64,000 nucleotides of DNA from Acetobacteraceae bacterium (GTDB lineage Bacteria; Pseudomonadota; Alphaproteobacteria; Acetobacterales; Acetobacteraceae), in the NCBI GenBank assembly GCA_025354865.1, contig JANXMB010000087.1, positions 1-64,000 on the forward strand, written 5' to 3'. Position 1 is the stretch's first letter. Every line of letters starts with the position of its first letter. Below the pieces are notes generated by a model, which saw nothing but the letters and a program-made list of their open reading frames with translations, was not told where the DNA came from and did no database searches. The position numbers and the translations under genes are program-made. Positions 1 to 64,000 of this stretch are shown piece after piece.

Positions 1-2
1 CC

Positions 3-257
3 GCACCGGGCGTGCTGGTCGCCGCCATCACCGGGTTTGCCGCAGCCTTGGGGGAATTCGGGGCGGTCATCACCTTCGCCGCCAATATTCCCGGCCAGAC
101 ACAGACCTTGCCGCTGGCGATATACAGCGCCCTGCAAAGCCCCGGCGGGACCGAGGCAGCGGCCCGCCTGTCATTGGTATCGGTCGGACTGGCAATCGTC
201 TTTCTGACTGCGGCGGAAAGCTTAGGTCGTCGGTTGCGGGCGCGGGTCGGTCGGTGA
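3..257 (+). CDS. modB: Molybdate ABC transporter permease ModB, C-terminal part (5' end outside window)
   Basis: Inner-membrane permease of the ModABC molybdate importer; only the last ~84 codons are in the window and the frame is open to the left edge. The motif LGEFGAVITFAANIPG followed by QTLPLAIY is the characteristic ModB C-terminal stretch: the EAA-type cytoplasmic loop that contacts the ATPase, then the last membrane helix. The helix LSLVSVGLAIVFLTAAES and a basic tail end the protein. No modC follows on this strand, so the ATPase gene is either upstream or elsewhere. Confidence 0.85.
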   Translation, partial: APGVLVAAITGFAAALGEFGAVITFAANIPGQTQTLPLAIYSALQSPGGTEAAARLSLVSVGLAIVFLTAAESLGRRLRARVGR

Positions 258-390
258 TCGCGCGACCTTATAACGTAACGGCAGCGAATCATGCACTATG
301 GATCGACCGACCGGCTGGTTGGTATAGAACGCCGCAGTGCGCAGCCACCGGGATCGTCCGAGGCGCGCCGGTCGGGCAACGAGGAACACA

Positions 391-1215
391 ATGATCGTTA
401 TCGAGGGCGGCCCCTTGACCAACCCGCCGCGCTGCCTCGCCTTCGTGCTGGTGCCGTCCGATCAGGGTAGCCTGATCGTCAATCGGTTCGATCGGCAGGT
501 GTCAGCGGACGGCACCGGCTTCGGCGTCGGTCTGACGGTGCTGAGCAACGGGAGCTACGACCGCGAGGATATCGCCTTCGCCCGCACGCTGCTGGCGCTG
601 CGCCGTCGGCATTTCGGCGACGGTGTGGTTGCGGTCGATTGCGGCGCCAATATCGGTATCATGACCCTCGAATGGGCGAAGGCCATGACCGGCTGGGGTT
701 CGGTGTTGGCGATCGAGGCGCAGGAACGCATTTTCTATGCGCTCGCTGGCAATATCGCCCTGGGTAATTGTTTCAATGTCCGAGCGATCAACGCGGCGGT
801 GGGGGCGGAGACGGGGATATTGCGGATTCCGACGCCGGATTACGCCCGGCCGGGGGCGTTCAGTAGCCTGGAATTGCGGCAGCGGCGGAACAACGAATTC
901 ATCGGCCAGCCGATCCAGTACGACGATGCGCATTTGTCGCCGGTGCAGATGGTTTCGATCGACTCCCTCGCGCTGCCTCGGCTGGATTTTCTGAAGATCG
1001 ACGTGGAGGGGATGGAAGACGAGGTTCTGGCCGGTGCCGCCGACACGATCGCCCGCTGCCGCCCGATCATGACGGTCGAGCACATCAAGAGCGACGGCAC
1101 GTCCTTGGCGCAGACGTTAACCGATCGCGGTTATCGTTGCATGCTGGTGGGCATGAACATCCTGGCCGTGCACGAGTCCGACCCGACGCTGTCCCATATT
1201 ACGATCAAGGACTGA
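391..1215 (+). CDS. FkbM-family SAM-dependent methyltransferase
   Basis: A 274-aa Rossmann-fold methyltransferase of the FkbM family, which O-methylates sugars or small molecules. Motif I is VDCGANIG (residues 82-89), followed by an acidic strand end (AIEAQE). The FkbM signature FLKIDVEGMED lies at 200-210. The ATG at 391 is preferred over an in-frame start at 337 because GAGGA sits 6 nt upstream and the family begins shortly before the methyltransferase domain. It converges with the opgH-like gene and their 3' ends overlap by 11 bp. Nearby glycosyltransferases suggest a role in modifying surface glycans, but the substrate is unknown. Confidence 0.82.
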   Translation: MIVIEGGPLTNPPRCLAFVLVPSDQGSLIVNRFDRQVSADGTGFGVGLTVLSNGSYDREDIAFARTLLALRRRHFGDGVVAVDCGANIGIMTLEWAKAMTGWGSVLAIEAQERIFYALAGNIALGNCFNVRAINAAVGAETGILRIPTPDYARPGAFSSLELRQRRNNEFIGQPIQYDDAHLSPVQMVSIDSLALPRLDFLKIDVEGMEDEVLAGAADTIARCRPIMTVEHIKSDGTSLAQTLTDRGYRCMLVGMNILAVHESDPTLSHITIKD

Positions 1216-2836
1216 CCGGCGCGACACGCTCCTCCGGCATCGCGGCGATGGCGTGCGCCTGCAACCAGGCGCCGAAACGCGGATGCGCGGTCGCGACGCA
1301 GAACGGAATCGCCAGAACCAAGCCGCCGGCCAGCGGTGCAGCCCATAGCACCGTATGCCAACCCGCCGAGGCAAAAGCGCCGAACGCCGCAAGGCCGATC
1401 GCCGTGTGCGGCCAGAGCAGGCGCGTGGCCTCCCGCCAGGAAACGCCGCGATCGCCCCGGTTCTGCGGCAGCCAGGCGGGCTGCATGCCCAGCAGCAGGC
1501 GTATCGTCGTGCCGGTCTTGCCGACCACCGACACCGCATCCAGCAACAGCGCGAACGCCGTCTCCAGCGCGATTCCGGCCAGCACGCGGGCGCATCCGCC
1601 GTAGCTGGCGCGCAGCCGGGGGGACGCTAGGATCTGCACGTAGCCCAACAGTTTCGGGGCGTAGATCGCGCCGGCCCAGCCCAGCATGACGGTCAGGACG
1701 GGGCCGGCGGGGAAGGGCGATACATTGTCGGTCGCCGCTGCCCAGGCCGCCGCGAACAGCAGGATCAGATAGAACGGCGTGCAACCGAACAGCAGAATCG
1801 CCTGGATCAATTGCCACCGCCCCATCGGTCGCAAGCCCGGCATCGTCAGCAGGAACCGGTATTCCAGATTGCCGGCGAGCCAGCGGAGCTCCCGTCGCAT
1901 GAACTCGGGCAGGGCAGGGGGATTGGCCTCGAAGGAGCCGTCTTCCTCCGGCAGCAGCCGCACACCCCAGCCGGCGCCGGCCAGCAACGCGGCCTCGATC
2001 TGGTCGTGCGACAGAATGGGGCGCCCGTTCGGCAGCAGCGGCAGCCTGGCATGGGCGCGAAACGGGGCGATGCGGATCATCGCGTTGTGGCCCCAGTAGC
2101 AGGCCTCGTCGCCTTGCCACCACGCGAGTGCCGCCGCCCACGTCCGCATCCCCGCGCGCATCCCGAACTGGAACAGACGCGGGAAGGCGGACGACGCCGG
2201 TAGCCCCACCGTCAGATGCTGCACGATGGCAAGGTGGGGATTCGCCTCCATCTCCTGCGCAAGGCGCAACACCGCGCGTGGCGTCATGGCCGAGTCCGCG
2301 TCCAGCACGAGCATCGACGCGAACCCGGCCGCTTCGTTGTCGAGGAACGCCATGATGTTGCCGGCTTTGAACCGATCGTTGTCGGCCCGCCGCCGGTAGC
2401 GGATGCGGTTGGGATCGCGATCGGCGGATCGGAAGGCTTCGATCGCCGGTTCCTCCGACGCATCGGAACTGTCGGACAGGACGAACAAAGCGAACCGATC
2501 GCCCGCGCCGGCAGCGTCCAGCCCGTCCAACAGCCGGCGCAGCGAGGGCAGCACGACGCCCATATCCTCATTCCGCACGGTGACCGCGATGGCGATGCGC
2601 GCGCTGGGGACGGGGAACGACGACGGCGCGGTGCGGCGGCGCAGCAGCGCGGTCAGTCCGACAACGCCCTGCGCGAAGCATACGCCGACCCACAGCGTCG
2701 CCAGCGCGAAACTACCCATCGCCGCCGCTTTCGCCACGGTCCACCCGCCCGGCGCCAAAGCGCGATGCATCGCCCACCACAGCAGCCCGGCCATGAAAAG
2801 ACTGAGGCACACGACAATCGAGCGGCGGCGTTTCAT
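1205..2836 (-). CDS. opgH: Glucan biosynthesis glucosyltransferase H (OpgH/MdoH-like)
   Basis: A 543-aa inner-membrane GT2 glycosyltransferase of the OpgH type, which polymerises UDP-glucose into osmoregulated periplasmic glucan. Two N-terminal helices (about residues 6-25 and 36-60) precede the catalytic domain. That domain carries KAGN (158-161), the acidic VLDADSAM (177-184) and RRELRWLAGN (314-323), corresponding to the family's QxxRW. Several C-terminal helices follow. It is somewhat shorter than enterobacterial OpgH. The ATG at 2836 is chosen for an AAGGA upstream and for the start of the first helix. No opgG is adjacent. It is divergent from the GT4 gene with only 45 bp between starts, so promoters must be compact. 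Confidence 0.85.
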   Translation of the reverse strand: MKRRRSIVVCLSLFMAGLLWWAMHRALAPGGWTVAKAAAMGSFALATLWVGVCFAQGVVGLTALLRRRTAPSSFPVPSARIAIAVTVRNEDMGVVLPSLRRLLDGLDAAGAGDRFALFVLSDSSDASEEPAIEAFRSADRDPNRIRYRRRADNDRFKAGNIMAFLDNEAAGFASMLVLDADSAMTPRAVLRLAQEMEANPHLAIVQHLTVGLPASSAFPRLFQFGMRAGMRTWAAALAWWQGDEACYWGHNAMIRIAPFRAHARLPLLPNGRPILSHDQIEAALLAGAGWGVRLLPEEDGSFEANPPALPEFMRRELRWLAGNLEYRFLLTMPGLRPMGRWQLIQAILLFGCTPFYLILLFAAAWAAATDNVSPFPAGPVLTVMLGWAGAIYAPKLLGYVQILASPRLRASYGGCARVLAGIALETAFALLLDAVSVVGKTGTTIRLLLGMQPAWLPQNRGDRGVSWREATRLLWPHTAIGLAAFGAFASAGWHTVLWAAPLAGGLVLAIPFCVATAHPRFGAWLQAHAIAAMPEERVAPVSP

Positions 2837-2881
2837 TTCCGGTCCTTGGACGGCGATGGCGGGGCCTGTATAGCGGTTATC

Positions 2882-3994
2882 ATGCAACAAAGCGCCGACC
2901 CCACCGTTGCCGTGGTGCTCCCCCCTCGGGAAGGCTTCGGCCCCCGGCGCACCGGAGCGCTCGGATTGCTCGCGCGGCGGTATGTCGCGACGCCGGGCTT
3001 TCGCACCACCATCTTCGGTGGTCCGCAGGATGGGCCGGTGTTTCCGAACATCGACTTCGTGCCGGTCAAGCCCACCGTCTGGTGGCCGGGGCCGACCAAT
3101 GTGCGCTTCGCCATCGCTGTCGCCGCCCGGCTGAAGCAAACGCGCCCGGCCTTGATCGAGGTGCATAACCGCCCCGAAATCGCCCTGGCGATCGCCGCCC
3201 GCCTGCCGGACATTCCGGTGACGCTGATCCTCAACAACGATCCGCAGGAAATGCGCGGCGCACAGACCGCGTCCGAACGCGGGGCGCTGCTGGCGAAGCT
3301 GGCGCTGGTCATGACGTCGTCCGAATACCTGCGCGGCCGGTTGCTGGACGGGGTTGCCAATCCCGCCCGCCCCCCGGCGGTGCTGCCGAACTGCCTGGAC
3401 CTGAACGAATTGCCGCCGCCCCGTCCGCGCGAACGGCTGATCCTGTTCGCCGGCCGGGTCGTGGCGGAAAAAGGCCCCGACGCCTTCGTCATGGCCTGCG
3501 CCGCCGCGCTGCCGCTGCTTCCGGGCTGGCGCGCCATCGCCATCGGCGCCGATCGCTTCCGGGAAGACAGCCCCGAAACCGCCTTCGTGCAATCCGTCCG
3601 CGCCGCCGCCGAACATGCCCCGGTCGCCATGGCCGGCTATCGCGACCACCCCGAGGTGCTGGACGCGATGTCCCGAGCAGCCATTGTCGTGGTGCCGAGC
3701 CGTTGGCCGGAACCGTTTGGGCTGGTGGCGTTGGAGGCGATGGCGAGCGGTGCGGCGTTGATCTGCTCCCCACGCGGCGGCTTGCGGGAAGTCGCGGGCG
3801 ACACCGCCCTGTATGCCGACCCCGATCGGCCCGAGGGCATCGCCGCCGCTCTCAAGCTGCTCGGCCGCGACGAGGCCCGGCGCAACGACATGGCCGCCGC
3901 CGGCCGTGCCCGCGCCCGCCAGTTCGATCTGCCGGTCATCGCCGAACAATTGGCGGCCTTGCGCTGCGGTGTGCTGGGCGCGGGTGGCCGATAG
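2882..3994 (+). CDS. Glycosyltransferase family 4 protein
   Basis: A 370-aa GT-B fold retaining glycosyltransferase. The C-terminal nucleotide-sugar domain is clear: LILFAGRVVAEKGPDAF (GRxxxxKG), then VVVPSRWPEPFGLVALEAMASG, containing the EPFGLVxLEA catalytic signature, and a PRGGLREV loop. The N-terminal acceptor domain is compact, and LIEVHNRPEIAL is typical of cell-wall or capsular polysaccharide transferases. The start at 2882 was chosen because the long upstream extension in this frame is antisense to opgH. Together with the FkbM and OpgH genes it forms a small envelope-glycan neighbourhood. Acceptor and donor sugar are not predictable. Confidence 0.85.
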   Translation: MQQSADPTVAVVLPPREGFGPRRTGALGLLARRYVATPGFRTTIFGGPQDGPVFPNIDFVPVKPTVWWPGPTNVRFAIAVAARLKQTRPALIEVHNRPEIALAIAARLPDIPVTLILNNDPQEMRGAQTASERGALLAKLALVMTSSEYLRGRLLDGVANPARPPAVLPNCLDLNELPPPRPRERLILFAGRVVAEKGPDAFVMACAAALPLLPGWRAIAIGADRFREDSPETAFVQSVRAAAEHAPVAMAGYRDHPEVLDAMSRAAIVVVPSRWPEPFGLVALEAMASGAALICSPRGGLREVAGDTALYADPDRPEGIAAALKLLGRDEARRNDMAAAGRARARQFDLPVIAEQLAALRCGVLGAGGR

Positions 3995-4044
3995 CCCGCA
4001 ACATCCCTATATGGACGCCCTGGACATAAATCGGAGGCGCCCCC

Positions 4045-5022
4045 ATGCCCGAACTCAATCCCGACCTGGTACCGGTGACGGTGCTGACCGGCTACCTCGG
4101 TGCCGGTAAGACCACGCTGCTGAACCGCATTCTGACCGAAAACCACGGCAAGAAATATGCGGTGATCATCAACGAGTTCGGCGAACTCGGGGTGGACAAC
4201 GACCTCGTTGTCGATACCGACGAGGAAGTGTTCGAAATGAACAACGGCTGCATCTGCTGCACCGTGCGCGGCGACCTGATCCGCATCGTTGGCGGGCTGA
4301 TGAAGCGGCGCGACAAATTCGACGGCATCATCGTCGAAACCACCGGCCTAGCGAACCCCGCCCCGGTCGCGCAAACCTTCTTCGTGGACGAGGGTGTGAA
4401 GGCGAAAACCCGCCTCGACGCCATCGTCACCGTGGTCGATGCCAAGCATTTGCCGGCGCGGCTTCTGGATAGCAGCGAGGCCGAGGACCAGATCGCCTTC
4501 GCCGATGTGATCGTGCTGAACAAAACCGATCTGGTGACGCCCGAAGAACTGGAAGCCGTCGAAGCCAAAATCCGCGCCATCAACCGCTTCGCCACCATTC
4601 ACCGCACCCAGCGCTCGGCCGTCGCGATCGACACGGTGATGAACCAAGGCGCCTTCGACCTGTCCCGCGTGCTGGCGTTCCAACCCGACTTCCTGTCCGG
4701 CGACGACGATCACGAACATAACGAGGACATCTCCTCCATGAGTTTCGAGGTCGCGGCCCCGATCGATCCGGAGAAATTCAACGCCTGGATCGGCGCGCTG
4801 TTGCAGGACAAAGGCCCCGATCTGCTGCGCACCAAGGGCATCCTGTCCTACCAGAACGAGGATCGGCGCTTCGCATTTCAGGCCGTGCACATGATCGCCG
4901 ATGGCGATTTCGTGGCGCCGTGGAAAGAAAACGAAGCCCGCGTCAGCCGCATCGTGTTCATCGGCCGGAACCTCAATCGTCCGCAGTTGCGCCGCGGCTT
5001 CGAAGGCTGCGCCGCAGCATGA
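4045..5022 (+). CDS. CobW/ZNG1-family GTPase (metal chaperone)
   Basis: A 325-aa COG0523 G3E GTPase that delivers zinc or cobalt to client proteins. Visible elements are the P-loop GYLGAGKTT (16-24), the CxCC metal-binding motif CICC (69-72), Walker B-like IIVETTGLANP, the guanine-specificity motif NKTD (159-162), an acidic/His patch DDDHEHNED and the CobW C-terminal domain. GGAGG lies 6-7 nt upstream of the ATG. The stop overlaps the start of the WD40 gene by ATGA, so the two are translationally coupled. No cobalamin genes are nearby, so zinc handling is more likely than B12 synthesis; no Zur box was identified. Confidence 0.88.
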   Translation: MPELNPDLVPVTVLTGYLGAGKTTLLNRILTENHGKKYAVIINEFGELGVDNDLVVDTDEEVFEMNNGCICCTVRGDLIRIVGGLMKRRDKFDGIIVETTGLANPAPVAQTFFVDEGVKAKTRLDAIVTVVDAKHLPARLLDSSEAEDQIAFADVIVLNKTDLVTPEELEAVEAKIRAINRFATIHRTQRSAVAIDTVMNQGAFDLSRVLAFQPDFLSGDDDHEHNEDISSMSFEVAAPIDPEKFNAWIGALLQDKGPDLLRTKGILSYQNEDRRFAFQAVHMIADGDFVAPWKENEARVSRIVFIGRNLNRPQLRRGFEGCAAA

Positions 5023-6059
5023 GCGGGACCGGCAAGCGCGCGCAATTCCGGGTCGAAACCCAGGGCACGCAACGCGAACTCGGCGCCTTCGTCGTCGCCG
5101 CGCGGTTTTCCGGCGACGGTCGGACCCTGGCCTTTGCGTTGGGCGACGGTTCGGTGCGACTGGTCGCGCTGGCCGATCCCGACACCTGGCACACCGTCGA
5201 CGCGCACGACGGCGGCATCCTGGCGCTGGAACCGGATAGCCAGCCGACCGGCTTCGTGACCGGCGGCGACGACGGTAAATTGCGCCGCATCGCGGCCGAC
5301 GGCACCGTATCCGACATCGCGCAGTTCGGCATGAAATGGGTGGAGCAGGTCGCGATCCACGCATCCGGCACGATCGCCGCCGGGGTGGGCAAGGTCGTGC
5401 ATCTGTTCGACAAGACCGGCCGCAAGCTGAAAGAATTGGTCCACCCGTCGAGTGTGACCGGCCTGGCATTCGATGCCAAAGGCAAGCGCATCGGCGCCTC
5501 GCACTACAATGGCGTGACCCTGTGGTTCGTCGCCGCGAAGGTCGATAGCCCCCGCAAACTGGAATGGAAAGGCAGCCATATCGGCGTCGCGATCCACCCG
5601 AAGGACGAGGCGATCGTCAGCGCCATGCAGGAAAACGCCCTGCACGGCTGGGCGTTGCCCGACGGCAAGCACATGCGCATGAGCGGCTACCCGTCGAAAA
5701 CCCTCGCGCTGTCGTTCAGCAAGAACGGCAAATGGCTCGCCAGCAGCGGCGCCGACGCGATGGTTCTGTGGCCGTTTCACGGCGGCGGACCGATGGGCAA
5801 AGCACCGACGGAACTGGCCGGCGGCGACGGCATCATCTGCAATCGGGTCGCCTGCCACCCGACGAACGACATCGTCGCGGGTGGTTTCGCCGATGGGTTG
5901 GTGGTCGTGGCGGACATCGCATCGGCTCGCATCGTGCCGGTGGTTCCGCCGGATCATGGGCCGATTTCCAGCTTGGCCTGGAGTCCGGACGGCACCCTGT
6001 TGGCCATCGGCACCGAAACCGGCTACGCTGCCATCGTGGACTTCGCCGCTCGGGGCTAA
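5019..6059 (+). CDS. WD40-repeat beta-propeller protein, partner of the CobW GTPase
   Basis: A 346-aa protein made of WD40-like blades, for example VVAARFSGDGRTLAFALGDG, ISSLAWSPDGTLLAIGTETG and ALSFSKNGKWLASSGADA. No signal peptide is visible, so it is probably cytoplasmic and acts as a protein-interaction scaffold. Its ATG lies inside the stop of the CobW gene (ATGA), so the two are translated in a coupled way. Pairing of COG0523 GTPases with WD40 proteins recurs in alphaproteobacteria and suggests a physical complex, but the WD40 protein's function is not established. Confidence 0.82.
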   Translation: MSGTGKRAQFRVETQGTQRELGAFVVAARFSGDGRTLAFALGDGSVRLVALADPDTWHTVDAHDGGILALEPDSQPTGFVTGGDDGKLRRIAADGTVSDIAQFGMKWVEQVAIHASGTIAAGVGKVVHLFDKTGRKLKELVHPSSVTGLAFDAKGKRIGASHYNGVTLWFVAAKVDSPRKLEWKGSHIGVAIHPKDEAIVSAMQENALHGWALPDGKHMRMSGYPSKTLALSFSKNGKWLASSGADAMVLWPFHGGGPMGKAPTELAGGDGIICNRVACHPTNDIVAGGFADGLVVVADIASARIVPVVPPDHGPISSLAWSPDGTLLAIGTETGYAAIVDFAARG

Positions 6060-6154
6060 ATTGGCCGGTTCGCCGATCCTGGCCGTTCGATTTAATGCCG
6101 ATCCGCCTTGCGACCGGCCGATAGAACCAGCGGACCGCTGGTCGGGAGACTGCC

Positions 6155-7015
6155 ATGGACATGCAAATCGAAGCCTTCGCCCAGCTGCCCACGGTCGAGG
6201 GGCCGGTCGTCTACCTCGCCCACATGGCGGAGAAGCCGCACTCCTTCACATTCCCGCAGCCGCCGGGCGTGCCGATGACCAACATCGTGACCGAAACCGT
6301 CGCTGTGGCCATCCACGACATGCGCCCGATCGCCGCCGACCTGTCGCTCGACCGTGAAGGCTTCGCGTTGATCGATTGCCCCACCGCACAGCACGATTTT
6401 TACAATGAGGACGAGTTGCGCCGCGTCTGCTACCCCGAAACCGAACGCGCCTTGCTGGCGGCGACGGGGGCGAGCCGAGCGGTGATATTCGATCACACCC
6501 ATCGCCGTCGGATGTGGGAGGGGGAGGACCGGATGCCCGGCGTGCCGCGTCAGCCGGTGGCCCGCATTCACGGCGATTATACCGAGACATCGGGGCCGCA
6601 ACGCGTCCGCGACATCATGGGCGACGAGGCAGAGGCGCTGCTGCGGAAGCGGTTTGCGATCGTGAACCTCTGGCGCCCGATCGTTGGGCCGCTGTTCGAT
6701 GCGCCGTTGGCGTTGATCCATGCCGGCACTGTCGCGGATGCGGATTGGGTGACGCACGACCTGATTTACCGCGATCGCGTCGGCGAGATTTTCGCCCTGA
6801 CCTACAACCCGGACCATCGCTGGTTCTACGCCCCGGCGATGCAAACGCATGAGGCGTTATTGCTGAAATGCTTTGACTCGGCCCGCGACGGACGCGCCCG
6901 CTTCATGCCGCACACCTCGTTCGAGGACCCGACGGCCCCGGCCGATATGCGCCCGCGGGAAAGCATCGAGTTGCGCGTGCTGCTGTTCTTCGAAGAACCG
7001 GCCGAGACCGTTTGA
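6155..7015 (+). CDS. CmcJ/NvfI-family (AsaB-like) oxidoreductase homologue
   Basis: A 286-aa protein related to CmcJ (cephamycin 7-alpha-methoxylation), fungal AsaB and GA4 desaturase, a family with a double-stranded beta-helix Fe(II)/2-oxoglutarate fold. Family marks include HDFYNEDEL near residue 85, VIFDHTHRR, a conserved HGDYT, VNLWRPI near 170, and a C-terminal HTSFEDP followed by RESIELRVLLFF. The ATG at 6155 has GGGAGA 5 nt upstream. It stands alone between the WD40 gene and dnaA, with which it converges 19 bp apart. Bacterial members are mostly uncharacterised, so family assignment is good but substrate is unknown. Confidence 0.78.
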   Translation: MDMQIEAFAQLPTVEGPVVYLAHMAEKPHSFTFPQPPGVPMTNIVTETVAVAIHDMRPIAADLSLDREGFALIDCPTAQHDFYNEDELRRVCYPETERALLAATGASRAVIFDHTHRRRMWEGEDRMPGVPRQPVARIHGDYTETSGPQRVRDIMGDEAEALLRKRFAIVNLWRPIVGPLFDAPLALIHAGTVADADWVTHDLIYRDRVGEIFALTYNPDHRWFYAPAMQTHEALLLKCFDSARDGRARFMPHTSFEDPTAPADMRPRESIELRVLLFFEEPAETV

Positions 7016-7034
7016 ACCGGGCCGGCTCGCGCCG

Positions 7035-8471
7035 TCAGGATTCCAGCAACCGCCGCAGCAATTCGACGTCCTCGGCGAAGGTGCCGTCGCGTTCCATCAG
7101 TTCGTTCACCCGCGATATCGCGTGCATGACGGTGGTGTGATCGCGGTTGCCGAACTTCCGGCCGATTTCGGGCAAGCTGCGGCTGGTGAGCTGCTTGGAC
7201 AGATACATTGCCACCTGCCGAGGCCGAGCAACGAGACGCGCACGGCGGGCGGACGACATGTCGGACACCCGGATTCCGTAATGTTCGGAGACTTTTTTCT
7301 GGATCTCGTCGATCGAGATGCGCCGATCATTGGCTTTCAGTAGGTCGTGCAGGACCTCGTGCGTTGCTTCCAGCGTGATCGCGCGGCCGAACAAATTGGC
7401 ATGGGCGATCAGGCGGTTCAGCGCCCCTTCGAGCTCGCGCACGTTGCTGGTGATTTTATGCGCGAGATATTCCAACACTTTGGGCGGCACCGGCACGCCT
7501 GCGCGGACGGCCTTGGTTTCCAGGATGGACAGGCGCAACTCGTAGGTTGTGGTGTGCAGGTCGGCGACCATGCCGCAGCCCAGCCGGGTTTTCAGGCGGT
7601 CTTCCAATTGGAGGTCCGACGGGGATTTGTCCGACGACACCACGATTTGTTTACCGGCTTCCACCAAGTAATTGAACGTGTGAAAAAACTCTTCTTGGGT
7701 GTTGTCCTTGCCGATCAGGAATTGCAGATCGTCGATCATCAACACATCGACGCCGCGCAATTGTTCCTTGAATTCCATCGTCGAATGCGAGCGGATCGCG
7801 GCGATGAAGCGATACATGAATTTTTCGGCGGACATGTAGGTGAACAGGACGGGCTTTTGGCCGGCGGTTTCGTTCCGTCGGGTCAATTCCCAGGCGATTG
7901 CGTGCATCAGATGGGTTTTGCCCAACCCCACCCCGCCATACAGGAACAAAGGGTTGAACCCATGCGCCGACGGCTGTTCGGCCACGCGGCGGGCGCAGGC
8001 GTAGGCGAATTCGTTGGGTTTGCCGACGACGAAGCCATCGAAGGTGAAACGCGGATCCAGCGCCGCCGCGAGGTCGGATCGCAGCCCCAACCGATCGTCC
8101 GGCGCGACCGTTTCGGCGGCAACCTTCGGCGGTTCGGGCGGTTCGAACGTCGGTCCGACGGCATCGTCGTGCGGCATCGCAGCGACGGCGGTGTGGGCAA
8201 CGCGCAGCACGACCCGGAGCACCGAGGGGTTTTCCTGCTTCCACAAGGCATCGAACCGCGCACCGTAGCGGTCGCTAACCCAATCGCGCAGGAAACGTGT
8301 GGGGAGTTGCAGTGTTACTTCGTCGCCCTCCGCGCCGGCTAAGACGATTTGCTGCAGCCAGGCGCGATATTCGATGTCGCCGAGTTCGATGCGGAGGCGG
8401 CGGAGGATGCGTTCCCATTGTGCTGCGATTTGCACGGAGTCCACGATCGCTCCCCCATCAGTCGTGGCCAT
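7035..8471 (-). CDS. dnaA: Chromosomal replication initiator DnaA
   Basis: A 478-aa AAA+ initiator that opens oriC and loads helicase. Domain I (1-85) is followed by a short linker and then the AAA+ domain. That domain carries Walker A GGVGLGKTH (179-187), Walker B VLMIDD (243-248) and sensor motifs. The C-terminal helix-turn-helix domain carries the DnaA signature NRDHTTVMHAI (442-452), which reads DnaA boxes. The ATG at 8471 is selected over one 14 codons upstream because AGGGGGA precedes it. It lies downstream of rpsT on the same strand, separated by a 408-bp structured spacer. Confidence 0.97.
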   Translation of the reverse strand: MATTDGGAIVDSVQIAAQWERILRRLRIELGDIEYRAWLQQIVLAGAEGDEVTLQLPTRFLRDWVSDRYGARFDALWKQENPSVLRVVLRVAHTAVAAMPHDDAVGPTFEPPEPPKVAAETVAPDDRLGLRSDLAAALDPRFTFDGFVVGKPNEFAYACARRVAEQPSAHGFNPLFLYGGVGLGKTHLMHAIAWELTRRNETAGQKPVLFTYMSAEKFMYRFIAAIRSHSTMEFKEQLRGVDVLMIDDLQFLIGKDNTQEEFFHTFNYLVEAGKQIVVSSDKSPSDLQLEDRLKTRLGCGMVADLHTTTYELRLSILETKAVRAGVPVPPKVLEYLAHKITSNVRELEGALNRLIAHANLFGRAITLEATHEVLHDLLKANDRRISIDEIQKKVSEHYGIRVSDMSSARRARLVARPRQVAMYLSKQLTSRSLPEIGRKFGNRDHTTVMHAISRVNELMERDGTFAEDVELLRRLLES

Positions 8472-8696
8472 TTGCGCGTCCCCCTGAAGAATTGCCACGT
8501 AACAGCGGCGCATTCTTCGATGCAGTCATAAAAAACAACTCTCCCGGAACGATTTCGACGTCCGGACGAGTGCCGATTTCGCGGTAATCTTCTACGTCGA
8601 GAGTACCGTTCCGATCGGGCCGATGCGATGAATTTAAGTCAAACGATGACAGGTCGGCAAGCCGGATTCGGCTTATGCTCAAAATATTCAATAGAG

Positions 8697-8715
8697 AACG
8701 CAATCTTATTGCGTT
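8697..8715. repeat. Inverted repeat in the dnaA upstream region
   Basis: Perfect 8-bp arms AACGCAAT and ATTGCGTT flank a 3-nt centre. It lies 226 bp upstream of dnaA. A second palindrome, CCGATC-N6-GATCGG, follows at 8725-8742. They could be protein-binding sites; no regulator can be named. Confidence 0.6.
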
Positions 8716-8772
8716 TGTTACTGTCCGATCAAATTAGATCGGGCTGACCCGATTCCGGTTGCGGAATCGAAA

Positions 8773-8810
8773 TCAACCTGACAGTTCGTTGGTAAGAACT
8801 GTCAGGTTGA
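8773..8810 (-). terminator. Perfect 15-bp hairpin downstream of rpsT
   Basis: Arms 8773-8787 and 8796-8810 are perfect complements with an 8-nt loop. On the rpsT transcript the stem is followed only by a short T-rich stretch (GATTTCG), so it is a weak intrinsic terminator or an mRNA-stabilising or attenuating hairpin separating rpsT from dnaA. Confidence 0.55.
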
Positions 8811-8879
8811 CTGTTCTTATTTTAAGTGCGGCAAATATGCCGAGGCCCGGTACGCCGGTCAAGCGTGCCGGTTCGATAA

Positions 8880-9149
8880 TCAGGCGGTCGCGATCGCCTT
8901 TACCCGCGCCGAGAGCCGGGACAGCTTGCGGGCGACCGTGTTCAGGTGCGTGACGCCCTTGCCGGCGGCGCGCTGCATCTCGGGCTGCGCCGCACGCAGG
9001 GCTTCGGCCGCAGCGGCCTTGTCGCCGCTGGCGATCGCCGTTTCGACCTTCTTCACAAAGGTCCGCATACGGGACTTGCGCGCGGTGTTCCGCTCGGTGC
9101 GGGTCGCGGTCTGGCGGATGCGCTTACGCGCGGATGCGTTGTTGGCCAT
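8880..9149 (-). CDS. rpsT: 30S ribosomal protein S20
   Basis: An 89-aa basic protein with the S20 hallmarks: N-terminal [13 protein letters not shown], then [11 protein letters not shown], and a C-terminal [20 protein letters not shown]. It binds 16S rRNA early in 30S assembly. Length matches the family (about 87-90 aa). It is transcribed from the sigma70-type promoter at 9234-9262 and lies directly upstream of dnaA on the same strand. Confidence 0.97.
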
Positions 9150-9233
9150 GTGCTGTCGGGTCGCCTGTAAGTTTGCGTCGGGTCGATGTCGCGCAACCCA
9201 GGAGCTCGTCCGGGGCAGCGTCGGAAGGTGGCG

Positions 9234-9262
9234 TTTCTACGCATGCGAACCTCGGGAGTCAA
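9234..9262 (-). promoter_or_regulatory. Sigma70-type promoter of rpsT
   Basis: Reading the minus strand, TTGACT (9262-9257) and TAGAAA (9239-9234) are separated by exactly 17 nt, a near-consensus housekeeping promoter 85 bp upstream of the rpsT start. Confidence 0.7.
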
Positions 9263-9328
9263 GGAACGCGCGCCCACTTTCCACGCATGCCTTCCCGGTT
9301 TCCATGCGCCCGCCTCACGCCGCCCGCC

Positions 9329-10948
9329 TCAGGCAGCGCGGGCCAGAGCGGTGCGGCCCAGGATCAGGTCCGATGCCTTCTCGGCGATCATGATGGTGCC
9401 GGCGTTGGTGTTGCCCGACACCACCGTGGGCATCACCGAGGCATCGACAACGCGCAACCCCTCGATCCCATAGACTCGCAGTTCGGGGTCCACGACCGCC
9501 ATCGGGTCGACGCCCATCTTGCAGGTGCTGGTGGGGTGGAACACCGTCCCGCCGGTCGCCCTGGCATGTTGCAGCCATTGCTCGTCGGTTTGCACCCCAT
9601 CGCCGGGCAGGAATTCCGACGCCACATAGCGGCTCAGATGCGGGGATTGCAGGAGATCCCGAGCGATCTTGAGGCCGCCGACAAGGGCGCGGCGATCGGT
9701 TTCGGCGGCCAGATAGTTTGGTCGCATGGCCGGGGCGGCGGCGGGATCGGGCGATTTCAGGGCGATCTCACCCCGGCTTTCCGGTCGCAACTGGTAGGCG
9801 ATGATTGTGAATCCCGACCATTTATGCAGCCCGTCCTGCGGCCGATCGGCGCTGAACGTGGAGATCGACAGCTTCACGTCCGGCGTCGCCAGCTCCGGCC
9901 GGGTGCGGGCGAACAGCGCCACGGTGGCCGAGATCGCCGCCAGATCGCCCTTCCGCCACAGCAGATACTCCAGCCCGGTGCGCAGCTTCTTCAGCGGGCT
10001 CATCATCGTGTCGTTGACCGTGATGGGCATCGTGCATTTCAGCTTGATCGGGGCGGAGTAGTGGTCCTGCAGGCTTTGCCCCACGCCCGGCAGGTGGTGC
10101 ACGACCGGTATCCCCATCTCCTGCAAATGCGCATGCGGCCCAACCCCCGAGAGCAGGAGTATCTGCGGCGATCCGATCGCGCCGCCGCACAGGATGGTTT
10201 CCTTGCGGCCGCGGGCGATCTTGTCCTGCCCGTTCTGGCGGAACGCGACGCCGATCGCGCGCTTGCCCTCGAATAGGATTTTTTGGGTATGGGCATGGGT
10301 GACCACGCGCAAGTTGGGCCGTTTCATCGCCGGATGCAGGTAGCCGACGGCGGTGGAGCACCGCTTGCCGTTGCGGATCGTGGTCTGATGGTAGCCCACA
10401 CCGTCCTGTTCGGCGCCGTTGAAATCGTCGTTGCGTTGGTAGCCGGCTTCGTTGCAGGCCTTGATGAAGGCCTCGCACAGCGGATGCCCGTCCTGCACGT
10501 CGGACACGCAGAGCGGCCCGCCGGTGGCGTGGAAATCGTCGGCCCCGCGCGTTTGGTGTTCCGCCCGCTTGAAATAGGGCAGCACATCGGACGCCGACCA
10601 CCCGGTGTTGCCGAATTGCCGCCAGAGGTCGAAATCCTCGTTCTGGCCGCGAATGTAGACCATGCCGTTGATCGAGCTGGACCCGCCCAGAACCTTGCCG
10701 CGCGGCCAGAAAATCTTGCGCCCGGCAGCGCCCGGTTCGGGTTCGGTTTCGTAGCACCAGTTCACCTTGGGGTCGGCGAAGGTCTTGCCGAAGCCCAAGG
10801 GGATATGGATCCACATATTGGAGTCGTTGCCCCCGGCCTCCAGCAGCAGGACTTTGGTGTTCGGGTCCTCCGACAGGCGCGCGGCCAGGACGCAGCCGGC
10901 CGATCCGGCCCCCACGACGACGAAATCGGCTTCCAGTGTTTCGGCCAC
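9329..10948 (-). CDS. GMC-family oxidoreductase (choline dehydrogenase-like), paralogue 1
   Basis: A 539-aa flavoenzyme of the glucose-methanol-choline family that oxidises an alcohol with FAD. The N-terminal dinucleotide motif is [19 protein letters not shown], followed by the GMC signature [18 protein letters not shown]. The C-terminal part has [13 protein letters not shown] and [17 protein letters not shown], including the conserved His/Asn substrate-side residues. The GTG at 10948 (GGGGGA upstream) is chosen because it gives exactly the 539-aa length of the adjacent paralogue; the longer frame starts in non-homologous sequence. The two proteins are highly similar, so they arose by tandem duplication. 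Substrate is unknown; no betaine genes are adjacent. Confidence 0.86.
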
Positions 10949-11012
10949 GCTACATCCCCCATTGCAATCCGACCGGCTACTGCCCGCCGCCATCCTGCCC
11001 CCGTTGGGCCAA

Positions 11013-12632
11013 TCAGGCCGCCGCTGCCAGGGGCGCGCGTCCGCGGATCATATCCGCAGCCTTCTCCGCGATCATAATCGTCGGCGCGTTGGTGTTGCCC
11101 GACGCCACCGTCGGCATGATCGACGCATCGGCCACCCGCAAGCCTTCCAGCCCGTGCACCCGCAGTTCCGCGTCCACCACCGCCATCGCGTCCGGCCCCA
11201 TTTTGCACGTACTGGTCTGATGGAACGTGGTGCCTCCGGTCCGGCGGGCATAGTCCAACAATTCGTCGTCCGACTGCACATCCGGCCCGGGCAAATATTC
11301 CGACTCGACGAAGCGCTTCAAATGCGCCGTCTCCAGGAACCGGCGGCACCATTTCAGGCTGTCCACGATCGTCCGTTGGTCCAGCTCCGCCGACAAATAG
11401 TTGGGGAACATCGCCGGGGTGTCGCGCGGATCGGCGCTGCGCAATTTCAGCTCCCCCCGGCTGTCCGGGCGCAACTGGTAACCGATCAGGGTGAAGCCAG
11501 AGAAATCGTGCAGCCCCTTCGCCGGATTGTCGGCGCTGAACGGCGAGAGGGTGAATTTCACATCGGGGGACGCATATTCCGGCCGCGTTTTGGCGAACAA
11601 GGCCACCGGTCCGACGCCCATGGTCAGCGGCCCGCGGCGGCGAAAGATATAGTCCATACCGACGGCCAGCTTGCGAAACTGGCTCTGCATCGTGTCGTTC
11701 AGCGTGATCGCCTGATTGCAGCGCAGCTTCACCGCGCCGGAATAATGGTCCTGCAAACACTGGCCGACGCCCGGCAGGTGGTGCACTGGTTCGATGCCGT
11801 GTTCGCGCAGATGCTCCGCCGGTCCCACGCCCGAGAGCAGCAGGATATGCGGCGAGCCGATGGCGCCGGCGCAGAGCACGACCTCCCGCCGGGCGCGGAT
11901 GAATTTCTTCACGCCGGCTTCCTCGAACGCGACGCCGATCGCCCGCTTGCCCTCGAACACCACGCGTTCCGTCAGCGCTCGGGTTATCACCCGCAGGTTG
12001 GGGCGGTTCATCGCGGGCTTGAGGTAGCCGACCGACGTGGACCAGCGTTTGCCGTCCTTGGTGGTGGTCTGCTGGTAGCCCACGCCTTCCTGCACGCGGC
12101 CGTTGAAATCGTCGTTGCGCGGAAAGCCGAGTTCCACCGCCGCTTCGACGAAGGCGTCGCAGATCGGATGGGTGTAGCGCACGTCCGACACCGCCAGCGG
12201 TCCGTCCGACCCGTGCCAGTCGTCGCCGCCGCGTTCCTGACGCTCCGAGCGCTTGAAATAGGGCAGTACGTCGGCGGCGGACCAGCCGGGATTGCCGAGT
12301 TGGCGCCAGTGGTCGAAATCCTCGTGCTGGCCGCGAATGTAGATCATGCCGTTGATCGAGGAGGAGCCGCCGAGCACCTTGCCGCGCGGCCAATACATGC
12401 GCCGTCCCTGGCTGTCGGGTTCGGTTTCGAACATCCAGTTGACCTTGGGGTCGGCGAAAGTCTTGCCGAAGCCCAGGGGAACGTGGATCCAGAAATGGTT
12501 GTCGTTGCCGCCGGCTTCCAACAGCGCCACTTTGGTGCCGATATCCTCCGACAGGCGGGCAGCCATCGCGCAGCCCGCCGAACCGGCGCCCACGACGACG
12601 TAATCGGCTTCCAATGTATCCGGTGCGGCCAT
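11013..12632 (-). CDS. GMC-family oxidoreductase (choline dehydrogenase-like), paralogue 2
   Basis: A 539-aa FAD alcohol dehydrogenase, tandem paralogue of the gene 64 bp downstream. It shows [37 protein letters not shown], the C-terminal [17 protein letters not shown] and [17 protein letters not shown]. It begins [15 protein letters not shown], like its neighbour. It is first in transcriptional order and the pair probably shares one transcript. Retention of two near-identical-length copies suggests either dosage or divergence in substrate. No electron acceptor or transporter gene is adjacent. Confidence 0.86.
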
Positions 12633-12724
12633 CTTGCGCTTCCCTTGTTCTTATGTTCGACCCAGACAGTCAGTGTGCGCGGGACGCGGCGGAGCCTCAA
12701 GGGCCTGTCGCGGGGCGCACTTCC

Positions 12725-12770
12725 TAGCGGTCGAAATCAGCCGGACGATGCCGTCTGACTTCGACCGCTA
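12725..12770. repeat. Intergenic imperfect palindrome upstream of the carbamoyltransferase-like gene
   Basis: Two 16-bp arms (12725-12740 and 12755-12770), TAGCGGTCGAAATCAG and CTGACTTCGACCGCTA, match with one mismatch around a 14-nt loop. It lies between divergent genes, 85 bp before the next start. It could be a repeated extragenic palindrome or an operator. Confidence 0.6.
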
Positions 12771-12854
12771 TCCCTTGATTTTGTGGGCCGATTCACCCGA
12801 CTACATCGGATGTTTTCGTCAGGATCGGACCACTAGCGGAAGGTCAGAACGTCG

Positions 12855-14420
12855 ATGTCCGCCATACATGGACGCCACGGTGTCACCCATCCACGCCTGA
12901 GCGCCATGGCTCAGGGCATCGGATACAGGCTTCTGTCCGCCCACGCGGCGCGGCGATCCCTGCTGACCGCCGCCAGCCCTTATGCTCGGGAACGGACGAC
13001 CGCCCTGACCGCGAAACTGGCCCGTGGCGAGACCGCCTGGCTGCTCGGCATCGGTCCGGCCGGCCATAACAGCGGTGTGGCCCTGGTCGAGGTTTCGGCC
13101 GCCGGCGGCGTCAATCCGATCTGCAACAACGAGGAAGAGCGCTACACCGGCATCAAGAACTGCACCGATTTTCCGCAGCACAGTCTGGCAGCGCTGATGC
13201 AGACGGCGGCGGGGATGGGGATTGCGCCGGGCGACATCCATGCCTGCGTGGCCAGTTGGGACTATGTCCAGCTTGCAACGACGCTGTTGGGCGCGGTCGC
13301 GGCCGAACTACCGGCGAGCCGCATCCTGCTGGACCCCGAGCAGTTCGGCGCTATGAACATCAAGCATATTCGTCGTGCAACCCGCGCCCCGGCGCAGGTC
13401 GGGCGGCAATTCGGCCTGCGCGGACCGATGCCGATCGTCGGCATGCGCCACCATGGCAACCACGCCTATTATTCCTATGCCGTCTCACCGTTCGCAACGA
13501 CCGAGGAACCGGTGCTGATCACCGTTATCGACGGGCTTGGCGACGATGGCGCGATCTCGATCTATCTGGCACGCGGCGGCACAATGTCGCTGCTGTACCG
13601 CAACAGCGACATTTTCGATTCGCTCGGCGGCTTCTACAGCATGATCAGCTCCACCCAGGGCGGCTGGACGATCCTGAGCAGCGAGGGCCGCTACATGGGC
13701 GCCGTTGCCTGGGGCGATAGCGACCGGATGACCAATCCGTATTATCGCCAACTGCGGCAGATTTTTCATTTCGCCCCGTCCGGGGAGATACGGCTGAACC
13801 GGGCGCTGGCGAATTGGCCCCGACGCTTGCAGGCGAAACCCTATACCCCGGCCCTGACCGCGATTCTCGGCCCGCCTATTCCACTCGCGAATATGTGGAA
13901 TCCGAAATCGTTGGAAACGATCAATCGGCTGGTGAAATTCGGCGAACCGTTCCGGCCGCTGGCGTCGATGGCGACATTGGCGGCGGCAAAAGCGGTGTGG
14001 GTGCTGGAAGACGGCGCCTCCGACGACGATTGGAACGCCTACAGCTACATGGTGCTGACCGCGCATCCGCGCCCTGGCACCGCCGCTGTCGTGCCGGCGG
14101 TGATCCACTTGGACAATACCAGCCGCATCCAGATCGTGCGCCCGGACACCGACCCCTTCACGCATGCCTATCTGCGGGCAATGGGGCGCCGGGTCGGGGT
14201 GGAGGTCTCGGTCAATACCTCGCTCAACGTCGCCGGGCCGGTGGTGCAGACCCCGGAACAGGCGCTGGAGGCGCTGCGCCGCACCAAGGCGATGGACGGG
14301 ATCGTGATGATCGCCTCGGACGGACGGGCCTTCCTGGCCTGGCATGCGGTCGCAACACCGCCCAAGGATGGCGGGGCGCGGTTGAATAATTGGCTTGCGG
14401 CCTGGCGTCATGGCGGCTGA
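12855..14420 (+). CDS. Carbamoyltransferase-like (NodU/CmcH family) protein lacking its central domain
   Basis: A 521-aa homologue of NodU/CmcH/TobZ O-carbamoyltransferases. Preserved: the N-terminal ASKHA start LGIGPAGHNSGVALVE (64-79), NEEERYTG, the metal-binding HHGNHA (199-204), VIDGLGDDG, and the C-terminal domain REP-like FGEPFRPLASMATL (362-375), AVIHLDNTSRIQIV and SVNTSLNV. Missing: the central GGxALN, the GDAG block and the GxRALGxRSIL motif that normally precede REPFRP. The join falls at MWNPKS (347-352, about 13,893-13,910), as though two NP motifs had been fused in frame. Catalysis is therefore doubtful. Its stop overlaps the next gene by 11 nt. The start could also be the ATG at 12906. 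Confidence 0.72.
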   Translation: MSAIHGRHGVTHPRLSAMAQGIGYRLLSAHAARRSLLTAASPYARERTTALTAKLARGETAWLLGIGPAGHNSGVALVEVSAAGGVNPICNNEEERYTGIKNCTDFPQHSLAALMQTAAGMGIAPGDIHACVASWDYVQLATTLLGAVAAELPASRILLDPEQFGAMNIKHIRRATRAPAQVGRQFGLRGPMPIVGMRHHGNHAYYSYAVSPFATTEEPVLITVIDGLGDDGAISIYLARGGTMSLLYRNSDIFDSLGGFYSMISSTQGGWTILSSEGRYMGAVAWGDSDRMTNPYYRQLRQIFHFAPSGEIRLNRALANWPRRLQAKPYTPALTAILGPPIPLANMWNPKSLETINRLVKFGEPFRPLASMATLAAAKAVWVLEDGASDDDWNAYSYMVLTAHPRPGTAAVVPAVIHLDNTSRIQIVRPDTDPFTHAYLRAMGRRVGVEVSVNTSLNVAGPVVQTPEQALEALRRTKAMDGIVMIASDGRAFLAWHAVATPPKDGGARLNNWLAAWRHGG

Positions 14421-15417
14421 GTTTCTGCCCGACGCGATCGTCGACGCCCTGCGGCGGATGCGCCTGCTGGATGGCGCCACCGCGCGCGGGATACGCCTGA
14501 CGGGCGGCGTGTCGTCGGATATCTGGCGTGTCGATCTGCCGTCCGGGCCGATCTGCATCAAACGCGCGTTGCCCAAACTGCGGGTCGCAGCGGATTGGCA
14601 GGCGCCGGTGGAGCGCAACGTCTACGAAGCCCGCTGGATGCGCCGTGCTGCTGCTGCCGTGGCCGGCTGCGCGCCGGCATTGCTGGGGCAGGACGTCGAT
14701 AGCGGCGCTCTGGCGATGGCGTTTCTGCCGCCCACCGACCATCCGCTGTGGAAGACGCAGTTGCGGGACGGGCACGCCGATCCGACATTCGCCGCAGCGG
14801 TGGCGACGGCCTTGGTTCGCATCCACGCCGCGACGGCGGCCGATCCCACCATTGCCGCCGCATTCCCGACCGACAGCATATTCTACGACATCCGGTTGGA
14901 GCCTTATTTGATCGCAACCGCCCGCGCCCACCCCGATCTGGCGCCCCGACTGCTCGATCTCGTTGCTACGACCCAAGCCAATAAGCGCGCTTTGGTGCAC
15001 GGCGATGTCAGCCCGAAGAACATCCTGGACGGCCCCGATGGACCGGTTTTCCTCGACGCGGAATGCGCTTGGTGGGGCGATCCGGCGTTCGATCTGGCAT
15101 TCTGCCTCAATCATTTGCTGCTGAAATGCCTGTGGACGCCGCCCGCCCGCGACCGTTTCCTGGCCTGCTTCGATGCCATGGTCGCCGCGTATCGGGCCGG
15201 AGTCGCCTGGGAACCGGCGGCGGACACCGAACGCCGGGCGGCGCATCTGCTGCCGGGCCTGTTCCTCGCGCGGGTGGATGGAAAGTCGCCCGTCGAATAC
15301 ATCGCCGCCGAAGCGGACAAAGACCGCGTCCGCCGCGTCGCCCGCCATCTGCTATCCGATCCGCCCGACACGCTCGATGCGATCCGCCGAGCCTGGACTC
15401 AGGAGTTGCGCCGTTGA
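14410..15417 (+). CDS. APH-fold phosphotransferase (aminoglycoside phosphotransferase family)
   Basis: A 335-aa small-molecule kinase. The catalytic loop is HGDVSPKNIL (197-206; Brenner motif with Asp199) and the metal-binding segment is FLDAECAWWGDPAFDLA (214-230), the usual APH/choline-kinase arrangement. An N-terminal lobe with ICIKRALPKL supplies the ATP lysine. The ATG at 14410 overlaps the carbamoyltransferase-like stop, and its own stop overlaps the TTG start of the enolase gene by 4 nt, so it sits inside a coupled operon. The context suggests it phosphorylates a hydroxylated metabolite of that pathway rather than an antibiotic. Confidence 0.82.
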   Translation: MAAEFLPDAIVDALRRMRLLDGATARGIRLTGGVSSDIWRVDLPSGPICIKRALPKLRVAADWQAPVERNVYEARWMRRAAAAVAGCAPALLGQDVDSGALAMAFLPPTDHPLWKTQLRDGHADPTFAAAVATALVRIHAATAADPTIAAAFPTDSIFYDIRLEPYLIATARAHPDLAPRLLDLVATTQANKRALVHGDVSPKNILDGPDGPVFLDAECAWWGDPAFDLAFCLNHLLLKCLWTPPARDRFLACFDAMVAAYRAGVAWEPAADTERRAAHLLPGLFLARVDGKSPVEYIAAEADKDRVRRVARHLLSDPPDTLDAIRRAWTQELRR

Positions 15418-16703
15418 CCGATACCAAGATTGCGTATGTGCACGGACGCCGGGTTTGGGACAGCCGCGGCCGCCCGACGGTGGAGGCCGATGTGATGCTC
15501 GAAAGCGGCGCCGTCGGTCGCGCCATCGCCCCCGCCGGAGCCTCCACCGGCTCGGGGGAGGCGGTGGACCTGCGCGACGGCGGGCCGGCTTTCGGCGGCT
15601 ACGACGTGCGCCAGGCCGTTGTGCATGTGAATGGGGAAATCGCCCGCGCAGTCACTGGGATGGATGCGGCGGATCAGGCGGGGTTGGATCGGGTTCTGAT
15701 CGCGCTCGACGGCACACCCAACAAAAGCCGGCTCGGCGCCAATGCGGTGCTGGCGGTGTCGATGGCCGCCCTGCACGCCGCCGCGCACGAAGCCGGGCAG
15801 CCGCTATTCCGCTACATCGGCGGCCCCGATGCGGCGTTGATTCCGCTACCGCAGATCCAGATTTTCGGCGGCGGCGCGCATGCCGGGCGCCGGGTCGATA
15901 TCCAGGATTTCATGGTGATGTGTCCGGCCGCCGGCAGTTTCGCCGAAGCCCTGGATTGGACGGCCGAGGTCTATCGTCACGCCGGCCTGCTGATGAAGGA
16001 AGCCGGCACCCTGCAAGGCGTCGCCGACGAGGGCGGCTGGTGGCCGGCCTTCGCCACCAACGAACAGGCGCTGGACACCCTGGTGCGCGCGATCGAACGC
16101 GCCGGTTTCCGCCCTGGGGAGCAAGTGGGCATCGCGCTCGATATCGCCGCGTCGGAATTCGGCCGCAACGGGCGCTATAAGCTGGCGCTGGAAGATCGCG
16201 AACTCGATACCGAGGCGATGGTGAAAATGCTGGCCGGCTGGGTCTCCCGCTATCCAGTGCTGTCGATCGAAGACCCGTTGGCGGAAGACGATACCGAGGG
16301 TTTCCGCGCTTTCACCGCCGAGGTCGGTCGCAAGGTGCAGATTGTCGGCGACGATTTCCTGGTCAGCGAGGCATCCCGCGTGCACGCCGCCGCCCGTGTC
16401 GGCGCGGCCAACACCGTGCTGTTGAAGCCGAACCAACGCGGCACCATCACCGAAACGTTGGACGCCTGGGACGCCGCCCGCGCCTGCGGCTACGCTGCCA
16501 TCGTCTCCGCCCGCTCGGGGGAAACCGAAGATACCACCATCGTCCACCTCGCCGTCGGCTGGGGGGTGGGGCAGTTGAAAGTCGGCAGCTTTGCCCGTAG
16601 CGAGCGGATGGCGAAGTGGAACGAGGCGCTGCGGGTGGAAGAAGCCATCGGCGGCAAATCCCGTTTCGCGGGCGGTTCGGTGTTGGGCCGATCGAAGCTA
16701 TGA
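15414..16703 (+). CDS. Divergent enolase paralogue
   Basis: A 429-aa enolase-family protein. Retained: the flexible loop PAGASTGSGEA (41-51), GGGAHAGRRVDIQDFM (152-167), ADEGGWWP with Glu206, the Mg ligands Asp243, Glu286 and Asp313 (ALDIA, IEDP, GDDFL), and Lys338 in LLKPNQRGT. Altered: canonical SHRSGETED is SARSGETED (364-373), replacing the His that binds phosphate or carboxylate, and KVNQIGT is KPNQRGT. Such changes suggest a related but not identical substrate. The start is TTG at 15414 with AGGAG 8 nt upstream and a TTGA overlap with the kinase stop. Its own stop overlaps the dehydrogenase start. It is probably not the cell's glycolytic enolase. Confidence 0.8.
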   Translation: MTDTKIAYVHGRRVWDSRGRPTVEADVMLESGAVGRAIAPAGASTGSGEAVDLRDGGPAFGGYDVRQAVVHVNGEIARAVTGMDAADQAGLDRVLIALDGTPNKSRLGANAVLAVSMAALHAAAHEAGQPLFRYIGGPDAALIPLPQIQIFGGGAHAGRRVDIQDFMVMCPAAGSFAEALDWTAEVYRHAGLLMKEAGTLQGVADEGGWWPAFATNEQALDTLVRAIERAGFRPGEQVGIALDIAASEFGRNGRYKLALEDRELDTEAMVKMLAGWVSRYPVLSIEDPLAEDDTEGFRAFTAEVGRKVQIVGDDFLVSEASRVHAAARVGAANTVLLKPNQRGTITETLDAWDAARACGYAAIVSARSGETEDTTIVHLAVGWGVGQLKVGSFARSERMAKWNEALRVEEAIGGKSRFAGGSVLGRSKL

Positions 16704-17632
16704 ACGTGGTCTTCCACAACAGCGCCGGCCCCGACCTCGCGGCCCGTTTGCGCGCCGTTCCCGGGCTGAACATTGCGATCTGCCCGGAAGACGACGACGC
16801 GCTGCTGCGGCGCCTGCTGCCGACGTGCGAGGTGCTTTGGCACGTGCTGAAACCCTGCACCGCCGCGACGATCGCCGCTGCCCCGCGCCTCGTGCTGATC
16901 CAGAAAATCGGGGTCGGGGTGAACACCATCGACCTGGACGCGGCGAAGGCCCGAGCGATCCCGGTGTGCAATCTGCCGGGTACTAATGCGCGGGCTGTTG
17001 CCGAACTCGCGCTGACTCTGATGCTGGCAACGATCCGCCGCATTCCCCGCTTCGACGCCGGCCTGCGCCAGGGCGTCTGGAGCGACCCGGTGTTGCAGGA
17101 CGGCATCGGCGAGTTGGGCGGGCGCACCGTCGGTCTGGTCGGCTACGGGTCCATTCCGCGCCTGCTGGCCCCGGTTCTCGTGGCACTCGGGTGCCGTATT
17201 CTCTACACCGCGCGCAATCCCGTGCCGGATGCGTTGGGCGAGTACCGCGCCCTCGACGCGTTGCTGGCGGAAGCCGATATTGTCAGCCTGCATATTCCGC
17301 TCACAGAACAAACTGCGCACACGATCGACGCTGCGGCACTGGCGGGGATGAAGCCGGGGGTGGTGCTGATCAATACCGCGCGCGGCGGATTGGTCGATCC
17401 GGCGGCTCTGGCGGCGGCGTTGCGGTCCGGGCATCTCGGCGGTGCCGGCCTGGATGTTTTCGCGAACGAGCCGCTGGACCGCGCCGATCCCTTGCTCGCT
17501 CTGCCGAATGTCGTTGCCACACCGCATATCGCGTGGTTGACGACCGGCACCTTCGATCGCAGCTTCGCGATCGCAGCGGAAAACTGCCGCCGGATTGCTG
17601 CCGGGGAGGCATTGTTGCATCGGGTTTGCTGA
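16700..17632 (+). CDS. D-isomer-type 2-hydroxyacid dehydrogenase
   Basis: A 310-aa NAD(P)-dependent dehydrogenase of the SerA/glycerate dehydrogenase superfamily. The catalytic triad is present: Arg228 in NTARGG, Glu257 in FANEPLD and His276 in TPHIAW. The nucleotide-binding loop reads GYGSIP (148-153), where the family has GxGxxG; Pro in place of the last Gly is unusual. ATG at 16700 overlaps the enolase stop by 4 nt. It presumably interconverts a 2-keto and 2-hydroxy acid in the same pathway as the enolase and APH-fold kinase. Confidence 0.83.
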   Translation: MNVVFHNSAGPDLAARLRAVPGLNIAICPEDDDALLRRLLPTCEVLWHVLKPCTAATIAAAPRLVLIQKIGVGVNTIDLDAAKARAIPVCNLPGTNARAVAELALTLMLATIRRIPRFDAGLRQGVWSDPVLQDGIGELGGRTVGLVGYGSIPRLLAPVLVALGCRILYTARNPVPDALGEYRALDALLAEADIVSLHIPLTEQTAHTIDAAALAGMKPGVVLINTARGGLVDPAALAAALRSGHLGGAGLDVFANEPLDRADPLLALPNVVATPHIAWLTTGTFDRSFAIAAENCRRIAAGEALLHRVC

Positions 17633-17663
17633 ACCAATGGAAACGCCAAGGAGGGTATCCCGC

Positions 17664-17771
17664 ATGAGGCATTTTCGGTCGATCGACGCTATCGTCGGTT
17701 TCCGCGCGGATGGCAGCACGCGGGCGTGGTTCGGCAAGGCGACCGACGCCGGCATCTCCGCCTGTCCTTGA
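17664..17771 (+). CDS. Small 35-aa ORF with a strong ribosome-binding site
   Basis: Encodes MRHFRSIDAIVGFRADGS followed by a 17-residue tail ending in ISACP. AAGGAGGG lies 8-9 nt before the ATG, one of the strongest Shine-Dalgarno sequences in the window, and the gap to the upstream dehydrogenase is only 31 nt. No family is recognised. It may be a genuine small protein, or the 5' remnant of a gene truncated where the palindromic element at 17801-17918 begins. Confidence 0.45.
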   Translation: MRHFRSIDAIVGFRADGSTRAWFGKATDAGISACP

Positions 17772-17800
17772 TCGGGGAACGCCGCCGCGAGCGTCCCTAG

Positions 17801-17918
17801 AGCGTGATCGCTTGAGGTTGACTTCAACCTCGGGCGTGAATCACCCTCTCAAACAAAGGCTTAGACCATGATCCAACGCCGAGATCGCGTGCGACCTCAA
17901 ACGATCATGGTCTAAGCC
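17801..17918. repeat. Nested palindromic (REP/MITE-like) intergenic element
   Basis: A perfect 16-bp inverted repeat (17858-17873 / 17903-17918, GGCTTAGACCATGATC arms) is preceded by a second perfect hairpin with 8-bp arms (17814-17821 / 17824-17831). In addition, TGATCGCTTGAGGT near 17805 is complementary with one mismatch to ACCTCAAACGATCA near 17894, so the two palindromes interlock. It encodes nothing and ends 2 bp before the kinase start. Confidence 0.65.
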
Positions 17919-17919
17919 A

Positions 17920-18912
17920 TTGCAGCCCGAACCGCCAATCCTGCGCCTGTTGGCCGACGATCTGACCGGGGCGCTGGATAGTGCCGCGCGGTTCGTGCCG
18001 CTGGTCGGTTCGGTGCCGGTCGTCTGGTCCGGACCGATCCCCGCCGGGACCGTCGCGATCGACAGCGGCACCCGCGACCTGACCGCCGAGGCCGCTTTGC
18101 CGATCGTCCGCCGCCTGTCCGGTGCTTTGGCCGGTGGCACCATTGCCTTCAAGAAAATCGACAGCCTGCTGCGCGGGCATGTGGCGCTGGAACTCGATGT
18201 ATGCCGTGCGGGTTTCGATGCCTGCGTGCTGGCGCCGGCCTTCCCGTTTCAGGGGCGCGTGACCCGGGGCGGGCAGCAATGGCTGCGCGACGGCGACGGC
18301 TGGCGCCGGATCGAGGCCGATCTGCCGCTGCTGGATGCGGAAACGGACGCCGATCTGGATGCGATAGTCGCCCGTTATCGGGCGCGGGAGGATGTCGCCC
18401 GTTATCGGGCGCGGTCGGGCAATATACTCTGGGTCGGCACCGCCGGCCTCGCGGGTGCGCTGACGGGCCGCCGACCGGTGCCCTGTCCAGCGCTGGCCGG
18501 TCCGGTCCTGGCGCTGATCGGGTCCGATCATCCGGTGACGCAAGGGCAACTCGTCGCTGCCGGACCGCTGCATCGCCGGCTGCCCGCACCCTCGGTCCCC
18601 CTGCCGGCGGCCGTGACGTTGGACCTGCCCCCCGGCACGGATCGCACCGCCGCCACCGCCGCCATCGCGACCGCCTTCGCCGCGCTGCTGGCCAGCATCC
18701 CGCCCCTGGGGACGCTGGTCGTCGCCGGCGGTGCCACCCTGCGATCCCTGTGCGAGGCGATCGGCGCCACCGGCCTGCGCGTCGATGGAGAGGTCGAGCC
18801 AGGGGTGCCCACCGCCATCCTCTGCGGCGGTCGCTACGACGGGCTGCGCATCGTGTCCAAGTCCGGGGCCTTCGGCGATCCGGGGCTGTTGGTTCGCTTG
18901 CTGCGCCTGTAG
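17920..18912 (+). CDS. Four-carbon acid sugar kinase (DUF1537/OtnK-DtnK family)
   Basis: A 330-aa kinase of the DUF1537 family, whose characterised members phosphorylate D-threonate, D-erythronate or 3-oxo derivatives. Hallmarks: LLADDLTGALDSAARF at the N-terminus, FKKIDSLLRGH, APAFPFQGR, the C-terminal nucleotide domain GSDHPVTQGQL, VVAGGATLRSLCEA and a final SKSGAFGD. It is shorter than usual (about 400-430 aa), mainly between the two domains. There a 27-bp in-frame tandem duplication (VARYRARED/VARYRARSG) is visible. The start is TTG at 17920, right after the palindromic element and without a clear Shine-Dalgarno, so it is uncertain. The downstream PdxA2 gene fits threonate/erythronate catabolism. 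Confidence 0.82.
   Translation: MQPEPPILRLLADDLTGALDSAARFVPLVGSVPVVWSGPIPAGTVAIDSGTRDLTAEAALPIVRRLSGALAGGTIAFKKIDSLLRGHVALELDVCRAGFDACVLAPAFPFQGRVTRGGQQWLRDGDGWRRIEADLPLLDAETDADLDAIVARYRAREDVARYRARSGNILWVGTAGLAGALTGRRPVPCPALAGPVLALIGSDHPVTQGQLVAAGPLHRRLPAPSVPLPAAVTLDLPPGTDRTAATAAIATAFAALLASIPPLGTLVVAGGATLRSLCEAIGATGLRVDGEVEPGVPTAILCGGRYDGLRIVSKSGAFGDPGLLVRLLRL
18367..18414 (+). repeat. 27-bp tandem duplication inside the DUF1537 kinase gene
   Basis: A 21-bp sequence at 18367-18387 is repeated exactly at 18394-18414, giving a 27-bp period that keeps the reading frame and duplicates nine residues in the inter-domain linker. Confidence 0.8.
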
Positions 18913-18947
18913 ACTCGGCCCCTGCCCAACCAACCGGAGCACACCCC

Positions 18948-19847
18948 ATGCGATTAGGCGTCATGCTGCCCCTGCACGATATCGGCGGCGATCCCGACAC
19001 GCTGCGCGACTTCGCGGCGAAGACCGAAGCCCAGGGCTACACCAACCTCGGCCTCGCGGATCACGTGCTGGGGGTGAACGTGGCGACGCGGCCGGATTGG
19101 GGGGATCGCAACACCTCGGCCGATTTGTTCCACGACCCCTTCGTGTGTTTCGCCTTCCTCGCCGGCCTCGCCCGCAAAACGACCGAGTTCTCGACCCAGG
19201 TTCTGATTCTGGCGCAGCGACAGGCGGTGCTGGTGGCCAAGCAGGCCGCCAGCCTGGACGTGCTGTGCGGCGGGCGCTTCCGTCTGGGTGTCGGGGTCGG
19301 CTGGAACCCGGTGGAATTCACCGGGCTGAACGAGAATTTCGCCAACCGCGGCCGCCGGTCCGCCGAGCAGGTGGCGGTCATGCAGAAATTGTGGGCGGAC
19401 GAGCACGTGACGTTCGAAGGCCGCTGGCACAAAATCGAAGACGCCGGCATCAATCCGCGCCCGAAATCCGGCCGGGTGCCGGTGTGGTTCGGCGGGCATG
19501 TGCCGCAAACCCTGGAGCGCATCGCCACCCTGGGCGACGGTTGGATCGTGAACGCCTACCCGGCCGGCGACGCCGCTTTGGCGGAATTTGCCAAACTGCG
19601 CGAACTGGCCAAAGCCGCCGGTCGCGCCCCGGATGCGATCGGGATCGAGGTCTGGACCTCGGCCGGATCGGGCACCCCCGCCGAATGGAAAGCCGAGGCC
19701 CAGTTCTGGAAAGACGCCGGCGCCACCCATCTGACGCTGACCAACACATTCCAACGCCGGCATCACCGCCGCATCGCCGGCAAGACGGCGGCCGACCACC
19801 TTGCGGCGCAACAGGCTTATGCCGATGCGGTGGCGGGGGTGCTGTGA
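18948..19847 (+). CDS. LLM-class F420/FMN-dependent oxidoreductase
   Basis: A 299-aa luciferase-like TIM-barrel enzyme. Visible family features are the N-terminal strand MRLGVMLPLHD, SLDVLCGGRFRLGVGVGWNPVEF (phosphate-binding region) and VPVWFGGHVPQTLERIATLGDGWI. The ATG at 18948 has GGAG upstream and follows the DUF1537 kinase by 35 nt. The stop overlaps the GTG of pdxA2 by 4 nt (GTGA). Its place between two four-carbon-acid enzymes suggests it oxidises a pathway intermediate or a precursor; substrate and cofactor (FMN or F420) cannot be settled from sequence. Confidence 0.82.
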   Translation: MRLGVMLPLHDIGGDPDTLRDFAAKTEAQGYTNLGLADHVLGVNVATRPDWGDRNTSADLFHDPFVCFAFLAGLARKTTEFSTQVLILAQRQAVLVAKQAASLDVLCGGRFRLGVGVGWNPVEFTGLNENFANRGRRSAEQVAVMQKLWADEHVTFEGRWHKIEDAGINPRPKSGRVPVWFGGHVPQTLERIATLGDGWIVNAYPAGDAALAEFAKLRELAKAAGRAPDAIGIEVWTSAGSGTPAEWKAEAQFWKDAGATHLTLTNTFQRRHHRRIAGKTAADHLAAQQAYADAVAGVL

Positions 19848-20893
19848 CGCTTTCCCCCAAGATCTGCCCCCCCTGCCTCGGCATCACGATGGGCGATCCG
19901 GCCGGGGTCGGGCCGGAGATTATCGTGAAAGCCGCCCGCCGGCTGCTGCCCAGGCTGCACGCCGGAGAATTGCGGCTTGTGGCGATCGGCCATCGCTCCG
20001 CTTTGCATGCCGCCCGCGCCGTGCTGCGGGAAACGCTGGAATTCCCCGACGTCGATGCGGAATCCGAACTCCCGGCCCTGTCCTTCCACGCCCCGACCGA
20101 GGAGCGTAGCCCGGTGCAATTCGGCCGGATCGATCCGGAATGCGGGCGCTTCGCCTATATGGCGGTGGAGCGTGCCGTCGCGCTCGCGCAGCAAGGCCGC
20201 ATCGACGCCATCGTCACCGCGCCGCTGAATAAGGAGGCGCTGAACCGCGCCGGATACAAATACGCCGGGCATACGGACATGCTGGCGGATCTGACCCATA
20301 CCCCGTCCAGCTACATGCTGCTCGCACATGGCGATATGCGGGTGACCCATGTCACCACCCATGTCGCGCTGGAAGACGTGCCCCGGCTGCTGACGCCCGA
20401 CCGCTTGCGCCGCACTATCGATATCACCCACCGCGCGATGTTGGATCTGGGGATTGCGGCGCCGCGGGTGGCGGTGGCAGCGTTGAATCCGCATGCCGGG
20501 GAGGGCGGCCTGTTCGGCCGCCAGGATATCGACGTCGTCGCCCCCGTCATCGCGCAATGCCGAGCCGAGGGGATGGATATCCACGGCCCCGTGCCCGGCG
20601 ATACCGTCTTCGTGAAACTCCGGGCGCGGCAATACGACGCCGTCGTCGCCATGTATCACGACCAAGGCCACATCCCGGTCAAGCTGCTCGGCTTCAACAT
20701 CGATCCCGCGACCGGCGTCTGGCAGGCTTTGTCCGGGGTGAATATCACCCTCGGCCTGCCGGTCATCCGCACCTCGGTCGATCACGGCACCGCGTTCGAC
20801 ATCGCCGGCACCGGCGTCGCCAACGAGGACAGTCTGATCGAGGCGATCGACTACGCGCTGCGGCTGGCAGCGGTGAAGCGCGCGCGGGCATAG
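19844..20893 (+). CDS. pdxA2: PdxA2-type 4-phospho-D-threonate/erythronate dehydrogenase
   Basis: A 349-aa member of the PdxA family. GITMGDPAGVGPEIIVKA opens the protein. Metal-binding histidines lie in HTDMLADL (about residue 142), HAGEGGLFG (about 216) and YHDQGHIPVK (about 271-280). The last motif reads HIPVK, as in PdxA2, rather than the GLPxxK form of the pyridoxine enzyme. PdxA2 oxidatively decarboxylates 4-phospho-threonate to DHAP, NADH and CO2. It starts with GTG overlapping the LLM gene and shares an operon with the DUF1537 kinase, which supplies the phosphorylated substrate. A PdxA housekeeping role is less likely given this context. Confidence 0.85.
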   Translation: MTLSPKICPPCLGITMGDPAGVGPEIIVKAARRLLPRLHAGELRLVAIGHRSALHAARAVLRETLEFPDVDAESELPALSFHAPTEERSPVQFGRIDPECGRFAYMAVERAVALAQQGRIDAIVTAPLNKEALNRAGYKYAGHTDMLADLTHTPSSYMLLAHGDMRVTHVTTHVALEDVPRLLTPDRLRRTIDITHRAMLDLGIAAPRVAVAALNPHAGEGGLFGRQDIDVVAPVIAQCRAEGMDIHGPVPGDTVFVKLRARQYDAVVAMYHDQGHIPVKLLGFNIDPATGVWQALSGVNITLGLPVIRTSVDHGTAFDIAGTGVANEDSLIEAIDYALRLAAVKRARA

Positions 20894-20913
20894 TCCATCG
20901 GCTTGGTATCGAA

Positions 20914-20927
20914 TTGACGTAGATCAA
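20914..20927 (+). promoter_or_regulatory. FNR/FixK-type binding site upstream of the CBS gene
   Basis: TTGACGTAGATCAA matches the FNR/FixK/DNR consensus TTGAY-N4-ATCAA. It lies 108 bp before the CBS start in otherwise GC-rich DNA, suggesting oxygen- or NO-responsive control. Confidence 0.65.
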
Positions 20928-21034
20928 TGCGGATACCGTTACGATGGGCAACAAGCTTCCTCTGGACGTGCGATAGGGCGCCTTTGCGCGTCCGCATCGG
21001 CGGTGTCCGACACATGGCTCGCAAGGGGCGGCGC

Positions 21035-21457
21035 ATGAACCATCGCGACGTGGCGGAGAGCCTGTGCCGGCGGATCGCATTGGCGGTGAAACCGGACACG
21101 ACCGTGCAGGAAACATGCAAACGCATGTACGCCCGCAAGGTTGGCGCCGCCCTGGTCGCCAACGACAAAGGCGTGTTGGTCGGTATTTTCAGCGGCCGCG
21201 ATGCCGTGCGCGTGCTGTCGCGCGGGCGCGATCCCAGCGCCACCCTGGTCCGGCACGCCATGACCAAATCGCCGGAAACCATCGGCCCCCGGACCACCGC
21301 GCCCGAGGCCCTGCGCCTGATGCGCGACGGCGGATTCCGGCATTTGCCGGTCGTGGACGATAGCAACATCCTGGGCATTGTCTCGCGCGGCGACCCCTGC
21401 GGGACGGAGCAGGACCGCCTCAATCCGGAAACCGGGATTTGGGAGGCGATCGGGTAG
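21035..21457 (+). CDS. Two-CBS-domain protein
   Basis: A 140-aa protein made almost entirely of a CBS pair. The first repeat is TVQETCKRMYARKVGAALV...LVGIFSGRDAV, the second TAPEALRLMRDGGFRHLPVV...ILGIVSRGD. CBS pairs bind adenine nucleotides and sense energy state; stand-alone versions are common in hypoxia and stress regulons. ATG 21035 is preferred to 21014 because AAGGGG lies 6 nt upstream. An FNR/FixK-type box upstream supports microaerobic expression. The next gene converges from the other strand. Confidence 0.85.
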   Translation: MNHRDVAESLCRRIALAVKPDTTVQETCKRMYARKVGAALVANDKGVLVGIFSGRDAVRVLSRGRDPSATLVRHAMTKSPETIGPRTTAPEALRLMRDGGFRHLPVVDDSNILGIVSRGDPCGTEQDRLNPETGIWEAIG

Positions 21458-21584
21458 GTTCCGCTACTGCAAAGCGCGTTTTGCTGTTTGCAACGGCTGC
21501 TTCGGATTGGTCGCATTCGGACGATCGCCGCGCACGATTGCAGTCATGGCAGGAATCTGCCGCCAGCCGCGCGGCAATCGAGAT

Positions 21585-22712
21585 TTATGTATGCCCGCCA
21601 GTCAAGCCGATCCAACCGGACACAGCCATGTAGGCGGCAACCAGCAGCATGAGCACGCCCGACCCATAGGGCGCACGCCGAGCGAAAGTGCTGAATCCGG
21701 ACCAGCGCTTTTGAACATGCTGCACGCTCAATGCCGCGACGATCCCTGCGGAAACCATCGTCAATGCAAGCCCGATGCTAAAACAGGCAACCAAAACGAT
21801 GCCCAGCGTCAGTTGCTTGAGCTGAAGGCACAACAGCAGCACGGTGATCGATGCCGGGCAGGGAACAAGTCCACCAGTCAGGCCGAATATGACGATCTGT
21901 CCCGTAGTGACGCGCCGATCGCGGAAACGGTGCGCAATGTCATCGGCGTGCGCGCGCTCATGGGCATCCATATATCCGCTGCCCTCCGCGACTCTCAGGC
22001 CGTGCCCCTCGACGAACGGCACATCGTAGTCGTGTGCATGCCCGCCATGGCCGAGGCTAACCCTGGCCACGAACGCATGGGGTTCAGGAATCGTGTCCAG
22101 GCTTTCCAGGAAGTCGCCGCGATCCGTAAATGCGAACGCTTGGCGCGTGCCGTCAGCGCGTTCGGTGTCAACCGATACATCCTTCGCCGGCCAGCCATGG
22201 CCGCTTTCGAAGCGTACGCGCCAACGGGGCGGCACGCCTTGTTCGAAGATTTCCAATGCCACGACGCCGTGCCCGGTATCGATCCGGCGCGCTTCCTCAT
22301 CGTAATGGTGGTGGTCATCGTCATGGCGACGATGAGCGCTATCGTGTGGATCCTCGCGCTCCAACCGCCGATCTCGCCGCGTGCGCCAGATCGTCCAGAC
22401 AGCGACGCCGGCGACGATCGTGCCGGCGGCGAGCTGCAAGTAGGGTTCGATCGCTTCCGGTGCCGCGTTGCGGCCGAGATATTGGCCGCCGAGTGCCACC
22501 AGCCAAACGATCGCAGTATGCGACACCGCTGCGGACAAACCGAGCAGCACAGCCTGCATCGTCGTTCCGCGGATGGCGACGATGAAGGCAGCCATCATCG
22601 TTTTCGAATGGCCCGGTTCAAGCCCGTGCAGCGCACCGAGAAGGATCGCGGTAGGGACGAACAGCCAGGCATTGGCTGTGCCTTGCTGAAGAAGGTCGGT
22701 GAACGACTGCAT
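21585..22712 (-). CDS. rcnA: Nickel/cobalt efflux transporter RcnA (NicO family)
   Basis: A 375-aa membrane protein that exports Ni(II)/Co(II). The N-terminal helix pair contains the NicO signature LGALHGLEPGHSKTMMAAF (about 24-42). A long His/Asp-rich cytosolic loop (HDSAHRRHDDDHHHYDEEA and HGGHAHDYD) binds metal. The C-terminal half has GLTGGLVPCPASITVLLL, conserved in the family, and ends in a helix (VLMLLVAAYMAVSGWIGL). It lies 7 nt after the RcnR-type repressor, in the same operon. Confidence 0.93.
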   Translation of the reverse strand: MQSFTDLLQQGTANAWLFVPTAILLGALHGLEPGHSKTMMAAFIVAIRGTTMQAVLLGLSAAVSHTAIVWLVALGGQYLGRNAAPEAIEPYLQLAAGTIVAGVAVWTIWRTRRDRRLEREDPHDSAHRRHDDDHHHYDEEARRIDTGHGVVALEIFEQGVPPRWRVRFESGHGWPAKDVSVDTERADGTRQAFAFTDRGDFLESLDTIPEPHAFVARVSLGHGGHAHDYDVPFVEGHGLRVAEGSGYMDAHERAHADDIAHRFRDRRVTTGQIVIFGLTGGLVPCPASITVLLLCLQLKQLTLGIVLVACFSIGLALTMVSAGIVAALSVQHVQKRWSGFSTFARRAPYGSGVLMLLVAAYMAVSGWIGLTGGHT

Positions 22713-22719
22713 GAACCGG

Positions 22720-22998
22720 CTATTTCAGATAGGTGCGGATGACATCGATTAACTCGGCCGCCCCTTTTGCGCGGTCGGGATCGGTGTCGGTTGCAGGGTC
22801 CGCAACGTGGTTGCGGATGTGATCTTCCATCACTTCGGCGCTCAGGCCGTGAACGGCCCCGCGCAACGAGGCGACGAGCATCAGAACATCGGCACAGCCA
22901 ATTTCTGCATCGAGCGCGCGCTCGACAGCCTCTACCTGTCCCTTGATCCTGCGGATACGGGCGATGAGTTTGTGCTTATCGCGGATTGTGTGTGCCAT
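22720..22998 (-). CDS. rcnR: RcnR-type nickel/cobalt-responsive repressor (CsoR/RcnR family)
   Basis: A 92-aa all-helical repressor. The full RcnR ligand set is present at the E. coli positions: His3, Cys35, His60 and His64 (AHTI, IGCAD, EDHIRNH). This separates it from CsoR and FrmR. In the apo form RcnR represses rcnA; Ni or Co binding releases DNA. The operator is the G-tract palindrome at 23018-23031, 20 bp before the start. First gene of the rcnRA operon. Confidence 0.93.
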   Translation of the reverse strand: MAHTIRDKHKLIARIRRIKGQVEAVERALDAEIGCADVLMLVASLRGAVHGLSAEVMEDHIRNHVADPATDTDPDRAKGAAELIDVIRTYLK

Positions 22999-23010
22999 GG
23001 TTTGACCTCG

Positions 23011-23037
23011 TTTATAGGATACGGGGGTATCTTACAA
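23011..23037 (-). promoter_or_regulatory. rcnR promoter with RcnR operator in the spacer
   Basis: GATACGGGGGTATC (23018-23031), a short inverted repeat around a G5 tract like RcnR/CsoR-family operators, fills the 15-bp spacer between minus-strand TTGTAA (23037-23032) and TATAAA (23016-23011). Repressor binding there would occlude the promoter. Confidence 0.65.
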
Positions 23038-23244
23038 CCGGCAAGCGACCCAATATCCGCGATCTCCCGAAAAGCCAACCGATCCAGTTTGAATCGACGA
23101 TTGGGGCTGTCCGAAGAAGCGGACCGAAACCGTCCGCAACCGGCCGGTTTGGCAGTGCCAAAACCGACGACATTGCCGCTTTCGCGCATCCCGTGCGCGC
23201 CCCGGCTTGCAGTTGGGTGCCATCCCCGGCTAAGGAGTCGGCCC

Positions 23245-23826
23245 ATGCAAAGACATTCCCCCTCTCGGAACTCGACCCGCGCGCTGCTGTTCCTCGGCAC
23301 CGCATTTCTGCTGGCCGGTTGCGAAAGCGGTGGCCTCGCACGCAACTTCGGGTTGACCCGGGACGCGCCGGACGAGTTCACTGTGACCACGCGGGCGCCC
23401 CTGTCGATGCCGCCGGATTACAATCTGCGCCCGCCGCGCCCCGGCGCCCCCCGGCCGCAGGAGCAATCCGAGCAGCGGCAGGCGGAGGAGATTCTGGTGC
23501 CGCAGGCGGCGTTGTCCGGGCCGCGCAACGGTTCCACCAGCGCCGGTCAGGCGGCTTTGCTGCAACGCAGCGGCCCCGACGCCCCCGCCGACATCCGCCG
23601 CCGCGTGGACCAGGATTCGCGGTTGGAAAAAGCCGACGAATCGATGATCGACAAGCTGCTGTACTGGCGGAAGGGCGGTTCCAAGGAAGCGTTGGTCGAT
23701 CCGGTCGGCGAAGCGCAGCGGGTGAAGACGAACGCCGCCCTCGGGCAGTCGCAGGACACCGGCACTACGCCGATCATCCAGGACAAGCGCAAAGGCTGGT
23801 TCCAAGGGCTGTTCTCCTGGTTTTAA
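23245..23826 (+). CDS. bamF: BamF-type (DUF3035) outer-membrane lipoprotein
   Basis: A 193-aa lipoprotein. Signal sequence with the lipobox LLAGC places the acylated Cys at about residue 27. The DUF3035 core follows: PDEFTVTTRAPLSMPPDYNL, then PRPGAPRPQE. In alphaproteobacteria this protein is the BamF subunit of the outer-membrane beta-barrel assembly machine. AAGGAG lies 7 nt before the ATG at 23245, which begins the signal peptide. It is followed 20 nt later by a hypothetical gene on the same strand. Confidence 0.88.
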   Translation: MQRHSPSRNSTRALLFLGTAFLLAGCESGGLARNFGLTRDAPDEFTVTTRAPLSMPPDYNLRPPRPGAPRPQEQSEQRQAEEILVPQAALSGPRNGSTSAGQAALLQRSGPDAPADIRRRVDQDSRLEKADESMIDKLLYWRKGGSKEALVDPVGEAQRVKTNAALGQSQDTGTTPIIQDKRKGWFQGLFSWF

Positions 23827-23846
23827 CCAGACCGGACGCCCTTCCC

Positions 23847-25034
23847 ATGGAACGCACCCCGCATTTCGTGCAGACCGACGGTCGGCCGGTGTTCACCGGT
23901 CACGGCACCGGGGAATTGCGCTGTCGCTGCGGCGAATCCGTTCTGGTGCGCGGCTACGACCCCAAAAACTTCCTCGCCGTCGATTTCCAGTGCTCAGTTT
24001 GTGGCGTTATCGTAACGACACCCGGCCTGTCGGCGCTCGCGCAGCCGCCATCCGCCGTCGTGCCGCTGGATCGTTCCGCCGATGCCCCGCCGGAAGGCGC
24101 CGCGATCCCCGCCGGCCGGGTTCTCGCCGGGCGGGAGGAACTCGACCGGCTGATGCATATCTATACGCCGAGCGGCCCGGCGTCGGACCTGACGACGCTG
24201 TCGGAGGGGTGGCTCGACGCGATCGATGCCGATTACGATCGGCTCACCGGCGGTCTGCTCGCAACCCATCTCGACGTCGTCGCGACGGCGGAGGCCGCTA
24301 AGCCGCTATCGGGATTGGCGAAACATAAGCTGGCCTGGGCATCGCATACGCTGCGCGCCGCCCTGCGCGACCCCGATTTCGACTGCATCCGCACCGATGC
24401 CGGTTCGGTTGCGACAACCTTGGCCTCGGCCTTTCGGTATTTCCTCGATTGTTGGTCGCATCACCCGCTGTTTGCCGAAATGGCGGCTGCGGCGGCGGAT
24501 ACCGGCTTTTCCCTGCATGGCACATCGTTGTTCGCCGCCGCCAAATGCCTGTCCGACTCCGGCAACCGCGTGGCTTTCCTGCCGTCGCGCGACGGGTCCG
24601 GGCGGGTGCGGGAATTCGCCATTGCGATGGGGCCGAACGATCGCTTGGCATGCGTCCTCGACTCCATCGCCGCCTACGAATGGCCCTCCGGCCGCACATC
24701 CTGGGTGTTCGAGGAATTGCGCGCTTTGGTGCTGGAACGCCTGCTGGCGTCGAAGGCGCGGATCAACCAGAAGCGGCCGGGCATGATCGTGCTTTCCCCG
24801 AGTCCGACCGGCGAAACGCTGGAACAGCCGCTGGTGGATGCGATCTTCACCGCGTTCCACTCGCACGGCCGTCGCTATCGGCATGTGTCGGCCATGAGCG
24901 TCATTCTGCCCAAGATCGCCCCGACTCCGGAACGCAACACGGTGCGGTTCGGCTACAGCTTCCTGCCGGTCGCCAATCCGAAACATGTCTCCGTCGCGGT
25001 CCGGGTCGGCGACAAGCCAACGCTCACCGCCTGA
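23847..25034 (+). CDS. Hypothetical protein with N-terminal zinc-ribbon-like cysteines
   Basis: A 395-aa soluble protein of unknown function. Near the N-terminus, CRCG and CSVCG are about 25 residues apart (residues ~27 to 54), a four-cysteine arrangement typical of a zinc ribbon. The remainder is a mixed alpha/beta domain without recognised motifs, with a well-conserved-looking stretch EQPLVDAIFTAFHSHGRRY near the C-terminus. No membrane helices or signal peptide. It follows bamF by 20 nt and its 3' end overlaps the convergent gene by 11 bp. Confidence 0.7.
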   Translation: MERTPHFVQTDGRPVFTGHGTGELRCRCGESVLVRGYDPKNFLAVDFQCSVCGVIVTTPGLSALAQPPSAVVPLDRSADAPPEGAAIPAGRVLAGREELDRLMHIYTPSGPASDLTTLSEGWLDAIDADYDRLTGGLLATHLDVVATAEAAKPLSGLAKHKLAWASHTLRAALRDPDFDCIRTDAGSVATTLASAFRYFLDCWSHHPLFAEMAAAAADTGFSLHGTSLFAAAKCLSDSGNRVAFLPSRDGSGRVREFAIAMGPNDRLACVLDSIAAYEWPSGRTSWVFEELRALVLERLLASKARINQKRPGMIVLSPSPTGETLEQPLVDAIFTAFHSHGRRYRHVSAMSVILPKIAPTPERNTVRFGYSFLPVANPKHVSVAVRVGDKPTLTA

Positions 25035-25806
25035 ACACCGTGACATGGGTGGGGATGTCGGCGTCCCGACGCCGCGCCGCACCCTGCATCGGCAGCACCG
25101 CCGCCACCCGCCCCCGCATCGCCGCGCGTGGCAGGCGATCGCGCAGCATGTGCCGCGCTGCCTCATCCAATGTCGCTTCGTCGATGTCCCGGAGATCGAG
25201 CATCGCCGACAGCATCCCATCCCCGTCCTGTTCGGCGGCGTCCGCCTGCAACGCCAGCCGCGCCGCAGCGAAATGGCAGGTGGCACCGGCCTCCCGCGCT
25301 GCGCGATGGGCCAAAGCGGCGGTGGCCAGGACGATCGGCCCGTCGTCCGGCTGCGGATAAAACCCCGCCCCACCGATCTGCCCCGTCGCCTCGTGCAACG
25401 CGCGGCACAAAGTCGGGTTTCGGGTGTCCGCCAGAATGGCGACGGGGCGTTGGTCCAAGGTGCCGAGCCGCAGGATGAGATAGCCGAGCATACGTTTGTA
25501 CATGGCGTGCTGGCGTTGGAGCGGGCCGGCGCCGATGGCCTCGATGGCCAGGAACGGGGTGGTTTCGGTCTGGCGGTGGCGCACCAGAAACACCCCCTCG
25601 CAGGTGCCGGCGTGCTTGTCGCGGACCAGCAGGATACGGTCGAATTGCTGGAGGGACTGCAAACCGAACCAGACCAACAGCCGGGCGGGCGTGCCGGCGG
25701 CGCGCAGGTCGGCGCAAATACGGTCGGGATCTATCGTGTCGATCCGCCGTTCGCCGGCAATATCGTGCAGGACGAGGTTCATCCCCGCGACTATCCGATC
25801 TAGCAT
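25024..25806 (-). CDS. Hypothetical protein, alpha/beta fold
   Basis: A 260-aa protein with no family assigned. The N-terminal half looks like an alpha/beta enzyme domain: FDRILLVRDKHAGTCEGVFLV, TPFLAIEAIGAGPLQRQH and YLILRLGTLDQRPVAILADT. This has some resemblance in layout to GNAT-like folds, but no acetyl-CoA loop is evident. The start at 25806 (GGGGA upstream) is favoured over one nine codons earlier. It converges on the zinc-ribbon gene with an 11-bp overlap. Confidence 0.65.
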   Translation of the reverse strand: MLDRIVAGMNLVLHDIAGERRIDTIDPDRICADLRAAGTPARLLVWFGLQSLQQFDRILLVRDKHAGTCEGVFLVRHRQTETTPFLAIEAIGAGPLQRQHAMYKRMLGYLILRLGTLDQRPVAILADTRNPTLCRALHEATGQIGGAGFYPQPDDGPIVLATAALAHRAAREAGATCHFAAARLALQADAAEQDGDGMLSAMLDLRDIDEATLDEAARHMLRDRLPRAAMRGRVAAVLPMQGAARRRDADIPTHVTVFRR

Positions 25807-25891
25807 ACTAGTTCCCCGGTCTTGGAAATTCATTGAGGGGAGGCTAGCGGCCGCAAATCTTCGTCGATGTGACCGGGGTCACACTGGGCAC

Positions 25892-25925
25892 AAAAAAACG
25901 GCCACCCTTTTGGAGCGGCCGTTTT
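25892..25925 (-). terminator. Intrinsic terminator of the cold-shock gene
   Basis: Perfect 9-bp stem AAAACGGCC / GGCCGTTTT (25895-25903 / 25917-25925). On the minus strand it is followed by a run of T, 30 bp after the cold-shock stop. Confidence 0.85.
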
Positions 25926-25954
25926 CGTCGTTTGCAACCGCGATGCGGCTGCGA

Positions 25955-26692
25955 TCAGTCGACGCGAATGGACGACGCTTCCGGGCCTTTGGCGCCTTGG
26001 ACGACTTCCATAGAGATGGTCTGACCTTCGGCGAGCTGCATGACGCCGGCGCGTTGCAGGGCGGAGGCATGGACGAACACGTCCTTGCCGCCTTCCAGCG
26101 GTGCGACGAAGCCGAAGCCCTTCGTGGCGTTATACCACTTCACGGTGCCTTGCATTTCGACGGACGGGCCGGTCGGTGCACCGCGGCGGGGTGCGCCGCT
26201 GCTCATGCCGCCGCCCATGCCGCCACCACCCATGCCGCCACCACCCATGCCGCCACCACCCATGCTACCGCCGTAACCGCCGCCGGCCGGGCGAGCCCCG
26301 CCCATGCTTGCGCCACGTCCGGCGGAGGGAGTCGCGGTGCTTTCGTCGACCGAAAGAACTTCCGAGACCTGCCGACCTTTTTGGCCCTGGCCGATGCGGA
26401 CCCGCAGCGATGCCCCGGGGCTGACGGCGTTGTGGCCGGCCTGGTTCAGGGTATTGGCATGCAGGAAGGCGTCGCCGGTGCCATCGGACAATGCGACGAA
26501 GCCGAACCCTTTTTCAGGGTTGAACCACTTCACCGTGGCATCGTGCTCCGGCCCGAAGCCAGCCGACGATGGCCAGGACGGTGCCGCGCTCGGCCGCGAG
26601 GAGGGCATATCGCCAGGAGGGGCTCGGTCGAACGAAAAATCGTCGTCGAAGCCGCGCCGCCGAGGGGGGCGTCCACGGCCGCGGTTGTTCAT
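25955..26692 (-). CDS. Double cold-shock-domain protein with Gly-rich linker
   Basis: A 245-aa RNA/DNA chaperone with two cold-shock domains. The first has ATVKWFNPEKGFGFVAL and DAFLHAN (RNP1/RNP2-like motifs); the second has GTVKWYNATKGFGFVAP and DVFVHAS. Between them lies a low-complexity linker with GGGGM repeats; the N-terminus is Arg-rich (RGRGRPPRRRGF). Two-domain CspA-like proteins are common in alphaproteobacteria. ATG 26692 is the only internal Met before the basic start; the Shine-Dalgarno is distant (GAGGA about 16 nt upstream), so an in-frame TTG two codons earlier remains possible. An intrinsic terminator follows. Confidence 0.88.
   Translation of the reverse strand: MNNRGRGRPPRRRGFDDDFSFDRAPPGDMPSSRPSAAPSWPSSAGFGPEHDATVKWFNPEKGFGFVALSDGTGDAFLHANTLNQAGHNAVSPGASLRVRIGQGQKGRQVSEVLSVDESTATPSAGRGASMGGARPAGGGYGGSMGGGGMGGGGMGGGGMGGGMSSGAPRRGAPTGPSVEMQGTVKWYNATKGFGFVAPLEGGKDVFVHASALQRAGVMQLAEGQTISMEVVQGAKGPEASSIRVD
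26216..26260 (-). repeat. 15-bp tandem repeat coding GGGGM units
   Basis: Three exact copies of CATGCCGCCACCACC (26216-26230, 26231-26245, 26246-26260) with degenerate copies on both sides, inside the linker of the cold-shock gene. The unit is a multiple of three, so copy-number change would keep the frame. Confidence 0.85.
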
Positions 26693-26990
26693 ATTCAAGA
26701 GAAGGTCGTCCTCATGCCATACGCGTTGTTCATGGCGAGCGATGCTGCGGGAGCACCGTACGCCGGTTGGTAGTCTGTCCGATACGCCGACGAGCACAGA
26801 TTAGCGGTATTCCCTTCGCTGTGCACGGCATTCGTCGGTTCGAATGACGTTTTCGTACTCTATACGGGTTTCGATGCCTTGCATCCTGGCTTCGCGTGCG
26901 TTTTTCGCATGTCGTTTATGCGTAATTCGCAGACCTTGCCCGTTCCGCGATACAACGCGTATCGTGTTGCGGTGACAATCTTTTTTTGTG

Positions 26991-27206
26991 TCAATGCCGA
27001 TCCCGAACCAACGCCGGCAGCGGCGGCACCGTGCCGGCGGGAACCCCGAATGCCGCCGCGTTCAGTATCAGCGCCACCATGGCGTAGTAGCCAATCAGCC
27101 CGGTCAGCTCCACCGCCCCCGCCGTCCCGAACAGCGCCTGCACCCGCCCGGCGGGTTCCAAGCCGCAGGGGTCGGCGACGCGCAGAATGCGGTTGTATTC
27201 GATCCG
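26991..27206 (-). pseudogene. Carboxymuconolactone decarboxylase family, C-terminal fragment
   Basis: The minus strand encodes 71 residues ending in a stop. They match the C-terminus of CMD/AhpD-family proteins: LFGTAGAVELTGLIGYYAMV, then LILNAAAFGVP and VPPLPAL. No start codon or ribosome-binding site precedes it. The N-terminal half with the conserved catalytic region is absent; upstream sequence is the 5' region of the next gene. A decayed remnant, not an active gene. Confidence 0.7.
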
Positions 27207-27311
27207 TTTTCGAAATCGCGCGGTCGTGCGGAGACAAAAGGCGACTGCGACTTGACCGCGGCGAGCGACACCCCATTATCGTCCGACAATCGGCCTATCG
27301 GGACCTGTTTC

Positions 27312-27713
27312 ATGTCGAAGAGCTTTCTGGACGACGACACGCCATTCATGAACGAGCTTCTGCGTACTACGGCGGCGGCGGCCAATCTGCCGGACATCCA
27401 GACGGCGCGCGCGCTGCTGACGGCCTACGAGCCGCGCGATGCAGTCGAAGCGATGCTGGCCGCGCAGGTGGTGGCCGAACAAGCGGCGTTGCTCGTCATT
27501 GCCAAGGCAGCGGCAGAACCGGGCCTGTCGGTGGACGAGGTTTTGCGCCGCACGGACGCGGTCATCCGGCTCGACAAGAAAATCCGCTCGGCGCAGCGCA
27601 AATTGGGCCGCAAGCAGCCGCCCCAAGCCCAGGTTCCGACGACGGACCGCGCGGTGCCGTTGGACGAGCGGTTGAAGGCGCATTTCGTCGATGGCGGCAA
27701 TACGGTGCATTGA
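27312..27713 (+). CDS. Hypothetical protein
   Basis: A 133-aa soluble, mostly helical protein of unknown function. Alternating hydrophobic helices (AVEAMLAAQVVAEQAALLVIA) and a basic segment KKIRSAQRKLGRK are visible; there is no signal peptide. The ATG at 27312 starts after a 105-bp spacer from the CMD fragment; the longer frame to 26988 is not supported. It precedes lysK by 31 bp on the same strand, so the two may be co-transcribed. Confidence 0.6.
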   Translation: MSKSFLDDDTPFMNELLRTTAAAANLPDIQTARALLTAYEPRDAVEAMLAAQVVAEQAALLVIAKAAAEPGLSVDEVLRRTDAVIRLDKKIRSAQRKLGRKQPPQAQVPTTDRAVPLDERLKAHFVDGGNTVH

Positions 27714-27744
27714 CCGGCGCCGCCGCGCTCCATAGCTTCGGACT

Positions 27745-29319
27745 ATGCCCGATACGCTTCGTAACATGCCGCCGATCCCCAAAGCTTGGCCTTTCGAGGA
27801 GGCGGCGAAAGTCGCCAAACGCCTCGCGGCCTCCGGGCGGGACCATGCCTTGTTCGAAACCGGCTACGGCCCATCCGGCCTACCCCATATCGGCACCTTC
27901 GGAGAGGTCGCGCGCACGTCCTGGGTGCGCCGGGCGTTCACCGAGTTGACGGGGCTGAAGTCGAAGCTGCTGGCGTTCAGCGACGATATGGATGGGCTGC
28001 GCAAGGTGCCGGACAACGTTCCGAACAAGGAAATGTTGCAGGAATTCATCGGCCGGCCGCTTACGCGCATTCCCGACCCGTTCGGCACCCACGCCAGCTT
28101 CGGCGCGCACAATAACGCGCGGCTGCGGGACTTCCTGGACCGGTTCGGCTTCGACTACGAATTCGCATCCTCGACCGACTACTACGCCACCGGCCGGTTC
28201 GACGCAGCCGCACGGCGGATGCTGGAATGCCATGCCGAGGTGCTCGCGGTCATCCTGCCCACCCTCGGGCCGGATCGGCGCAGCACCTATTCCCCGCTGC
28301 TGCCAGTGCATCCGAAAACCGGCGTGGTCATGCAGGTCCCGATGGAGGAACTGAACCCCGCCGCCGGCACCGTCGTCTGGCGCGATCCCGACACGCGAGA
28401 AGCCTTCGAAACCCCGGTGACCGGCGGGCATTGCAAGATGCAGTGGAAAGCCGATTGGGCGATGCGTTGGTATGCGCTGGCGGTCGATTACGAGATGTCC
28501 GGCAAGGATCTGATCGACAGCGTCCGCCTGTCCGGCCGCATCTGCCGCATTCTAGGCTCCGCCCCGCCGGAGGGCTTCACGTACGAACTGTTCCTCGATG
28601 CCGACGGGCAGAAAATCAGCAAGTCCAAAGGCAACGGGCTGGGGGTCGAGGACTGGCTGCGCTACGCCCCGCCGGAATCGCTGCAACAGTTCATGTACAA
28701 CCAACCGCAGCGCGCGAAACGGCTGTATTTCGACACGATCCCGCGGGCGGTCGACGAATACATCGCCAATATCGACAAGATGCCGACGCAGGACCCGGCG
28801 ACGCAGCCGACCAATCCCGCATGGCACATCCATGCCGGCGCGCTGCCCAATCACGCCGGCAGCCCGATCTCGTTCGCAATGCTGCTGAACCTTGCCAGCG
28901 TGGTGAACGCGCACGAGCCCGATATCCTCTGGGGCTTCATCCGCCGCTACGCCCCGGCCGCGACCCCCGACACCGAACCGCTGCTGGCGCGGCTGGTGGA
29001 TTGCGCGGTGACGTACTATCAGGATTTCGTCCGACCGACGAAACAGTATCGCGACCCCACGCCGGACGAACGCGCGGCGATCGCCGACCTCGGGCGCACC
29101 CTCGCGGAATTGCCGCCGGACGCCAGCGCCGAGATCGTGCAGAATGCGGTGTTCGAAGTCGGCAAGCGCCACCCCTTCCCCGAACTGCGCGCCTGGTTCT
29201 CCACCCTGTACCAAGTGCTGCTCGGCCAGAACGAAGGGCCGCGCTTCGGCGGCTTCGTGGCGCTGTACGGGATCGCGGAGACGATCCGCCTGATCGACGA
29301 CGCGCTGGCCCGAGCATGA
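27745..29319 (+). CDS. lysK: Class I lysyl-tRNA synthetase
   Basis: A 524-aa class I LysRS, the Rossmann-fold form found in archaea, spirochaetes and many alphaproteobacteria, unrelated to class II LysS. The HIGH motif is [10 protein letters not shown] (45-54) and KMSKS is KISKSKG (about 290-296); a C-terminal alpha-helix cage follows. It charges tRNA-Lys. The stop overlaps the start of the MprF-like gene by ATGA, linking Lys-tRNA supply to a putative lysyl-lipid pathway. Confidence 0.95.
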
Positions 29320-31349
29320 AAGGCCCGCTGCGTCACCTGCCGGCCCTGTTGGGCGTCGCTTTGCTGTTGGGCGCGATCTACGTCGTGCAGCAGGAGTTCC
29401 GGCACCTGAAGCTGAAGGACATCGGCACCGCGATGCGCGCCATCCCGGTCGCGGCGCTCGCGTTTTCCTTCGTCTGGACCTTCATCTCCTACTTCATCCT
29501 CACATTCTACGATCGGCTCGGCACCATCTACGCCGGCCACAAAGTCAGCTACGGGCGCGTCGCCTTCGCGTCGTTCTGCGCCTACTCCTTGTCGCATAAT
29601 CTGGGCTTCGCGGCGGTCTCAGGCGCGGCGGTGCGCTACCGGCTGTATGCGCATTGGGGCCTGACCCCGTTCGAAATCGGCAAGACCGTGGCCTTTTGCA
29701 GCCTGACATTCGCCCTCGGCGGCCTAGTGCTGGGCGGCTTCATTTTGTTTATGGAGCCGCAGTCGATCCCGTTCTTCGGCCAACATGTGCCGCTGCCGGC
29801 GCTGTACGCGGTCGGCGCCGTGCTCTGGACCCTGGTCATCGCCTATGTCTCGCTGTCGCGCTTCATCGGCCCGTTCCGGGTGCTCGGGCACGAGGTCGCG
29901 TTGCCCGGCTGGCGGATGGCGCTGGTGCAGGTGGCGCTGGCGACGGTCGATGTCGCCACCACCGCGACCATCTTCTACGCCCTGCTGCCGCACGCCAACG
30001 GGCTCACCTGGGTGATTTTCCTGGGTGTTTACGTCTCCTCCTACACCGCCGGTTTGGCCGCCAATTTGCCGGGCGGCATCGGCGTGTTCGACACGGCCAT
30101 GCTGTTTGGCCTGTCCCCCTATCTAGAAGCACCGCAGATCGTCGGCGCGATCGTCATCTTCCGGCTGTTTTACTACATCATCCCCTTGTTCCTCGCCGGC
30201 GCCATGTTCGCCGGCAACGAAATCGTCCTGCGCGGCGGCGGCCTGCTGCGCCATGTCGCCAAGCTGTCCGGCCCGCAGGCGATCGGCCGTTGGAGCGAGC
30301 CCGACTTCGCAGTTACCGCCGCGACCGGCGCGGTCGGCTTGTGCGGCGCGCTGCTGTTGTTCCTCGGCGTTCTGGCGCCGGTTCCGGTGCCGGATTTTGC
30401 CTGGCTCGATTCGGATTACGCTGAAATCGTGGTGCGGGCCGGCGCCTTCATCCCGTCGTTGATCGGGGCCGGTCTGGTGGTGATGGCGATCGGGCTGTCG
30501 CATCGGGTGAACCTCGCCTGGGGGTTGTCCACGCTGCTGTTGATTGCCGGCGCCGCCTTCGCCGCCACCCAGGACGATCTGCTCTGGGTCTCCGCCGTGC
30601 TGATCCTGACGGCGATGCTGGTCGCGCCGTTCCGAGCGCATTTTTACCGCCATGCGAGCCTTTTGAGCGGACCGTTGGAGCCATCGAGCGCGGTGTCGCT
30701 GATCGTTCTGGCGGTCAGCCTGATCGGCTTGGCCACCACCCGTGCGCATATGCGCACGATTACCAACGACGCTTGGTGGGCCGTGGCCATGTCGCCGTCC
30801 GTGCCGCATTCCGTGCGGTTCACCGTCGCGACGGCGGTCATTCTGGCGGCGATCGCCATCTGGTGGCTGGTGCGTCCAGGCCGCGTGCGGTTCCTGCCCT
30901 GGGACGACACCACCCGCCGCCGCCTGATCGCGATCGGGGGGGCGATGGGCTACGACGCGGCCGCCGTGCCGGCCGATGGCGTGGTGATGGGCGAGACCCA
31001 ACGTGCTGCGATCCCGTTCCGTCGGTTGGGACCGGTGCTGCTGGGCCTGGGCGATCCCGTCGGGCAGGACGCTGATCGGGTGTCCGCCATCTGGCGTTTC
31101 CGCGACCTCGCGCGGCAGGAAGGCCTGGATCCGGCGTTCTGGCGCGCCGGCGCCTCCCTGTTGACGGTCTATGGCGACATCGGCCTGACCGCGCTGCCGC
31201 TGGCGCCCGACGGCAGCCCCCTGATATCGGCCGGCGACACGCCCGAGGACGATCCGGCCCGTCTGTATTTGCTCTGTGTGGCGGAGCGCGATCTGACGGC
31301 GCTGCTGCCGTTGCTGCCGCGTCTGGTCGAACCCGCTGCCGATATTTGA
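29316..31349 (+). CDS. MprF-like membrane protein (flippase domain plus partial DUF2156)
   Basis: A 677-aa polytopic membrane protein. Residues ~1-330 form the lysylphosphatidylglycerol flippase domain (UPF0104), with [21 protein letters not shown] and [21 protein letters not shown]. More helices follow to ~530. The cytosolic part has the first section of the DUF2156 aminoacyl-transferase fold ([34 protein letters not shown]), then an unrelated tail. The second half of the transferase, present in full MprF (about 850 aa), is missing. So it may translocate aminoacyl lipids without making them. It is coupled to lysK by a 4-nt overlap. Confidence 0.8.
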
Positions 31350-31398
31350 ACTCGTCGCAGCGATTGCCGCCGCCGCCGCACTTTGCGCGGCAATCCTG

Positions 31399-32640
31399 GT
31401 GGTGCGGCAGGCGCGAGGTCTGCAACATCTGCGCCTGCTCGCCGAACAGGCCTTGGCCGGCGCCCGAGCCGAGGCCGAAACGACAAGGGCGGTCGTCCGC
31501 GCGGCGGAGGCGGACAATATCCGGCGCCTCACCGAATTGCGCGGCGGCTTCGACCTCGCCATCGAGCAGATCCGCACCGTGCTGTCGCGTGAGCAAGGGG
31601 ATTTGCGGCTGGCCCTGGCGGAAAGCCAGCGGCAGGCGGGCGCCCTGATCGCCACGCAATTCGAAACCACCCGCACGGTGCTGGAAACCAAGCTGGCGGA
31701 TATTCGCACGTCGGTGAACGAGCAACTGCACGAAGCCGTCGAAAAGCAGATGCGCTCCAGCTTCGAACGGGTGATCGACCAGTTCGCGGCGGTGCAGAAA
31801 GCGATGGGCGATGTGCAGGCGGTGACCGCCCAGATCGGCGACATCAAACGCCTGTTCGGCAATGTGAAAACCCGTGGCGGCTGGGGGGAGGCGCAGGTCC
31901 GCGCCATGCTCGACGATGTGTTGCCGCCCGGCGCCTATCGCACCAACTGCAAAATCCACCCGGACAGCGACGACATGGTGGAATTTGCCGTGATCATGCC
32001 GATGCGCGGCGACATGGACCACCGGCCGCTGCTGCCGATCGATGCCAAGTTTCCGGTCGAGGATTACGAACGCCTGCTCGCCGCGTCCGATGCCGGCGAT
32101 GCCGAGGGGGAGCGTGCGGCCAGTCGCGGCCTCGATCGCCGCATTCGGGAGGAGGCGAAGAAAATTCATGCGAAATACATTTACCCCCCGATCACGGTGG
32201 AATTCGCCATCCTCTATCTGCCGACCGACTCGCTGTATGCCGAGGTCGCCCGCATTCCCGGCCTGATCGATGAGGTTGGGCGCACGTCCAAAGTGCTGGT
32301 GATGGGACCGAGCCTGTTTCCGGCGCTGCTGAAGACGGTGCATCTGGGGTTCGTGACCCTCGCGCTCGAACAAAACGTCGATCTCATCCGCGGTTTGCTC
32401 GGCGCGACCCGCACGGAAATGCAACGAATGGATGCGGTGCTGGATCGCCTATCCCGCAACGCCGGCACGATGTCGAAAACCATCGACGACGCGCGTCGAC
32501 GCACAAGGGCGGTGGGTCGGAAATTGCGGCAGATCGAGGCATTGGACGCGGTCGATGCCGACAAGCTGTTGGCGTTGGAGCCAGCGGATCTGCTGGACGA
32601 CGACACCGATCCGCCCGCTGCACTGGAACCGAACGAGTAA
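31399..32640 (+). CDS. rmuC: DNA recombination protein RmuC
   Basis: A 413-aa RmuC-family protein, implicated in limiting inverted-repeat recombination. It has an N-terminal coiled coil (about 10-145) and then the nuclease-like core: GNVKTRGGWGEAQVRAMLDDVL, LPIDAKFPVEDYERLL, KYIYPPITVEFAILYLPTDS and VMGPSLFPALLKTV. The GTG at 31399 is the first conventional start. However, the preceding ~15 codons in frame encode a hydrophobic stretch ([17 protein letters not shown]) typical of the family's membrane anchor, so the true start may be a rare codon near 31336 overlapping the MprF-like gene. Confidence 0.88.
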   Translation: MVRQARGLQHLRLLAEQALAGARAEAETTRAVVRAAEADNIRRLTELRGGFDLAIEQIRTVLSREQGDLRLALAESQRQAGALIATQFETTRTVLETKLADIRTSVNEQLHEAVEKQMRSSFERVIDQFAAVQKAMGDVQAVTAQIGDIKRLFGNVKTRGGWGEAQVRAMLDDVLPPGAYRTNCKIHPDSDDMVEFAVIMPMRGDMDHRPLLPIDAKFPVEDYERLLAASDAGDAEGERAASRGLDRRIREEAKKIHAKYIYPPITVEFAILYLPTDSLYAEVARIPGLIDEVGRTSKVLVMGPSLFPALLKTVHLGFVTLALEQNVDLIRGLLGATRTEMQRMDAVLDRLSRNAGTMSKTIDDARRRTRAVGRKLRQIEALDAVDADKLLALEPADLLDDDTDPPAALEPNE

Positions 32641-32760
32641 CGTTCCGCAACCCGGTCGATCCCGCACCGGCACGGGCGGCGGATTTGCCATCCGGCGGCG
32701 CCAAGCTAGATTGCCTGGGAAAGCGCGGGCCGTCCTGCCCGCCGGAGGGATACAGACAAG

Positions 32761-33924
32761 ATGATCGCCCAATTCGATAGCTCGTATGTCGGCCATGTCG
32801 ATATGGAAAACGTCGGCTATGCCGGCACCCCGATCAACGACCGCCGCTACTCCAACGACGTCCTGCTGACCGGCCTCTCCAAAGCCGAAGCCCAGGCCCG
32901 CCTGATGGATAAGCTCGGCTATGGCGCCCTATGGATGGCCGAGCACCATTTCCAGCCGGAGGGGACGGAAACGCTGCCGAATATCATTCTGCTGGCGATG
33001 CATCTGGTGCATTGCACCGAACGGCTGAAGATCGGCACCGGCTTCAACATCGTCCCGATGTGGCACCCGCTGCGGCTGGCGGAGGATTATGCCGTCGCCG
33101 ACTTCCTCTCGAAGGGTCGGGTGATCTTCGGCGTCGGCCGTGGCTACCATACCCGCGAAGTCGAAACCTTCGGCTCCCCGCTGATCGATCAGGACGCCAA
33201 CCGCGAAATGTTCGAAGAAGGCGTGGAACTGATCTTCAAGGCGTTCAACAACGAGCGCTTCTCCCACCAGGGCAAGTATTTCACCGCCCCGCCGGAAGTG
33301 CCGTATCGTGGCTACCAACTGAAGGAACTCACGTTGGTGCCGCGCCCGCCGCGCCTGCCGGTGGAATGCTGGCAGCCGATCCAGGGCGGATCGACCCGGG
33401 CGCTGGAATTCATGGCCAAGCACGGCATCCAGGGCATGGTCGGCGGTGGCTCGGCCGAAGGCGGCATCGTCGATAAGCTGGTCGCCGACTGGATCGCCGC
33501 GCACAAAAAGGTCAAGGGGATGGATATCGTCCCCGGGGAACGTCTCGCGATCGGCTTCCAGTTCCATATCGCCAAGAACAAGGCCGAGGGCATTCGCGAG
33601 GTGCATAAATACTACGAGGAGAACATGAAAATGTTCGGCGAGCTGCGTCTGGCCCGCGCCCTCAGCGACGAACAGATCGTTGCCATGCGCGATCCGAAAC
33701 TGGCGGTGAACGCGAAGTTGCCGACCCTGGAACAGGCGGTGGCGAACGGCGGGTTCCTGACCGGCTCCCCCGAGGAAATCGTCGAAGACCTGAAGAAGCT
33801 GGAAAAGCGCCTGCCCGGCCTGAAGCGGGTCACGGTGAACCAGCCGCTCAGTCTGCCCGGCGCGATGGCGCTGGAGCAGTTGGAATGGTTCGCCAAGGAC
33901 GTGATGCCCCACTTCAAGGGATAA
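32761..33924 (+). CDS. LLM-class flavin-dependent oxidoreductase
   Basis: A 387-aa luciferase-like monooxygenase. LGYGALWMAEHHFQPEGTETLPNIIL and LKIGTGFNIVPMWHPLRLAED are the typical N-terminal barrel segments; GRVIFGVGRGYHTREVETFG is the flavin-phosphate region. GGAGGG is 11 nt before the ATG. It is followed 6 nt after its stop by an enolase-superfamily gene and then a CocE-type hydrolase, suggesting a degradative operon. The substrate is unknown. Confidence 0.84.
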   Translation: MIAQFDSSYVGHVDMENVGYAGTPINDRRYSNDVLLTGLSKAEAQARLMDKLGYGALWMAEHHFQPEGTETLPNIILLAMHLVHCTERLKIGTGFNIVPMWHPLRLAEDYAVADFLSKGRVIFGVGRGYHTREVETFGSPLIDQDANREMFEEGVELIFKAFNNERFSHQGKYFTAPPEVPYRGYQLKELTLVPRPPRLPVECWQPIQGGSTRALEFMAKHGIQGMVGGGSAEGGIVDKLVADWIAAHKKVKGMDIVPGERLAIGFQFHIAKNKAEGIREVHKYYEENMKMFGELRLARALSDEQIVAMRDPKLAVNAKLPTLEQAVANGGFLTGSPEEIVEDLKKLEKRLPGLKRVTVNQPLSLPGAMALEQLEWFAKDVMPHFKG

Positions 33925-33930
33925 TTGTCC

Positions 33931-35022
33931 ATGAAGATCGCGTCCGTCGAGGTCAGCGTGCTGCGTGTGGCGCTGGACAATCCCTATACCGCCGCCGGGC
34001 GGACGGTGGACGCGAACTGGCACGTGATGGCCGAAATCGTAACCACCGACGGTGTGCGCGGTTTCGGCTACATCGTTGCGTTGCGCGAAATGTTCGTGCG
34101 GGCGGTGGCGTCCGCGACGCACGAACTCGGCCGTGCGATCGTCGGCATGAACGTGCTCGAAGCCGAGGCCGCGTGGCAGCGTATGGCCAAAGCCGGCGAT
34201 TGGATCGGGCCGGGCGGGCTGCTGAACTATGCGATATGCCCCCTCGACATCGCCATCTGGGACGCGGCCGGTAAGTCGCTCGGTCAGCCCGTGTCCAAAC
34301 TGCTGGGCGGCTTTCGGGATCGCCTGCCGGCCTATGCCAGCGACGGTTTCTGGTATTCGCTGTCGTTGGAAGACCTCGCCGCGTCCGCCCGCAAAGCCTA
34401 CGCGCAGGGATTCCGAGCGATGAAGCTGCGGGTGGGCGGGGAGGCGCATCCGGAGGCGGAGGTTGCGCGGGTGCAAGCGGTGCGCGACGCCGTCGGCCCC
34501 GATGTGGCGATCATGGTGGACGCCACGGAAACCTGGACGTTGGACCGCGCGATGCGGACCGGTCGCGCTTTGGTGGATGCCGGGGTGGCGTGGTTGGAAG
34601 ACCCGATCGTCCACACCGACAACGACGGCCTGGGCCGTATTACCGCCGCCCTGGATACGCTGGTCGCGACCGGGGAGCATCTTTACGATATCGATGCGTA
34701 CCGCCGCTTGCTGGAGGCTCGGGGCTGCGGCATTGCGCTGATCGACCTCGGCCGCATCGGCGGGGTGACACCGTGGCGGCATGTCGCGTCGTTGGCGCAC
34801 GGTTTCGGCGCCCTGGTCGGCGGGCACGTGCTGCCGGAAATCCATATCCATCTGCTGACCGCCGTCCCCAATGCCAACATCGTCGAATACGTGCCCCGCT
34901 CCGCCCGCTTGCTGAAAGCGATGCCGGCGATGGACGGATCGGATATGGTGGTGCCACCCGGTGCGGGCTTCGGCTTGGAACTGGACCGCGATGCGGTGCG
35001 CCGTTTCACCGTCGCGCAATAG
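33931..35022 (+). CDS. Mandelate racemase/muconate lactonizing enzyme family protein
   Basis: A 363-aa enolase-superfamily enzyme. The N-terminal capping domain precedes a TIM barrel with MKLRV (the catalytic KxK position reads KLR), metal ligands in VDATETW, WLEDPIVH and ATGEHLYD, and a catalytic His in GGHVLPEIHIHLL. This set indicates abstraction of a proton alpha to a carboxylate, in racemases or acid-sugar dehydratases; Arg in place of the second Lys narrows the subgroup but not the substrate. ATG 33931 has AAGGG upstream. Co-oriented with the LLM gene before it. Confidence 0.85.
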   Translation: MKIASVEVSVLRVALDNPYTAAGRTVDANWHVMAEIVTTDGVRGFGYIVALREMFVRAVASATHELGRAIVGMNVLEAEAAWQRMAKAGDWIGPGGLLNYAICPLDIAIWDAAGKSLGQPVSKLLGGFRDRLPAYASDGFWYSLSLEDLAASARKAYAQGFRAMKLRVGGEAHPEAEVARVQAVRDAVGPDVAIMVDATETWTLDRAMRTGRALVDAGVAWLEDPIVHTDNDGLGRITAALDTLVATGEHLYDIDAYRRLLEARGCGIALIDLGRIGGVTPWRHVASLAHGFGALVGGHVLPEIHIHLLTAVPNANIVEYVPRSARLLKAMPAMDGSDMVVPPGAGFGLELDRDAVRRFTVAQ

Positions 35023-35073
35023 TACCGGTCGGCTGGTACAAGGCGCGGATATCGCTCGACAGGAAAAGCTTGC

Positions 35074-36936
35074 ATGAACATCGCGCGCCCCCAACGCTCC
35101 CCTGCGACAAACGGGGTTGCCACGCTGCACGACGTCGCGGTGACGATGCGCGACGGCACGAAGCTGGCCACCGACATCTATCTGCCGGCGCAAAACGGCG
35201 CCTTGCTGCCCGGGCCGTTTCCGGTGGTGCTGGAACGCACGCCCTATCTGAAAACCCGCAATCAGACCAACACCCCCGATGGTGCTTTCTGGGCGAGCCG
35301 AGGCTACGTCTTCGTAACCCAGGACTGCCGAGGCCGGCATAAATCCGACGGCGTGTTCATTTCCTACCCGGTGGAAGCCGACGATGGCGTGGACACAATG
35401 GCCTGGATCGTCGAGCAGCCCTGGTGCAACGGCAAAGTGGCGGTTACCGGATCGAGCTATTATGCCTCCACCGCGCAGGCGATCCTGTGCCGCAACCCGC
35501 CCGGTCTGGTCGCGGCTGTCATCCGCGTCGGCGCCGGCGATTATCACGAAGACGGCGCCTGGTCCGGCGGCGCCTTCCAGTTGACCCACAACATCAACTA
35601 CGCCCTGGGCCTCGCTGCGCTGGGCAAGGAAGCCCAGGCCGACCCCGCCATCCAGAAAGCCTTCGAAAAAGCCCTGGAAACCAAGGAAGCGTTTCGGCTG
35701 ATGCAACGCTCCCCCTTGGCGGACGGGCAGTCTGTCATGGCGCTGGCACCGACATACGACGCCTGGTACCAGGAATGGCAACAGCACGAGCAATACGACG
35801 CATACTGGCAACAGGAAGGCTACCGCTTCGATTATCATGCGGCCGCCGATGTGCCCATTCTGCTGATCGGCACTTGGTACGACGAATTCCTGGGCGGCAT
35901 GCTGGACGCCTATACCGGCTATGCCGAGGGTAAAACCGCTCCGGTGCATATGATTATGGGCGGCGGCTTCCACTCCTCGGTCTACAGCATGTCCACCGTC
36001 GCCGGGGATGTGGATTTTGGGCCGAATCTGCCGTTGGATGTCCCCGGCCTGCTTCTGCAATGGTTCGACCAGCACGTAAAAGGCAACGATCGGGGCTTGC
36101 CGTCGGGCAACCCGTTCCATGCCTTCCGGATCGAAAGCGCCGCCGGGCGCAAGACCTCGGCCGGAAATCTGCAAGCCGCCGGATCGTGGCAGAGCTTCGA
36201 TCGCTGGCCACCCGCCGATGCCGTCCCCACCGCTTTCCATCTGTCGCCGGATTACGCCCTGACCCGGCAGGTGCCGCCGGCTGGGGCCTTGAGCTACGAT
36301 CACGATCCGGACGATCCGGTGCCCACGATCGGCGGCAACGTGAGTTCCGGGTTGCAGATCGTGCGCGCCGGGCCGGCCGACCAGCGCGGCGACCTGTCGC
36401 TGCTACAGTGCAACGACACCCACCCCTTGGCAGAACGCCCGGACGTGCTGTCCTTCGCCACTCCGACGCTGGACAAGGATACCGAGGTCTCGGGACCGAT
36501 CGCCGTGACGCTGTATGTGTCCTCCAGCGCCATCGACACCGATTTCACCGCCAAGCTGGTCGATCTCTATCCGCCCAGCGCCGACTATCCCGACGGCTAC
36601 GCGATGAATATCGCCGATGCCATCGTCCGCACCCGGTTTCGCCGCTTCACCCAGCAAGGTCCGGGCTATCGCCGGATTTACGCCCAGGTCGAGGAGAAAA
36701 CCGCGCCGGGCGAAATCGTCGCCGTCACCATCGATCTCTGGTCCACCAGCGTTATGTTCAAGGCCGGGCATCGGATCCGTCTGGATATCGCCAGCAGCAA
36801 TTTCCCCCGCTTCGACGTCAACCCGAATACCGGTGAGCCCTTCGCCGCACGCCGCCTGCCGCCGATCGTGGCGCGCAATACCGTGCATATGGGCCCCGAC
36901 CATCCGTCCCATATCGTCCTGCCGCTTCGGGGTTGA
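35074..36936 (+). CDS. CocE/NonD-family hydrolase
   Basis: A 620-aa alpha/beta serine hydrolase with a C-terminal jelly-roll domain, as in cocaine esterase and X-Pro dipeptidyl-peptidase. Signs: DGTKLATDIYLP at the start, FVTQDCRGRHKSDG, the nucleophile region VAVTGSSYYASTAQAIL, the acid region LIGTWYDEF and the C-terminal beta domain with GHRIRLDIASSNFPRFDVNPNTG. No signal peptide, so probably cytoplasmic. Start supported by AGGAAAA. Likely hydrolyses an ester or amide in the same degradative cluster as the preceding two genes. Confidence 0.87.
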   Translation: MNIARPQRSPATNGVATLHDVAVTMRDGTKLATDIYLPAQNGALLPGPFPVVLERTPYLKTRNQTNTPDGAFWASRGYVFVTQDCRGRHKSDGVFISYPVEADDGVDTMAWIVEQPWCNGKVAVTGSSYYASTAQAILCRNPPGLVAAVIRVGAGDYHEDGAWSGGAFQLTHNINYALGLAALGKEAQADPAIQKAFEKALETKEAFRLMQRSPLADGQSVMALAPTYDAWYQEWQQHEQYDAYWQQEGYRFDYHAAADVPILLIGTWYDEFLGGMLDAYTGYAEGKTAPVHMIMGGGFHSSVYSMSTVAGDVDFGPNLPLDVPGLLLQWFDQHVKGNDRGLPSGNPFHAFRIESAAGRKTSAGNLQAAGSWQSFDRWPPADAVPTAFHLSPDYALTRQVPPAGALSYDHDPDDPVPTIGGNVSSGLQIVRAGPADQRGDLSLLQCNDTHPLAERPDVLSFATPTLDKDTEVSGPIAVTLYVSSSAIDTDFTAKLVDLYPPSADYPDGYAMNIADAIVRTRFRRFTQQGPGYRRIYAQVEEKTAPGEIVAVTIDLWSTSVMFKAGHRIRLDIASSNFPRFDVNPNTGEPFAARRLPPIVARNTVHMGPDHPSHIVLPLRG

Positions 36937-36948
36937 GCAACCGTTCTC

Positions 36949-37665
36949 ATGCATCTTATTTCCGACCCCCATGCCTGGGTCAGTCTCCTGACCCTCACGG
37001 TCATGGAAATCGTGCTCGGCATCGACAACCTGATCTTCCTGGCAATCCTCGCCGGCCGCTTGCCAGCCGAGCAGCAGGCGTCCGCAAGGCGGTTGGGGTT
37101 GATCCTGGCGCTGGGGTCGCGGTTGGCGCTGCTGGCGACGATCGCCTGGATCATGCGGCTGGCAACCCCGTTGTTCGCCGTCGCCGGACAGTCGTTCTCG
37201 CTGCGCGATCTCATCCTAATCGGCGGCGGCTTGTTCCTGGTCTATAAAGGCACGGTGGAGATCCACGAACGGTTCGAGGGCGACCAGACACATGCTTTGG
37301 GCGCCGGCCGGCCCGTCGGCATGATCGGCATCCTCGGGCAGATCGTGCTGCTGGATATTGTGTTTTCCTTCGACAGCGTGATTACCGCGGTGGGCATGGC
37401 CAACGAGTTGGCGATCATGATGGCGGCGGTGGTGCTGGCGGTGATCGCGATGCTGTTCGCCGCAGGCCCGCTCTCGGCTTTCATCGGTCGCCACCCCACC
37501 GTTAAGATGCTGGCGTTGAGCTTTCTGTTGCTGATCGGCATGACCTTGATCGCCGATGGCTTCGGCGCCCATGTCGGCAAGGGTTATGTCTACGCCGCCA
37601 TGGCGTTCTCGGCGGCGGTCGAATCGCTCAATCTGTTCGCCGCTCGGCGGCACCGCAAACCTTGA
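36949..37665 (+). CDS. TerC-family integral membrane protein
   Basis: A 238-aa protein with seven or so helices. The TerC signature MEIVLGIDNLIFLAIL (about 19-34) and the second conserved acidic helix ILLDIVFSFDSVITAVGMA are both present. TerC proteins transport or handle metal ions, with manganese efflux shown for some members; tellurite resistance is a historical label. It begins 12 nt after the hydrolase stop and is followed by a phosphoesterase 19 nt later. Confidence 0.9.
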   Translation: MHLISDPHAWVSLLTLTVMEIVLGIDNLIFLAILAGRLPAEQQASARRLGLILALGSRLALLATIAWIMRLATPLFAVAGQSFSLRDLILIGGGLFLVYKGTVEIHERFEGDQTHALGAGRPVGMIGILGQIVLLDIVFSFDSVITAVGMANELAIMMAAVVLAVIAMLFAAGPLSAFIGRHPTVKMLALSFLLLIGMTLIADGFGAHVGKGYVYAAMAFSAAVESLNLFAARRHRKP

Positions 37666-37684
37666 TCGCAGGAGCGCTACGGAC

Positions 37685-38284
37685 GTGAAAATCGGGATTG
37701 TGTCGGACATCCATTCCAACGAGCAAGGATTGCAACTGGCCTTCGACGCGATGGGCGATGTCGATGAAATGCTGTGCCTGGGGGATGCGATCTTCGAATA
37801 TAAATTCTCCAACGAAGTCGTCGGCATGTTGAAAGAGCGCAAAGCCTGGGTCATCCAGGGCAACCACGAGGAAGGCTTCCTGGCCGAATCCGGCCGCCGC
37901 GCGCGGGAACGGCCGGGCATCGATCCGGATTTGCTGCAATGGCTGGCCGATCAGCCGCATCGCCGGACGCTGACATTCGGCGGCCGCTCGATCCTGATGG
38001 TGCACTCCACCCCGTGGGAGCCGCGCGGCGGCTATGTTTATCCCCATAGTGCGAATCTGGAACGATTTGCCGAAGCCGACGCGGATTTTGTGATGTACGG
38101 ACATACCCACGCCCAGGTGGTCCGTCGTATCGGCCGCGTGACGATCGTCAATCCCGGATCGGCCGGCGACGCCCGCGACCACAACAACGGCCGGCAGTTG
38201 AGTTGCGCGGTGCTGGAGACCGAAACCGGGGAGGTAACGGTGCTCGACTACGCCGACCCCCGATATGCCCGCCCCACCGGATAA
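37685..38284 (+). CDS. Calcineurin-like metallophosphoesterase (YfcE/MJ0936 type)
   Basis: A 199-aa phosphoesterase. Metal-binding motifs in order: VSDIHSNEQG, LCLGDAIFEY, QGNHEE, VHSTPW and YGHTHAQVV, followed by the usual IVNPGSAGDAR. Start is GTG 37685 with AGGAG about 11 nt upstream; the longer reading frame overlaps terC. Members hydrolyse phosphodiesters in vitro; the physiological substrate is unknown. Confidence 0.88.
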   Translation: MKIGIVSDIHSNEQGLQLAFDAMGDVDEMLCLGDAIFEYKFSNEVVGMLKERKAWVIQGNHEEGFLAESGRRARERPGIDPDLLQWLADQPHRRTLTFGGRSILMVHSTPWEPRGGYVYPHSANLERFAEADADFVMYGHTHAQVVRRIGRVTIVNPGSAGDARDHNNGRQLSCAVLETETGEVTVLDYADPRYARPTG

Positions 38285-38393
38285 TTTTGGCGCCGCCAAA
38301 AAAATTTGTCGTGACACCGATCCATCGGCGCCAACGCTGCGTAATTCAGTTAGCGGTTCACAAGACCCGCCATAACCGAATGGAGAATAAACG

Positions 38394-38942
38394 ATGAAGC
38401 GCACTGCTCTGATGGCGGCCCTTTTTCTCGCTTCGGCCGCTCCCGCCTTCGCCGAAGAGACCGTCCAGGTCGGCGGTCAGGCGATGTACCCGTCCAAGAC
38501 CATCGTTGCGAACGCGGTTAACTCGACGGACCACACGACGCTGGTCGCAGCGGTGAAGGCCGCCGGTCTGGTGGATACGTTGAACAGCAAAGGCCCGTTC
38601 ACCGTATTCGCGCCGACCAACGCGGCGTTCGGCATGCTGCCCGCCGGCACCGTCGAAACGTTGGTCAAGCCCGAGAACAAGGGAACGCTGACCAAGATCC
38701 TGACCTATCACGTGGTCGCCGGCGATTACGACACCACCAAGCTGCGGTCGTTGATCCTCGCCGGTCACGGCAAGGTGGATTTGAAGACGGTCGAAGGTGG
38801 GACGCTGACCCTGATGATGAACGGTTCGAGCAATATCCAAATCAAGGATGCGAAGGGCAACGTCGCCGATCTCACGATTTCCGACGTGCACCAGTCGAAC
38901 GGCGTGATCCAGGTCGTGGATCGCGTGCTGATGCCCGGCTGA
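38394..38942 (+). CDS. Secreted fasciclin (FAS1) domain protein
   Basis: A 182-aa exported protein. Sec signal MKRTALMAALFLASAAPAFA with cleavage after AFA. One FAS1 domain: TLVAAVKAAGLVDTL, GPFTVFAPTNAAFGML (H1 region), LTYHVVAGDYD (YH motif) and GVIQVVDRVLMPG at the end. FAS1 proteins mediate adhesion at the cell surface. Single gene with its own GGAGA ribosome-binding site and a strong terminator. Confidence 0.92.
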   Translation: MKRTALMAALFLASAAPAFAEETVQVGGQAMYPSKTIVANAVNSTDHTTLVAAVKAAGLVDTLNSKGPFTVFAPTNAAFGMLPAGTVETLVKPENKGTLTKILTYHVVAGDYDTTKLRSLILAGHGKVDLKTVEGGTLTLMMNGSSNIQIKDAKGNVADLTISDVHQSNGVIQVVDRVLMPG

Positions 38943-38962
38943 TAGTCGGTTCGTTCGATCGC

Positions 38963-38999
38963 GGCACCGCGCTCCCCCCAGGCGCGGTGCCGTTTTCTT
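38963..38999 (+). terminator. Intrinsic terminator after the fasciclin gene
   Basis: 11-bp GC-rich stem (38963-38973 / 38983-38993) with a 9-nt loop, followed by TTTTCTT, 21 bp after the stop codon. Confidence 0.9.
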
Positions 39000-39041
39000 G
39001 TGTGATACCGGTCGGCCGGCAGGCGCGGCGCTTTCGCGGTG

Positions 39042-39689
39042 CTACCCGACCCGTCCGATCCCCAGCCGCTCGGCCAAACGACCGACAACGCTCTGGAACA
39101 TGGCCGTCGTCAGCCGCCCGGTGTTCGTGTTCAAGCGCGACACATGGTAGCTGTCGGCAAGCAGAAAACCGTCGGGCAATTCGTGCAGCACCCCGTGCTG
39201 GAACGGCACGTGGCTGGCCCGCAGGCCGCGCGCGCGCAGCACCGCCTTGTGGGAGACCCCGCCCAACGCCAACACCGCGCGCACCTGCGGCATCGCTGCC
39301 AGTTCTGCGGTCAAAAATGGATTGCAAGTCCCGATCTCGGCCGGAGTGGGCAGATTGCCCGGCGGCACGCAGCGCACGGCGTTGGTCACGCGGGTATCGC
39401 GCAGCCCCATCCCGTCGGCCGCATGCGCGCCATAAACCCCCGTTGCCAACCCGAATGTGAGCAACGTCTCATACAGCAGCACCCCAGCGAAATCGCCGGT
39501 GAACGGCCGCCCGGTGCGGTTGGCCCCGCGTACACCGGGTGCCAGCCCCACCACCAGCAGCGGGGCCTCGATGCCCCCGAAACTCGGCACCGAACCATTG
39601 AACCAATCGGCATGCGCCGCGCGGTTTGCCGTCCGGTAGGCCACCAAACGCGGGCACAGCGCGCAATCTCGATCCGGGGCGTGCGGCAT
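39042..39689 (-). CDS. Uracil-DNA glycosylase, family 5 (UdgB-type)
   Basis: A 215-aa Fe-S uracil-DNA glycosylase. Four cysteines for the 4Fe-4S cluster occur as DCALC near the N-terminus and RCVPPGNLPTPAEIGTC in the middle. The active-site segment is LLVVGLAPGVRGANRTGRPFTGD (GLAPGxxGANRTGRPF) and the C-terminal motif is HPxxH-like SYHVSRLNTNTG. Removes deaminated bases from DNA. It lies 5 bp after the NYN remnant on the same strand. Confidence 0.87.
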   Translation of the reverse strand: MPHAPDRDCALCPRLVAYRTANRAAHADWFNGSVPSFGGIEAPLLVVGLAPGVRGANRTGRPFTGDFAGVLLYETLLTFGLATGVYGAHAADGMGLRDTRVTNAVRCVPPGNLPTPAEIGTCNPFLTAELAAMPQVRAVLALGGVSHKAVLRARGLRASHVPFQHGVLHELPDGFLLADSYHVSRLNTNTGRLTTAMFQSVVGRLAERLGIGRVG

Positions 39690-39694
39690 ACGGC

Positions 39695-39898
39695 TTAATT
39701 CAACGGTTCGACGAACGGGTCCGCCGGCGTCGGCGGGCTGGTGCGGATCGACGACACCACCGCGATCCGCCCCCCCTTGCGCGACACGGCCTCGATCGAC
39801 CGGCAGTAATCGACATCGAACCCGAGGTTGCGCGACGCAGAATAAAGAGTGGCTCCGTCGATCAAGAGCGCATCGCGCGCGTTCGGGAAAAAATGCAT
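39695..39898 (-). pseudogene. NYN-domain (LabA/DUF88) gene with internal in-frame deletion
   Basis: Encodes 67 residues. It starts like a LabA/DUF88 NYN ribonuclease (ALLIDGATLYSASRNLGFDVDY), then jumps to what is normally the C-terminal part (RSIEAVSRKGGRIAVVSSIR). About 95-100 residues with the catalytic aspartates of the central sheet are missing at the DVDY|CRSIEAV junction (about 39,808). The end is also short. An NYN gene next to folK-rpoZ-rsh is a recurrent alphaproteobacterial arrangement, so this is the eroded orthologue or a miniature derivative. It still has an ATG and open frame. Confidence 0.7.
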
Positions 39899-39981
39899 GA
39901 TGGCGACCTGCGGCGAATGGGAGCATGAACGGCGCCGCTATAGCAGGTCTCGTTCGCAGGCGAAAAGGCAGGATTGCCGGC

Positions 39982-40482
39982 ATGATTCTGGTGTCGATCG
40001 GGGCAAATCTACCGGGGCCGGACGGGGCTTCGGCCCTGACAACCTGCCGGCGCGCGGCGGTCGCGCTGGATACGCTGGCGGGCCTGCGCCTCAAGGGCTT
40101 ATCGCGGTGGTATGCGACCGATCCGATGCCGCCCTCGGGCCAACCCCCCTATATCAATGGGGTGGCGTTGCTGACCGGCGCGGCCGACCCGGCGGGATTG
40201 CTGGCGGCGTTGCAAGCCATCGAGCACGCTTTCGGCCGGGTGCGCGGCCTGCCCAACGCGGCCCGAACCCTGGATCTGGACATCGTCGCGATGGACGGCA
40301 TCGTGCGGGAAGCCCCCGACCCGATCCTGCCGCATCCCCGCGCGCATTTGCGTGCTTTCGTCCTCACGCCCCTTTTGGATGTCGCCCCCGCCTGGGGCCA
40401 CCCCCTGCTCGGCCGCCCCGCAGCGGCGCTGTTGGCCGAACTGCCGCTGCAAGGGGTCAGGTTCTGCGAGGAGGGAATCTAG
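39982..40482 (+). CDS. folK: 2-amino-4-hydroxy-6-hydroxymethyldihydropteridine pyrophosphokinase
   Basis: A 166-aa HPPK that transfers pyrophosphate from ATP to the pterin in folate synthesis. Motifs: [11 protein letters not shown] at the start, [20 protein letters not shown], the signature [13 protein letters not shown] (two Mg-binding Asp) and [24 protein letters not shown] 39982 matches the family start. First gene of the folK-rpoZ-rsh series. Confidence 0.94.
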
Positions 40483-40555
40483 CGCACGCTCGTACTTGCG
40501 TTGCGGCGCAGCATGGCATAGGTTGGGGGTTCACCTATTATCGGAGATTGAGCGC

Positions 40556-40963
40556 ATGGCGCGCGTCACCGTCGAAGACTGCGTTCAAAAGATCCCCAAC
40601 CGCTTCGAGCTCGTGTTGCTCGCGGCGCAGCGTGCCCGCAACCTGAGCCGCGGCGACGAACTGACCGTCGATCGCGACGACGACAAGAACCCCGTCATCG
40701 CCCTGCGCGAAATCGCGGAGGAAACCATCGACCTCCCGAAGATCGAGCAGGATCTGATCCGCTCCCTCTCGCGCGCACCGGAACCGGAACCGGCGGACGA
40801 AGAGGTGCTCGACCTCATCCCCACGGATCAGAACATCTTCGGCCTGCAAGATGTCGCAGCCGAGGAAGAAACCGCGATCCTGGCCGCCGACGCCGAAGAA
40901 ATGTCGCCGGAAGACCTGGAAGCGGCGATCGGCGCCGAACTCGGCGGCCGCGGCTTTCGGTAA
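40556..40963 (+). CDS. rpoZ: RNA polymerase omega subunit
   Basis: A 135-aa omega subunit. N-terminal [30 protein letters not shown], given here in shortened form as [19 protein letters not shown], is near invariant, followed by [15 protein letters not shown]. The acidic C-terminal extension is typical of alphaproteobacteria. GGAG lies 9 nt upstream. Stabilises beta' and, in many bacteria, helps form a ppGpp site; its neighbour rsh makes ppGpp. Confidence 0.95.
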
Positions 40964-40981
40964 GCCAGGGAAGACGCCGGC

Positions 40982-43309
40982 ATGACGCAACGGGGGACAG
41001 CCAGCGGCAAACCGCTCGCCGCCCCCGACGGCGCGGCCTCTCCCGCCGCGACCACGGACGCCGCCGCAACGCCCCCCGTTACAGCCCCCACCGCTGCGAA
41101 CGAGGCGAGGCCGCGACCCACGATCGTCCGTCAGTTCGAACTGACCGAAAAGGTCCACGCCTACGATCCGAAGGCCGATACCGGCCTGATCGACGCCGCC
41201 TATATCGTGGCGATGAAGGCGCACGGCAACCAGCGGCGCGATAACGGCGACCCCTACATCACCCACCCCATTGCGGTCGCCGATATCCTCGCGGGCTATC
41301 GGCTGGACACCGCCTCGATCGTCACGGGCCTGCTGCACGACACGATCGAGGACACCTCGGTCAAGCTCAAGGACATCGAAGCCCGTTTTGGCGCGCAGAT
41401 TGCCGGGCTCGTCGATGGGGTGACCAAGCTCACCCGCCTCGAACTGCAATCGGATCGCACCAAGCAGGCGGAGAATTTCCGCAAGCTGGTTCTCGCCATA
41501 AGCCGCGATATCCGCGTGCTGCTGGTCAAGCTCGCGGATCGTCTGCACAACATGCGTACCTTGCATTTCGTGCAGAATCAGGACCGCCGGCAGCGCATCG
41601 CCCGCGAAACCATGGATATCTACGCGCCATTGGCCGAACGCATCGGCATGGATGCGATCAAAACCGAACTGCAAACCTTGTCGTTCGCGGAACTCGAACC
41701 GGAAGCCTTCGGCACCATCCAGGCTCGTCTGAACTTCCTGCGTGGCCAGGGCGCCGATGTCATCGACGAGGTACGGGCCGAACTCGCGCGCATCTGCGGC
41801 GATGCCGGGGTCAAAACGATCGAGGTCGGGGGCCGCGAAAAATCGCCCCTCTCGATCTGGGAGAAGATGAAGCGCCGCAACGTCGGGTTCGAGCAATTGT
41901 CCGACCTCATGGCTTTCCGTGTAGTCGTCGAAACAAAAAGCGACTGCTACGCCGCGCTCGGCGCCGTCCATTCTGCCTATCCGGTGATCGCCGGGCGGTT
42001 CAAAGACTATATCTCCACCCCGAAACCCAACGGCTACCAGTCGCTGCATACCGGCGTGACGTTGCGGGAGCCGCGCAACCAGAAGATCGAAATCCAGATC
42101 CGCACCCCCGATATGAACGACGTCGCGGAAAACGGGGTTGCGTCCCATTGGCTGTATAAAACCCACGACGCCAAAATCGACGGCGGCGATTCGAAGCAAT
42201 TCCGCTGGGTGACGGATCTGCTGGAAATCCTTGAAAATTCTCTCGCACCCGATGAGTTCCTGGAAAATACCAAGCTGGAACTCTACGGCGAACAGGTGTT
42301 TTGCTTCACGCCGAAGGGGCAATTGATCCCGCTGCCGCGCGGTGCCACGTCGATCGACTTCGCCTACGCCGTGCACAGCCAGGTCGGCGATACCTGCGTC
42401 GGCACTAAAATCAACGGGCGGTTGATGCCGCTTCGCACCGAGCTGCAAAACGGCGATCAGATCGAGATTATGACGGCGCGGGGCGGGACCCCGTCGCCGC
42501 ACTGGGTTCGCATTTGTGTCACCGGCAAAGCCCGTGCGCGCATTCGGCGCTTCGTTCATCAGGAACAGCGCGAGCAATTCCGCGATGTCGGCAGGGCCGA
42601 GCTGACCAAAGCCTTCCGGCAGGCCGGCGTCGATGGGTCGGAAAAAGCGCTGGAACCGCATCTGGTTGCGCTCAAACACGCGACCCTGGAAGAGCTTTAT
42701 ATCGCTGTCGGCAACGGCAATCAGGCGGCGCGCGATGTTGTCGTGACGGCCTATCCCGAATTGCGTCAGGTCGCCCGCTCCCAGCGCGTCGTACCCGGCC
42801 TGATTGGGCGCAACCCCCGCGGCACCCGCCCGGATCACAGTATGCCAGTCACCGGACTGGTGCCTGGAATGGCCTTCACCTTCGCCGGTTGCTGCCATCC
42901 GGTGCCCGGCGACGAAATCGTCGGCATCGTCGCCACCGGCAAGGGCGTCACCATCCATGGGCGGGATTGCCAGACCCTTGCCGGGTTCAATGCAACACCG
43001 GAGCGTTTTATCGACGTCGAATGGAACTACGAAGTACTCCTCAAACCCAGCGCCACCGGCAAGATCCTGGCTCATACCGCTCGGGTCAGCGTGGTGACCG
43101 ACAACGACCAGGGCGCGCTGGCGATGGTGACCAATGCCATCGCGAAGCAGGACGGCTCGATCACCAACCTGAAAATTGTCAACCGGCAGTCGGATTTCAT
43201 GGAAACACTGGTCGATGTGGAGGTCCGCGATATCGCGCACCTCGCGAAGGTCCTGGCCGGTTTGCGCGGCGCCAACGGGATTCAGAGCGTCGAGCGCGCT
43301 AAAGGCTAA
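40982..43309 (+). CDS. rsh: Bifunctional (p)ppGpp synthetase/hydrolase RSH
   Basis: A 775-aa RelA/SpoT homologue controlling the stringent response. Domains in order: HD hydrolase (THPIAVADIL, LLHDTIEDT, RLHNMRTL), synthetase (KPNGYQSLHTGV), TGS (FTPKGQLIPLPRGATSIDFA), a helical/zinc-finger region (GCCHPVPGDEIVG) and C-terminal ACT (VVTDNDQGALAMVTNAIAKQ). Intact HD motifs indicate hydrolase activity, as expected for the single bifunctional RSH of alphaproteobacteria. N-terminal Ala/Pro-rich extension of about 45 aa. 18 nt after rpoZ. Confidence 0.95.
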   Translation: MTQRGTASGKPLAAPDGAASPAATTDAAATPPVTAPTAANEARPRPTIVRQFELTEKVHAYDPKADTGLIDAAYIVAMKAHGNQRRDNGDPYITHPIAVADILAGYRLDTASIVTGLLHDTIEDTSVKLKDIEARFGAQIAGLVDGVTKLTRLELQSDRTKQAENFRKLVLAISRDIRVLLVKLADRLHNMRTLHFVQNQDRRQRIARETMDIYAPLAERIGMDAIKTELQTLSFAELEPEAFGTIQARLNFLRGQGADVIDEVRAELARICGDAGVKTIEVGGREKSPLSIWEKMKRRNVGFEQLSDLMAFRVVVETKSDCYAALGAVHSAYPVIAGRFKDYISTPKPNGYQSLHTGVTLREPRNQKIEIQIRTPDMNDVAENGVASHWLYKTHDAKIDGGDSKQFRWVTDLLEILENSLAPDEFLENTKLELYGEQVFCFTPKGQLIPLPRGATSIDFAYAVHSQVGDTCVGTKINGRLMPLRTELQNGDQIEIMTARGGTPSPHWVRICVTGKARARIRRFVHQEQREQFRDVGRAELTKAFRQAGVDGSEKALEPHLVALKHATLEELYIAVGNGNQAARDVVVTAYPELRQVARSQRVVPGLIGRNPRGTRPDHSMPVTGLVPGMAFTFAGCCHPVPGDEIVGIVATGKGVTIHGRDCQTLAGFNATPERFIDVEWNYEVLLKPSATGKILAHTARVSVVTDNDQGALAMVTNAIAKQDGSITNLKIVNRQSDFMETLVDVEVRDIAHLAKVLAGLRGANGIQSVERAKG

Positions 43310-43315
43310 ATCCAA

Positions 43316-44005
43316 TTACCCCAGCGCGGCGCGGAAGCGGGCGATCAGGGCGCCGATCGCCTCAGGCTGGGTCTTCAGCGCGGTGCGGTTCACGATCAGG
43401 CGGCTGGACACGTTGGCGATGGTTTCGGTGACAACCAGACCGTTCGCCCGCAGCGTCGAGCCGGTATCCACGAGATCGACGATCAGCCGCGACAGCCCCA
43501 GGCCGGGGGCCAGTTCCATCGCGCCGTTCAATTCCACCACATCGGCATGCACCCCGCGGCTGGCATAGTGCCGGCGGGCGATATTGGGGTATTTGCTGGC
43601 CACCCGCACCCGCGACCAACGGCTGGGATCGTCGCTACCGGCGGTCGCGGCCGGTTCGGCCACGCAGACCCGGCACTTGGCAATCCCCAGATCGAGGGGG
43701 GCGTAAACCTCGGGGTAGTCGAATTCCATCAGCACATCCGACCCGCAGATGCCAAGTTGCGCAGCGCCGAACGCGACGAAGGTGGCGACGTCGAAGGGAC
43801 GGACCCGGATCACGTCCAGGTTGGGATCGTTGGTGGGGAAACGCATATGGCGCGTGTCTTCGTCGGCGTAATCCGGCGCGGGAACAATCCCGGCGCGCGC
43901 CAGCAACGGACCGCATTCCTTGAGGATGCGTCCCTTCGGCAATGCCATGATCAGCGGCGTCGTAGCTTCGGGTTCCAGCACGGCGGCGTTATACGGGGCG
44001 GACAT
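43316..44005 (-). CDS. hisG: ATP phosphoribosyltransferase, short form
   Basis: A 229-aa HisG_S catalysing the first step of histidine synthesis. LIMALPKGRILKE, VRPFDVATFVAFGAAQLGICG and the PRPP-binding ELNGAMELAPGLGLSRLIVD followed by VDTGSTL are diagnostic. Lacking the C-terminal regulatory domain, it should need HisZ for activity; hisZ is not in the window. ATG 44005 selected. Converges on rsh with 6 bp between stops. Confidence 0.93.
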   Translation of the reverse strand: MSAPYNAAVLEPEATTPLIMALPKGRILKECGPLLARAGIVPAPDYADEDTRHMRFPTNDPNLDVIRVRPFDVATFVAFGAAQLGICGSDVLMEFDYPEVYAPLDLGIAKCRVCVAEPAATAGSDDPSRWSRVRVASKYPNIARRHYASRGVHADVVELNGAMELAPGLGLSRLIVDLVDTGSTLRANGLVVTETIANVSSRLIVNRTALKTQPEAIGALIARFRAALG

Positions 44006-44241
44006 GCGGCTCTCTATGGGTCTCGGATCGTTGGGGTTTACACCAGCGCGGGGCCGGCTGGAAGGCAGGGGCTTCCCGGTGGCGGCACTCCCGATGGCGG
44101 CGCGCCAGCCATGCGCTCGGTTGCCCGCCTCGCCGGCCAGCGATGCCGTGTATCCAGCGGTTCGAATCACAACCGGCGCGCGTCTGGAACCCACCGGCAG
44201 GCGCGCGCTATACCCGCCCGTCCGAACCGTGGGGAATATTC

Positions 44242-45243
44242 ATGTCGCCAGCCGTCGACGCAACACCGGCCCCGCCATCGCGCCGGGCGGCCATCCTGAC
44301 CGGCGGCGGCATCCTGACCGCATGGGCGTCCAGCGCCCGTGCCGCGTGCTCGGTTGGACCCGCGCCGCACACCAAGGGGCCGGCGGTGTTCATGGATTAC
44401 GACCAGATCGAGCTGGATGCGGCCTACGACCAGTCGGCCTATGCGCCGAATATGCCGCAGTTGCTGCAACGCTGGGCCAGCAACAGCGACACCGCCCGCA
44501 AGCGACTGGGGGCACCGCGCCGGTTCGTCTACGGCAAGTCGGCAATCGAGGCATTGGATGTCTACGCTACCAAGCTGCCGAATGCCCCGATCTGCATCGT
44601 GATCCACGGCGGCGCTTGGCGCGCAATGAAGGCGGCCGATATGGGGTTCGTCGCCGAATTGTTCGTCCGAGCAGGCGCGCATTGCGTGGTGCCGGATTTC
44701 GCGGCGGTGCAGGATGTCGGCGGCAGCCTGATGCCGATGGCCGAGCAGGTGCGCCGCGCCATCGCCTGGGTGCGCGCCAACGCCAAACGGTTCGGCGGCA
44801 ATCCGGAGCGGATGTATGTCGCCGGGCAATCCTCGGGCGGGCATTTGGCGGCGGTGGCGCTGACCACGGATTGGGTCAAGGATTTCGGCCTGCCGGCGGA
44901 CACGCTCAAGGGCGGATTCTGCATCAGCGGCCTGTACGATCTGGCGCCGGTCCGCTTGTCGCAGCGCAGCGCCTACATCGCATTCGACGACGCGATGGTC
45001 GAGGCCTTGAGCCCGATCCGTCACCTCGACAAATTGCGCGCGCCTTTGCTGGTGGCGTACGGCACCGACGAAACCCCGGAGTTCCAGCGGCAGGCGCGCG
45101 ATTTCGCCGCTGCCGTCCAGGCGGCGGGCAAACCGGTCGAGACAATCGTCGCCCCGCATTACGGCCACTTCGACCTGCCAGAAACCCTCATGAGTCCCTA
45201 CAGCCTGCTCGGCGCCGCCGTATTGAAGGCGATGCGCCTCTAG
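44242..45243 (+). CDS. Exported alpha/beta hydrolase (carboxylesterase-like)
   Basis: A 333-aa alpha/beta hydrolase. The N-terminus PSRRAAILTGGGILTAWASSARA resembles a twin-arginine signal ending in ARA. The fold shows the oxyanion motif HGGAWRAM, the nucleophile elbow GQSSGGHLAAVAL, an acid in LLVAYGTDETPEF and His in PHYGHFDL. The HGGAW/GxSxGGH combination is that of BD-FAE/kynurenine-formamidase-like esterases. Divergent from hisG with a 236-bp spacer; no partner genes. Confidence 0.82.
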   Translation: MSPAVDATPAPPSRRAAILTGGGILTAWASSARAACSVGPAPHTKGPAVFMDYDQIELDAAYDQSAYAPNMPQLLQRWASNSDTARKRLGAPRRFVYGKSAIEALDVYATKLPNAPICIVIHGGAWRAMKAADMGFVAELFVRAGAHCVVPDFAAVQDVGGSLMPMAEQVRRAIAWVRANAKRFGGNPERMYVAGQSSGGHLAAVALTTDWVKDFGLPADTLKGGFCISGLYDLAPVRLSQRSAYIAFDDAMVEALSPIRHLDKLRAPLLVAYGTDETPEFQRQARDFAAAVQAAGKPVETIVAPHYGHFDLPETLMSPYSLLGAAVLKAMRL

Positions 45244-45252
45244 TCCCGGCAG

Positions 45253-45891
45253 CTATTTCTGTGCCGGGAACGAACCCTCCGACCGTCGTGCGTAGGGGAC
45301 GTAGACGTTGACTAGATCGACGTAGCGCGCGGCGTCGCCGAACGCGCCGACCGATCCGGTTTCGCCGATGCGCGGCGTGCGCAGTTCCACCAAGGCAATG
45401 AAATCGCTGGACCCGTCGGGCTGTCTGGCGAAGAAAAGGCGGCATTGCGCGGTTTCCGGCTTATCGCCGTACAGGGTGTTCAACCCCGCCACGATGGCCG
45501 CCTGCGCGGCTTCCGGGGCGCCGCGAAAGCGCCAGAGTGCGACCCGAGCCGCCGGGCCGTTGTCGCCCATCTTCGCGTTGCCGGGGTAAACCTGCCGCGC
45601 ATCGGCCCGATACTGGCCCCAGACTTTGGCCATGATCCGATGGGTCCAGGCCGAGTATTTGCGCACCGCGATGGCGGCATAGGCTTCCCCCTGCAACACT
45701 AGCGGATCGGCCAGATCGTACAGCGCCAGATATTTCGGCCAACCGTCCAAGCAGACATAGCGCCCGGCCGTCAGGAACCCCGCGCAATCCCGGCGCTCCG
45801 GGAAGTGTTCGGTATCGTACCAGTCCTGGAACTCCTCCTCGATGGCGGGGGGCGGTTCCATGGTGGCAAGCAGCAGGCCGAGGCTGTTCAT
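45253..45891 (-). CDS. Conserved hypothetical protein, two dimeric alpha/beta-barrel-like halves
   Basis: A 212-aa protein. EEFQDWYDTEHFPERRDCAGFLTAGRY, here cut to EFQDWYDTEHFPER, is typical of ferredoxin-like dimeric barrel proteins (DUF4286/EthD-like) that bind small organic substrates. The second half (VALWRFRGAP onward) looks like a repeat of the fold. The ATG overlaps the stop of the 2-hydroxyacid dehydrogenase (ATGA), implying a shared function. Not enough to name a reaction. Confidence 0.68.
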   Translation of the reverse strand: MNSLGLLLATMEPPPAIEEEFQDWYDTEHFPERRDCAGFLTAGRYVCLDGWPKYLALYDLADPLVLQGEAYAAIAVRKYSAWTHRIMAKVWGQYRADARQVYPGNAKMGDNGPAARVALWRFRGAPEAAQAAIVAGLNTLYGDKPETAQCRLFFARQPDGSSDFIALVELRTPRIGETGSVGAFGDAARYVDLVNVYVPYARRSEGSFPAQK

Positions 45892-46943
45892 GGCAGGGGG
45901 GCCGGCGCGTGGCCGACGATGGCGGCGAAGCGTTCGGAATAGAGCGGCCAGGCCTCGGGGTTGACCAGCCGGGGCGGTACCTCCCCCCGGAACAGGCCGA
46001 TCCACTGATGCGCGGTGGCGGTCACCATTTCCAGGATGGATTCATCGGTCAGGCCGGCGTTGTGCGGCGACACGATGACATTATCCATGGCCAACAGCGG
46101 ATGATCCAGCGGCGGCGGTTCCTCCAGGAAAACGTCGAGCCCGGCCCCGGCGAGCTGGCCTTGGGTCAGGGCGGCGGCGAGTGCAGCCTCGTCGTGGATG
46201 CCGCCGCGTGCGGTGTTGATGAAATACGCATGCGGCTGCATCGCTGCGAACTGCTCGGCGCCCAGCATGCCGAACGAGTCCTTGCTACGCGGGCAATGGA
46301 CGGACACGTAGTCGGATCGTTGCATCAACTCGATCAAGCCGACCTGAGTCGCCCCGCGCGCGGCGACCTGTTCCTTGGTCAAATAAGGGTCGTAGGCCAG
46401 GATTGTCATGCCGAACGCGGCGCGGCAGATGTCCGACAGGCGGGTGCCGATGTTGCCGATCCCGACAATGCCCAGGGTTTTGCCCTTGATATCGTTGCCC
46501 TGATAGACCCGCCGATCCAGCCCCCGCACCTTGCGCATCGCCCGATCCGAGGTTGCGATCTTCTTCGACAAGGCCAGCATCAAGCCCAAGGCGTGTTCCG
46601 CCACGCCTTCCTTGTTGGTGCCCGACTGGTTGCAGACGATGACGCCCGCCGCCGTGCAGGCGTCCACGTCCACCATGTCGTAGCCGGCCCCGGTGGAGCT
46701 GACGGCCAGCAGGTTCGGGCAACGAGCGATCATATTGGCGTTGGCGAACCAGGGTTCTTTCAACTCGACCCGCGACTGGGTTTGATAGCCGAGCGTGCGG
46801 CTCATTTCAGTCCAGTTGTCTTCGATGGGGGAGGCGTATTCGAGGCGCACCAGTTCGATATCCGGCGCCGCATCCAGGATGCGGGCGGCGGTCGGGTCCA
46901 TGAATTCCTCGAAATAGACCAGACGTTTGATATTGGTGACCAT
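45888..46943 (-). CDS. D-isomer-type 2-hydroxyacid dehydrogenase
   Basis: A 351-aa NAD-dependent dehydrogenase with the full motif set: nucleotide-binding GIGNIG (161-166), Arg246 in NTARGG, Glu275 in LEEPP and His294 in SPHNAGL. NQSGTNKEGVAEHALGLMLAL is the conserved pre-Rossmann helix. AAGGGGGAA precedes the ATG. Coupled to the downstream dimeric-barrel protein by a 4-nt overlap. Unlike the homologue at 16700, its GxGxxG loop is intact. Confidence 0.88.
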   Translation of the reverse strand: MVTNIKRLVYFEEFMDPTAARILDAAPDIELVRLEYASPIEDNWTEMSRTLGYQTQSRVELKEPWFANANMIARCPNLLAVSSTGAGYDMVDVDACTAAGVIVCNQSGTNKEGVAEHALGLMLALSKKIATSDRAMRKVRGLDRRVYQGNDIKGKTLGIVGIGNIGTRLSDICRAAFGMTILAYDPYLTKEQVAARGATQVGLIELMQRSDYVSVHCPRSKDSFGMLGAEQFAAMQPHAYFINTARGGIHDEAALAAALTQGQLAGAGLDVFLEEPPPLDHPLLAMDNVIVSPHNAGLTDESILEMVTATAHQWIGLFRGEVPPRLVNPEAWPLYSERFAAIVGHAPAPLP

Positions 46944-47034
46944 GGTTTCCCCCTTCGCGTGCTGTTCGGCAGGTTAACCGAACCCGCTGCGGTGCTCCAT
47001 ACCGGCGCGCCGCCCCCGGTGGGTGTCGAGGCGG

Positions 47035-47415
47035 TTATGTCCGGCCGGTTCGGTTCGGCGCCATACCGTTGCGCGCTTTCTGACCCACCGCGATCGGATT
47101 GTTGTCCGCCGCCGGTGTGGGAACCCTCCCGCCGCCGGCGCGAAAGCGGGTGGCGGGCGGTTTTGTAGCGGTTTCGGGTCCGTTGCCGGCAACCGGATCG
47201 GGGTCGGTTCGGGCTGCGGTACCCGCAGGCGCATCCCGCACCGGCAGCATCGCCACGCCAACGTTCACCCAGTCGCCGATCGGCGGCGAGTCGCCCGGTC
47301 GGACCAGGACGGCTGGCACCACGACGGCATCGAAGCCAAGGCCGGCGTCCCCGCCTTCCGCCACCAAGAAGGCGGGGATATCGAGTGCGTCGGGGTCGTT
47401 CGGGCGATCGCTCAT
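47035..47415 (-). CDS. Hypothetical protein
   Basis: A 126-aa predicted protein, unrecognised. Residues 1-65 look protein-like (IPAFLVAEGGDAGLGFDAVV, PPIGDWVNVGVAMLPV); the C-terminal half is low-complexity Pro/Ala/Arg. No clear ribosome-binding site, and the opposite strand is also open, so expression is uncertain. It lies 68 bp upstream of the EmrB-like stop and 92 bp before the dehydrogenase start. Confidence 0.42.
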   Translation of the reverse strand: MSDRPNDPDALDIPAFLVAEGGDAGLGFDAVVVPAVLVRPGDSPPIGDWVNVGVAMLPVRDAPAGTAARTDPDPVAGNGPETATKPPATRFRAGGGRVPTPAADNNPIAVGQKARNGMAPNRTGRT

Positions 47416-47483
47416 GCCAAGGGGAGTCCTCTCGATATGTCAGTATTAATAACTTACGAGTAGGACCGCCGTCAACTGAAATC

Positions 47484-49052
47484 CTATCCCTTCCGCCCCG
47501 CAACCCCCGGCCGGAACAGCAGCGTCAAGGGCACGGTCAGGAACGCGAGCGCGGCCGAGACTGTATAGACATCGGCATAAGCCATAACAGCGGCCTGCAA
47601 ATTCAACGTCCGGTCGAGCATGCCCATCGCCATCCCATGCGCCTGCCCGGCAGCGATGCCCATGCCCTGGATTGTGTGCTCGTACTGGGCCAGCAAAGCG
47701 GGGTAGGGGGCTTCGAGCGGTGTTAGGTGTGTTACCAAATGGCCGCGATGCGCCTGGATACGGTTGCTGACCAGCGCGGTCCCGACCGATATCCCGATCG
47801 CCCCGCCGATGTTGCGAAACATCGAATACAGGGCCGTGGCATCGCGATGCAGCGTGCGCGGCATGGTGGCATAGGACAGCGTGCTATTCGGCACGAACAG
47901 GAAGGCGAACCCCACCGTCTGCACCGCGCGAAACGACGCCAATGTCCAGAAATCGATGTCGGGCGTCAGGTGCGAAGCATACGCCGCCGCCGTGCCCATG
48001 GAGAAAAACCCGAATCCCAACACCGCCCGCGTCGGCAGGTTGGGCAGGATCCACTTGGCGGAGGCGGGAATCAGCACCAGCATCAAGGCCGCCCCCGGCG
48101 ACATCAACCAGCCGGAGGTCAGCGCCGTATAGCCGAACCAGCCCTGCGCCAGCAGCGGGATGAAGGCGTTCGACGAATACAGCAGCGCGCCGATGGCGAA
48201 TGTGCAGAACGCGCCGACCGCGAAATTGCGATCCCCCAGGGGGCGCAGGCTGACGATCGGGTTGTCGGCCAGCGACAGCCAGACGATCGCCCCCAGGATC
48301 GTTGCGACCGCCACCAGCGCCAGAACGCGGATTTGGGCGGATTCGAACCAGTCGAGATCCTGCCCTCGGTCGAGCATGAACTGCATCGCGCCCAACCCTA
48401 CCGCGATCAACGACAGGCCGATGTAGTCGATATCCCGCGCCCGCACCCGATCGTTCGCCACCCAGGGCGGATCTTCGAGCAGTTGCAGCACGGCGAAGAA
48501 CGCGAACAGCCCGATCGGCACGTTGATCAGAAACATCCAGCGCCAGGAGTAGGAATCGGTGATCCACCCGCCCAGGACCGGTCCCAGGATCGGGGCGAAA
48601 ATCACCGCGCCGGCCACGAACGAAAAGCCTTTGCTCCGCTGTGCCGGCTCGTAGGTGTCCAGGATGATGGATTGTTGGCTGGGCTGCAGGCCGCCGCCGA
48701 ACAGGCCCTGCAACAGGCGGAACACCACCAATTGATCCAGGCTGGTGGCAATGCCGCACAGGAAGGACATGAACGTGAAGGCGGCGATGCACATCAGGAA
48801 GTAGCGTTTGCGCCCGAACAACCGCCCCAGCCAGCCGGATACCGGCACCACGATGCCGTTCGCCACCAGGTAGGATGTGATGGTCCAGGTCGCCTCGTCG
48901 TAGCTGACCGACATATTCCCGGCGATATGCGGTAGCCCGACATTGACGATGGTGCTGTCCAGGATCTCCATGAACGGCGCCATGGTCACGCAGACGGTAA
49001 TCAGCCAGGCCGGGCCGCGCGGGTGAAATCCGGCATGGGCCGCGCCGCTCAT
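47484..49052 (-). CDS. emrB: DHA2-family MFS drug efflux transporter (EmrB-like)
   Basis: A 522-aa, 14-helix proton antiporter. MEILDSTIVNVGLPHIAG is the DHA2 motif D region, GWLGRLFGRKRYF is motif A between helices 2 and 3, and GPVLGGWITDSYSWRWMFLINVPIG is motif C. Its ATG overlaps the stop of the membrane-fusion protein gene, giving the emrA-emrB order. Exports lipophilic compounds across the inner membrane; a TolC-like partner must be elsewhere. No adjacent regulator is seen. Confidence 0.92.
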   Translation of the reverse strand: MSGAAHAGFHPRGPAWLITVCVTMAPFMEILDSTIVNVGLPHIAGNMSVSYDEATWTITSYLVANGIVVPVSGWLGRLFGRKRYFLMCIAAFTFMSFLCGIATSLDQLVVFRLLQGLFGGGLQPSQQSIILDTYEPAQRSKGFSFVAGAVIFAPILGPVLGGWITDSYSWRWMFLINVPIGLFAFFAVLQLLEDPPWVANDRVRARDIDYIGLSLIAVGLGAMQFMLDRGQDLDWFESAQIRVLALVAVATILGAIVWLSLADNPIVSLRPLGDRNFAVGAFCTFAIGALLYSSNAFIPLLAQGWFGYTALTSGWLMSPGAALMLVLIPASAKWILPNLPTRAVLGFGFFSMGTAAAYASHLTPDIDFWTLASFRAVQTVGFAFLFVPNSTLSYATMPRTLHRDATALYSMFRNIGGAIGISVGTALVSNRIQAHRGHLVTHLTPLEAPYPALLAQYEHTIQGMGIAAGQAHGMAMGMLDRTLNLQAAVMAYADVYTVSAALAFLTVPLTLLFRPGVAGRKG

Positions 49053-50125
49053 TGCAAATCGACGGTCGGCACGACGGACAGACCGAGGGGCAGCGGGCGG
49101 TTCGGATCGAGGCCGCTGTCGATGACGATTTTAACCGGCACGCGTTGCACGATTTTGACGAAATTGCCGGTCGCGTTTTCGGCCGGGAAGACGCTGAACC
49201 GCTGGCCGGAGCCGAACTGCACGCTGTCCACATGGCCGCGCAGCTTCAGGCCGGGGTAGGCATCGACCGTCATGGCGACCTTTTGTCCGGGTGTCAGCCG
49301 GTCGAGTTGATCCTCCTTGAAATTGGCCGTGACCCAGACCTCCGGCGTGACCAGCGACATGGTGGCCTGACCGGGGGACACGTAGTTGCCGGCCTCCACC
49401 GATCGTTTGGTGATCCACCCGTCCTGCGGCGCGGTCACCTCGGTCCATCCCAGATTGAGCGTCGCGAGGTCGAGCTGCGCCTTGGCCAGGGCGATTTGCC
49501 CGTCCAGTTCGTGTACCCGAGCTTCGGCTTGGGCGATCGCGTCGTCCAGCACGTCGGCTTCCCGCACGGCGGCATCGGCTTGCGCGACCTGGGCATCGGC
49601 GGTGCGCAGCGCGGCGTTGGCGCTATCGAGTTCCTGCCGCGTAGTCGCCTCCCGCGGCAACGACTTCTGCCGCGCGAAATCCGCCTGCGCCTTCGCCTGC
49701 TCCGCGCGGGTCGCAGCCAGCCGCGCGCGAGCCATGTCGAGGCGGGCGGGGGCGGTGGTGCGGACGGTTTGCAGGGTCGAGAGCGCGTTGGCCCGCTGCG
49801 CCTGCGACACTGACAAGCTCGCCGCCGCCTGATCCCGCGCCGCCTGGAACGGCGCGGGGTCGATGCGAAACAGCAGATCGCCGGCCTTGACCGGCCGATT
49901 GTCGGCAACGGCCAAAGCCACCACCAGCCCCGCGACCCGCGGCGCGATCGCCACCGCTCGGCCATCGGTATAGGCATCGTCGGTGGTGGCCCGATCTTTG
50001 GTCACGAACCAGTAACCGCCGGCCACCCCGGCGGCGAGCACGGCCAGCAGCAGCAACAGCATTTTGGCACGCATGTTGCGTGCCGCAGGTTGGGTCTGGC
50101 TTCGGATCGCGGTCTGGTCGTTCAT
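49049..50125 (-). CDS. emrA: HlyD/EmrA-family membrane-fusion protein
   Basis: A 358-aa periplasmic adaptor. One N-terminal membrane helix (MLLLLLAVLAAGVAGGYWFV), then a biotinyl-lipoyl segment (DAYTDGRAVAIAPRVAGLVV and DNRPVKAGDLLFRIDPAPF), a long alpha-helical hairpin coiled coil (about 85-215), the second lipoyl half (VTAPQDGWITKRSVEAGNYV) and a beta barrel ending in LPLGLSVVPTV. Works with EmrB. Divergent from the solute-binding gene by a 123-bp spacer. Confidence 0.92.
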   Translation of the reverse strand: MNDQTAIRSQTQPAARNMRAKMLLLLLAVLAAGVAGGYWFVTKDRATTDDAYTDGRAVAIAPRVAGLVVALAVADNRPVKAGDLLFRIDPAPFQAARDQAAASLSVSQAQRANALSTLQTVRTTAPARLDMARARLAATRAEQAKAQADFARQKSLPREATTRQELDSANAALRTADAQVAQADAAVREADVLDDAIAQAEARVHELDGQIALAKAQLDLATLNLGWTEVTAPQDGWITKRSVEAGNYVSPGQATMSLVTPEVWVTANFKEDQLDRLTPGQKVAMTVDAYPGLKLRGHVDSVQFGSGQRFSVFPAENATGNFVKIVQRVPVKIVIDSGLDPNRPLPLGLSVVPTVDLQ

Positions 50126-50248
50126 GCGCGGCAGGCTGCCGCATGGCGTGACGAAAGGAAAGCGGGATGATGCTTGCTAGCACGGGGCGTGCTGTCCAAT
50201 ACTGTCGTCAGGCTGGGAATCAACGCCGGTCGCCATGGGAGTTTTACG

Positions 50249-51589
50249 ATGTCTGGACGCGTTACACGCCGGCGGGCGCTAAAACTTGGTGCGGCCTCGG
50301 CTGCGTTGCCGCTCGTGCATATTCGATCTGCCGGCGCCGCCGGTAAGCTGAAACTGGCGCTGTGGGACCATTGGGTGCCCACTGGCAGCCCCATGCTGAA
50401 GAAACTGATCGACGCCTGGGCAGAAAAGAACAAGGTGGAATGCCAGGTCGATTTCCTCACATCCGTCGGGGAGAAGATCAACATCACCATGGCGGCCGAA
50501 GCGCTGGCCAAGACCGGCCACGACATTTACGCGTTCGATATGTGGACGGTGCACGAATTCTCCGAGCGCCTGCTGCCGGTCGACGACATCATGAAGACGC
50601 TGATCGACAAGTACGGCAAGATCGACAAGGCGTACGAGTATCTGGGCATTGCCGACGGCCATTGGCGGGCGATGCCGGTTGGCTGGGGGTCCGCCCCGCT
50701 GACGCCCTGCGCGCGGATCAGCATGTTCAAGAAATATGCCGGGATCGATGTGCAATCCTGGTACCCGGCGCATCAATCGACGCCCGACGCCGCGAAGGAC
50801 TGGACGTACGACACCCAATTGCGCGCCGCCGAAGCCTGCCACAAAGCCGGCTTCGCCTTCGGTCTGGGCTGCGGTTCCGGCAGCACCGATGCTCGGCAGA
50901 CCTGGGGGGCGACCTTCGGCGCGTTCGGGGCGGATCTGATCGATGCCAAGGGGCAACCGACGGTCGATAGCGACAACGTCAAAATGGCGCTGGAATATTG
51001 CCAGAAGCTGATCCCGTTCCTGCCGCCGGATACGGTGCAATACGACGATGCGTCGAATAACCGAGCGCTGATTTCCGGTAAGTCGGCGATGATCTGGAAC
51101 CCGCCCTCGGCTTGGGCGGTGGCCAAGCGCGACGCGCCGGAGGTAGCGGCCGATTGCTGGACCTTCCCCAATCCCCGCGGTGCGAAAGGCCGGCTGGTGC
51201 CGATGCGGCCGTATTTCTGGGGCATCTGGGACTTCGCGCAGAACATCCCGGCCGCGAAAGACCTGCTGCTGCATCTGGCACAGCGCGAGCAGGTGGAGCC
51301 GATGGGCGCCGCCGTCGCCGGCTACGACATTCCGCCGTTCCAGTCGATGACCGATTTCGCCATCTGGAAAGAGGTCGGGCCGCCGCAAGGCACGATCTAC
51401 AACTATCCGGTCCGGCCCTGGCACGATGCCCAGTACTACATCACCGGCTCCTCCGGTCCGCCGGAAGTGGCGGTGCAGATGTGGAACCGCAGCATCATTC
51501 CGGGCATGGTGTCCCGTATGGTTGCGAAACAAACGATCCCGCAAGTGATCGCCTGGGCGAAGGACGAGATCTCGGGCTTCACGCGGTAA
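50249..51589 (+). CDS. Orphan ABC transporter solute-binding protein, family 1 (Tat-exported)
   Basis: A 446-aa extracellular solute-binding protein of the carbohydrate type. Tat signal: TRRRALKLGAASAALPL, with cleavage near AGA. LKLALWDHWVPTGSPMLKKLIDAWAEK opens the mature protein; GHDIYAFDMWTVHEFSERLLPVDD and LISGKSAMIWNPPSAW follow the usual fold. Start 50249 is preferred to 50174 (GGGAG upstream). No permease or ATPase gene is adjacent, so its transporter must be encoded elsewhere or it serves in sensing. Confidence 0.85.
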   Translation: MSGRVTRRRALKLGAASAALPLVHIRSAGAAGKLKLALWDHWVPTGSPMLKKLIDAWAEKNKVECQVDFLTSVGEKINITMAAEALAKTGHDIYAFDMWTVHEFSERLLPVDDIMKTLIDKYGKIDKAYEYLGIADGHWRAMPVGWGSAPLTPCARISMFKKYAGIDVQSWYPAHQSTPDAAKDWTYDTQLRAAEACHKAGFAFGLGCGSGSTDARQTWGATFGAFGADLIDAKGQPTVDSDNVKMALEYCQKLIPFLPPDTVQYDDASNNRALISGKSAMIWNPPSAWAVAKRDAPEVAADCWTFPNPRGAKGRLVPMRPYFWGIWDFAQNIPAAKDLLLHLAQREQVEPMGAAVAGYDIPPFQSMTDFAIWKEVGPPQGTIYNYPVRPWHDAQYYITGSSGPPEVAVQMWNRSIIPGMVSRMVAKQTIPQVIAWAKDEISGFTR

Positions 51590-51597
51590 CACGCAAT

Positions 51598-51623
51598 GAC
51601 CTCTGGCGGACACGCCAGAGGTC
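51598..51623. terminator. 11-bp hairpin between convergent genes
   Basis: Perfect stem 51598-51608 / 51613-51623 with a 4-nt loop between the solute-binding gene (+) and the DoxX-like gene (-). No real T tract on either side, so its terminator strength is uncertain. Confidence 0.6.
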
Positions 51624-51644
51624 TGACTCTTGCGAACGCCCCCG

Positions 51645-52085
51645 CTACGCCAGCCGGAAATCGCCGCCGAGGAAGCGGCGCACCAGCGCTACCGCATCGT
51701 CGCGGCGCACCAGCAGGATGAATGCGGCACTGGCCCAAACCTCCAGCGCCTCTTTGAACAAGGCGCCGCCGTCGTGGTACGGATCGATGCCGAGCGGGCT
51801 GACGAGGTGAAAGAAGATCGCGCCGGACATGACGCCGAGGGCGAAGAAGGCGCCGACGACGCGGGTGGGGGGAAAGACCACCAGCAGGGAGGCGGCGATT
51901 TCCATACAACCGACGAACAGGCGGAATGGTTTTTCGTAGCCGTGGATGAACAGCCAATCGGACAGAATGGTAAACAGATAGACCGACCCTTCGTTGCCGG
52001 TCAGCTTGTATTGCTCGTACCAGAGCAAGGTCCCGGCGATGAACAGGGCGGCCGGCCAGGTAAGCAAGCGAAGGATGCGGTCCAT
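51645..52085 (-). CDS. DoxX-like four-helix membrane protein
   Basis: A 146-aa protein with four membrane helices: LLTWPAALFIAGTLLWYEQY, LFVGCMEIAASLLVVFPP, VVGAFFALGVMSGAIFFHL and a C-terminal ALEVWASAAFILLV. Size and topology fit the DoxX/DUF417-like quinone-related membrane family, but no diagnostic catalytic residue is visible. Last gene of the run LLM-LLM-LLM-NHL-DoxX, 56 nt after the NHL gene. Confidence 0.72.
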   Translation of the reverse strand: MDRILRLLTWPAALFIAGTLLWYEQYKLTGNEGSVYLFTILSDWLFIHGYEKPFRLFVGCMEIAASLLVVFPPTRVVGAFFALGVMSGAIFFHLVSPLGIDPYHDGGALFKEALEVWASAAFILLVRRDDAVALVRRFLGGDFRLA

Positions 52086-52141
52086 GTCGTGTTTCCTTGG
52101 GGGGAATGCGTTGCCAGTCCGACTCCCCCGGCCGGCATCCG

Positions 52142-53107
52142 TTACGCTTGGACACGCACCAGTTTTTGTAGGCAGCGCACTGGATTCGGTCGCGGAACGT
52201 TGGGGAAGGAGCGTGGCCAGGATGTGTGCGCGACCTCCCCGACATAAAGGTCGCCGTGCGAGTCCACCGACATCCCGTGCGGCGAAATGAACTGCCCGGG
52301 TCCGGCGCCGCGAGCGGGTGTGGCTTCGACCGTTGCCAGCAGGTTGCCCTTCAGGTCCATCACACTGATGCGCGGCCCGATATTGGGGTGGTCGATATTC
52401 ACCGGCAGATGCGGGCCGAGTTCCGCAATATAGCAGATCGGGCACGCGCCGGACGACATATACAGCCCGCTGGGGCGGTGCAGATTGTTCCACTGCGTTT
52501 CGAATTTGCCGTTGCCGTCGAAGACTTGCACGCGGTGGTTCTCCCGATCCGCCACGTAGACCCAGCCATCGGCATCGCAACAGATATTGTGTGCGATATT
52601 GAATTGACCCGGCCGCGTCCCCGGCCCGCCCCAGGACAGCAGACGCCGCCCAGACGGGTCGTATTTATGCACCCGCGCGTTGCCGTACCCGTCGGAGATG
52701 TAGATCTCGCCCCGCGGCGAGAGCGCCGTATGGGTGCAACGATTGAACGGCTCCCCGCTCATGTAGGCGGCGGCTTGGCCGGGAATGCCGATCTCCAGCA
52801 GGACTTTGCCGTCCAATGTGCATTTGCGCATCGTGTGGTCGCCGTCGTCCGTGCAATAGATCGTATCGTCCGGCCCCATGCTGACGCCGTGTGCGCGGTT
52901 GAACAGACCCTCCCCCCAGGAGCGGAGGAAGTTGCCATCCCGATCGAACACGATCATCGGATGTTCGCCCCGATTGAACGCATAGACGTTGTCGTGCCGG
53001 TCTACCCCGACGGCGGCGACGTCCTGCGTCACCCAACCCGGCGGCAGTTTCATCCAGCCGTCGGCCGGTTGGTAGCGGTAAGTGCCCTCGCCCATTGTCG
53101 CGGTCAT
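52142..53107 (-). CDS. NHL-repeat beta-propeller protein
   Basis: A 321-aa six-bladed propeller with NHL repeats, e.g. PGQFNIAHNICCDADGWVYV, ENHRVQVFDGNGKFETQW and GPGQFISPHGMSVDSHGDLY. Related to the peptidyl-alpha-hydroxyglycine lyase type of propellers. No signal peptide is evident, so location is unclear. It lies 18 nt after the LLM gene at 53126, in the same operon, which implies a role in binding or processing the same metabolite. Confidence 0.83.
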   Translation of the reverse strand: MTATMGEGTYRYQPADGWMKLPPGWVTQDVAAVGVDRHDNVYAFNRGEHPMIVFDRDGNFLRSWGEGLFNRAHGVSMGPDDTIYCTDDGDHTMRKCTLDGKVLLEIGIPGQAAAYMSGEPFNRCTHTALSPRGEIYISDGYGNARVHKYDPSGRRLLSWGGPGTRPGQFNIAHNICCDADGWVYVADRENHRVQVFDGNGKFETQWNNLHRPSGLYMSSGACPICYIAELGPHLPVNIDHPNIGPRISVMDLKGNLLATVEATPARGAGPGQFISPHGMSVDSHGDLYVGEVAHTSWPRSFPNVPRPNPVRCLQKLVRVQA

Positions 53108-53125
53108 GTTGTTTCCCTTCGTTTT

Positions 53126-54061
53126 TTACCAGTTGAGCGCGGTGCGCACCCGCGCGACCGTCGCCAATTGCGTCGGATGGTCGCCGCCGGCGAAACGGAT
53201 CGTCAGATGCGTCGCCCCGGCCGCAGCGTAGCGCGCCAGCCACTCCGCCAGCCCGGCTTCCGGCCCGGTATACGTCGCCTGCCGCTTGCGGGTCGCGGCG
53301 GCCGGCACGCCATAATAGTTTTCCAGGAAGGCGTTCATCCGATCGTCGGCGCGGCCGGCGTTTTCGTCGATGGCAACCGTCAGATACATCGCCCCGGTCA
53401 TGCGCTCCGGATCGCGCCCGGCCTCCCGCGCGGCTTGCCGGATATCGGCCCATTGGGTGGCAAACAATTCCGGTGTCGGAGCGATCGGAAACCACCCATC
53501 GAACGCCCGCCCCGCTCGGTCCAAGCTCGCTTTCAGATTGCCACCGATCCAAAGTGGCGGCCCGCCCGGCCGGTACGGCGTCGGCGCCAGTTCGGCTTGG
53601 TCCAACTGCCAGCGTCCGTCCCAATCCACCTTCTGGCCGGTCCAAAGCGCGCGGCAGAGGCGCAGCCCCTCCATCATCCGGCCCACCCGCTTGTCGAACG
53701 GCACGCCGGCTGCGGCGAATTCGGCGCGAATATTCGGCCGATCGGCGGCGATGCCGACACCGAGGATCAGCCGCCCCTCGGCGATTTGGTCCAATGTCGC
53801 CACCTGATGCGCCAGCAGCACGGGGTTGCGCAGCGCCGGCAGCAATACCGCCGTGCCGATCTCCACCCGAGGCACCCGGCCGGCAACCCCGGCCAGCAAG
53901 GTCAGCGGTTCGTGGCGCGGACGAGCAAGCAAGGAGTCGCCGACCCAGATCGAATCGAAACCCGTCGCCTCGGCCTGGGTGGCCAGTTCCAGCATCGGCC
54001 CGGTTTCCGGGCGTCCTGCGACGATCTGTTCGCGGGTGGGCAGGAGGTAGCCGAGCTTCAT
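53126..54061 (-). CDS. LLM-class flavin/F420-dependent oxidoreductase (operon copy 1)
   Basis: A 311-aa luciferase-like enzyme. MKLGYLLPTREQIVAG begins the barrel; FDSIWVGDSLLARPRHEPLTLLA, QIAEGRLILGVGIAADRPN and PPLWIGGNLKASLDRAGRAFDGW are characteristic. The ATG at 54061 overlaps the stop of the next LLM gene upstream (4 nt), so the pair is coupled and may form a heteromer or act in sequence. Confidence 0.84.
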   Translation of the reverse strand: MKLGYLLPTREQIVAGRPETGPMLELATQAEATGFDSIWVGDSLLARPRHEPLTLLAGVAGRVPRVEIGTAVLLPALRNPVLLAHQVATLDQIAEGRLILGVGIAADRPNIRAEFAAAGVPFDKRVGRMMEGLRLCRALWTGQKVDWDGRWQLDQAELAPTPYRPGGPPLWIGGNLKASLDRAGRAFDGWFPIAPTPELFATQWADIRQAAREAGRDPERMTGAMYLTVAIDENAGRADDRMNAFLENYYGVPAAATRKRQATYTGPEAGLAEWLARYAAAGATHLTIRFAGGDHPTQLATVARVRTALNW

Positions 54062-54912
54062 GCCTCCAGCGCCTTCTTTAGCGCCGACCAACGATCCAGG
54101 ACCGGCATTATTTCGTCTTCCTTGGCGGCCGGCAGGCTGAACACGATACGATCGACGCCGATATCGCGGCAGAAGCGCAATTGTTCCACATTGTCCGCGC
54201 CGCGGAAAATCGTGATCGGCAACGAAGCCGGATCGCGCCCGGCCACCTTGGCCATTTCGCGGAACTGGTCGATCAGCACGCCGACGCCGTCTTTTTCCAA
54301 CCGGTCGGCGCGGGGGATCCACCCGTCGCCGTACGCGATGGCGCGCCGGGCGGCATAGGGGAAGGCGCCGCCGACGATGATGGGAGGCCAGGGCTTCTGC
54401 ACCGGCTTGGGGCATTGTTCCATCTTGTCGAAATTCACGAATTCGCCGTGATATTCCGCTTCGTTATTGGTCCAGATGGCCTTCATCGCCTCGATCCGTT
54501 CCCGCGCCAGCTTGTGCCGGGTTTTGAACACCGTGCCGTGGTTTTCGATTTCGTCCTGGTTCCAGCCGTTGCCGACCCCAAACAGAAACCGCCCGTTGGA
54601 CAATTGGTCGATGGTCGAAACCACCTTCGCCGTCACGATCGGATCGCGCTGGGCCAGCAACGCGATGCCGGTGCCGATTTTCAGCGTGGTCGTCACGGCG
54701 GCGGCGGTATTCAGCGCCAGGAAGGGGTCGTAGATGTCGTAATACGGCCGGATCAGCGGCCCACCGACGCGATACGGCGTCGTCCGCGACGATGGAATAT
54801 GGGTGTGTTCCGGCACCCAGAGGGATTCGAAACCCCGCTGCTCCAGCTCCCGCGCCAAGGCGGCGGGTTGCATGGAGTAGGACGTGAAAAACATGACGGC
54901 GCCGATGTGCAT
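54058..54912 (-). CDS. LLM-class flavin/F420-dependent oxidoreductase (operon copy 2)
   Basis: A 284-aa luciferase-like enzyme. MHIGAVMFFTSYSM, FESLWVPEHTHIPSSR, LSNGRFLFGVGNGWNQDEIENHG (flavin-phosphate region; cited in part) and WPPIIVGGAFPYAARRAIAYGDGW place it in the TIGR03619-like group. Start 54912 follows the first barrel strand; longer frame not supported. Sandwiched between two other LLM genes on one transcript. Confidence 0.84.
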   Translation of the reverse strand: MHIGAVMFFTSYSMQPAALARELEQRGFESLWVPEHTHIPSSRTTPYRVGGPLIRPYYDIYDPFLALNTAAAVTTTLKIGTGIALLAQRDPIVTAKVVSTIDQLSNGRFLFGVGNGWNQDEIENHGTVFKTRHKLARERIEAMKAIWTNNEAEYHGEFVNFDKMEQCPKPVQKPWPPIIVGGAFPYAARRAIAYGDGWIPRADRLEKDGVGVLIDQFREMAKVAGRDPASLPITIFRGADNVEQLRFCRDIGVDRIVFSLPAAKEDEIMPVLDRWSALKKALEA

Positions 54913-54995
54913 GGTCCTGGACCCTCCCGCTTGAGGCCGGATTGTGCGCCGGGGCATGGGGGATGCGTCAAGGCACCGGCCTAACGCCGCCAGCT

Positions 54996-56009
54996 TTATC
55001 CCGCCGATCGCACGGCGGGGAAAACCTCCTCGGCGATCAGTTGCATCTGTTCCATCGCCAGACTGGCCGGCATGCCGACCCAGTGAATGCCCAGCATCAT
55101 GGTGTTGACGCCGAACAGGCGTTTCAGCACCAGGATTTGTTCGGTGACCTCGGCCGGCGATCCGAACAGGAAGCGGTCGTTCATCAAATCGGCGAAATCC
55201 AGGCTGAACGCGTCGCCGCTGGGCATGACCTTGTCCTGGCCCCATTCCTTGTACGCTTTGTATTTGGCTTCCAGCGACGGCCGCGCAAGCCGGATGGCTT
55301 CTTCCCGCGTGCGGGCCACAAAGACCTCCCGCATCATGGGCAGTTCGTCGGGGAAGGGTTTTCCGGCTTCGTCCAACGCCCGCTTGTAGACTTCCATTTG
55401 CTGCGAAATCGTTTCTATTTTATTGTGCGGATTGACAAACCACGTGTCGGCAACCCGAGCGGCGCGGCGGATACCGACATTGGCGTTGGCACCGATCCAG
55501 ACGGGGGGCATCGGTTTTTGCACCGGCATGGTGGTGCAATTGGCACGATCCAGCTTGAAGTAGCTGCCCTCCATGGTCACGAAATCTTCCGACCACAGGC
55601 GCTTCACCGCTTCCAGGCATTCTTCGAACCGCAGGCCGGATTGTTTCTGTGTCGTGTTGAAGGCGTTGAACTCCACCTCCCGATAGCCGATGCCGGCCCC
55701 GAAAATCAGCTTGCCGTCGCACATGACGTCGAGCGACGCGAGTTCCTCCGCCACATGCAGCGGGCTGTGCAACGGCAACAGCACCACCCCCGGCAGCAAA
55801 CGCAGCTTCGGCGCCAGCAACGCGACCTGACAGAGGAACGGGATCTGCTGGATATACTGGAACGGATACGAACTATAATGCGACCCCTTCCCCAACACAT
55901 CGAACCCCAGCCGCTCGGCCAGCACTGCCGCATCGAGATCTTCCTTGAGGCGTACGCGCATGTCGTCGCCCTGGGGGTACTGGCCGCGTATCATCAGGCC
56001 GAAGCGCAT
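54996..56009 (-). CDS. LLM-class flavin-dependent oxidoreductase (operon copy 3)
   Basis: A 337-aa luciferase-like enzyme. MRFGLMIRGQYPQGDD, LDVMCDGKLIFGAGIGYREVE and PPVWIGANANVGIRRAARVADTW are family features. ATG 56009 preferred over 56069 because AGGAGGA lies 5 nt upstream. First gene of the five-gene minus-strand operon; the 165-bp spacer upstream is shared with the divergent peptide-type solute-binding gene and must contain the operon promoter. Confidence 0.84.
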   Translation of the reverse strand: MRFGLMIRGQYPQGDDMRVRLKEDLDAAVLAERLGFDVLGKGSHYSSYPFQYIQQIPFLCQVALLAPKLRLLPGVVLLPLHSPLHVAEELASLDVMCDGKLIFGAGIGYREVEFNAFNTTQKQSGLRFEECLEAVKRLWSEDFVTMEGSYFKLDRANCTTMPVQKPMPPVWIGANANVGIRRAARVADTWFVNPHNKIETISQQMEVYKRALDEAGKPFPDELPMMREVFVARTREEAIRLARPSLEAKYKAYKEWGQDKVMPSGDAFSLDFADLMNDRFLFGSPAEVTEQILVLKRLFGVNTMMLGIHWVGMPASLAMEQMQLIAEEVFPAVRSAG

Positions 56010-56174
56010 GGGGTCCTCCTGGTTTTTGCCGAACGGCGGAGCATAGGCGGGTTGCGGCAGGGCGGCCAAGGATGGGCATCCGCCTGCCGCCCGTCAATTT
56101 TACGGCTGCAATCACCTTTGTCTTACGGGCCGAAATCGGGGTAGTTTCAGCGATAATAAACGGGAGGGTACACC

Positions 56175-57737
56175 ATGCGACGCCGCGACCTGCTGAAAGC
56201 CGCACCCGTGCTGATGGCGCCCGCCCTGGCCCGCGCCCAGGCTCGGCCTTTGCGCTACGTTCCGAATGCGGGTCTTTCCACGATCGACCCGATATGGACG
56301 ACCGCCCTGGTCGCCGGAATCCACGGATACATGGTGTTCGACACGCTCTACGGCCTGGACGACCAGGGACAATCGCACCCCCAAATGTGCGCCGGGCACG
56401 AGGTCTCGGCCGACGGGCTGACCTGGAATTTTGCCCTGCGCGACGGCCTGCAATTCCACGACGGCGAGAAAGTCCTGGCGAAGGACTGCGCGATGTCCAT
56501 CCGGCGCTGGGGCACCCGCGATTCGTTCGGCCAGCCGCTGATGGCTGCGATGAACGATATCGAAATCATCGACGACCGCCGCTTCCGCATCCGACTGAAG
56601 AAACCCTTCAACCAAATGCTCTACGGACTGGCCGCGCGCGGCTGCTTCATGATGCCGGAGCGGATGGCGAAAACCCCCGGCACCGAGCAGGTGAAAGAAG
56701 CCGTCGGTTCGGGACCGTTCCGGTTTTTGCCGGATGGCTGGGTGTCGGGTGTCAGCGCCGCTTACGCCCGTTTCGACGGTTACGTGCCTCGCCAGGAACC
56801 GCCCCGCTTCCTGGCCGGGGGCAAGGCGGCCCATATCGAGCGCGTCGAATGGGTGGTGCAGCCGGATTCGGCAACCGCCGCAGCGGCCCTGCAAAAGGGG
56901 GAGGTCGATTGGCTCGAAGTGCCGTTGATCGACCTCTGCCCGATGCTGCGCCGGACGCCAGGGGTGCGGGTCGCGGTGAACGATCCGTTTGGGTGGCCGC
57001 TGGTCCTCGCGCTCAATCACCTACAACCGCCTTTCAACAATCCCAAGCTGCGGCGGGCGCTGCTGCCGGCGATCGACCAGCAGACGTTTCTGGCCTCGGC
57101 GACCGGGGACCAACCCGAACTCGGCCGCGCGCCGAGCGGCTATTTTATCGAGGGCCAGCCGATGGCGAGCGACGCCGGCATGCAGGTCCTGTCCGGCCCG
57201 CGCGATGAGGCATTGGCAAAGCGATTGATCGCGGAATCCGGTTATGCCGGAGAAAAACTCGTGATGTTGGCTGCAACCGATCGGCCGGTTTACAGCCAGA
57301 TGATGCAGGTCGCCCGCGATTTGTTCGTGCGCCTCGGTCTGAATGTGGATTTTCGGCAGATGGACTGGGGGTCGGTGGTGGCTCGGCGCACCAGCCGCGA
57401 GCCAGTGGCGCAAGGCGGATGGAGTTGTTTCATCACCCAGATCGAGGGCGTGGCGGCCTGCACCCCCGGCGGCAACTTCGCGCTACGCGGCAATGGCGCC
57501 AAAGCCTGGTACGGCTGGCCGGACGATCCGGAGTTGGAACGTTTGCGCACCGCCTGGTTCGACGCCCCCGACCTGCCGGCACAAAAAGCACTCGCCGCCC
57601 AGGTCCAAGCCCGAGCGCTAGACACTTTGCCCTGCATTCCGCTCGGACAGATGTTCCAGCCGACGGCGTATCGGTCCGATCTGACCGATATCGTGCGGGC
57701 CGCGTATCCGCTGTTCTGGGGGGTACGCCGCGCGTAG
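56175..57737 (+). CDS. Orphan ABC transporter solute-binding protein, family 5 (Tat-exported)
   Basis: A 520-aa oligopeptide/nickel-type solute-binding protein. Tat signal MRRRDLLKAAPVLMAPALARA. SBP_bac_5 features: YMVFDTLYGLDDQGQSHPQM, the GLTWNFALRDGLQFHDGEKV segment, GSGPFRF and NNPKLRRALLPAIDQQTF. GGGAGGG precedes the ATG. No permeases nearby. Its divergent partner is the three-LLM operon, suggesting capture of a substrate degraded by those enzymes. Confidence 0.87.
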   Translation: MRRRDLLKAAPVLMAPALARAQARPLRYVPNAGLSTIDPIWTTALVAGIHGYMVFDTLYGLDDQGQSHPQMCAGHEVSADGLTWNFALRDGLQFHDGEKVLAKDCAMSIRRWGTRDSFGQPLMAAMNDIEIIDDRRFRIRLKKPFNQMLYGLAARGCFMMPERMAKTPGTEQVKEAVGSGPFRFLPDGWVSGVSAAYARFDGYVPRQEPPRFLAGGKAAHIERVEWVVQPDSATAAAALQKGEVDWLEVPLIDLCPMLRRTPGVRVAVNDPFGWPLVLALNHLQPPFNNPKLRRALLPAIDQQTFLASATGDQPELGRAPSGYFIEGQPMASDAGMQVLSGPRDEALAKRLIAESGYAGEKLVMLAATDRPVYSQMMQVARDLFVRLGLNVDFRQMDWGSVVARRTSREPVAQGGWSCFITQIEGVAACTPGGNFALRGNGAKAWYGWPDDPELERLRTAWFDAPDLPAQKALAAQVQARALDTLPCIPLGQMFQPTAYRSDLTDIVRAAYPLFWGVRRA

Positions 57738-57796
57738 CGGCGGTGGCGGGGTGCGCAGAAGAAGGCGCGGTCGGTTCGGTGCTTGCGAGGCCGGCA

Positions 57797-59560
57797 TCAG
57801 ACCAGAAGTCCCGGGTTCCGCACGTAGTTTTCCTTGATCGCGTCGGCGGCCCAGCAGGCCAGCATGCCGATCGTTTCGGTTGGGCCGTTCGCCGGGTTCT
57901 GCGGGAAGGCGCTGCCGCCGACCACGAACAGGTTCGGCACATCCCAGGACTGCAAGTATTTGTTCACCGCGCTGGTCGATGGATCGCTGCCCATGACGGC
58001 GCCGCCGACGTTGTGGGTGCTCTGGTAGCCGGTGATCCCGAAATGGGTGCCCTTGTTCTTGCCGCCGATCCCCGAACCCTTCAGCGCCCGACCGATCTCG
58101 GTGGCGCGTTCGTTCATGTATTGCATCATCCGCAGTTCGTTTTCGTGCCAATCGAAGGTCATGCGCAGCAGCGGCTGTCCGAACGCGTCCTTGTAGGTGG
58201 GATCGAGATCGAGATAGTTCTGTTTGAAACTCATGCACGACGCATGCAGGCTGATGGCCAAAGTGCGGCGGAAATTCTGCGACACGGCTTTCTTCCATTC
58301 GCTGCCCCAGCGTGGCGTGCCGTGCGGTACCGGCTTGCCTCGGATAGGGGCCGACCCGCGTGCCGCGACGTCGAAATAGGCACCGCCGATGAAGCCGAGG
58401 GGGCCGCGATCGATGACGTCGCCGTTGAACTCGTCGATCGAGGTGTTGACCATGCCGCCGCCGATGAACGGGTTGAATTCCCGATCGTCGAAGAAGACCT
58501 CGACCGAACCGCCTTGCTGGTAGGCGTAGTTGCGGCCGATGGTGCCTTTGCCGGTGCGGGCATCGTATGGGGTGCCGATGCCCGACAGCAGCATCAGCCG
58601 CACATTGTTGAAACAATACGCCCCGAGAACGACGATGCTGGCCGGCTGTTCGACTTCGTTGCCACGGGCATCGATATAGGTGACGCCGGTGGCCTGCTTG
58701 CCGGTGTTATCGGTGTTGATTCGCAGCACGTTGCACAATGGCCGCAACTCGAAGGTTTTTTGCCGCATCAGGGCGGGGAACACGGCGGTCAGCGGGTTGG
58801 CTTTGGCGCCTTGCGCGCAAACATGGCTGGAGCAAAAACCGCCGCTGGCGCATTGCAGCATCTGCACCCGATACAGGTTGCGGTAGTCCTGCGTCATCGC
58901 CGCCGAGGGGCCTTGGAACGGCACGTAGCCGAGGGACCGGGCGGCGTCGGCGAACAGCTTGCCTTGGTAGGTGCGCCGGGTCGCCGGATTGGGGTATTCC
59001 TGGGATCGGGCGCCTTCGTAGGGATTGCCGCCTTCCTGGATTTCGCCGTTCAGGTTGCCGGCCTTGCCGCCGACACCGAAAATAGCCTCGAACTGATCGT
59101 AGTACGGTTCGATCTCGTCATAAGAAATTCCCCAATCCTGCAAGTTGCAATCTTCGGGGATGAAGGATTTGCCGTAGCGTTGTTCGATCTGGGAGCGTAT
59201 TTCCAGATCGTGCGGCAGAAAGCGGCGCGCATTGGCGCCCCAGTGGGTGGATGTGCCGCCGACCATCTCGCCAGGTTTGAACGCGCCCATTTCGCGCATC
59301 GGCAGCGCGGTTTGACCATTATTGTTCCGAAATGTTAACGTATCGCGCGACAAATTCTGAAAAATATCGCTGTGCTTGTCGAATTTCAATTCGTCGAACA
59401 CGTTGGGTTTGTGGAAATCGGTATCGATATCGAACGATTTCCCGCGCTCCAGGCACACCACGCTCATGCCGGCGCTGGCCAGTTCCATCGACATGATCGA
59501 TCCGACCACGCCGCTACCGACGACCACGACATCGACGGGTTTCAGTTTCGTGTTCGCCAT
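57797..59560 (-). CDS. GMC oxidoreductase, gluconate 2-dehydrogenase large-subunit type
   Basis: A 587-aa FAD dehydrogenase. N-terminal VVVVGSGVVGSIMSMELA and GLU-arm CLERG bind FAD; GEMVGGTSTHWGANARRF is the GMC signature; C-terminal GTHFGITGYQSTHNVGGAVMG and NGPTETIGMLACWAADAI carry the catalytic His/Asn region. Paired 1 nt downstream of the subunit-3 gene, as in gluconate/fructose/glucose dehydrogenase complexes. No cytochrome c subunit is adjacent, so the electron acceptor is unknown. Not closely related to the tandem GMC pair at 9-12.6 kb. Confidence 0.88.
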   Translation of the reverse strand: MANTKLKPVDVVVVGSGVVGSIMSMELASAGMSVVCLERGKSFDIDTDFHKPNVFDELKFDKHSDIFQNLSRDTLTFRNNNGQTALPMREMGAFKPGEMVGGTSTHWGANARRFLPHDLEIRSQIEQRYGKSFIPEDCNLQDWGISYDEIEPYYDQFEAIFGVGGKAGNLNGEIQEGGNPYEGARSQEYPNPATRRTYQGKLFADAARSLGYVPFQGPSAAMTQDYRNLYRVQMLQCASGGFCSSHVCAQGAKANPLTAVFPALMRQKTFELRPLCNVLRINTDNTGKQATGVTYIDARGNEVEQPASIVVLGAYCFNNVRLMLLSGIGTPYDARTGKGTIGRNYAYQQGGSVEVFFDDREFNPFIGGGMVNTSIDEFNGDVIDRGPLGFIGGAYFDVAARGSAPIRGKPVPHGTPRWGSEWKKAVSQNFRRTLAISLHASCMSFKQNYLDLDPTYKDAFGQPLLRMTFDWHENELRMMQYMNERATEIGRALKGSGIGGKNKGTHFGITGYQSTHNVGGAVMGSDPSTSAVNKYLQSWDVPNLFVVGGSAFPQNPANGPTETIGMLACWAADAIKENYVRNPGLLV

Positions 59561-59561
59561 A

Positions 59562-60221
59562 TCAACGATCCCTGTTGGGCTTAATCGTCGTGTGCTTCGG
59601 GAAGCCTTCGGCATCCACGGGCACGCGGCCGGTCTGCACGTCCAGCACGCTGACCGGTTCGGCGTGGTAGGGCTCGCTGCTATCGAGCAGATGGCGATAG
59701 GCACTGGATGGCAGCCCAGGAAAGCCCAACAGCCTCCAGCCGACCTTGTCGCGGTTGCCGCCATAAAGGGGGTCGGCGAAGTAGCTTTCCTCGGTATTGC
59801 GCCAGAGCATGTCGAAGAAGAACTTCGACGACAGGGAAGGCAGGGCGATGCGGTCTTGCTCCAATTCCTGGAGCATTTGGGTTTGGGCGTCCGGCGTCAG
59901 TTGCGCGAAGGGGCGACCGAGCGCGGCTTTGCAGTGCAGGTCGATTTCGCGGATGGCGATGCGGTAGACTTCCTGCGGGGTAAAGCGCGATTGGTAGCCT
60001 TGCTGCGGGGTGCCGTTCAGCCAGGGGCCGCTGCGATATTGCCGGCCGTGTACGCCCCAGGTGCCGGCCAATTGGCGATCGATATAGACGACCGCGCCGG
60101 AATCGCGGGCGCCGACGCCGAGGTCGTCGGTGGGGATCAATCGTTCGACGGCGGCTTCCAGAAAGCGAACCTCGGGTTCTTGCAGATAGACGTACGAAGA
60201 CCCGGTCGGGGTATCGCTCAT
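59562..60221 (-). CDS. Gluconate 2-dehydrogenase subunit 3 family protein
   Basis: A 219-aa small (gamma) subunit. LQEPEVRFLEAAVERLIPTDD and GARDSGAVVYIDRQLAG are signature segments, followed by QEVYRIAIREIDLHCKAALG and FFDMLWRNTEESYFADPLYGG. In known complexes it carries a Tat signal and exports the flavoprotein. Here the N-terminus (MSDTPTGSSYVYLQ) shows no Tat motif, so the complex may stay cytoplasmic. Confidence 0.87.
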   Translation of the reverse strand: MSDTPTGSSYVYLQEPEVRFLEAAVERLIPTDDLGVGARDSGAVVYIDRQLAGTWGVHGRQYRSGPWLNGTPQQGYQSRFTPQEVYRIAIREIDLHCKAALGRPFAQLTPDAQTQMLQELEQDRIALPSLSSKFFFDMLWRNTEESYFADPLYGGNRDKVGWRLLGFPGLPSSAYRHLLDSSEPYHAEPVSVLDVQTGRVPVDAEGFPKHTTIKPNRDR

Positions 60222-60301
60222 GGCGCTCTCCTTGATGCCGGGTGGCAGGGTGTTAACCCGTTCGGTCGTTGTCAAGTTAGCCGGGCGCAGCGGCGATCGG
60301 G

Positions 60302-60502
60302 CTAAATCTGCCGCGCGAGCTTCCGAGCCAGGAGCCAGCCGGGAATAGCGCCGGCCGGTCCGGCGGGCAGCAGCAGCAGCCAACCGACATTGGCGCCGCC
60401 GACGATCAGGTTCATCCCGATCCCCAGCATCATGCCGCCAATGAGGCAGCCGGTGACGCCGGCCGAGACGCCCAGCCATATAATGTTGCTACGTTCGATC
60501 AT
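60302..60502 (-). CDS. Small hydrophobic membrane protein
   Basis: A 66-aa protein with two likely membrane helices: NIIWLGVSAGVTGCLIGGMM and LIVGGANVGWLLLLPAGPAG, then a basic tail WLLARKLARQI. No family recognised. 80 bp upstream of the dehydrogenase subunit-3 gene and divergent from rpsD (180 bp). Confidence 0.55.
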   Translation of the reverse strand: MIERSNIIWLGVSAGVTGCLIGGMMLGIGMNLIVGGANVGWLLLLPAGPAGAIPGWLLARKLARQI

Positions 60503-60682
60503 GCCCCGGTGCCTAGGCCTGCGGGATTGGTTTGACAAGCCGGGACCCCGCCCGTATATGCCCCGCCCACTGCCGGGAACGTGGACAGGCTTTCGGGGCC
60601 TGCGCCCGTCTTTCGTCGTTTGCGAAAGGCCTACCGGTGCAACAAGGCCATACGGCCATATCAAAGAAGGGCACCGCGCACC

Positions 60683-61297
60683 ATGACGAAGCGCGCCGAA
60701 AGCAAGTACAAGATCAACCGCCGCCTGGGGGCCAACCTCTGGGGTCGGCCGAAGTCCCCCGTCAACAAGCGCGATTACGGTCCCGGCCAGCACGGCCAGC
60801 GCCGCAAGAAGCCGACCGATTTCGGCACCCAGTTGATGGCGAAGCAGAAGCTTAAGGGCTACTACGGCAACATCGGCGAAAAGCAGTTCTATAAGTACTA
60901 CGAAGAAGCGGTCCGCCGTAAGGGCGACACCTCGGAAAACCTGATCGAATTGCTGGAACGCCGGTTGGACGCGGTCGTCTACCGCATGAAATTCGCCGTC
61001 ACCCCCTTCGCCTCCCGCCAGTTCGTGAACCACGGGCATGTGACGGTGAACGGCAAGCGGGTGAACATCCCGTCCTACCAGGTGCGCGACAACGACATTA
61101 TCGAGGTCAAGGAACGCTCCAAGCAGCTCGCGGTGGTGCTGGACTCCACCCAGAACACCGAACGCGATGTGCCCGAGTATATCGAGGTCGATCACCGCGC
61201 CATGAAGGGCCGGTTTGCCCGCGCCCCGAAGCTGTCCGATGTGCCGTATCCGGTGCAGATGGAACCGAATCTGGTGGTCGAGTTCTACTCGCGCTAA
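60683..61297 (+). CDS. rpsD: 30S ribosomal protein S4
   Basis: A 204-aa S4. [40 protein letters not shown] and the S4 RNA-binding domain [17 protein letters not shown]...[19 protein letters not shown] are unmistakable. Primary 16S rRNA binder and often autoregulated; here it is monocistronic, followed by an intrinsic terminator. Confidence 0.97.
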
Positions 61298-61322
61298 CCG
61301 ATCGCCGCCGCTCCGAACGTCG

Positions 61323-61354
61323 ATGGCCGGGCTTGTCCCGGCCATTTGCGTTTT
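61323..61354 (+). terminator. Intrinsic terminator after rpsD
   Basis: Perfect 9-bp stem ATGGCCGGG / CCCGGCCAT (61323-61331 / 61337-61345) with a 5-nt loop, followed by TTGCGTTTT. Confidence 0.78.
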
Positions 61355-61436
61355 GGGCGCCCGGCGGCCCCTGTTGCCACCCCGGAAGCAATACGGCACC
61401 CTGGTACAAACAACAGTACTCGGGGGAGGTATCGCC

Positions 61437-62798
61437 ATGGCCGTATCGGAACCGCTAACGCCTGAAATTATCGGTCGCGCCATCGATCGCGCGCAACTGA
61501 CCGGATCCATGAAATTCATCGTCGCGATCGCAGCGGCGGGATATTTCTTCGATTCTTTCGACATCTACATCCTATCGTATGCACTGCCGAGCCTGTCGAA
61601 GGAGTTCGGGCTGGCCCCGCAGCAGATCGGGATTATTGGTTCGGCCGGGCTGGCGGGCATGGGTGTGGGGTCCTGGATCTGGGGTTGGATCGCCGACCGC
61701 TGGGGCCGGAAGCTGGTTTTCGCTGGCACTGTGCTGATGTTCTCCGTGTTCACCGGCATCACCGGCATGGCGTTTTCCATGGGCTTCATCGTCGCCGCAC
61801 GCTTCGCCACCGGCCTCGGTCTGGGTGGGATGGTGCCGATCGACGCGGCGTTGGTGGCCGAATTCGCCCCCGCCCGCATCCGGGGCCGGGTGCTCGCCGC
61901 GTTGCCGCTGCTCTGGCCGATGGGCATTTTCGCCGCAGCCGGCGCCGGTCTGGCCATCGTGCCGACGATCGGTTGGCGCTGGCTGTTCGTGATCGGCGTG
62001 CTGCCGGCCGTTCTGGCCTTCGTCATCCGCCGCAACATCCCGGAATCCCCGCGCTGGCTCACCGACCAGGGCCGGCACGAGGAAGCCCGCGCCTCCCTGC
62101 ACTATGTCGGCGTCACCGACGCAGCGCTCGAAGCCGCTCGGCGCGAGATTGAGGCCAGCCCCGCGGCAGCTCCGATCGAGCCTGCGAAAGTGTCCGACCT
62201 GCTGACCGTCGCCTATGCCAGCCGCATGGTGCAGACCTGGACGATGTGGTTTTTCTCCAATTTCGCGGCCAATTCCTTCAGCGTTTGGCTGCCGATCATT
62301 TACTCCCGGTATTACCACATCGAAATCACACGGACGTTGCAATACACGTTCATCATTGCTGGCACCTCGGTCGTCGGTCGCATCTTCGCTTATGCGTTGG
62401 TCGATAAACTCGGCCGTAAGGCGTTGATCGTCATGGGCTACGGTGTCGCCGCCTGTGCCGCGCTGTCGTTTACCCAGGCGACGACGGAAACGGCGTTGTT
62501 GGGCGTGGCGATGTGCTACGCCTTCTTCGCCGATGCCGGGTCGCTGGCGATGACGGTTTACACGCCCGAGGTCTATCCAGTGCGCATCCGCGGTCTGGCG
62601 ACCTCGGCGGCGATGGGGGTGGGCCGGTTCGGTGGCATGACCGCGCCGCTGATCATTGGCGCGATCATCGGGCCGACCACCTATTATCAGGTGTGGCTGC
62701 TGATGGGCGGTGCGCAGCTTCTGGCGGCCGGCATATCGCTTTGGCTTGCGCGCGAGACACGAGGCCGCAACCTGGAGGTAGCGGCGGCGACTGCTTAA
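61437..62798 (+). CDS. MFS transporter (metabolite:H+ symporter type)
   Basis: A 453-aa, 12-helix major facilitator. GYFFDSFDIYILSYALPSL opens helix 1; GWIADRWGRKLVFAGTVLMF is motif A; GMVPIDAALVAEFAPARIRGRV and a second motif A YALVDKLGRKALIVMGYG show the internal duplication. Sequence style fits the aromatic-acid/sugar-acid transporter groups. GGGGGAGG lies 7 nt before the ATG. Substrate not deducible. Confidence 0.87.
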   Translation: MAVSEPLTPEIIGRAIDRAQLTGSMKFIVAIAAAGYFFDSFDIYILSYALPSLSKEFGLAPQQIGIIGSAGLAGMGVGSWIWGWIADRWGRKLVFAGTVLMFSVFTGITGMAFSMGFIVAARFATGLGLGGMVPIDAALVAEFAPARIRGRVLAALPLLWPMGIFAAAGAGLAIVPTIGWRWLFVIGVLPAVLAFVIRRNIPESPRWLTDQGRHEEARASLHYVGVTDAALEAARREIEASPAAAPIEPAKVSDLLTVAYASRMVQTWTMWFFSNFAANSFSVWLPIIYSRYYHIEITRTLQYTFIIAGTSVVGRIFAYALVDKLGRKALIVMGYGVAACAALSFTQATTETALLGVAMCYAFFADAGSLAMTVYTPEVYPVRIRGLATSAAMGVGRFGGMTAPLIIGAIIGPTTYYQVWLLMGGAQLLAAGISLWLARETRGRNLEVAAATA

Positions 62799-62807
62799 GC
62801 TGCGGAC

Positions 62808-63242
62808 CTACCGTATTTCGATCCGGATACGGTAGGCGCCGCTGCCGCGCGTGGTGCCCAGCACCAGCAGGTAGTTGCCAGTCGTTGGCAGCTGGCCGGT
62901 CCAGCCCGGCGCGTCCGCAGCTTCCTCGGCGCCGGGCAGCGCGGAGCCGTGAATGTCGATGCCCTCTGCGCCCCGGTCGATTTTCCAGCCGGGACGGTAG
63001 AACTGCATCGCGATATTGTCCTCCCCCCGGCTGCGTTGCACGATCGAGACATGCTGACCCGCTCGGGCGCCCAGGGTCAGGCAGGCGATTTCCCCGCGCG
63101 CGATGCCGCCCTCGATGTTGGCGGCCGAGGCCCCCGGCGCGAACTGCACCGCCACCGTTTGCCGACAATCCGCCTGCGCCCCGCTTGCCCATAGCGCACT
63201 GGCAAGGGTTGCGGCGACGTAGGCCGCACGTAGCCGGATCAC
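62808..63242 (-). CDS. Exported PPC-like domain protein
   Basis: A 144-aa protein with signal peptide VIRLRAAYVAATLASALWAS ending in GAQA, then one beta-rich domain with GQHVSIVQRSRGEDNIAMQF and LPTTGNYLLVLGTTRGSGAY, resembling pre-peptidase C-terminal (PPC) domains. The GTG at 63242 overlaps the stop of the endolysin-like gene by 4 nt and is preferred; ATG 63257 is an alternative. Probably periplasmic. Confidence 0.7.
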   Translation of the reverse strand: MIRLRAAYVAATLASALWASGAQADCRQTVAVQFAPGASAANIEGGIARGEIACLTLGARAGQHVSIVQRSRGEDNIAMQFYRPGWKIDRGAEGIDIHGSALPGAEEAADAPGWTGQLPTTGNYLLVLGTTRGSGAYRIRIEIR

Positions 63243-64000
63243 GCCAAAGCGGCCCATGTGGCCTGACCGACAATGCCATCGTTCTGCAGATTTTTCGCAA
63301 CCTGAAACAACTTCACCGACCGCTCGGTGCCCGGACCGAAGGACCCGTCCGCCGTCGTCGGGAACCCGCGCGCGGTCAGGCTTTTTTGCAGAAACAGCAC
63401 CGCAGGGCCGGTGTCGTCCAGTTGTAAGGTCGGCTGCTGCGTCGGGGGCGCCGCCGCTCCGCCGAGCAGGATGAGCTTGGCTTTGGCCAGCAGGGCCTGC
63501 CGATCGGCCAGCCCGTTGGTCCCGCCGTTGATCCGCCGCGTGATTGTCAGAATGTCGTCGGCGTCGGCATAGGTATTGAGATTGTGCCGGGTCCAAAATT
63601 CGCAGGCGATTTTCAACGACATCACCGGATCGGCGGCGGCGGTGGGATTGGCGACCAGATCGAGCCCGACGGCCGGCCCGTAGGCAGCGTAATTCGCCCG
63701 TCCGGTCAATTGCAGCAAGCCGCGGCCTTTGTAGCGCACGCCGTCGCCGGGTTCGGTATTGCCCAGATCGGCGCGCCCTTCGTAGGCGCTGCCGTCGGCG
63801 AATTCCTCGGTCGTGCGGAAGCCGGCGGACTCGTGGCAGGTCTGCGCCAGGAAATGGGCGGCGCGGAGATAGCTGGCGATGTCGTAGGCGGTTAAAGTCG
63901 CCTCCAGCACGGCCCCGACCGCCGACACGATTTCCGCCTGACGGGTTGCCAGCTTGCCGCTGAATTTTGGCGCGATCGCATACATCGCGCTGGCGTCGAG
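63239..64000 (-). CDS. GH19 endolysin-like glycoside hydrolase with peptidoglycan-binding domain (5' end may lie outside window)
   Basis: At least 248 aa. The GH19 chitinase/endolysin domain shows the catalytic-Glu segment AQTCHESAGFRTTEEF and YKGRGLLQLTGRANYAAYG, then INGGTNGLADRQ. A linker leads to a C-terminal PG_binding_1 domain (LDDTGPAVLFLQKSLTARGF, FGPGTERSVKLFQVA). The frame remains open to the window edge before the Met at 63985, so the start is unsure. Likely cleaves peptidoglycan; possibly of phage origin but no other phage gene is in view. Confidence 0.85.
   Translation of the reverse strand, partial: LDASAMYAIAPKFSGKLATRQAEIVSAVGAVLEATLTAYDIASYLRAAHFLAQTCHESAGFRTTEEFADGSAYEGRADLGNTEPGDGVRYKGRGLLQLTGRANYAAYGPAVGLDLVANPTAAADPVMSLKIACEFWTRHNLNTYADADDILTITRRINGGTNGLADRQALLAKAKLILLGGAAAPPTQQPTLQLDDTGPAVLFLQKSLTARGFPTTADGSFGPGTERSVKLFQVAKNLQNDGIVGQATWAALA

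Follow-up and report, generated by a model that had tools for sequence, protein, structure and literature searches.

Remnant of a NYN-domain nuclease gene, probably a pseudogene, upstream of a uracil-DNA glycosylase gene in a Rhodopila-like bacterium

When a short open reading frame persists at a place where related genomes carry a much longer gene, is it a product kept by selection or what is left of a gene on its way out? The question is raised by a 67-codon ORF in the window (the whole 64,000-nt stretch of DNA analyzed) from a Rhodopila-like bacterium of the Acetobacteraceae. A sequence-only reading had described this ORF as a NYN ribonuclease cut by an internal deletion and had set it beside folK-rpoZ-rsh. 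The ORF is exactly as claimed and so is its place; the neighbor on its 3′ side is a gene of the uracil-DNA glycosylase (UDG) superfamily (Table 1). It is very probably a pseudogene remnant of a chromosomal gene for a NYN-domain (VPA0982-like) nuclease, and the case is one of lineage-specific gene loss of an ordinary, known kind: measured against aligned sister sequences, about two thirds of the gene length is gone.

Table 1. Coordinates of the remnant, its parts and neighbors, and of the second damaged gene in the window.
Feature	Position	Strand	Remarks
NYN-domain gene remnant	39695..39898	−	67 codons from an ATG start; the TAA stop, 39695-39697, is new
Remnant residues 1-31	39806..39898	−	Intact residues 1-31, with D14, the sole catalytic Asp left; genus alignment
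Deletion 1 junction	39803..39808	−	93 codons, 279 nt; in-phase GAT-TAC-CGN / GAT-TTC-CGC (DYR/DFR) repeat
Remnant residues 32-56	39731..39805	−	Intact residues ~125-149; genus alignment
Deletion 2 junction, between PP and TPADPF	39730..39731	−	39 codons, 117 nt
Remnant C-terminal 11 residues, TPADPFVEPLN	39698..39730	−	Intact C-terminal tail; genus alignment
Shine-Dalgarno-like AGG 5′ of the remnant ATG	39907..39909	−	Sisters have AGG too
5-nt gap, remnant stop to UDG start	39690..39694	−	Other genus loci: −4, −1 or +9
UDG superfamily gene (PF03167), intact, lacking its own Shine-Dalgarno	39042..39689	−	
folK (PF01288), divergent neighbor	39982..40482	+	
Carbamoyltransferase (PF02543/PF16861), 521 aa	12855..14420	+	In-frame loss of ~195 aa between residues 350/351 (near 13904/13905)

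Comparison with sister genomes at the locus, which the sequence-only reading had proposed as a check, bears out that the remnant is short by loss: a profile search with PF01936 finds near-complete domains in 30 of the 32 other genomes of the genus. The 67-aa query itself has matches in 32 of the 33 genus genomes (its own included), and in the sisters its two ends find separate parts of a single longer gene. Thirty loci make up the alignment for the genus: the window's own, a locus truncated at a contig end, and 28 sister genes followed through to their stop, for one of which an internal GTG was taken as the start; intact orthologs are 194-205 aa long in the 28 aligned, typically about 201 aa. 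Among relatives more broadly, the gene is 195-225 aa long in 80 of 80 loci, the best 80 of 142 relatives found; neither there nor in the genus genomes was the short form found in another lineage. The two genomes that depart from the genus pattern do so in different ways. In G014, the profile search finds a fragment at a contig end. G030 gives no PF01936 match, and a second, independent loss in this genome is not supported: it lacks any NYN, folK or UDG match of weight and is 84% complete, so the whole locus is probably missing from the assembly. Outright loss of the NYN gene does happen elsewhere, since a family-wide sample has a match in 138 of 160 genomes of at least 90% completeness. One other family member (L235, G102:C135) has a NYN gene whose reading frame changes near residues 140-160, which splits the gene; both ends are recognizable. 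Across the family, NYN and UDG tend towards joint loss, in figures uncorrected for genome kinship: among the 20 genomes without the NYN gene that were tested, 16 lack UDG (at E ≤ 1e-20), whereas 98 of all 160 genomes have it.

Could an intact copy, or a substitute, lie elsewhere in the same genome? At E ≤ 10, the assembly yields neither an intact copy nor the missing middle, save for two weak matches (E 0.35 and 0.38). It does hold one other NYN gene, on contig C150; because several sisters have counterparts of it, replacement of the lost gene by a paralog was rejected.

The sisters indicate what kind of enzyme was lost. The intact protein matches PF01936 (E = 4.4e-40, 138 bits) and resembles VPA0982 (PDB 2QIP) by sequence and by fold (rank 1, E = 3.0e-10). 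Passages of a published account name D14, D92 and D115 as the conserved active-site residues of VPA0982 (PMC11346440); by alignment, and assuming a 3-residue numbering offset, they correspond to D14, D98 and D121 here. Both D98 and D121 fall in the deleted part, and D14 alone remains. The remnant aligns with both ends of the intact protein of this branch but differs from it in having no profile match (no Pfam family at E ≤ 1, no NCBIfam family, and a score short of the PF01936 cut-off) and in missing two catalytic aspartates; its descent from the NYN gene is read from synteny and from the sequence of both ends. Judged by its predicted residues, it is a dead enzyme gene, two of the three catalytic aspartates being lost.

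The shortening took two deletions, not the single one described, and both are in frame. The sequence-only reading had the N-terminus fused straight to the C-terminal part, with the catalytic center skipped: the ends are indeed kept and the two aspartates gone, but residues ~125-149 and the C-terminal tail survive as separate pieces. Identity to the G020 protein is 84% over remnant residues 1-31 and 63% over residues 32-56; at the first junction, Cys32 occupies the place of Arg125. Start, stop and frame were also said to persist, which holds for the ATG and for the 67 open codons, whereas the stop is not ancestral: where sisters read CAA-GCC-TGA, a TAA now stands two codons earlier. The lengths add up, with G012 as the reference: 606 nt minus 279, minus 117, with the stop two codons early, gives 204 nt.

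How might such deletions arise? Deletion 1 brought residue 31 next to residue 125, at D-V-D-Y-R / D-S-D-F-R. The two alpha-beta units around D-x-D-[Y/F]-R are more alike than expected from shuffling: in three sisters, 0, 1 and 0 of 500 shuffled versions matched their resemblance. The DNA common to both units, GAT-T[A/T]C-CG, makes a junction repeat of about 9 bp with one mismatch, which a 12-base repeat scan missed and which is visible only when the two units are lined up. Deletion 1 may thus have occurred by misalignment of two short repeats encoding this motif; as the copies are codon-phased, their misalignment would yield an in-frame deletion without selection, after which the sequence would have drifted under relaxed constraint. 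Deletion between short direct repeats is a known route to pseudogenes in bacteria. The present case resembles such pseudogenes in the codon-phased repeat at junction 1, the relaxed selection and the intact gene in relatives; it differs in having two in-frame deletions in one gene and in its second junction, where there is almost no repeat.

The retained codons have decayed as well. At 37 of the 66 retained sites, one residue is conserved in at least 98% of 108 homologs (which are not independent genomes, some entering under two locus ids); the remnant is changed at seven of these 37 (E7A, F12L, N17T, L127S, Q132S, V136G and V138I), whereas the homologs average 0.14 such changes and none has more than 4. 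For the NYN gene, dN/dS is 0.13-0.23 between the remnant and seven sisters (defined for six of them) and 0-0.11 between sisters; with so few codons, both the conservation and the dN/dS measures are rough. The neighbors behave differently: dN/dS is not raised in UDG (own versus sisters 0.09-0.13; between sisters 0.06-0.14) or in folK (0.12-0.19 and 0.13-0.27), so among the three genes tested the relaxation is confined to the NYN gene. A large loss of conserved catalytic sequence is hence combined with relaxed purifying selection on the remainder, two features of a pseudogene; internal stops and frameshifts, common in pseudogenes though not required, are absent from the 67 codons, the only early stop being the one near the 3′ end.

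If the gene is dead, why is its frame still open? The sequence-only reading had treated the persistence of frame, start and stop as telling, a view that is not supported: the stop is new, and the shifted frames are also open as far as UDG. Moving the frame by one base at either junction would give a fusion with UDG, and moving it by two would end translation 10 nt upstream of UDG. Since every frame of the remnant is thus open as far as UDG or beyond its start, frame persistence is unremarkable, and it was dropped as a sign of selection. The naive chance that both deletions fall in frame, 1 in 9, is a point against plain decay, softened by the codon-phased repeat that deletion 1 follows and by the openness of every frame. 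In a neutral simulation, run at assumed rates from the present remnant with substitutions only, start and stop survive in 0.25-0.52 of runs.

Two other ways of explaining the short frame fare poorly. The joined beta-alpha and alpha-beta halves might have become a small protein of new function: the two units are similar to one another, and an AlphaFold2 model of the remnant shows beta-alpha-alpha-beta, the same order as in the intact fold's first unit. Confidence in this model is low, however (pLDDT 56 and pTM 0.32, versus 71 and 0.67 for a full-length sister), and the short form occurs in no other lineage searched; with amino-acid constraint relaxed, a selected 67-aa product is unlikely, and a functional microprotein is to be regarded as extremely improbable. 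Alternatively, the gene could be intact in the cell, with two stretches lost in assembly or through strain mixture. The assembly is indeed a draft, with 190 contigs and an estimated contamination of 3.56%, but the repeat at the first junction is far below the k-mer length, assembly k-mers being far longer than ~9 bp, and an assembler would not make substitutions at near-invariant sites or a new stop. As the junction match is so short and the flanking codons are decayed too, an artefact is very improbable.

The remaining alternative concerns not the protein but the ribosomes that make it. UDG lies downstream of the NYN locus in 92 of 110 loci, the window's own included, and wherever another genus locus carries both genes (22 loci), the UDG start is at −4 (14 loci), −1 (3) or +9 nt (5) from the NYN stop, L004 being counted at its −4 GTG in preference to a +2 TTG; in the remnant the distance is +5 nt. 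The wider locus set is less uniform, with distances of more than 100 nt. At the UDG start, the duplex energy of +0.4 indicates no Shine-Dalgarno pairing, while the remnant start keeps its AGG (−3.3), within the range of NYN starts in 21 of 22 sisters (−3.3 to −7.8; in the remaining one, L009, the start used was an internal GTG). A study of termination-reinitiation regards a spacing of −8 to +10 nt as predictive of translational coupling, a range that includes the +5 nt found here, and states that the final 15 nt of the upstream gene are enough for coupling (PMC10666635). The 22 genus loci are like the gene pairs described there in that the end of NYN overlaps or adjoins the start of UDG; here, by contrast, the upstream gene is broken and coupling is putative. 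In the one literature library searched, no paper mentions both a NYN domain and a uracil-DNA glycosylase.

Has selection for UDG translation, then, kept a short translatable ORF after the protein died? The tight spacing, the retained start and Shine-Dalgarno next to a UDG that has no ribosome-binding site, and the relaxed peptide sequence all fit, and the other damaged gene in the window, a carbamoyltransferase gene, overlaps its downstream gene as well. On the other hand, UDG would be reached in any frame, so the frame of the remnant needed no selection, and four of the 20 tested NYN-less family genomes keep UDG without a NYN remnant upstream; a leader retained by selection is accordingly doubtful, if conceivable. 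Plain decay of the NYN gene is compatible with a weaker version, in which ribosomes would still start at the old ATG and stop at the new TAA just before UDG: by position, the remnant is a possible translated leader for UDG, a role that would not be what kept the frame. That a dead enzyme gene was whittled by successive in-frame deletions to a leader delivering ribosomes to UDG, its loss channeled by coupling, is unlikely.

The sequence-only reading had also mentioned, without coordinates, a second in-frame deletion of a gene core in the window. Most likely the carbamoyltransferase gene was meant, which carries the only other large internal deletion found. In its product, the match to Carbam_trans_N ends at position 245 of the 346 in the profile, and that to Carbam_trans_C starts at position 30. 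The ~195 residues missing from it are present in G025, and all four close orthologs (G025, G020, G024 and G018) show the spacing between the two halves that a full-length gene would have. Because the remaining sequence is 80% identical to that of G025, the loss looks recent. The 3′ end of the gene overlaps the start of the next (−11 nt; −19 in G025), and its decay could likewise have been channeled by coupling. Do two such cases betray a genome prone to in-frame deletions? When 746 kb of the genome were compared with 1.16 Mb of four sisters (matches of at least 55% identity), a large loss was seen, among 160 non-redundant shared sister genes, only in the carbamoyltransferase gene, the NYN gene itself having scored below the cut-off. 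In the opposite direction, one gene of 125 showed such a loss. Such a scan is blind to losses bridged inside one alignment or lying outside the compared stretches. With no further case among the 160 shared genes, a genome-wide tendency is not supported and the two damaged genes in one window look like coincidence. Elsewhere in the window, two tandem genes (9335-10948 and 11037-12620, minus strand), which we take to be oxidoreductase-like, of the GMC type, are 67% and 92% identical to a single G025 gene, and an ORF of 182 aa (38394-38942, plus strand), presumably a fasciclin-domain protein, has no listed match in the G025 and G012 stretches.

The remnant has value for calibration: in a GC-rich genome, a short ORF that stays open at a conserved place need not be a selected product. 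If the leader reading were true, the locus would in addition illustrate how translational coupling in a natural operon shapes the decay of its upstream gene.
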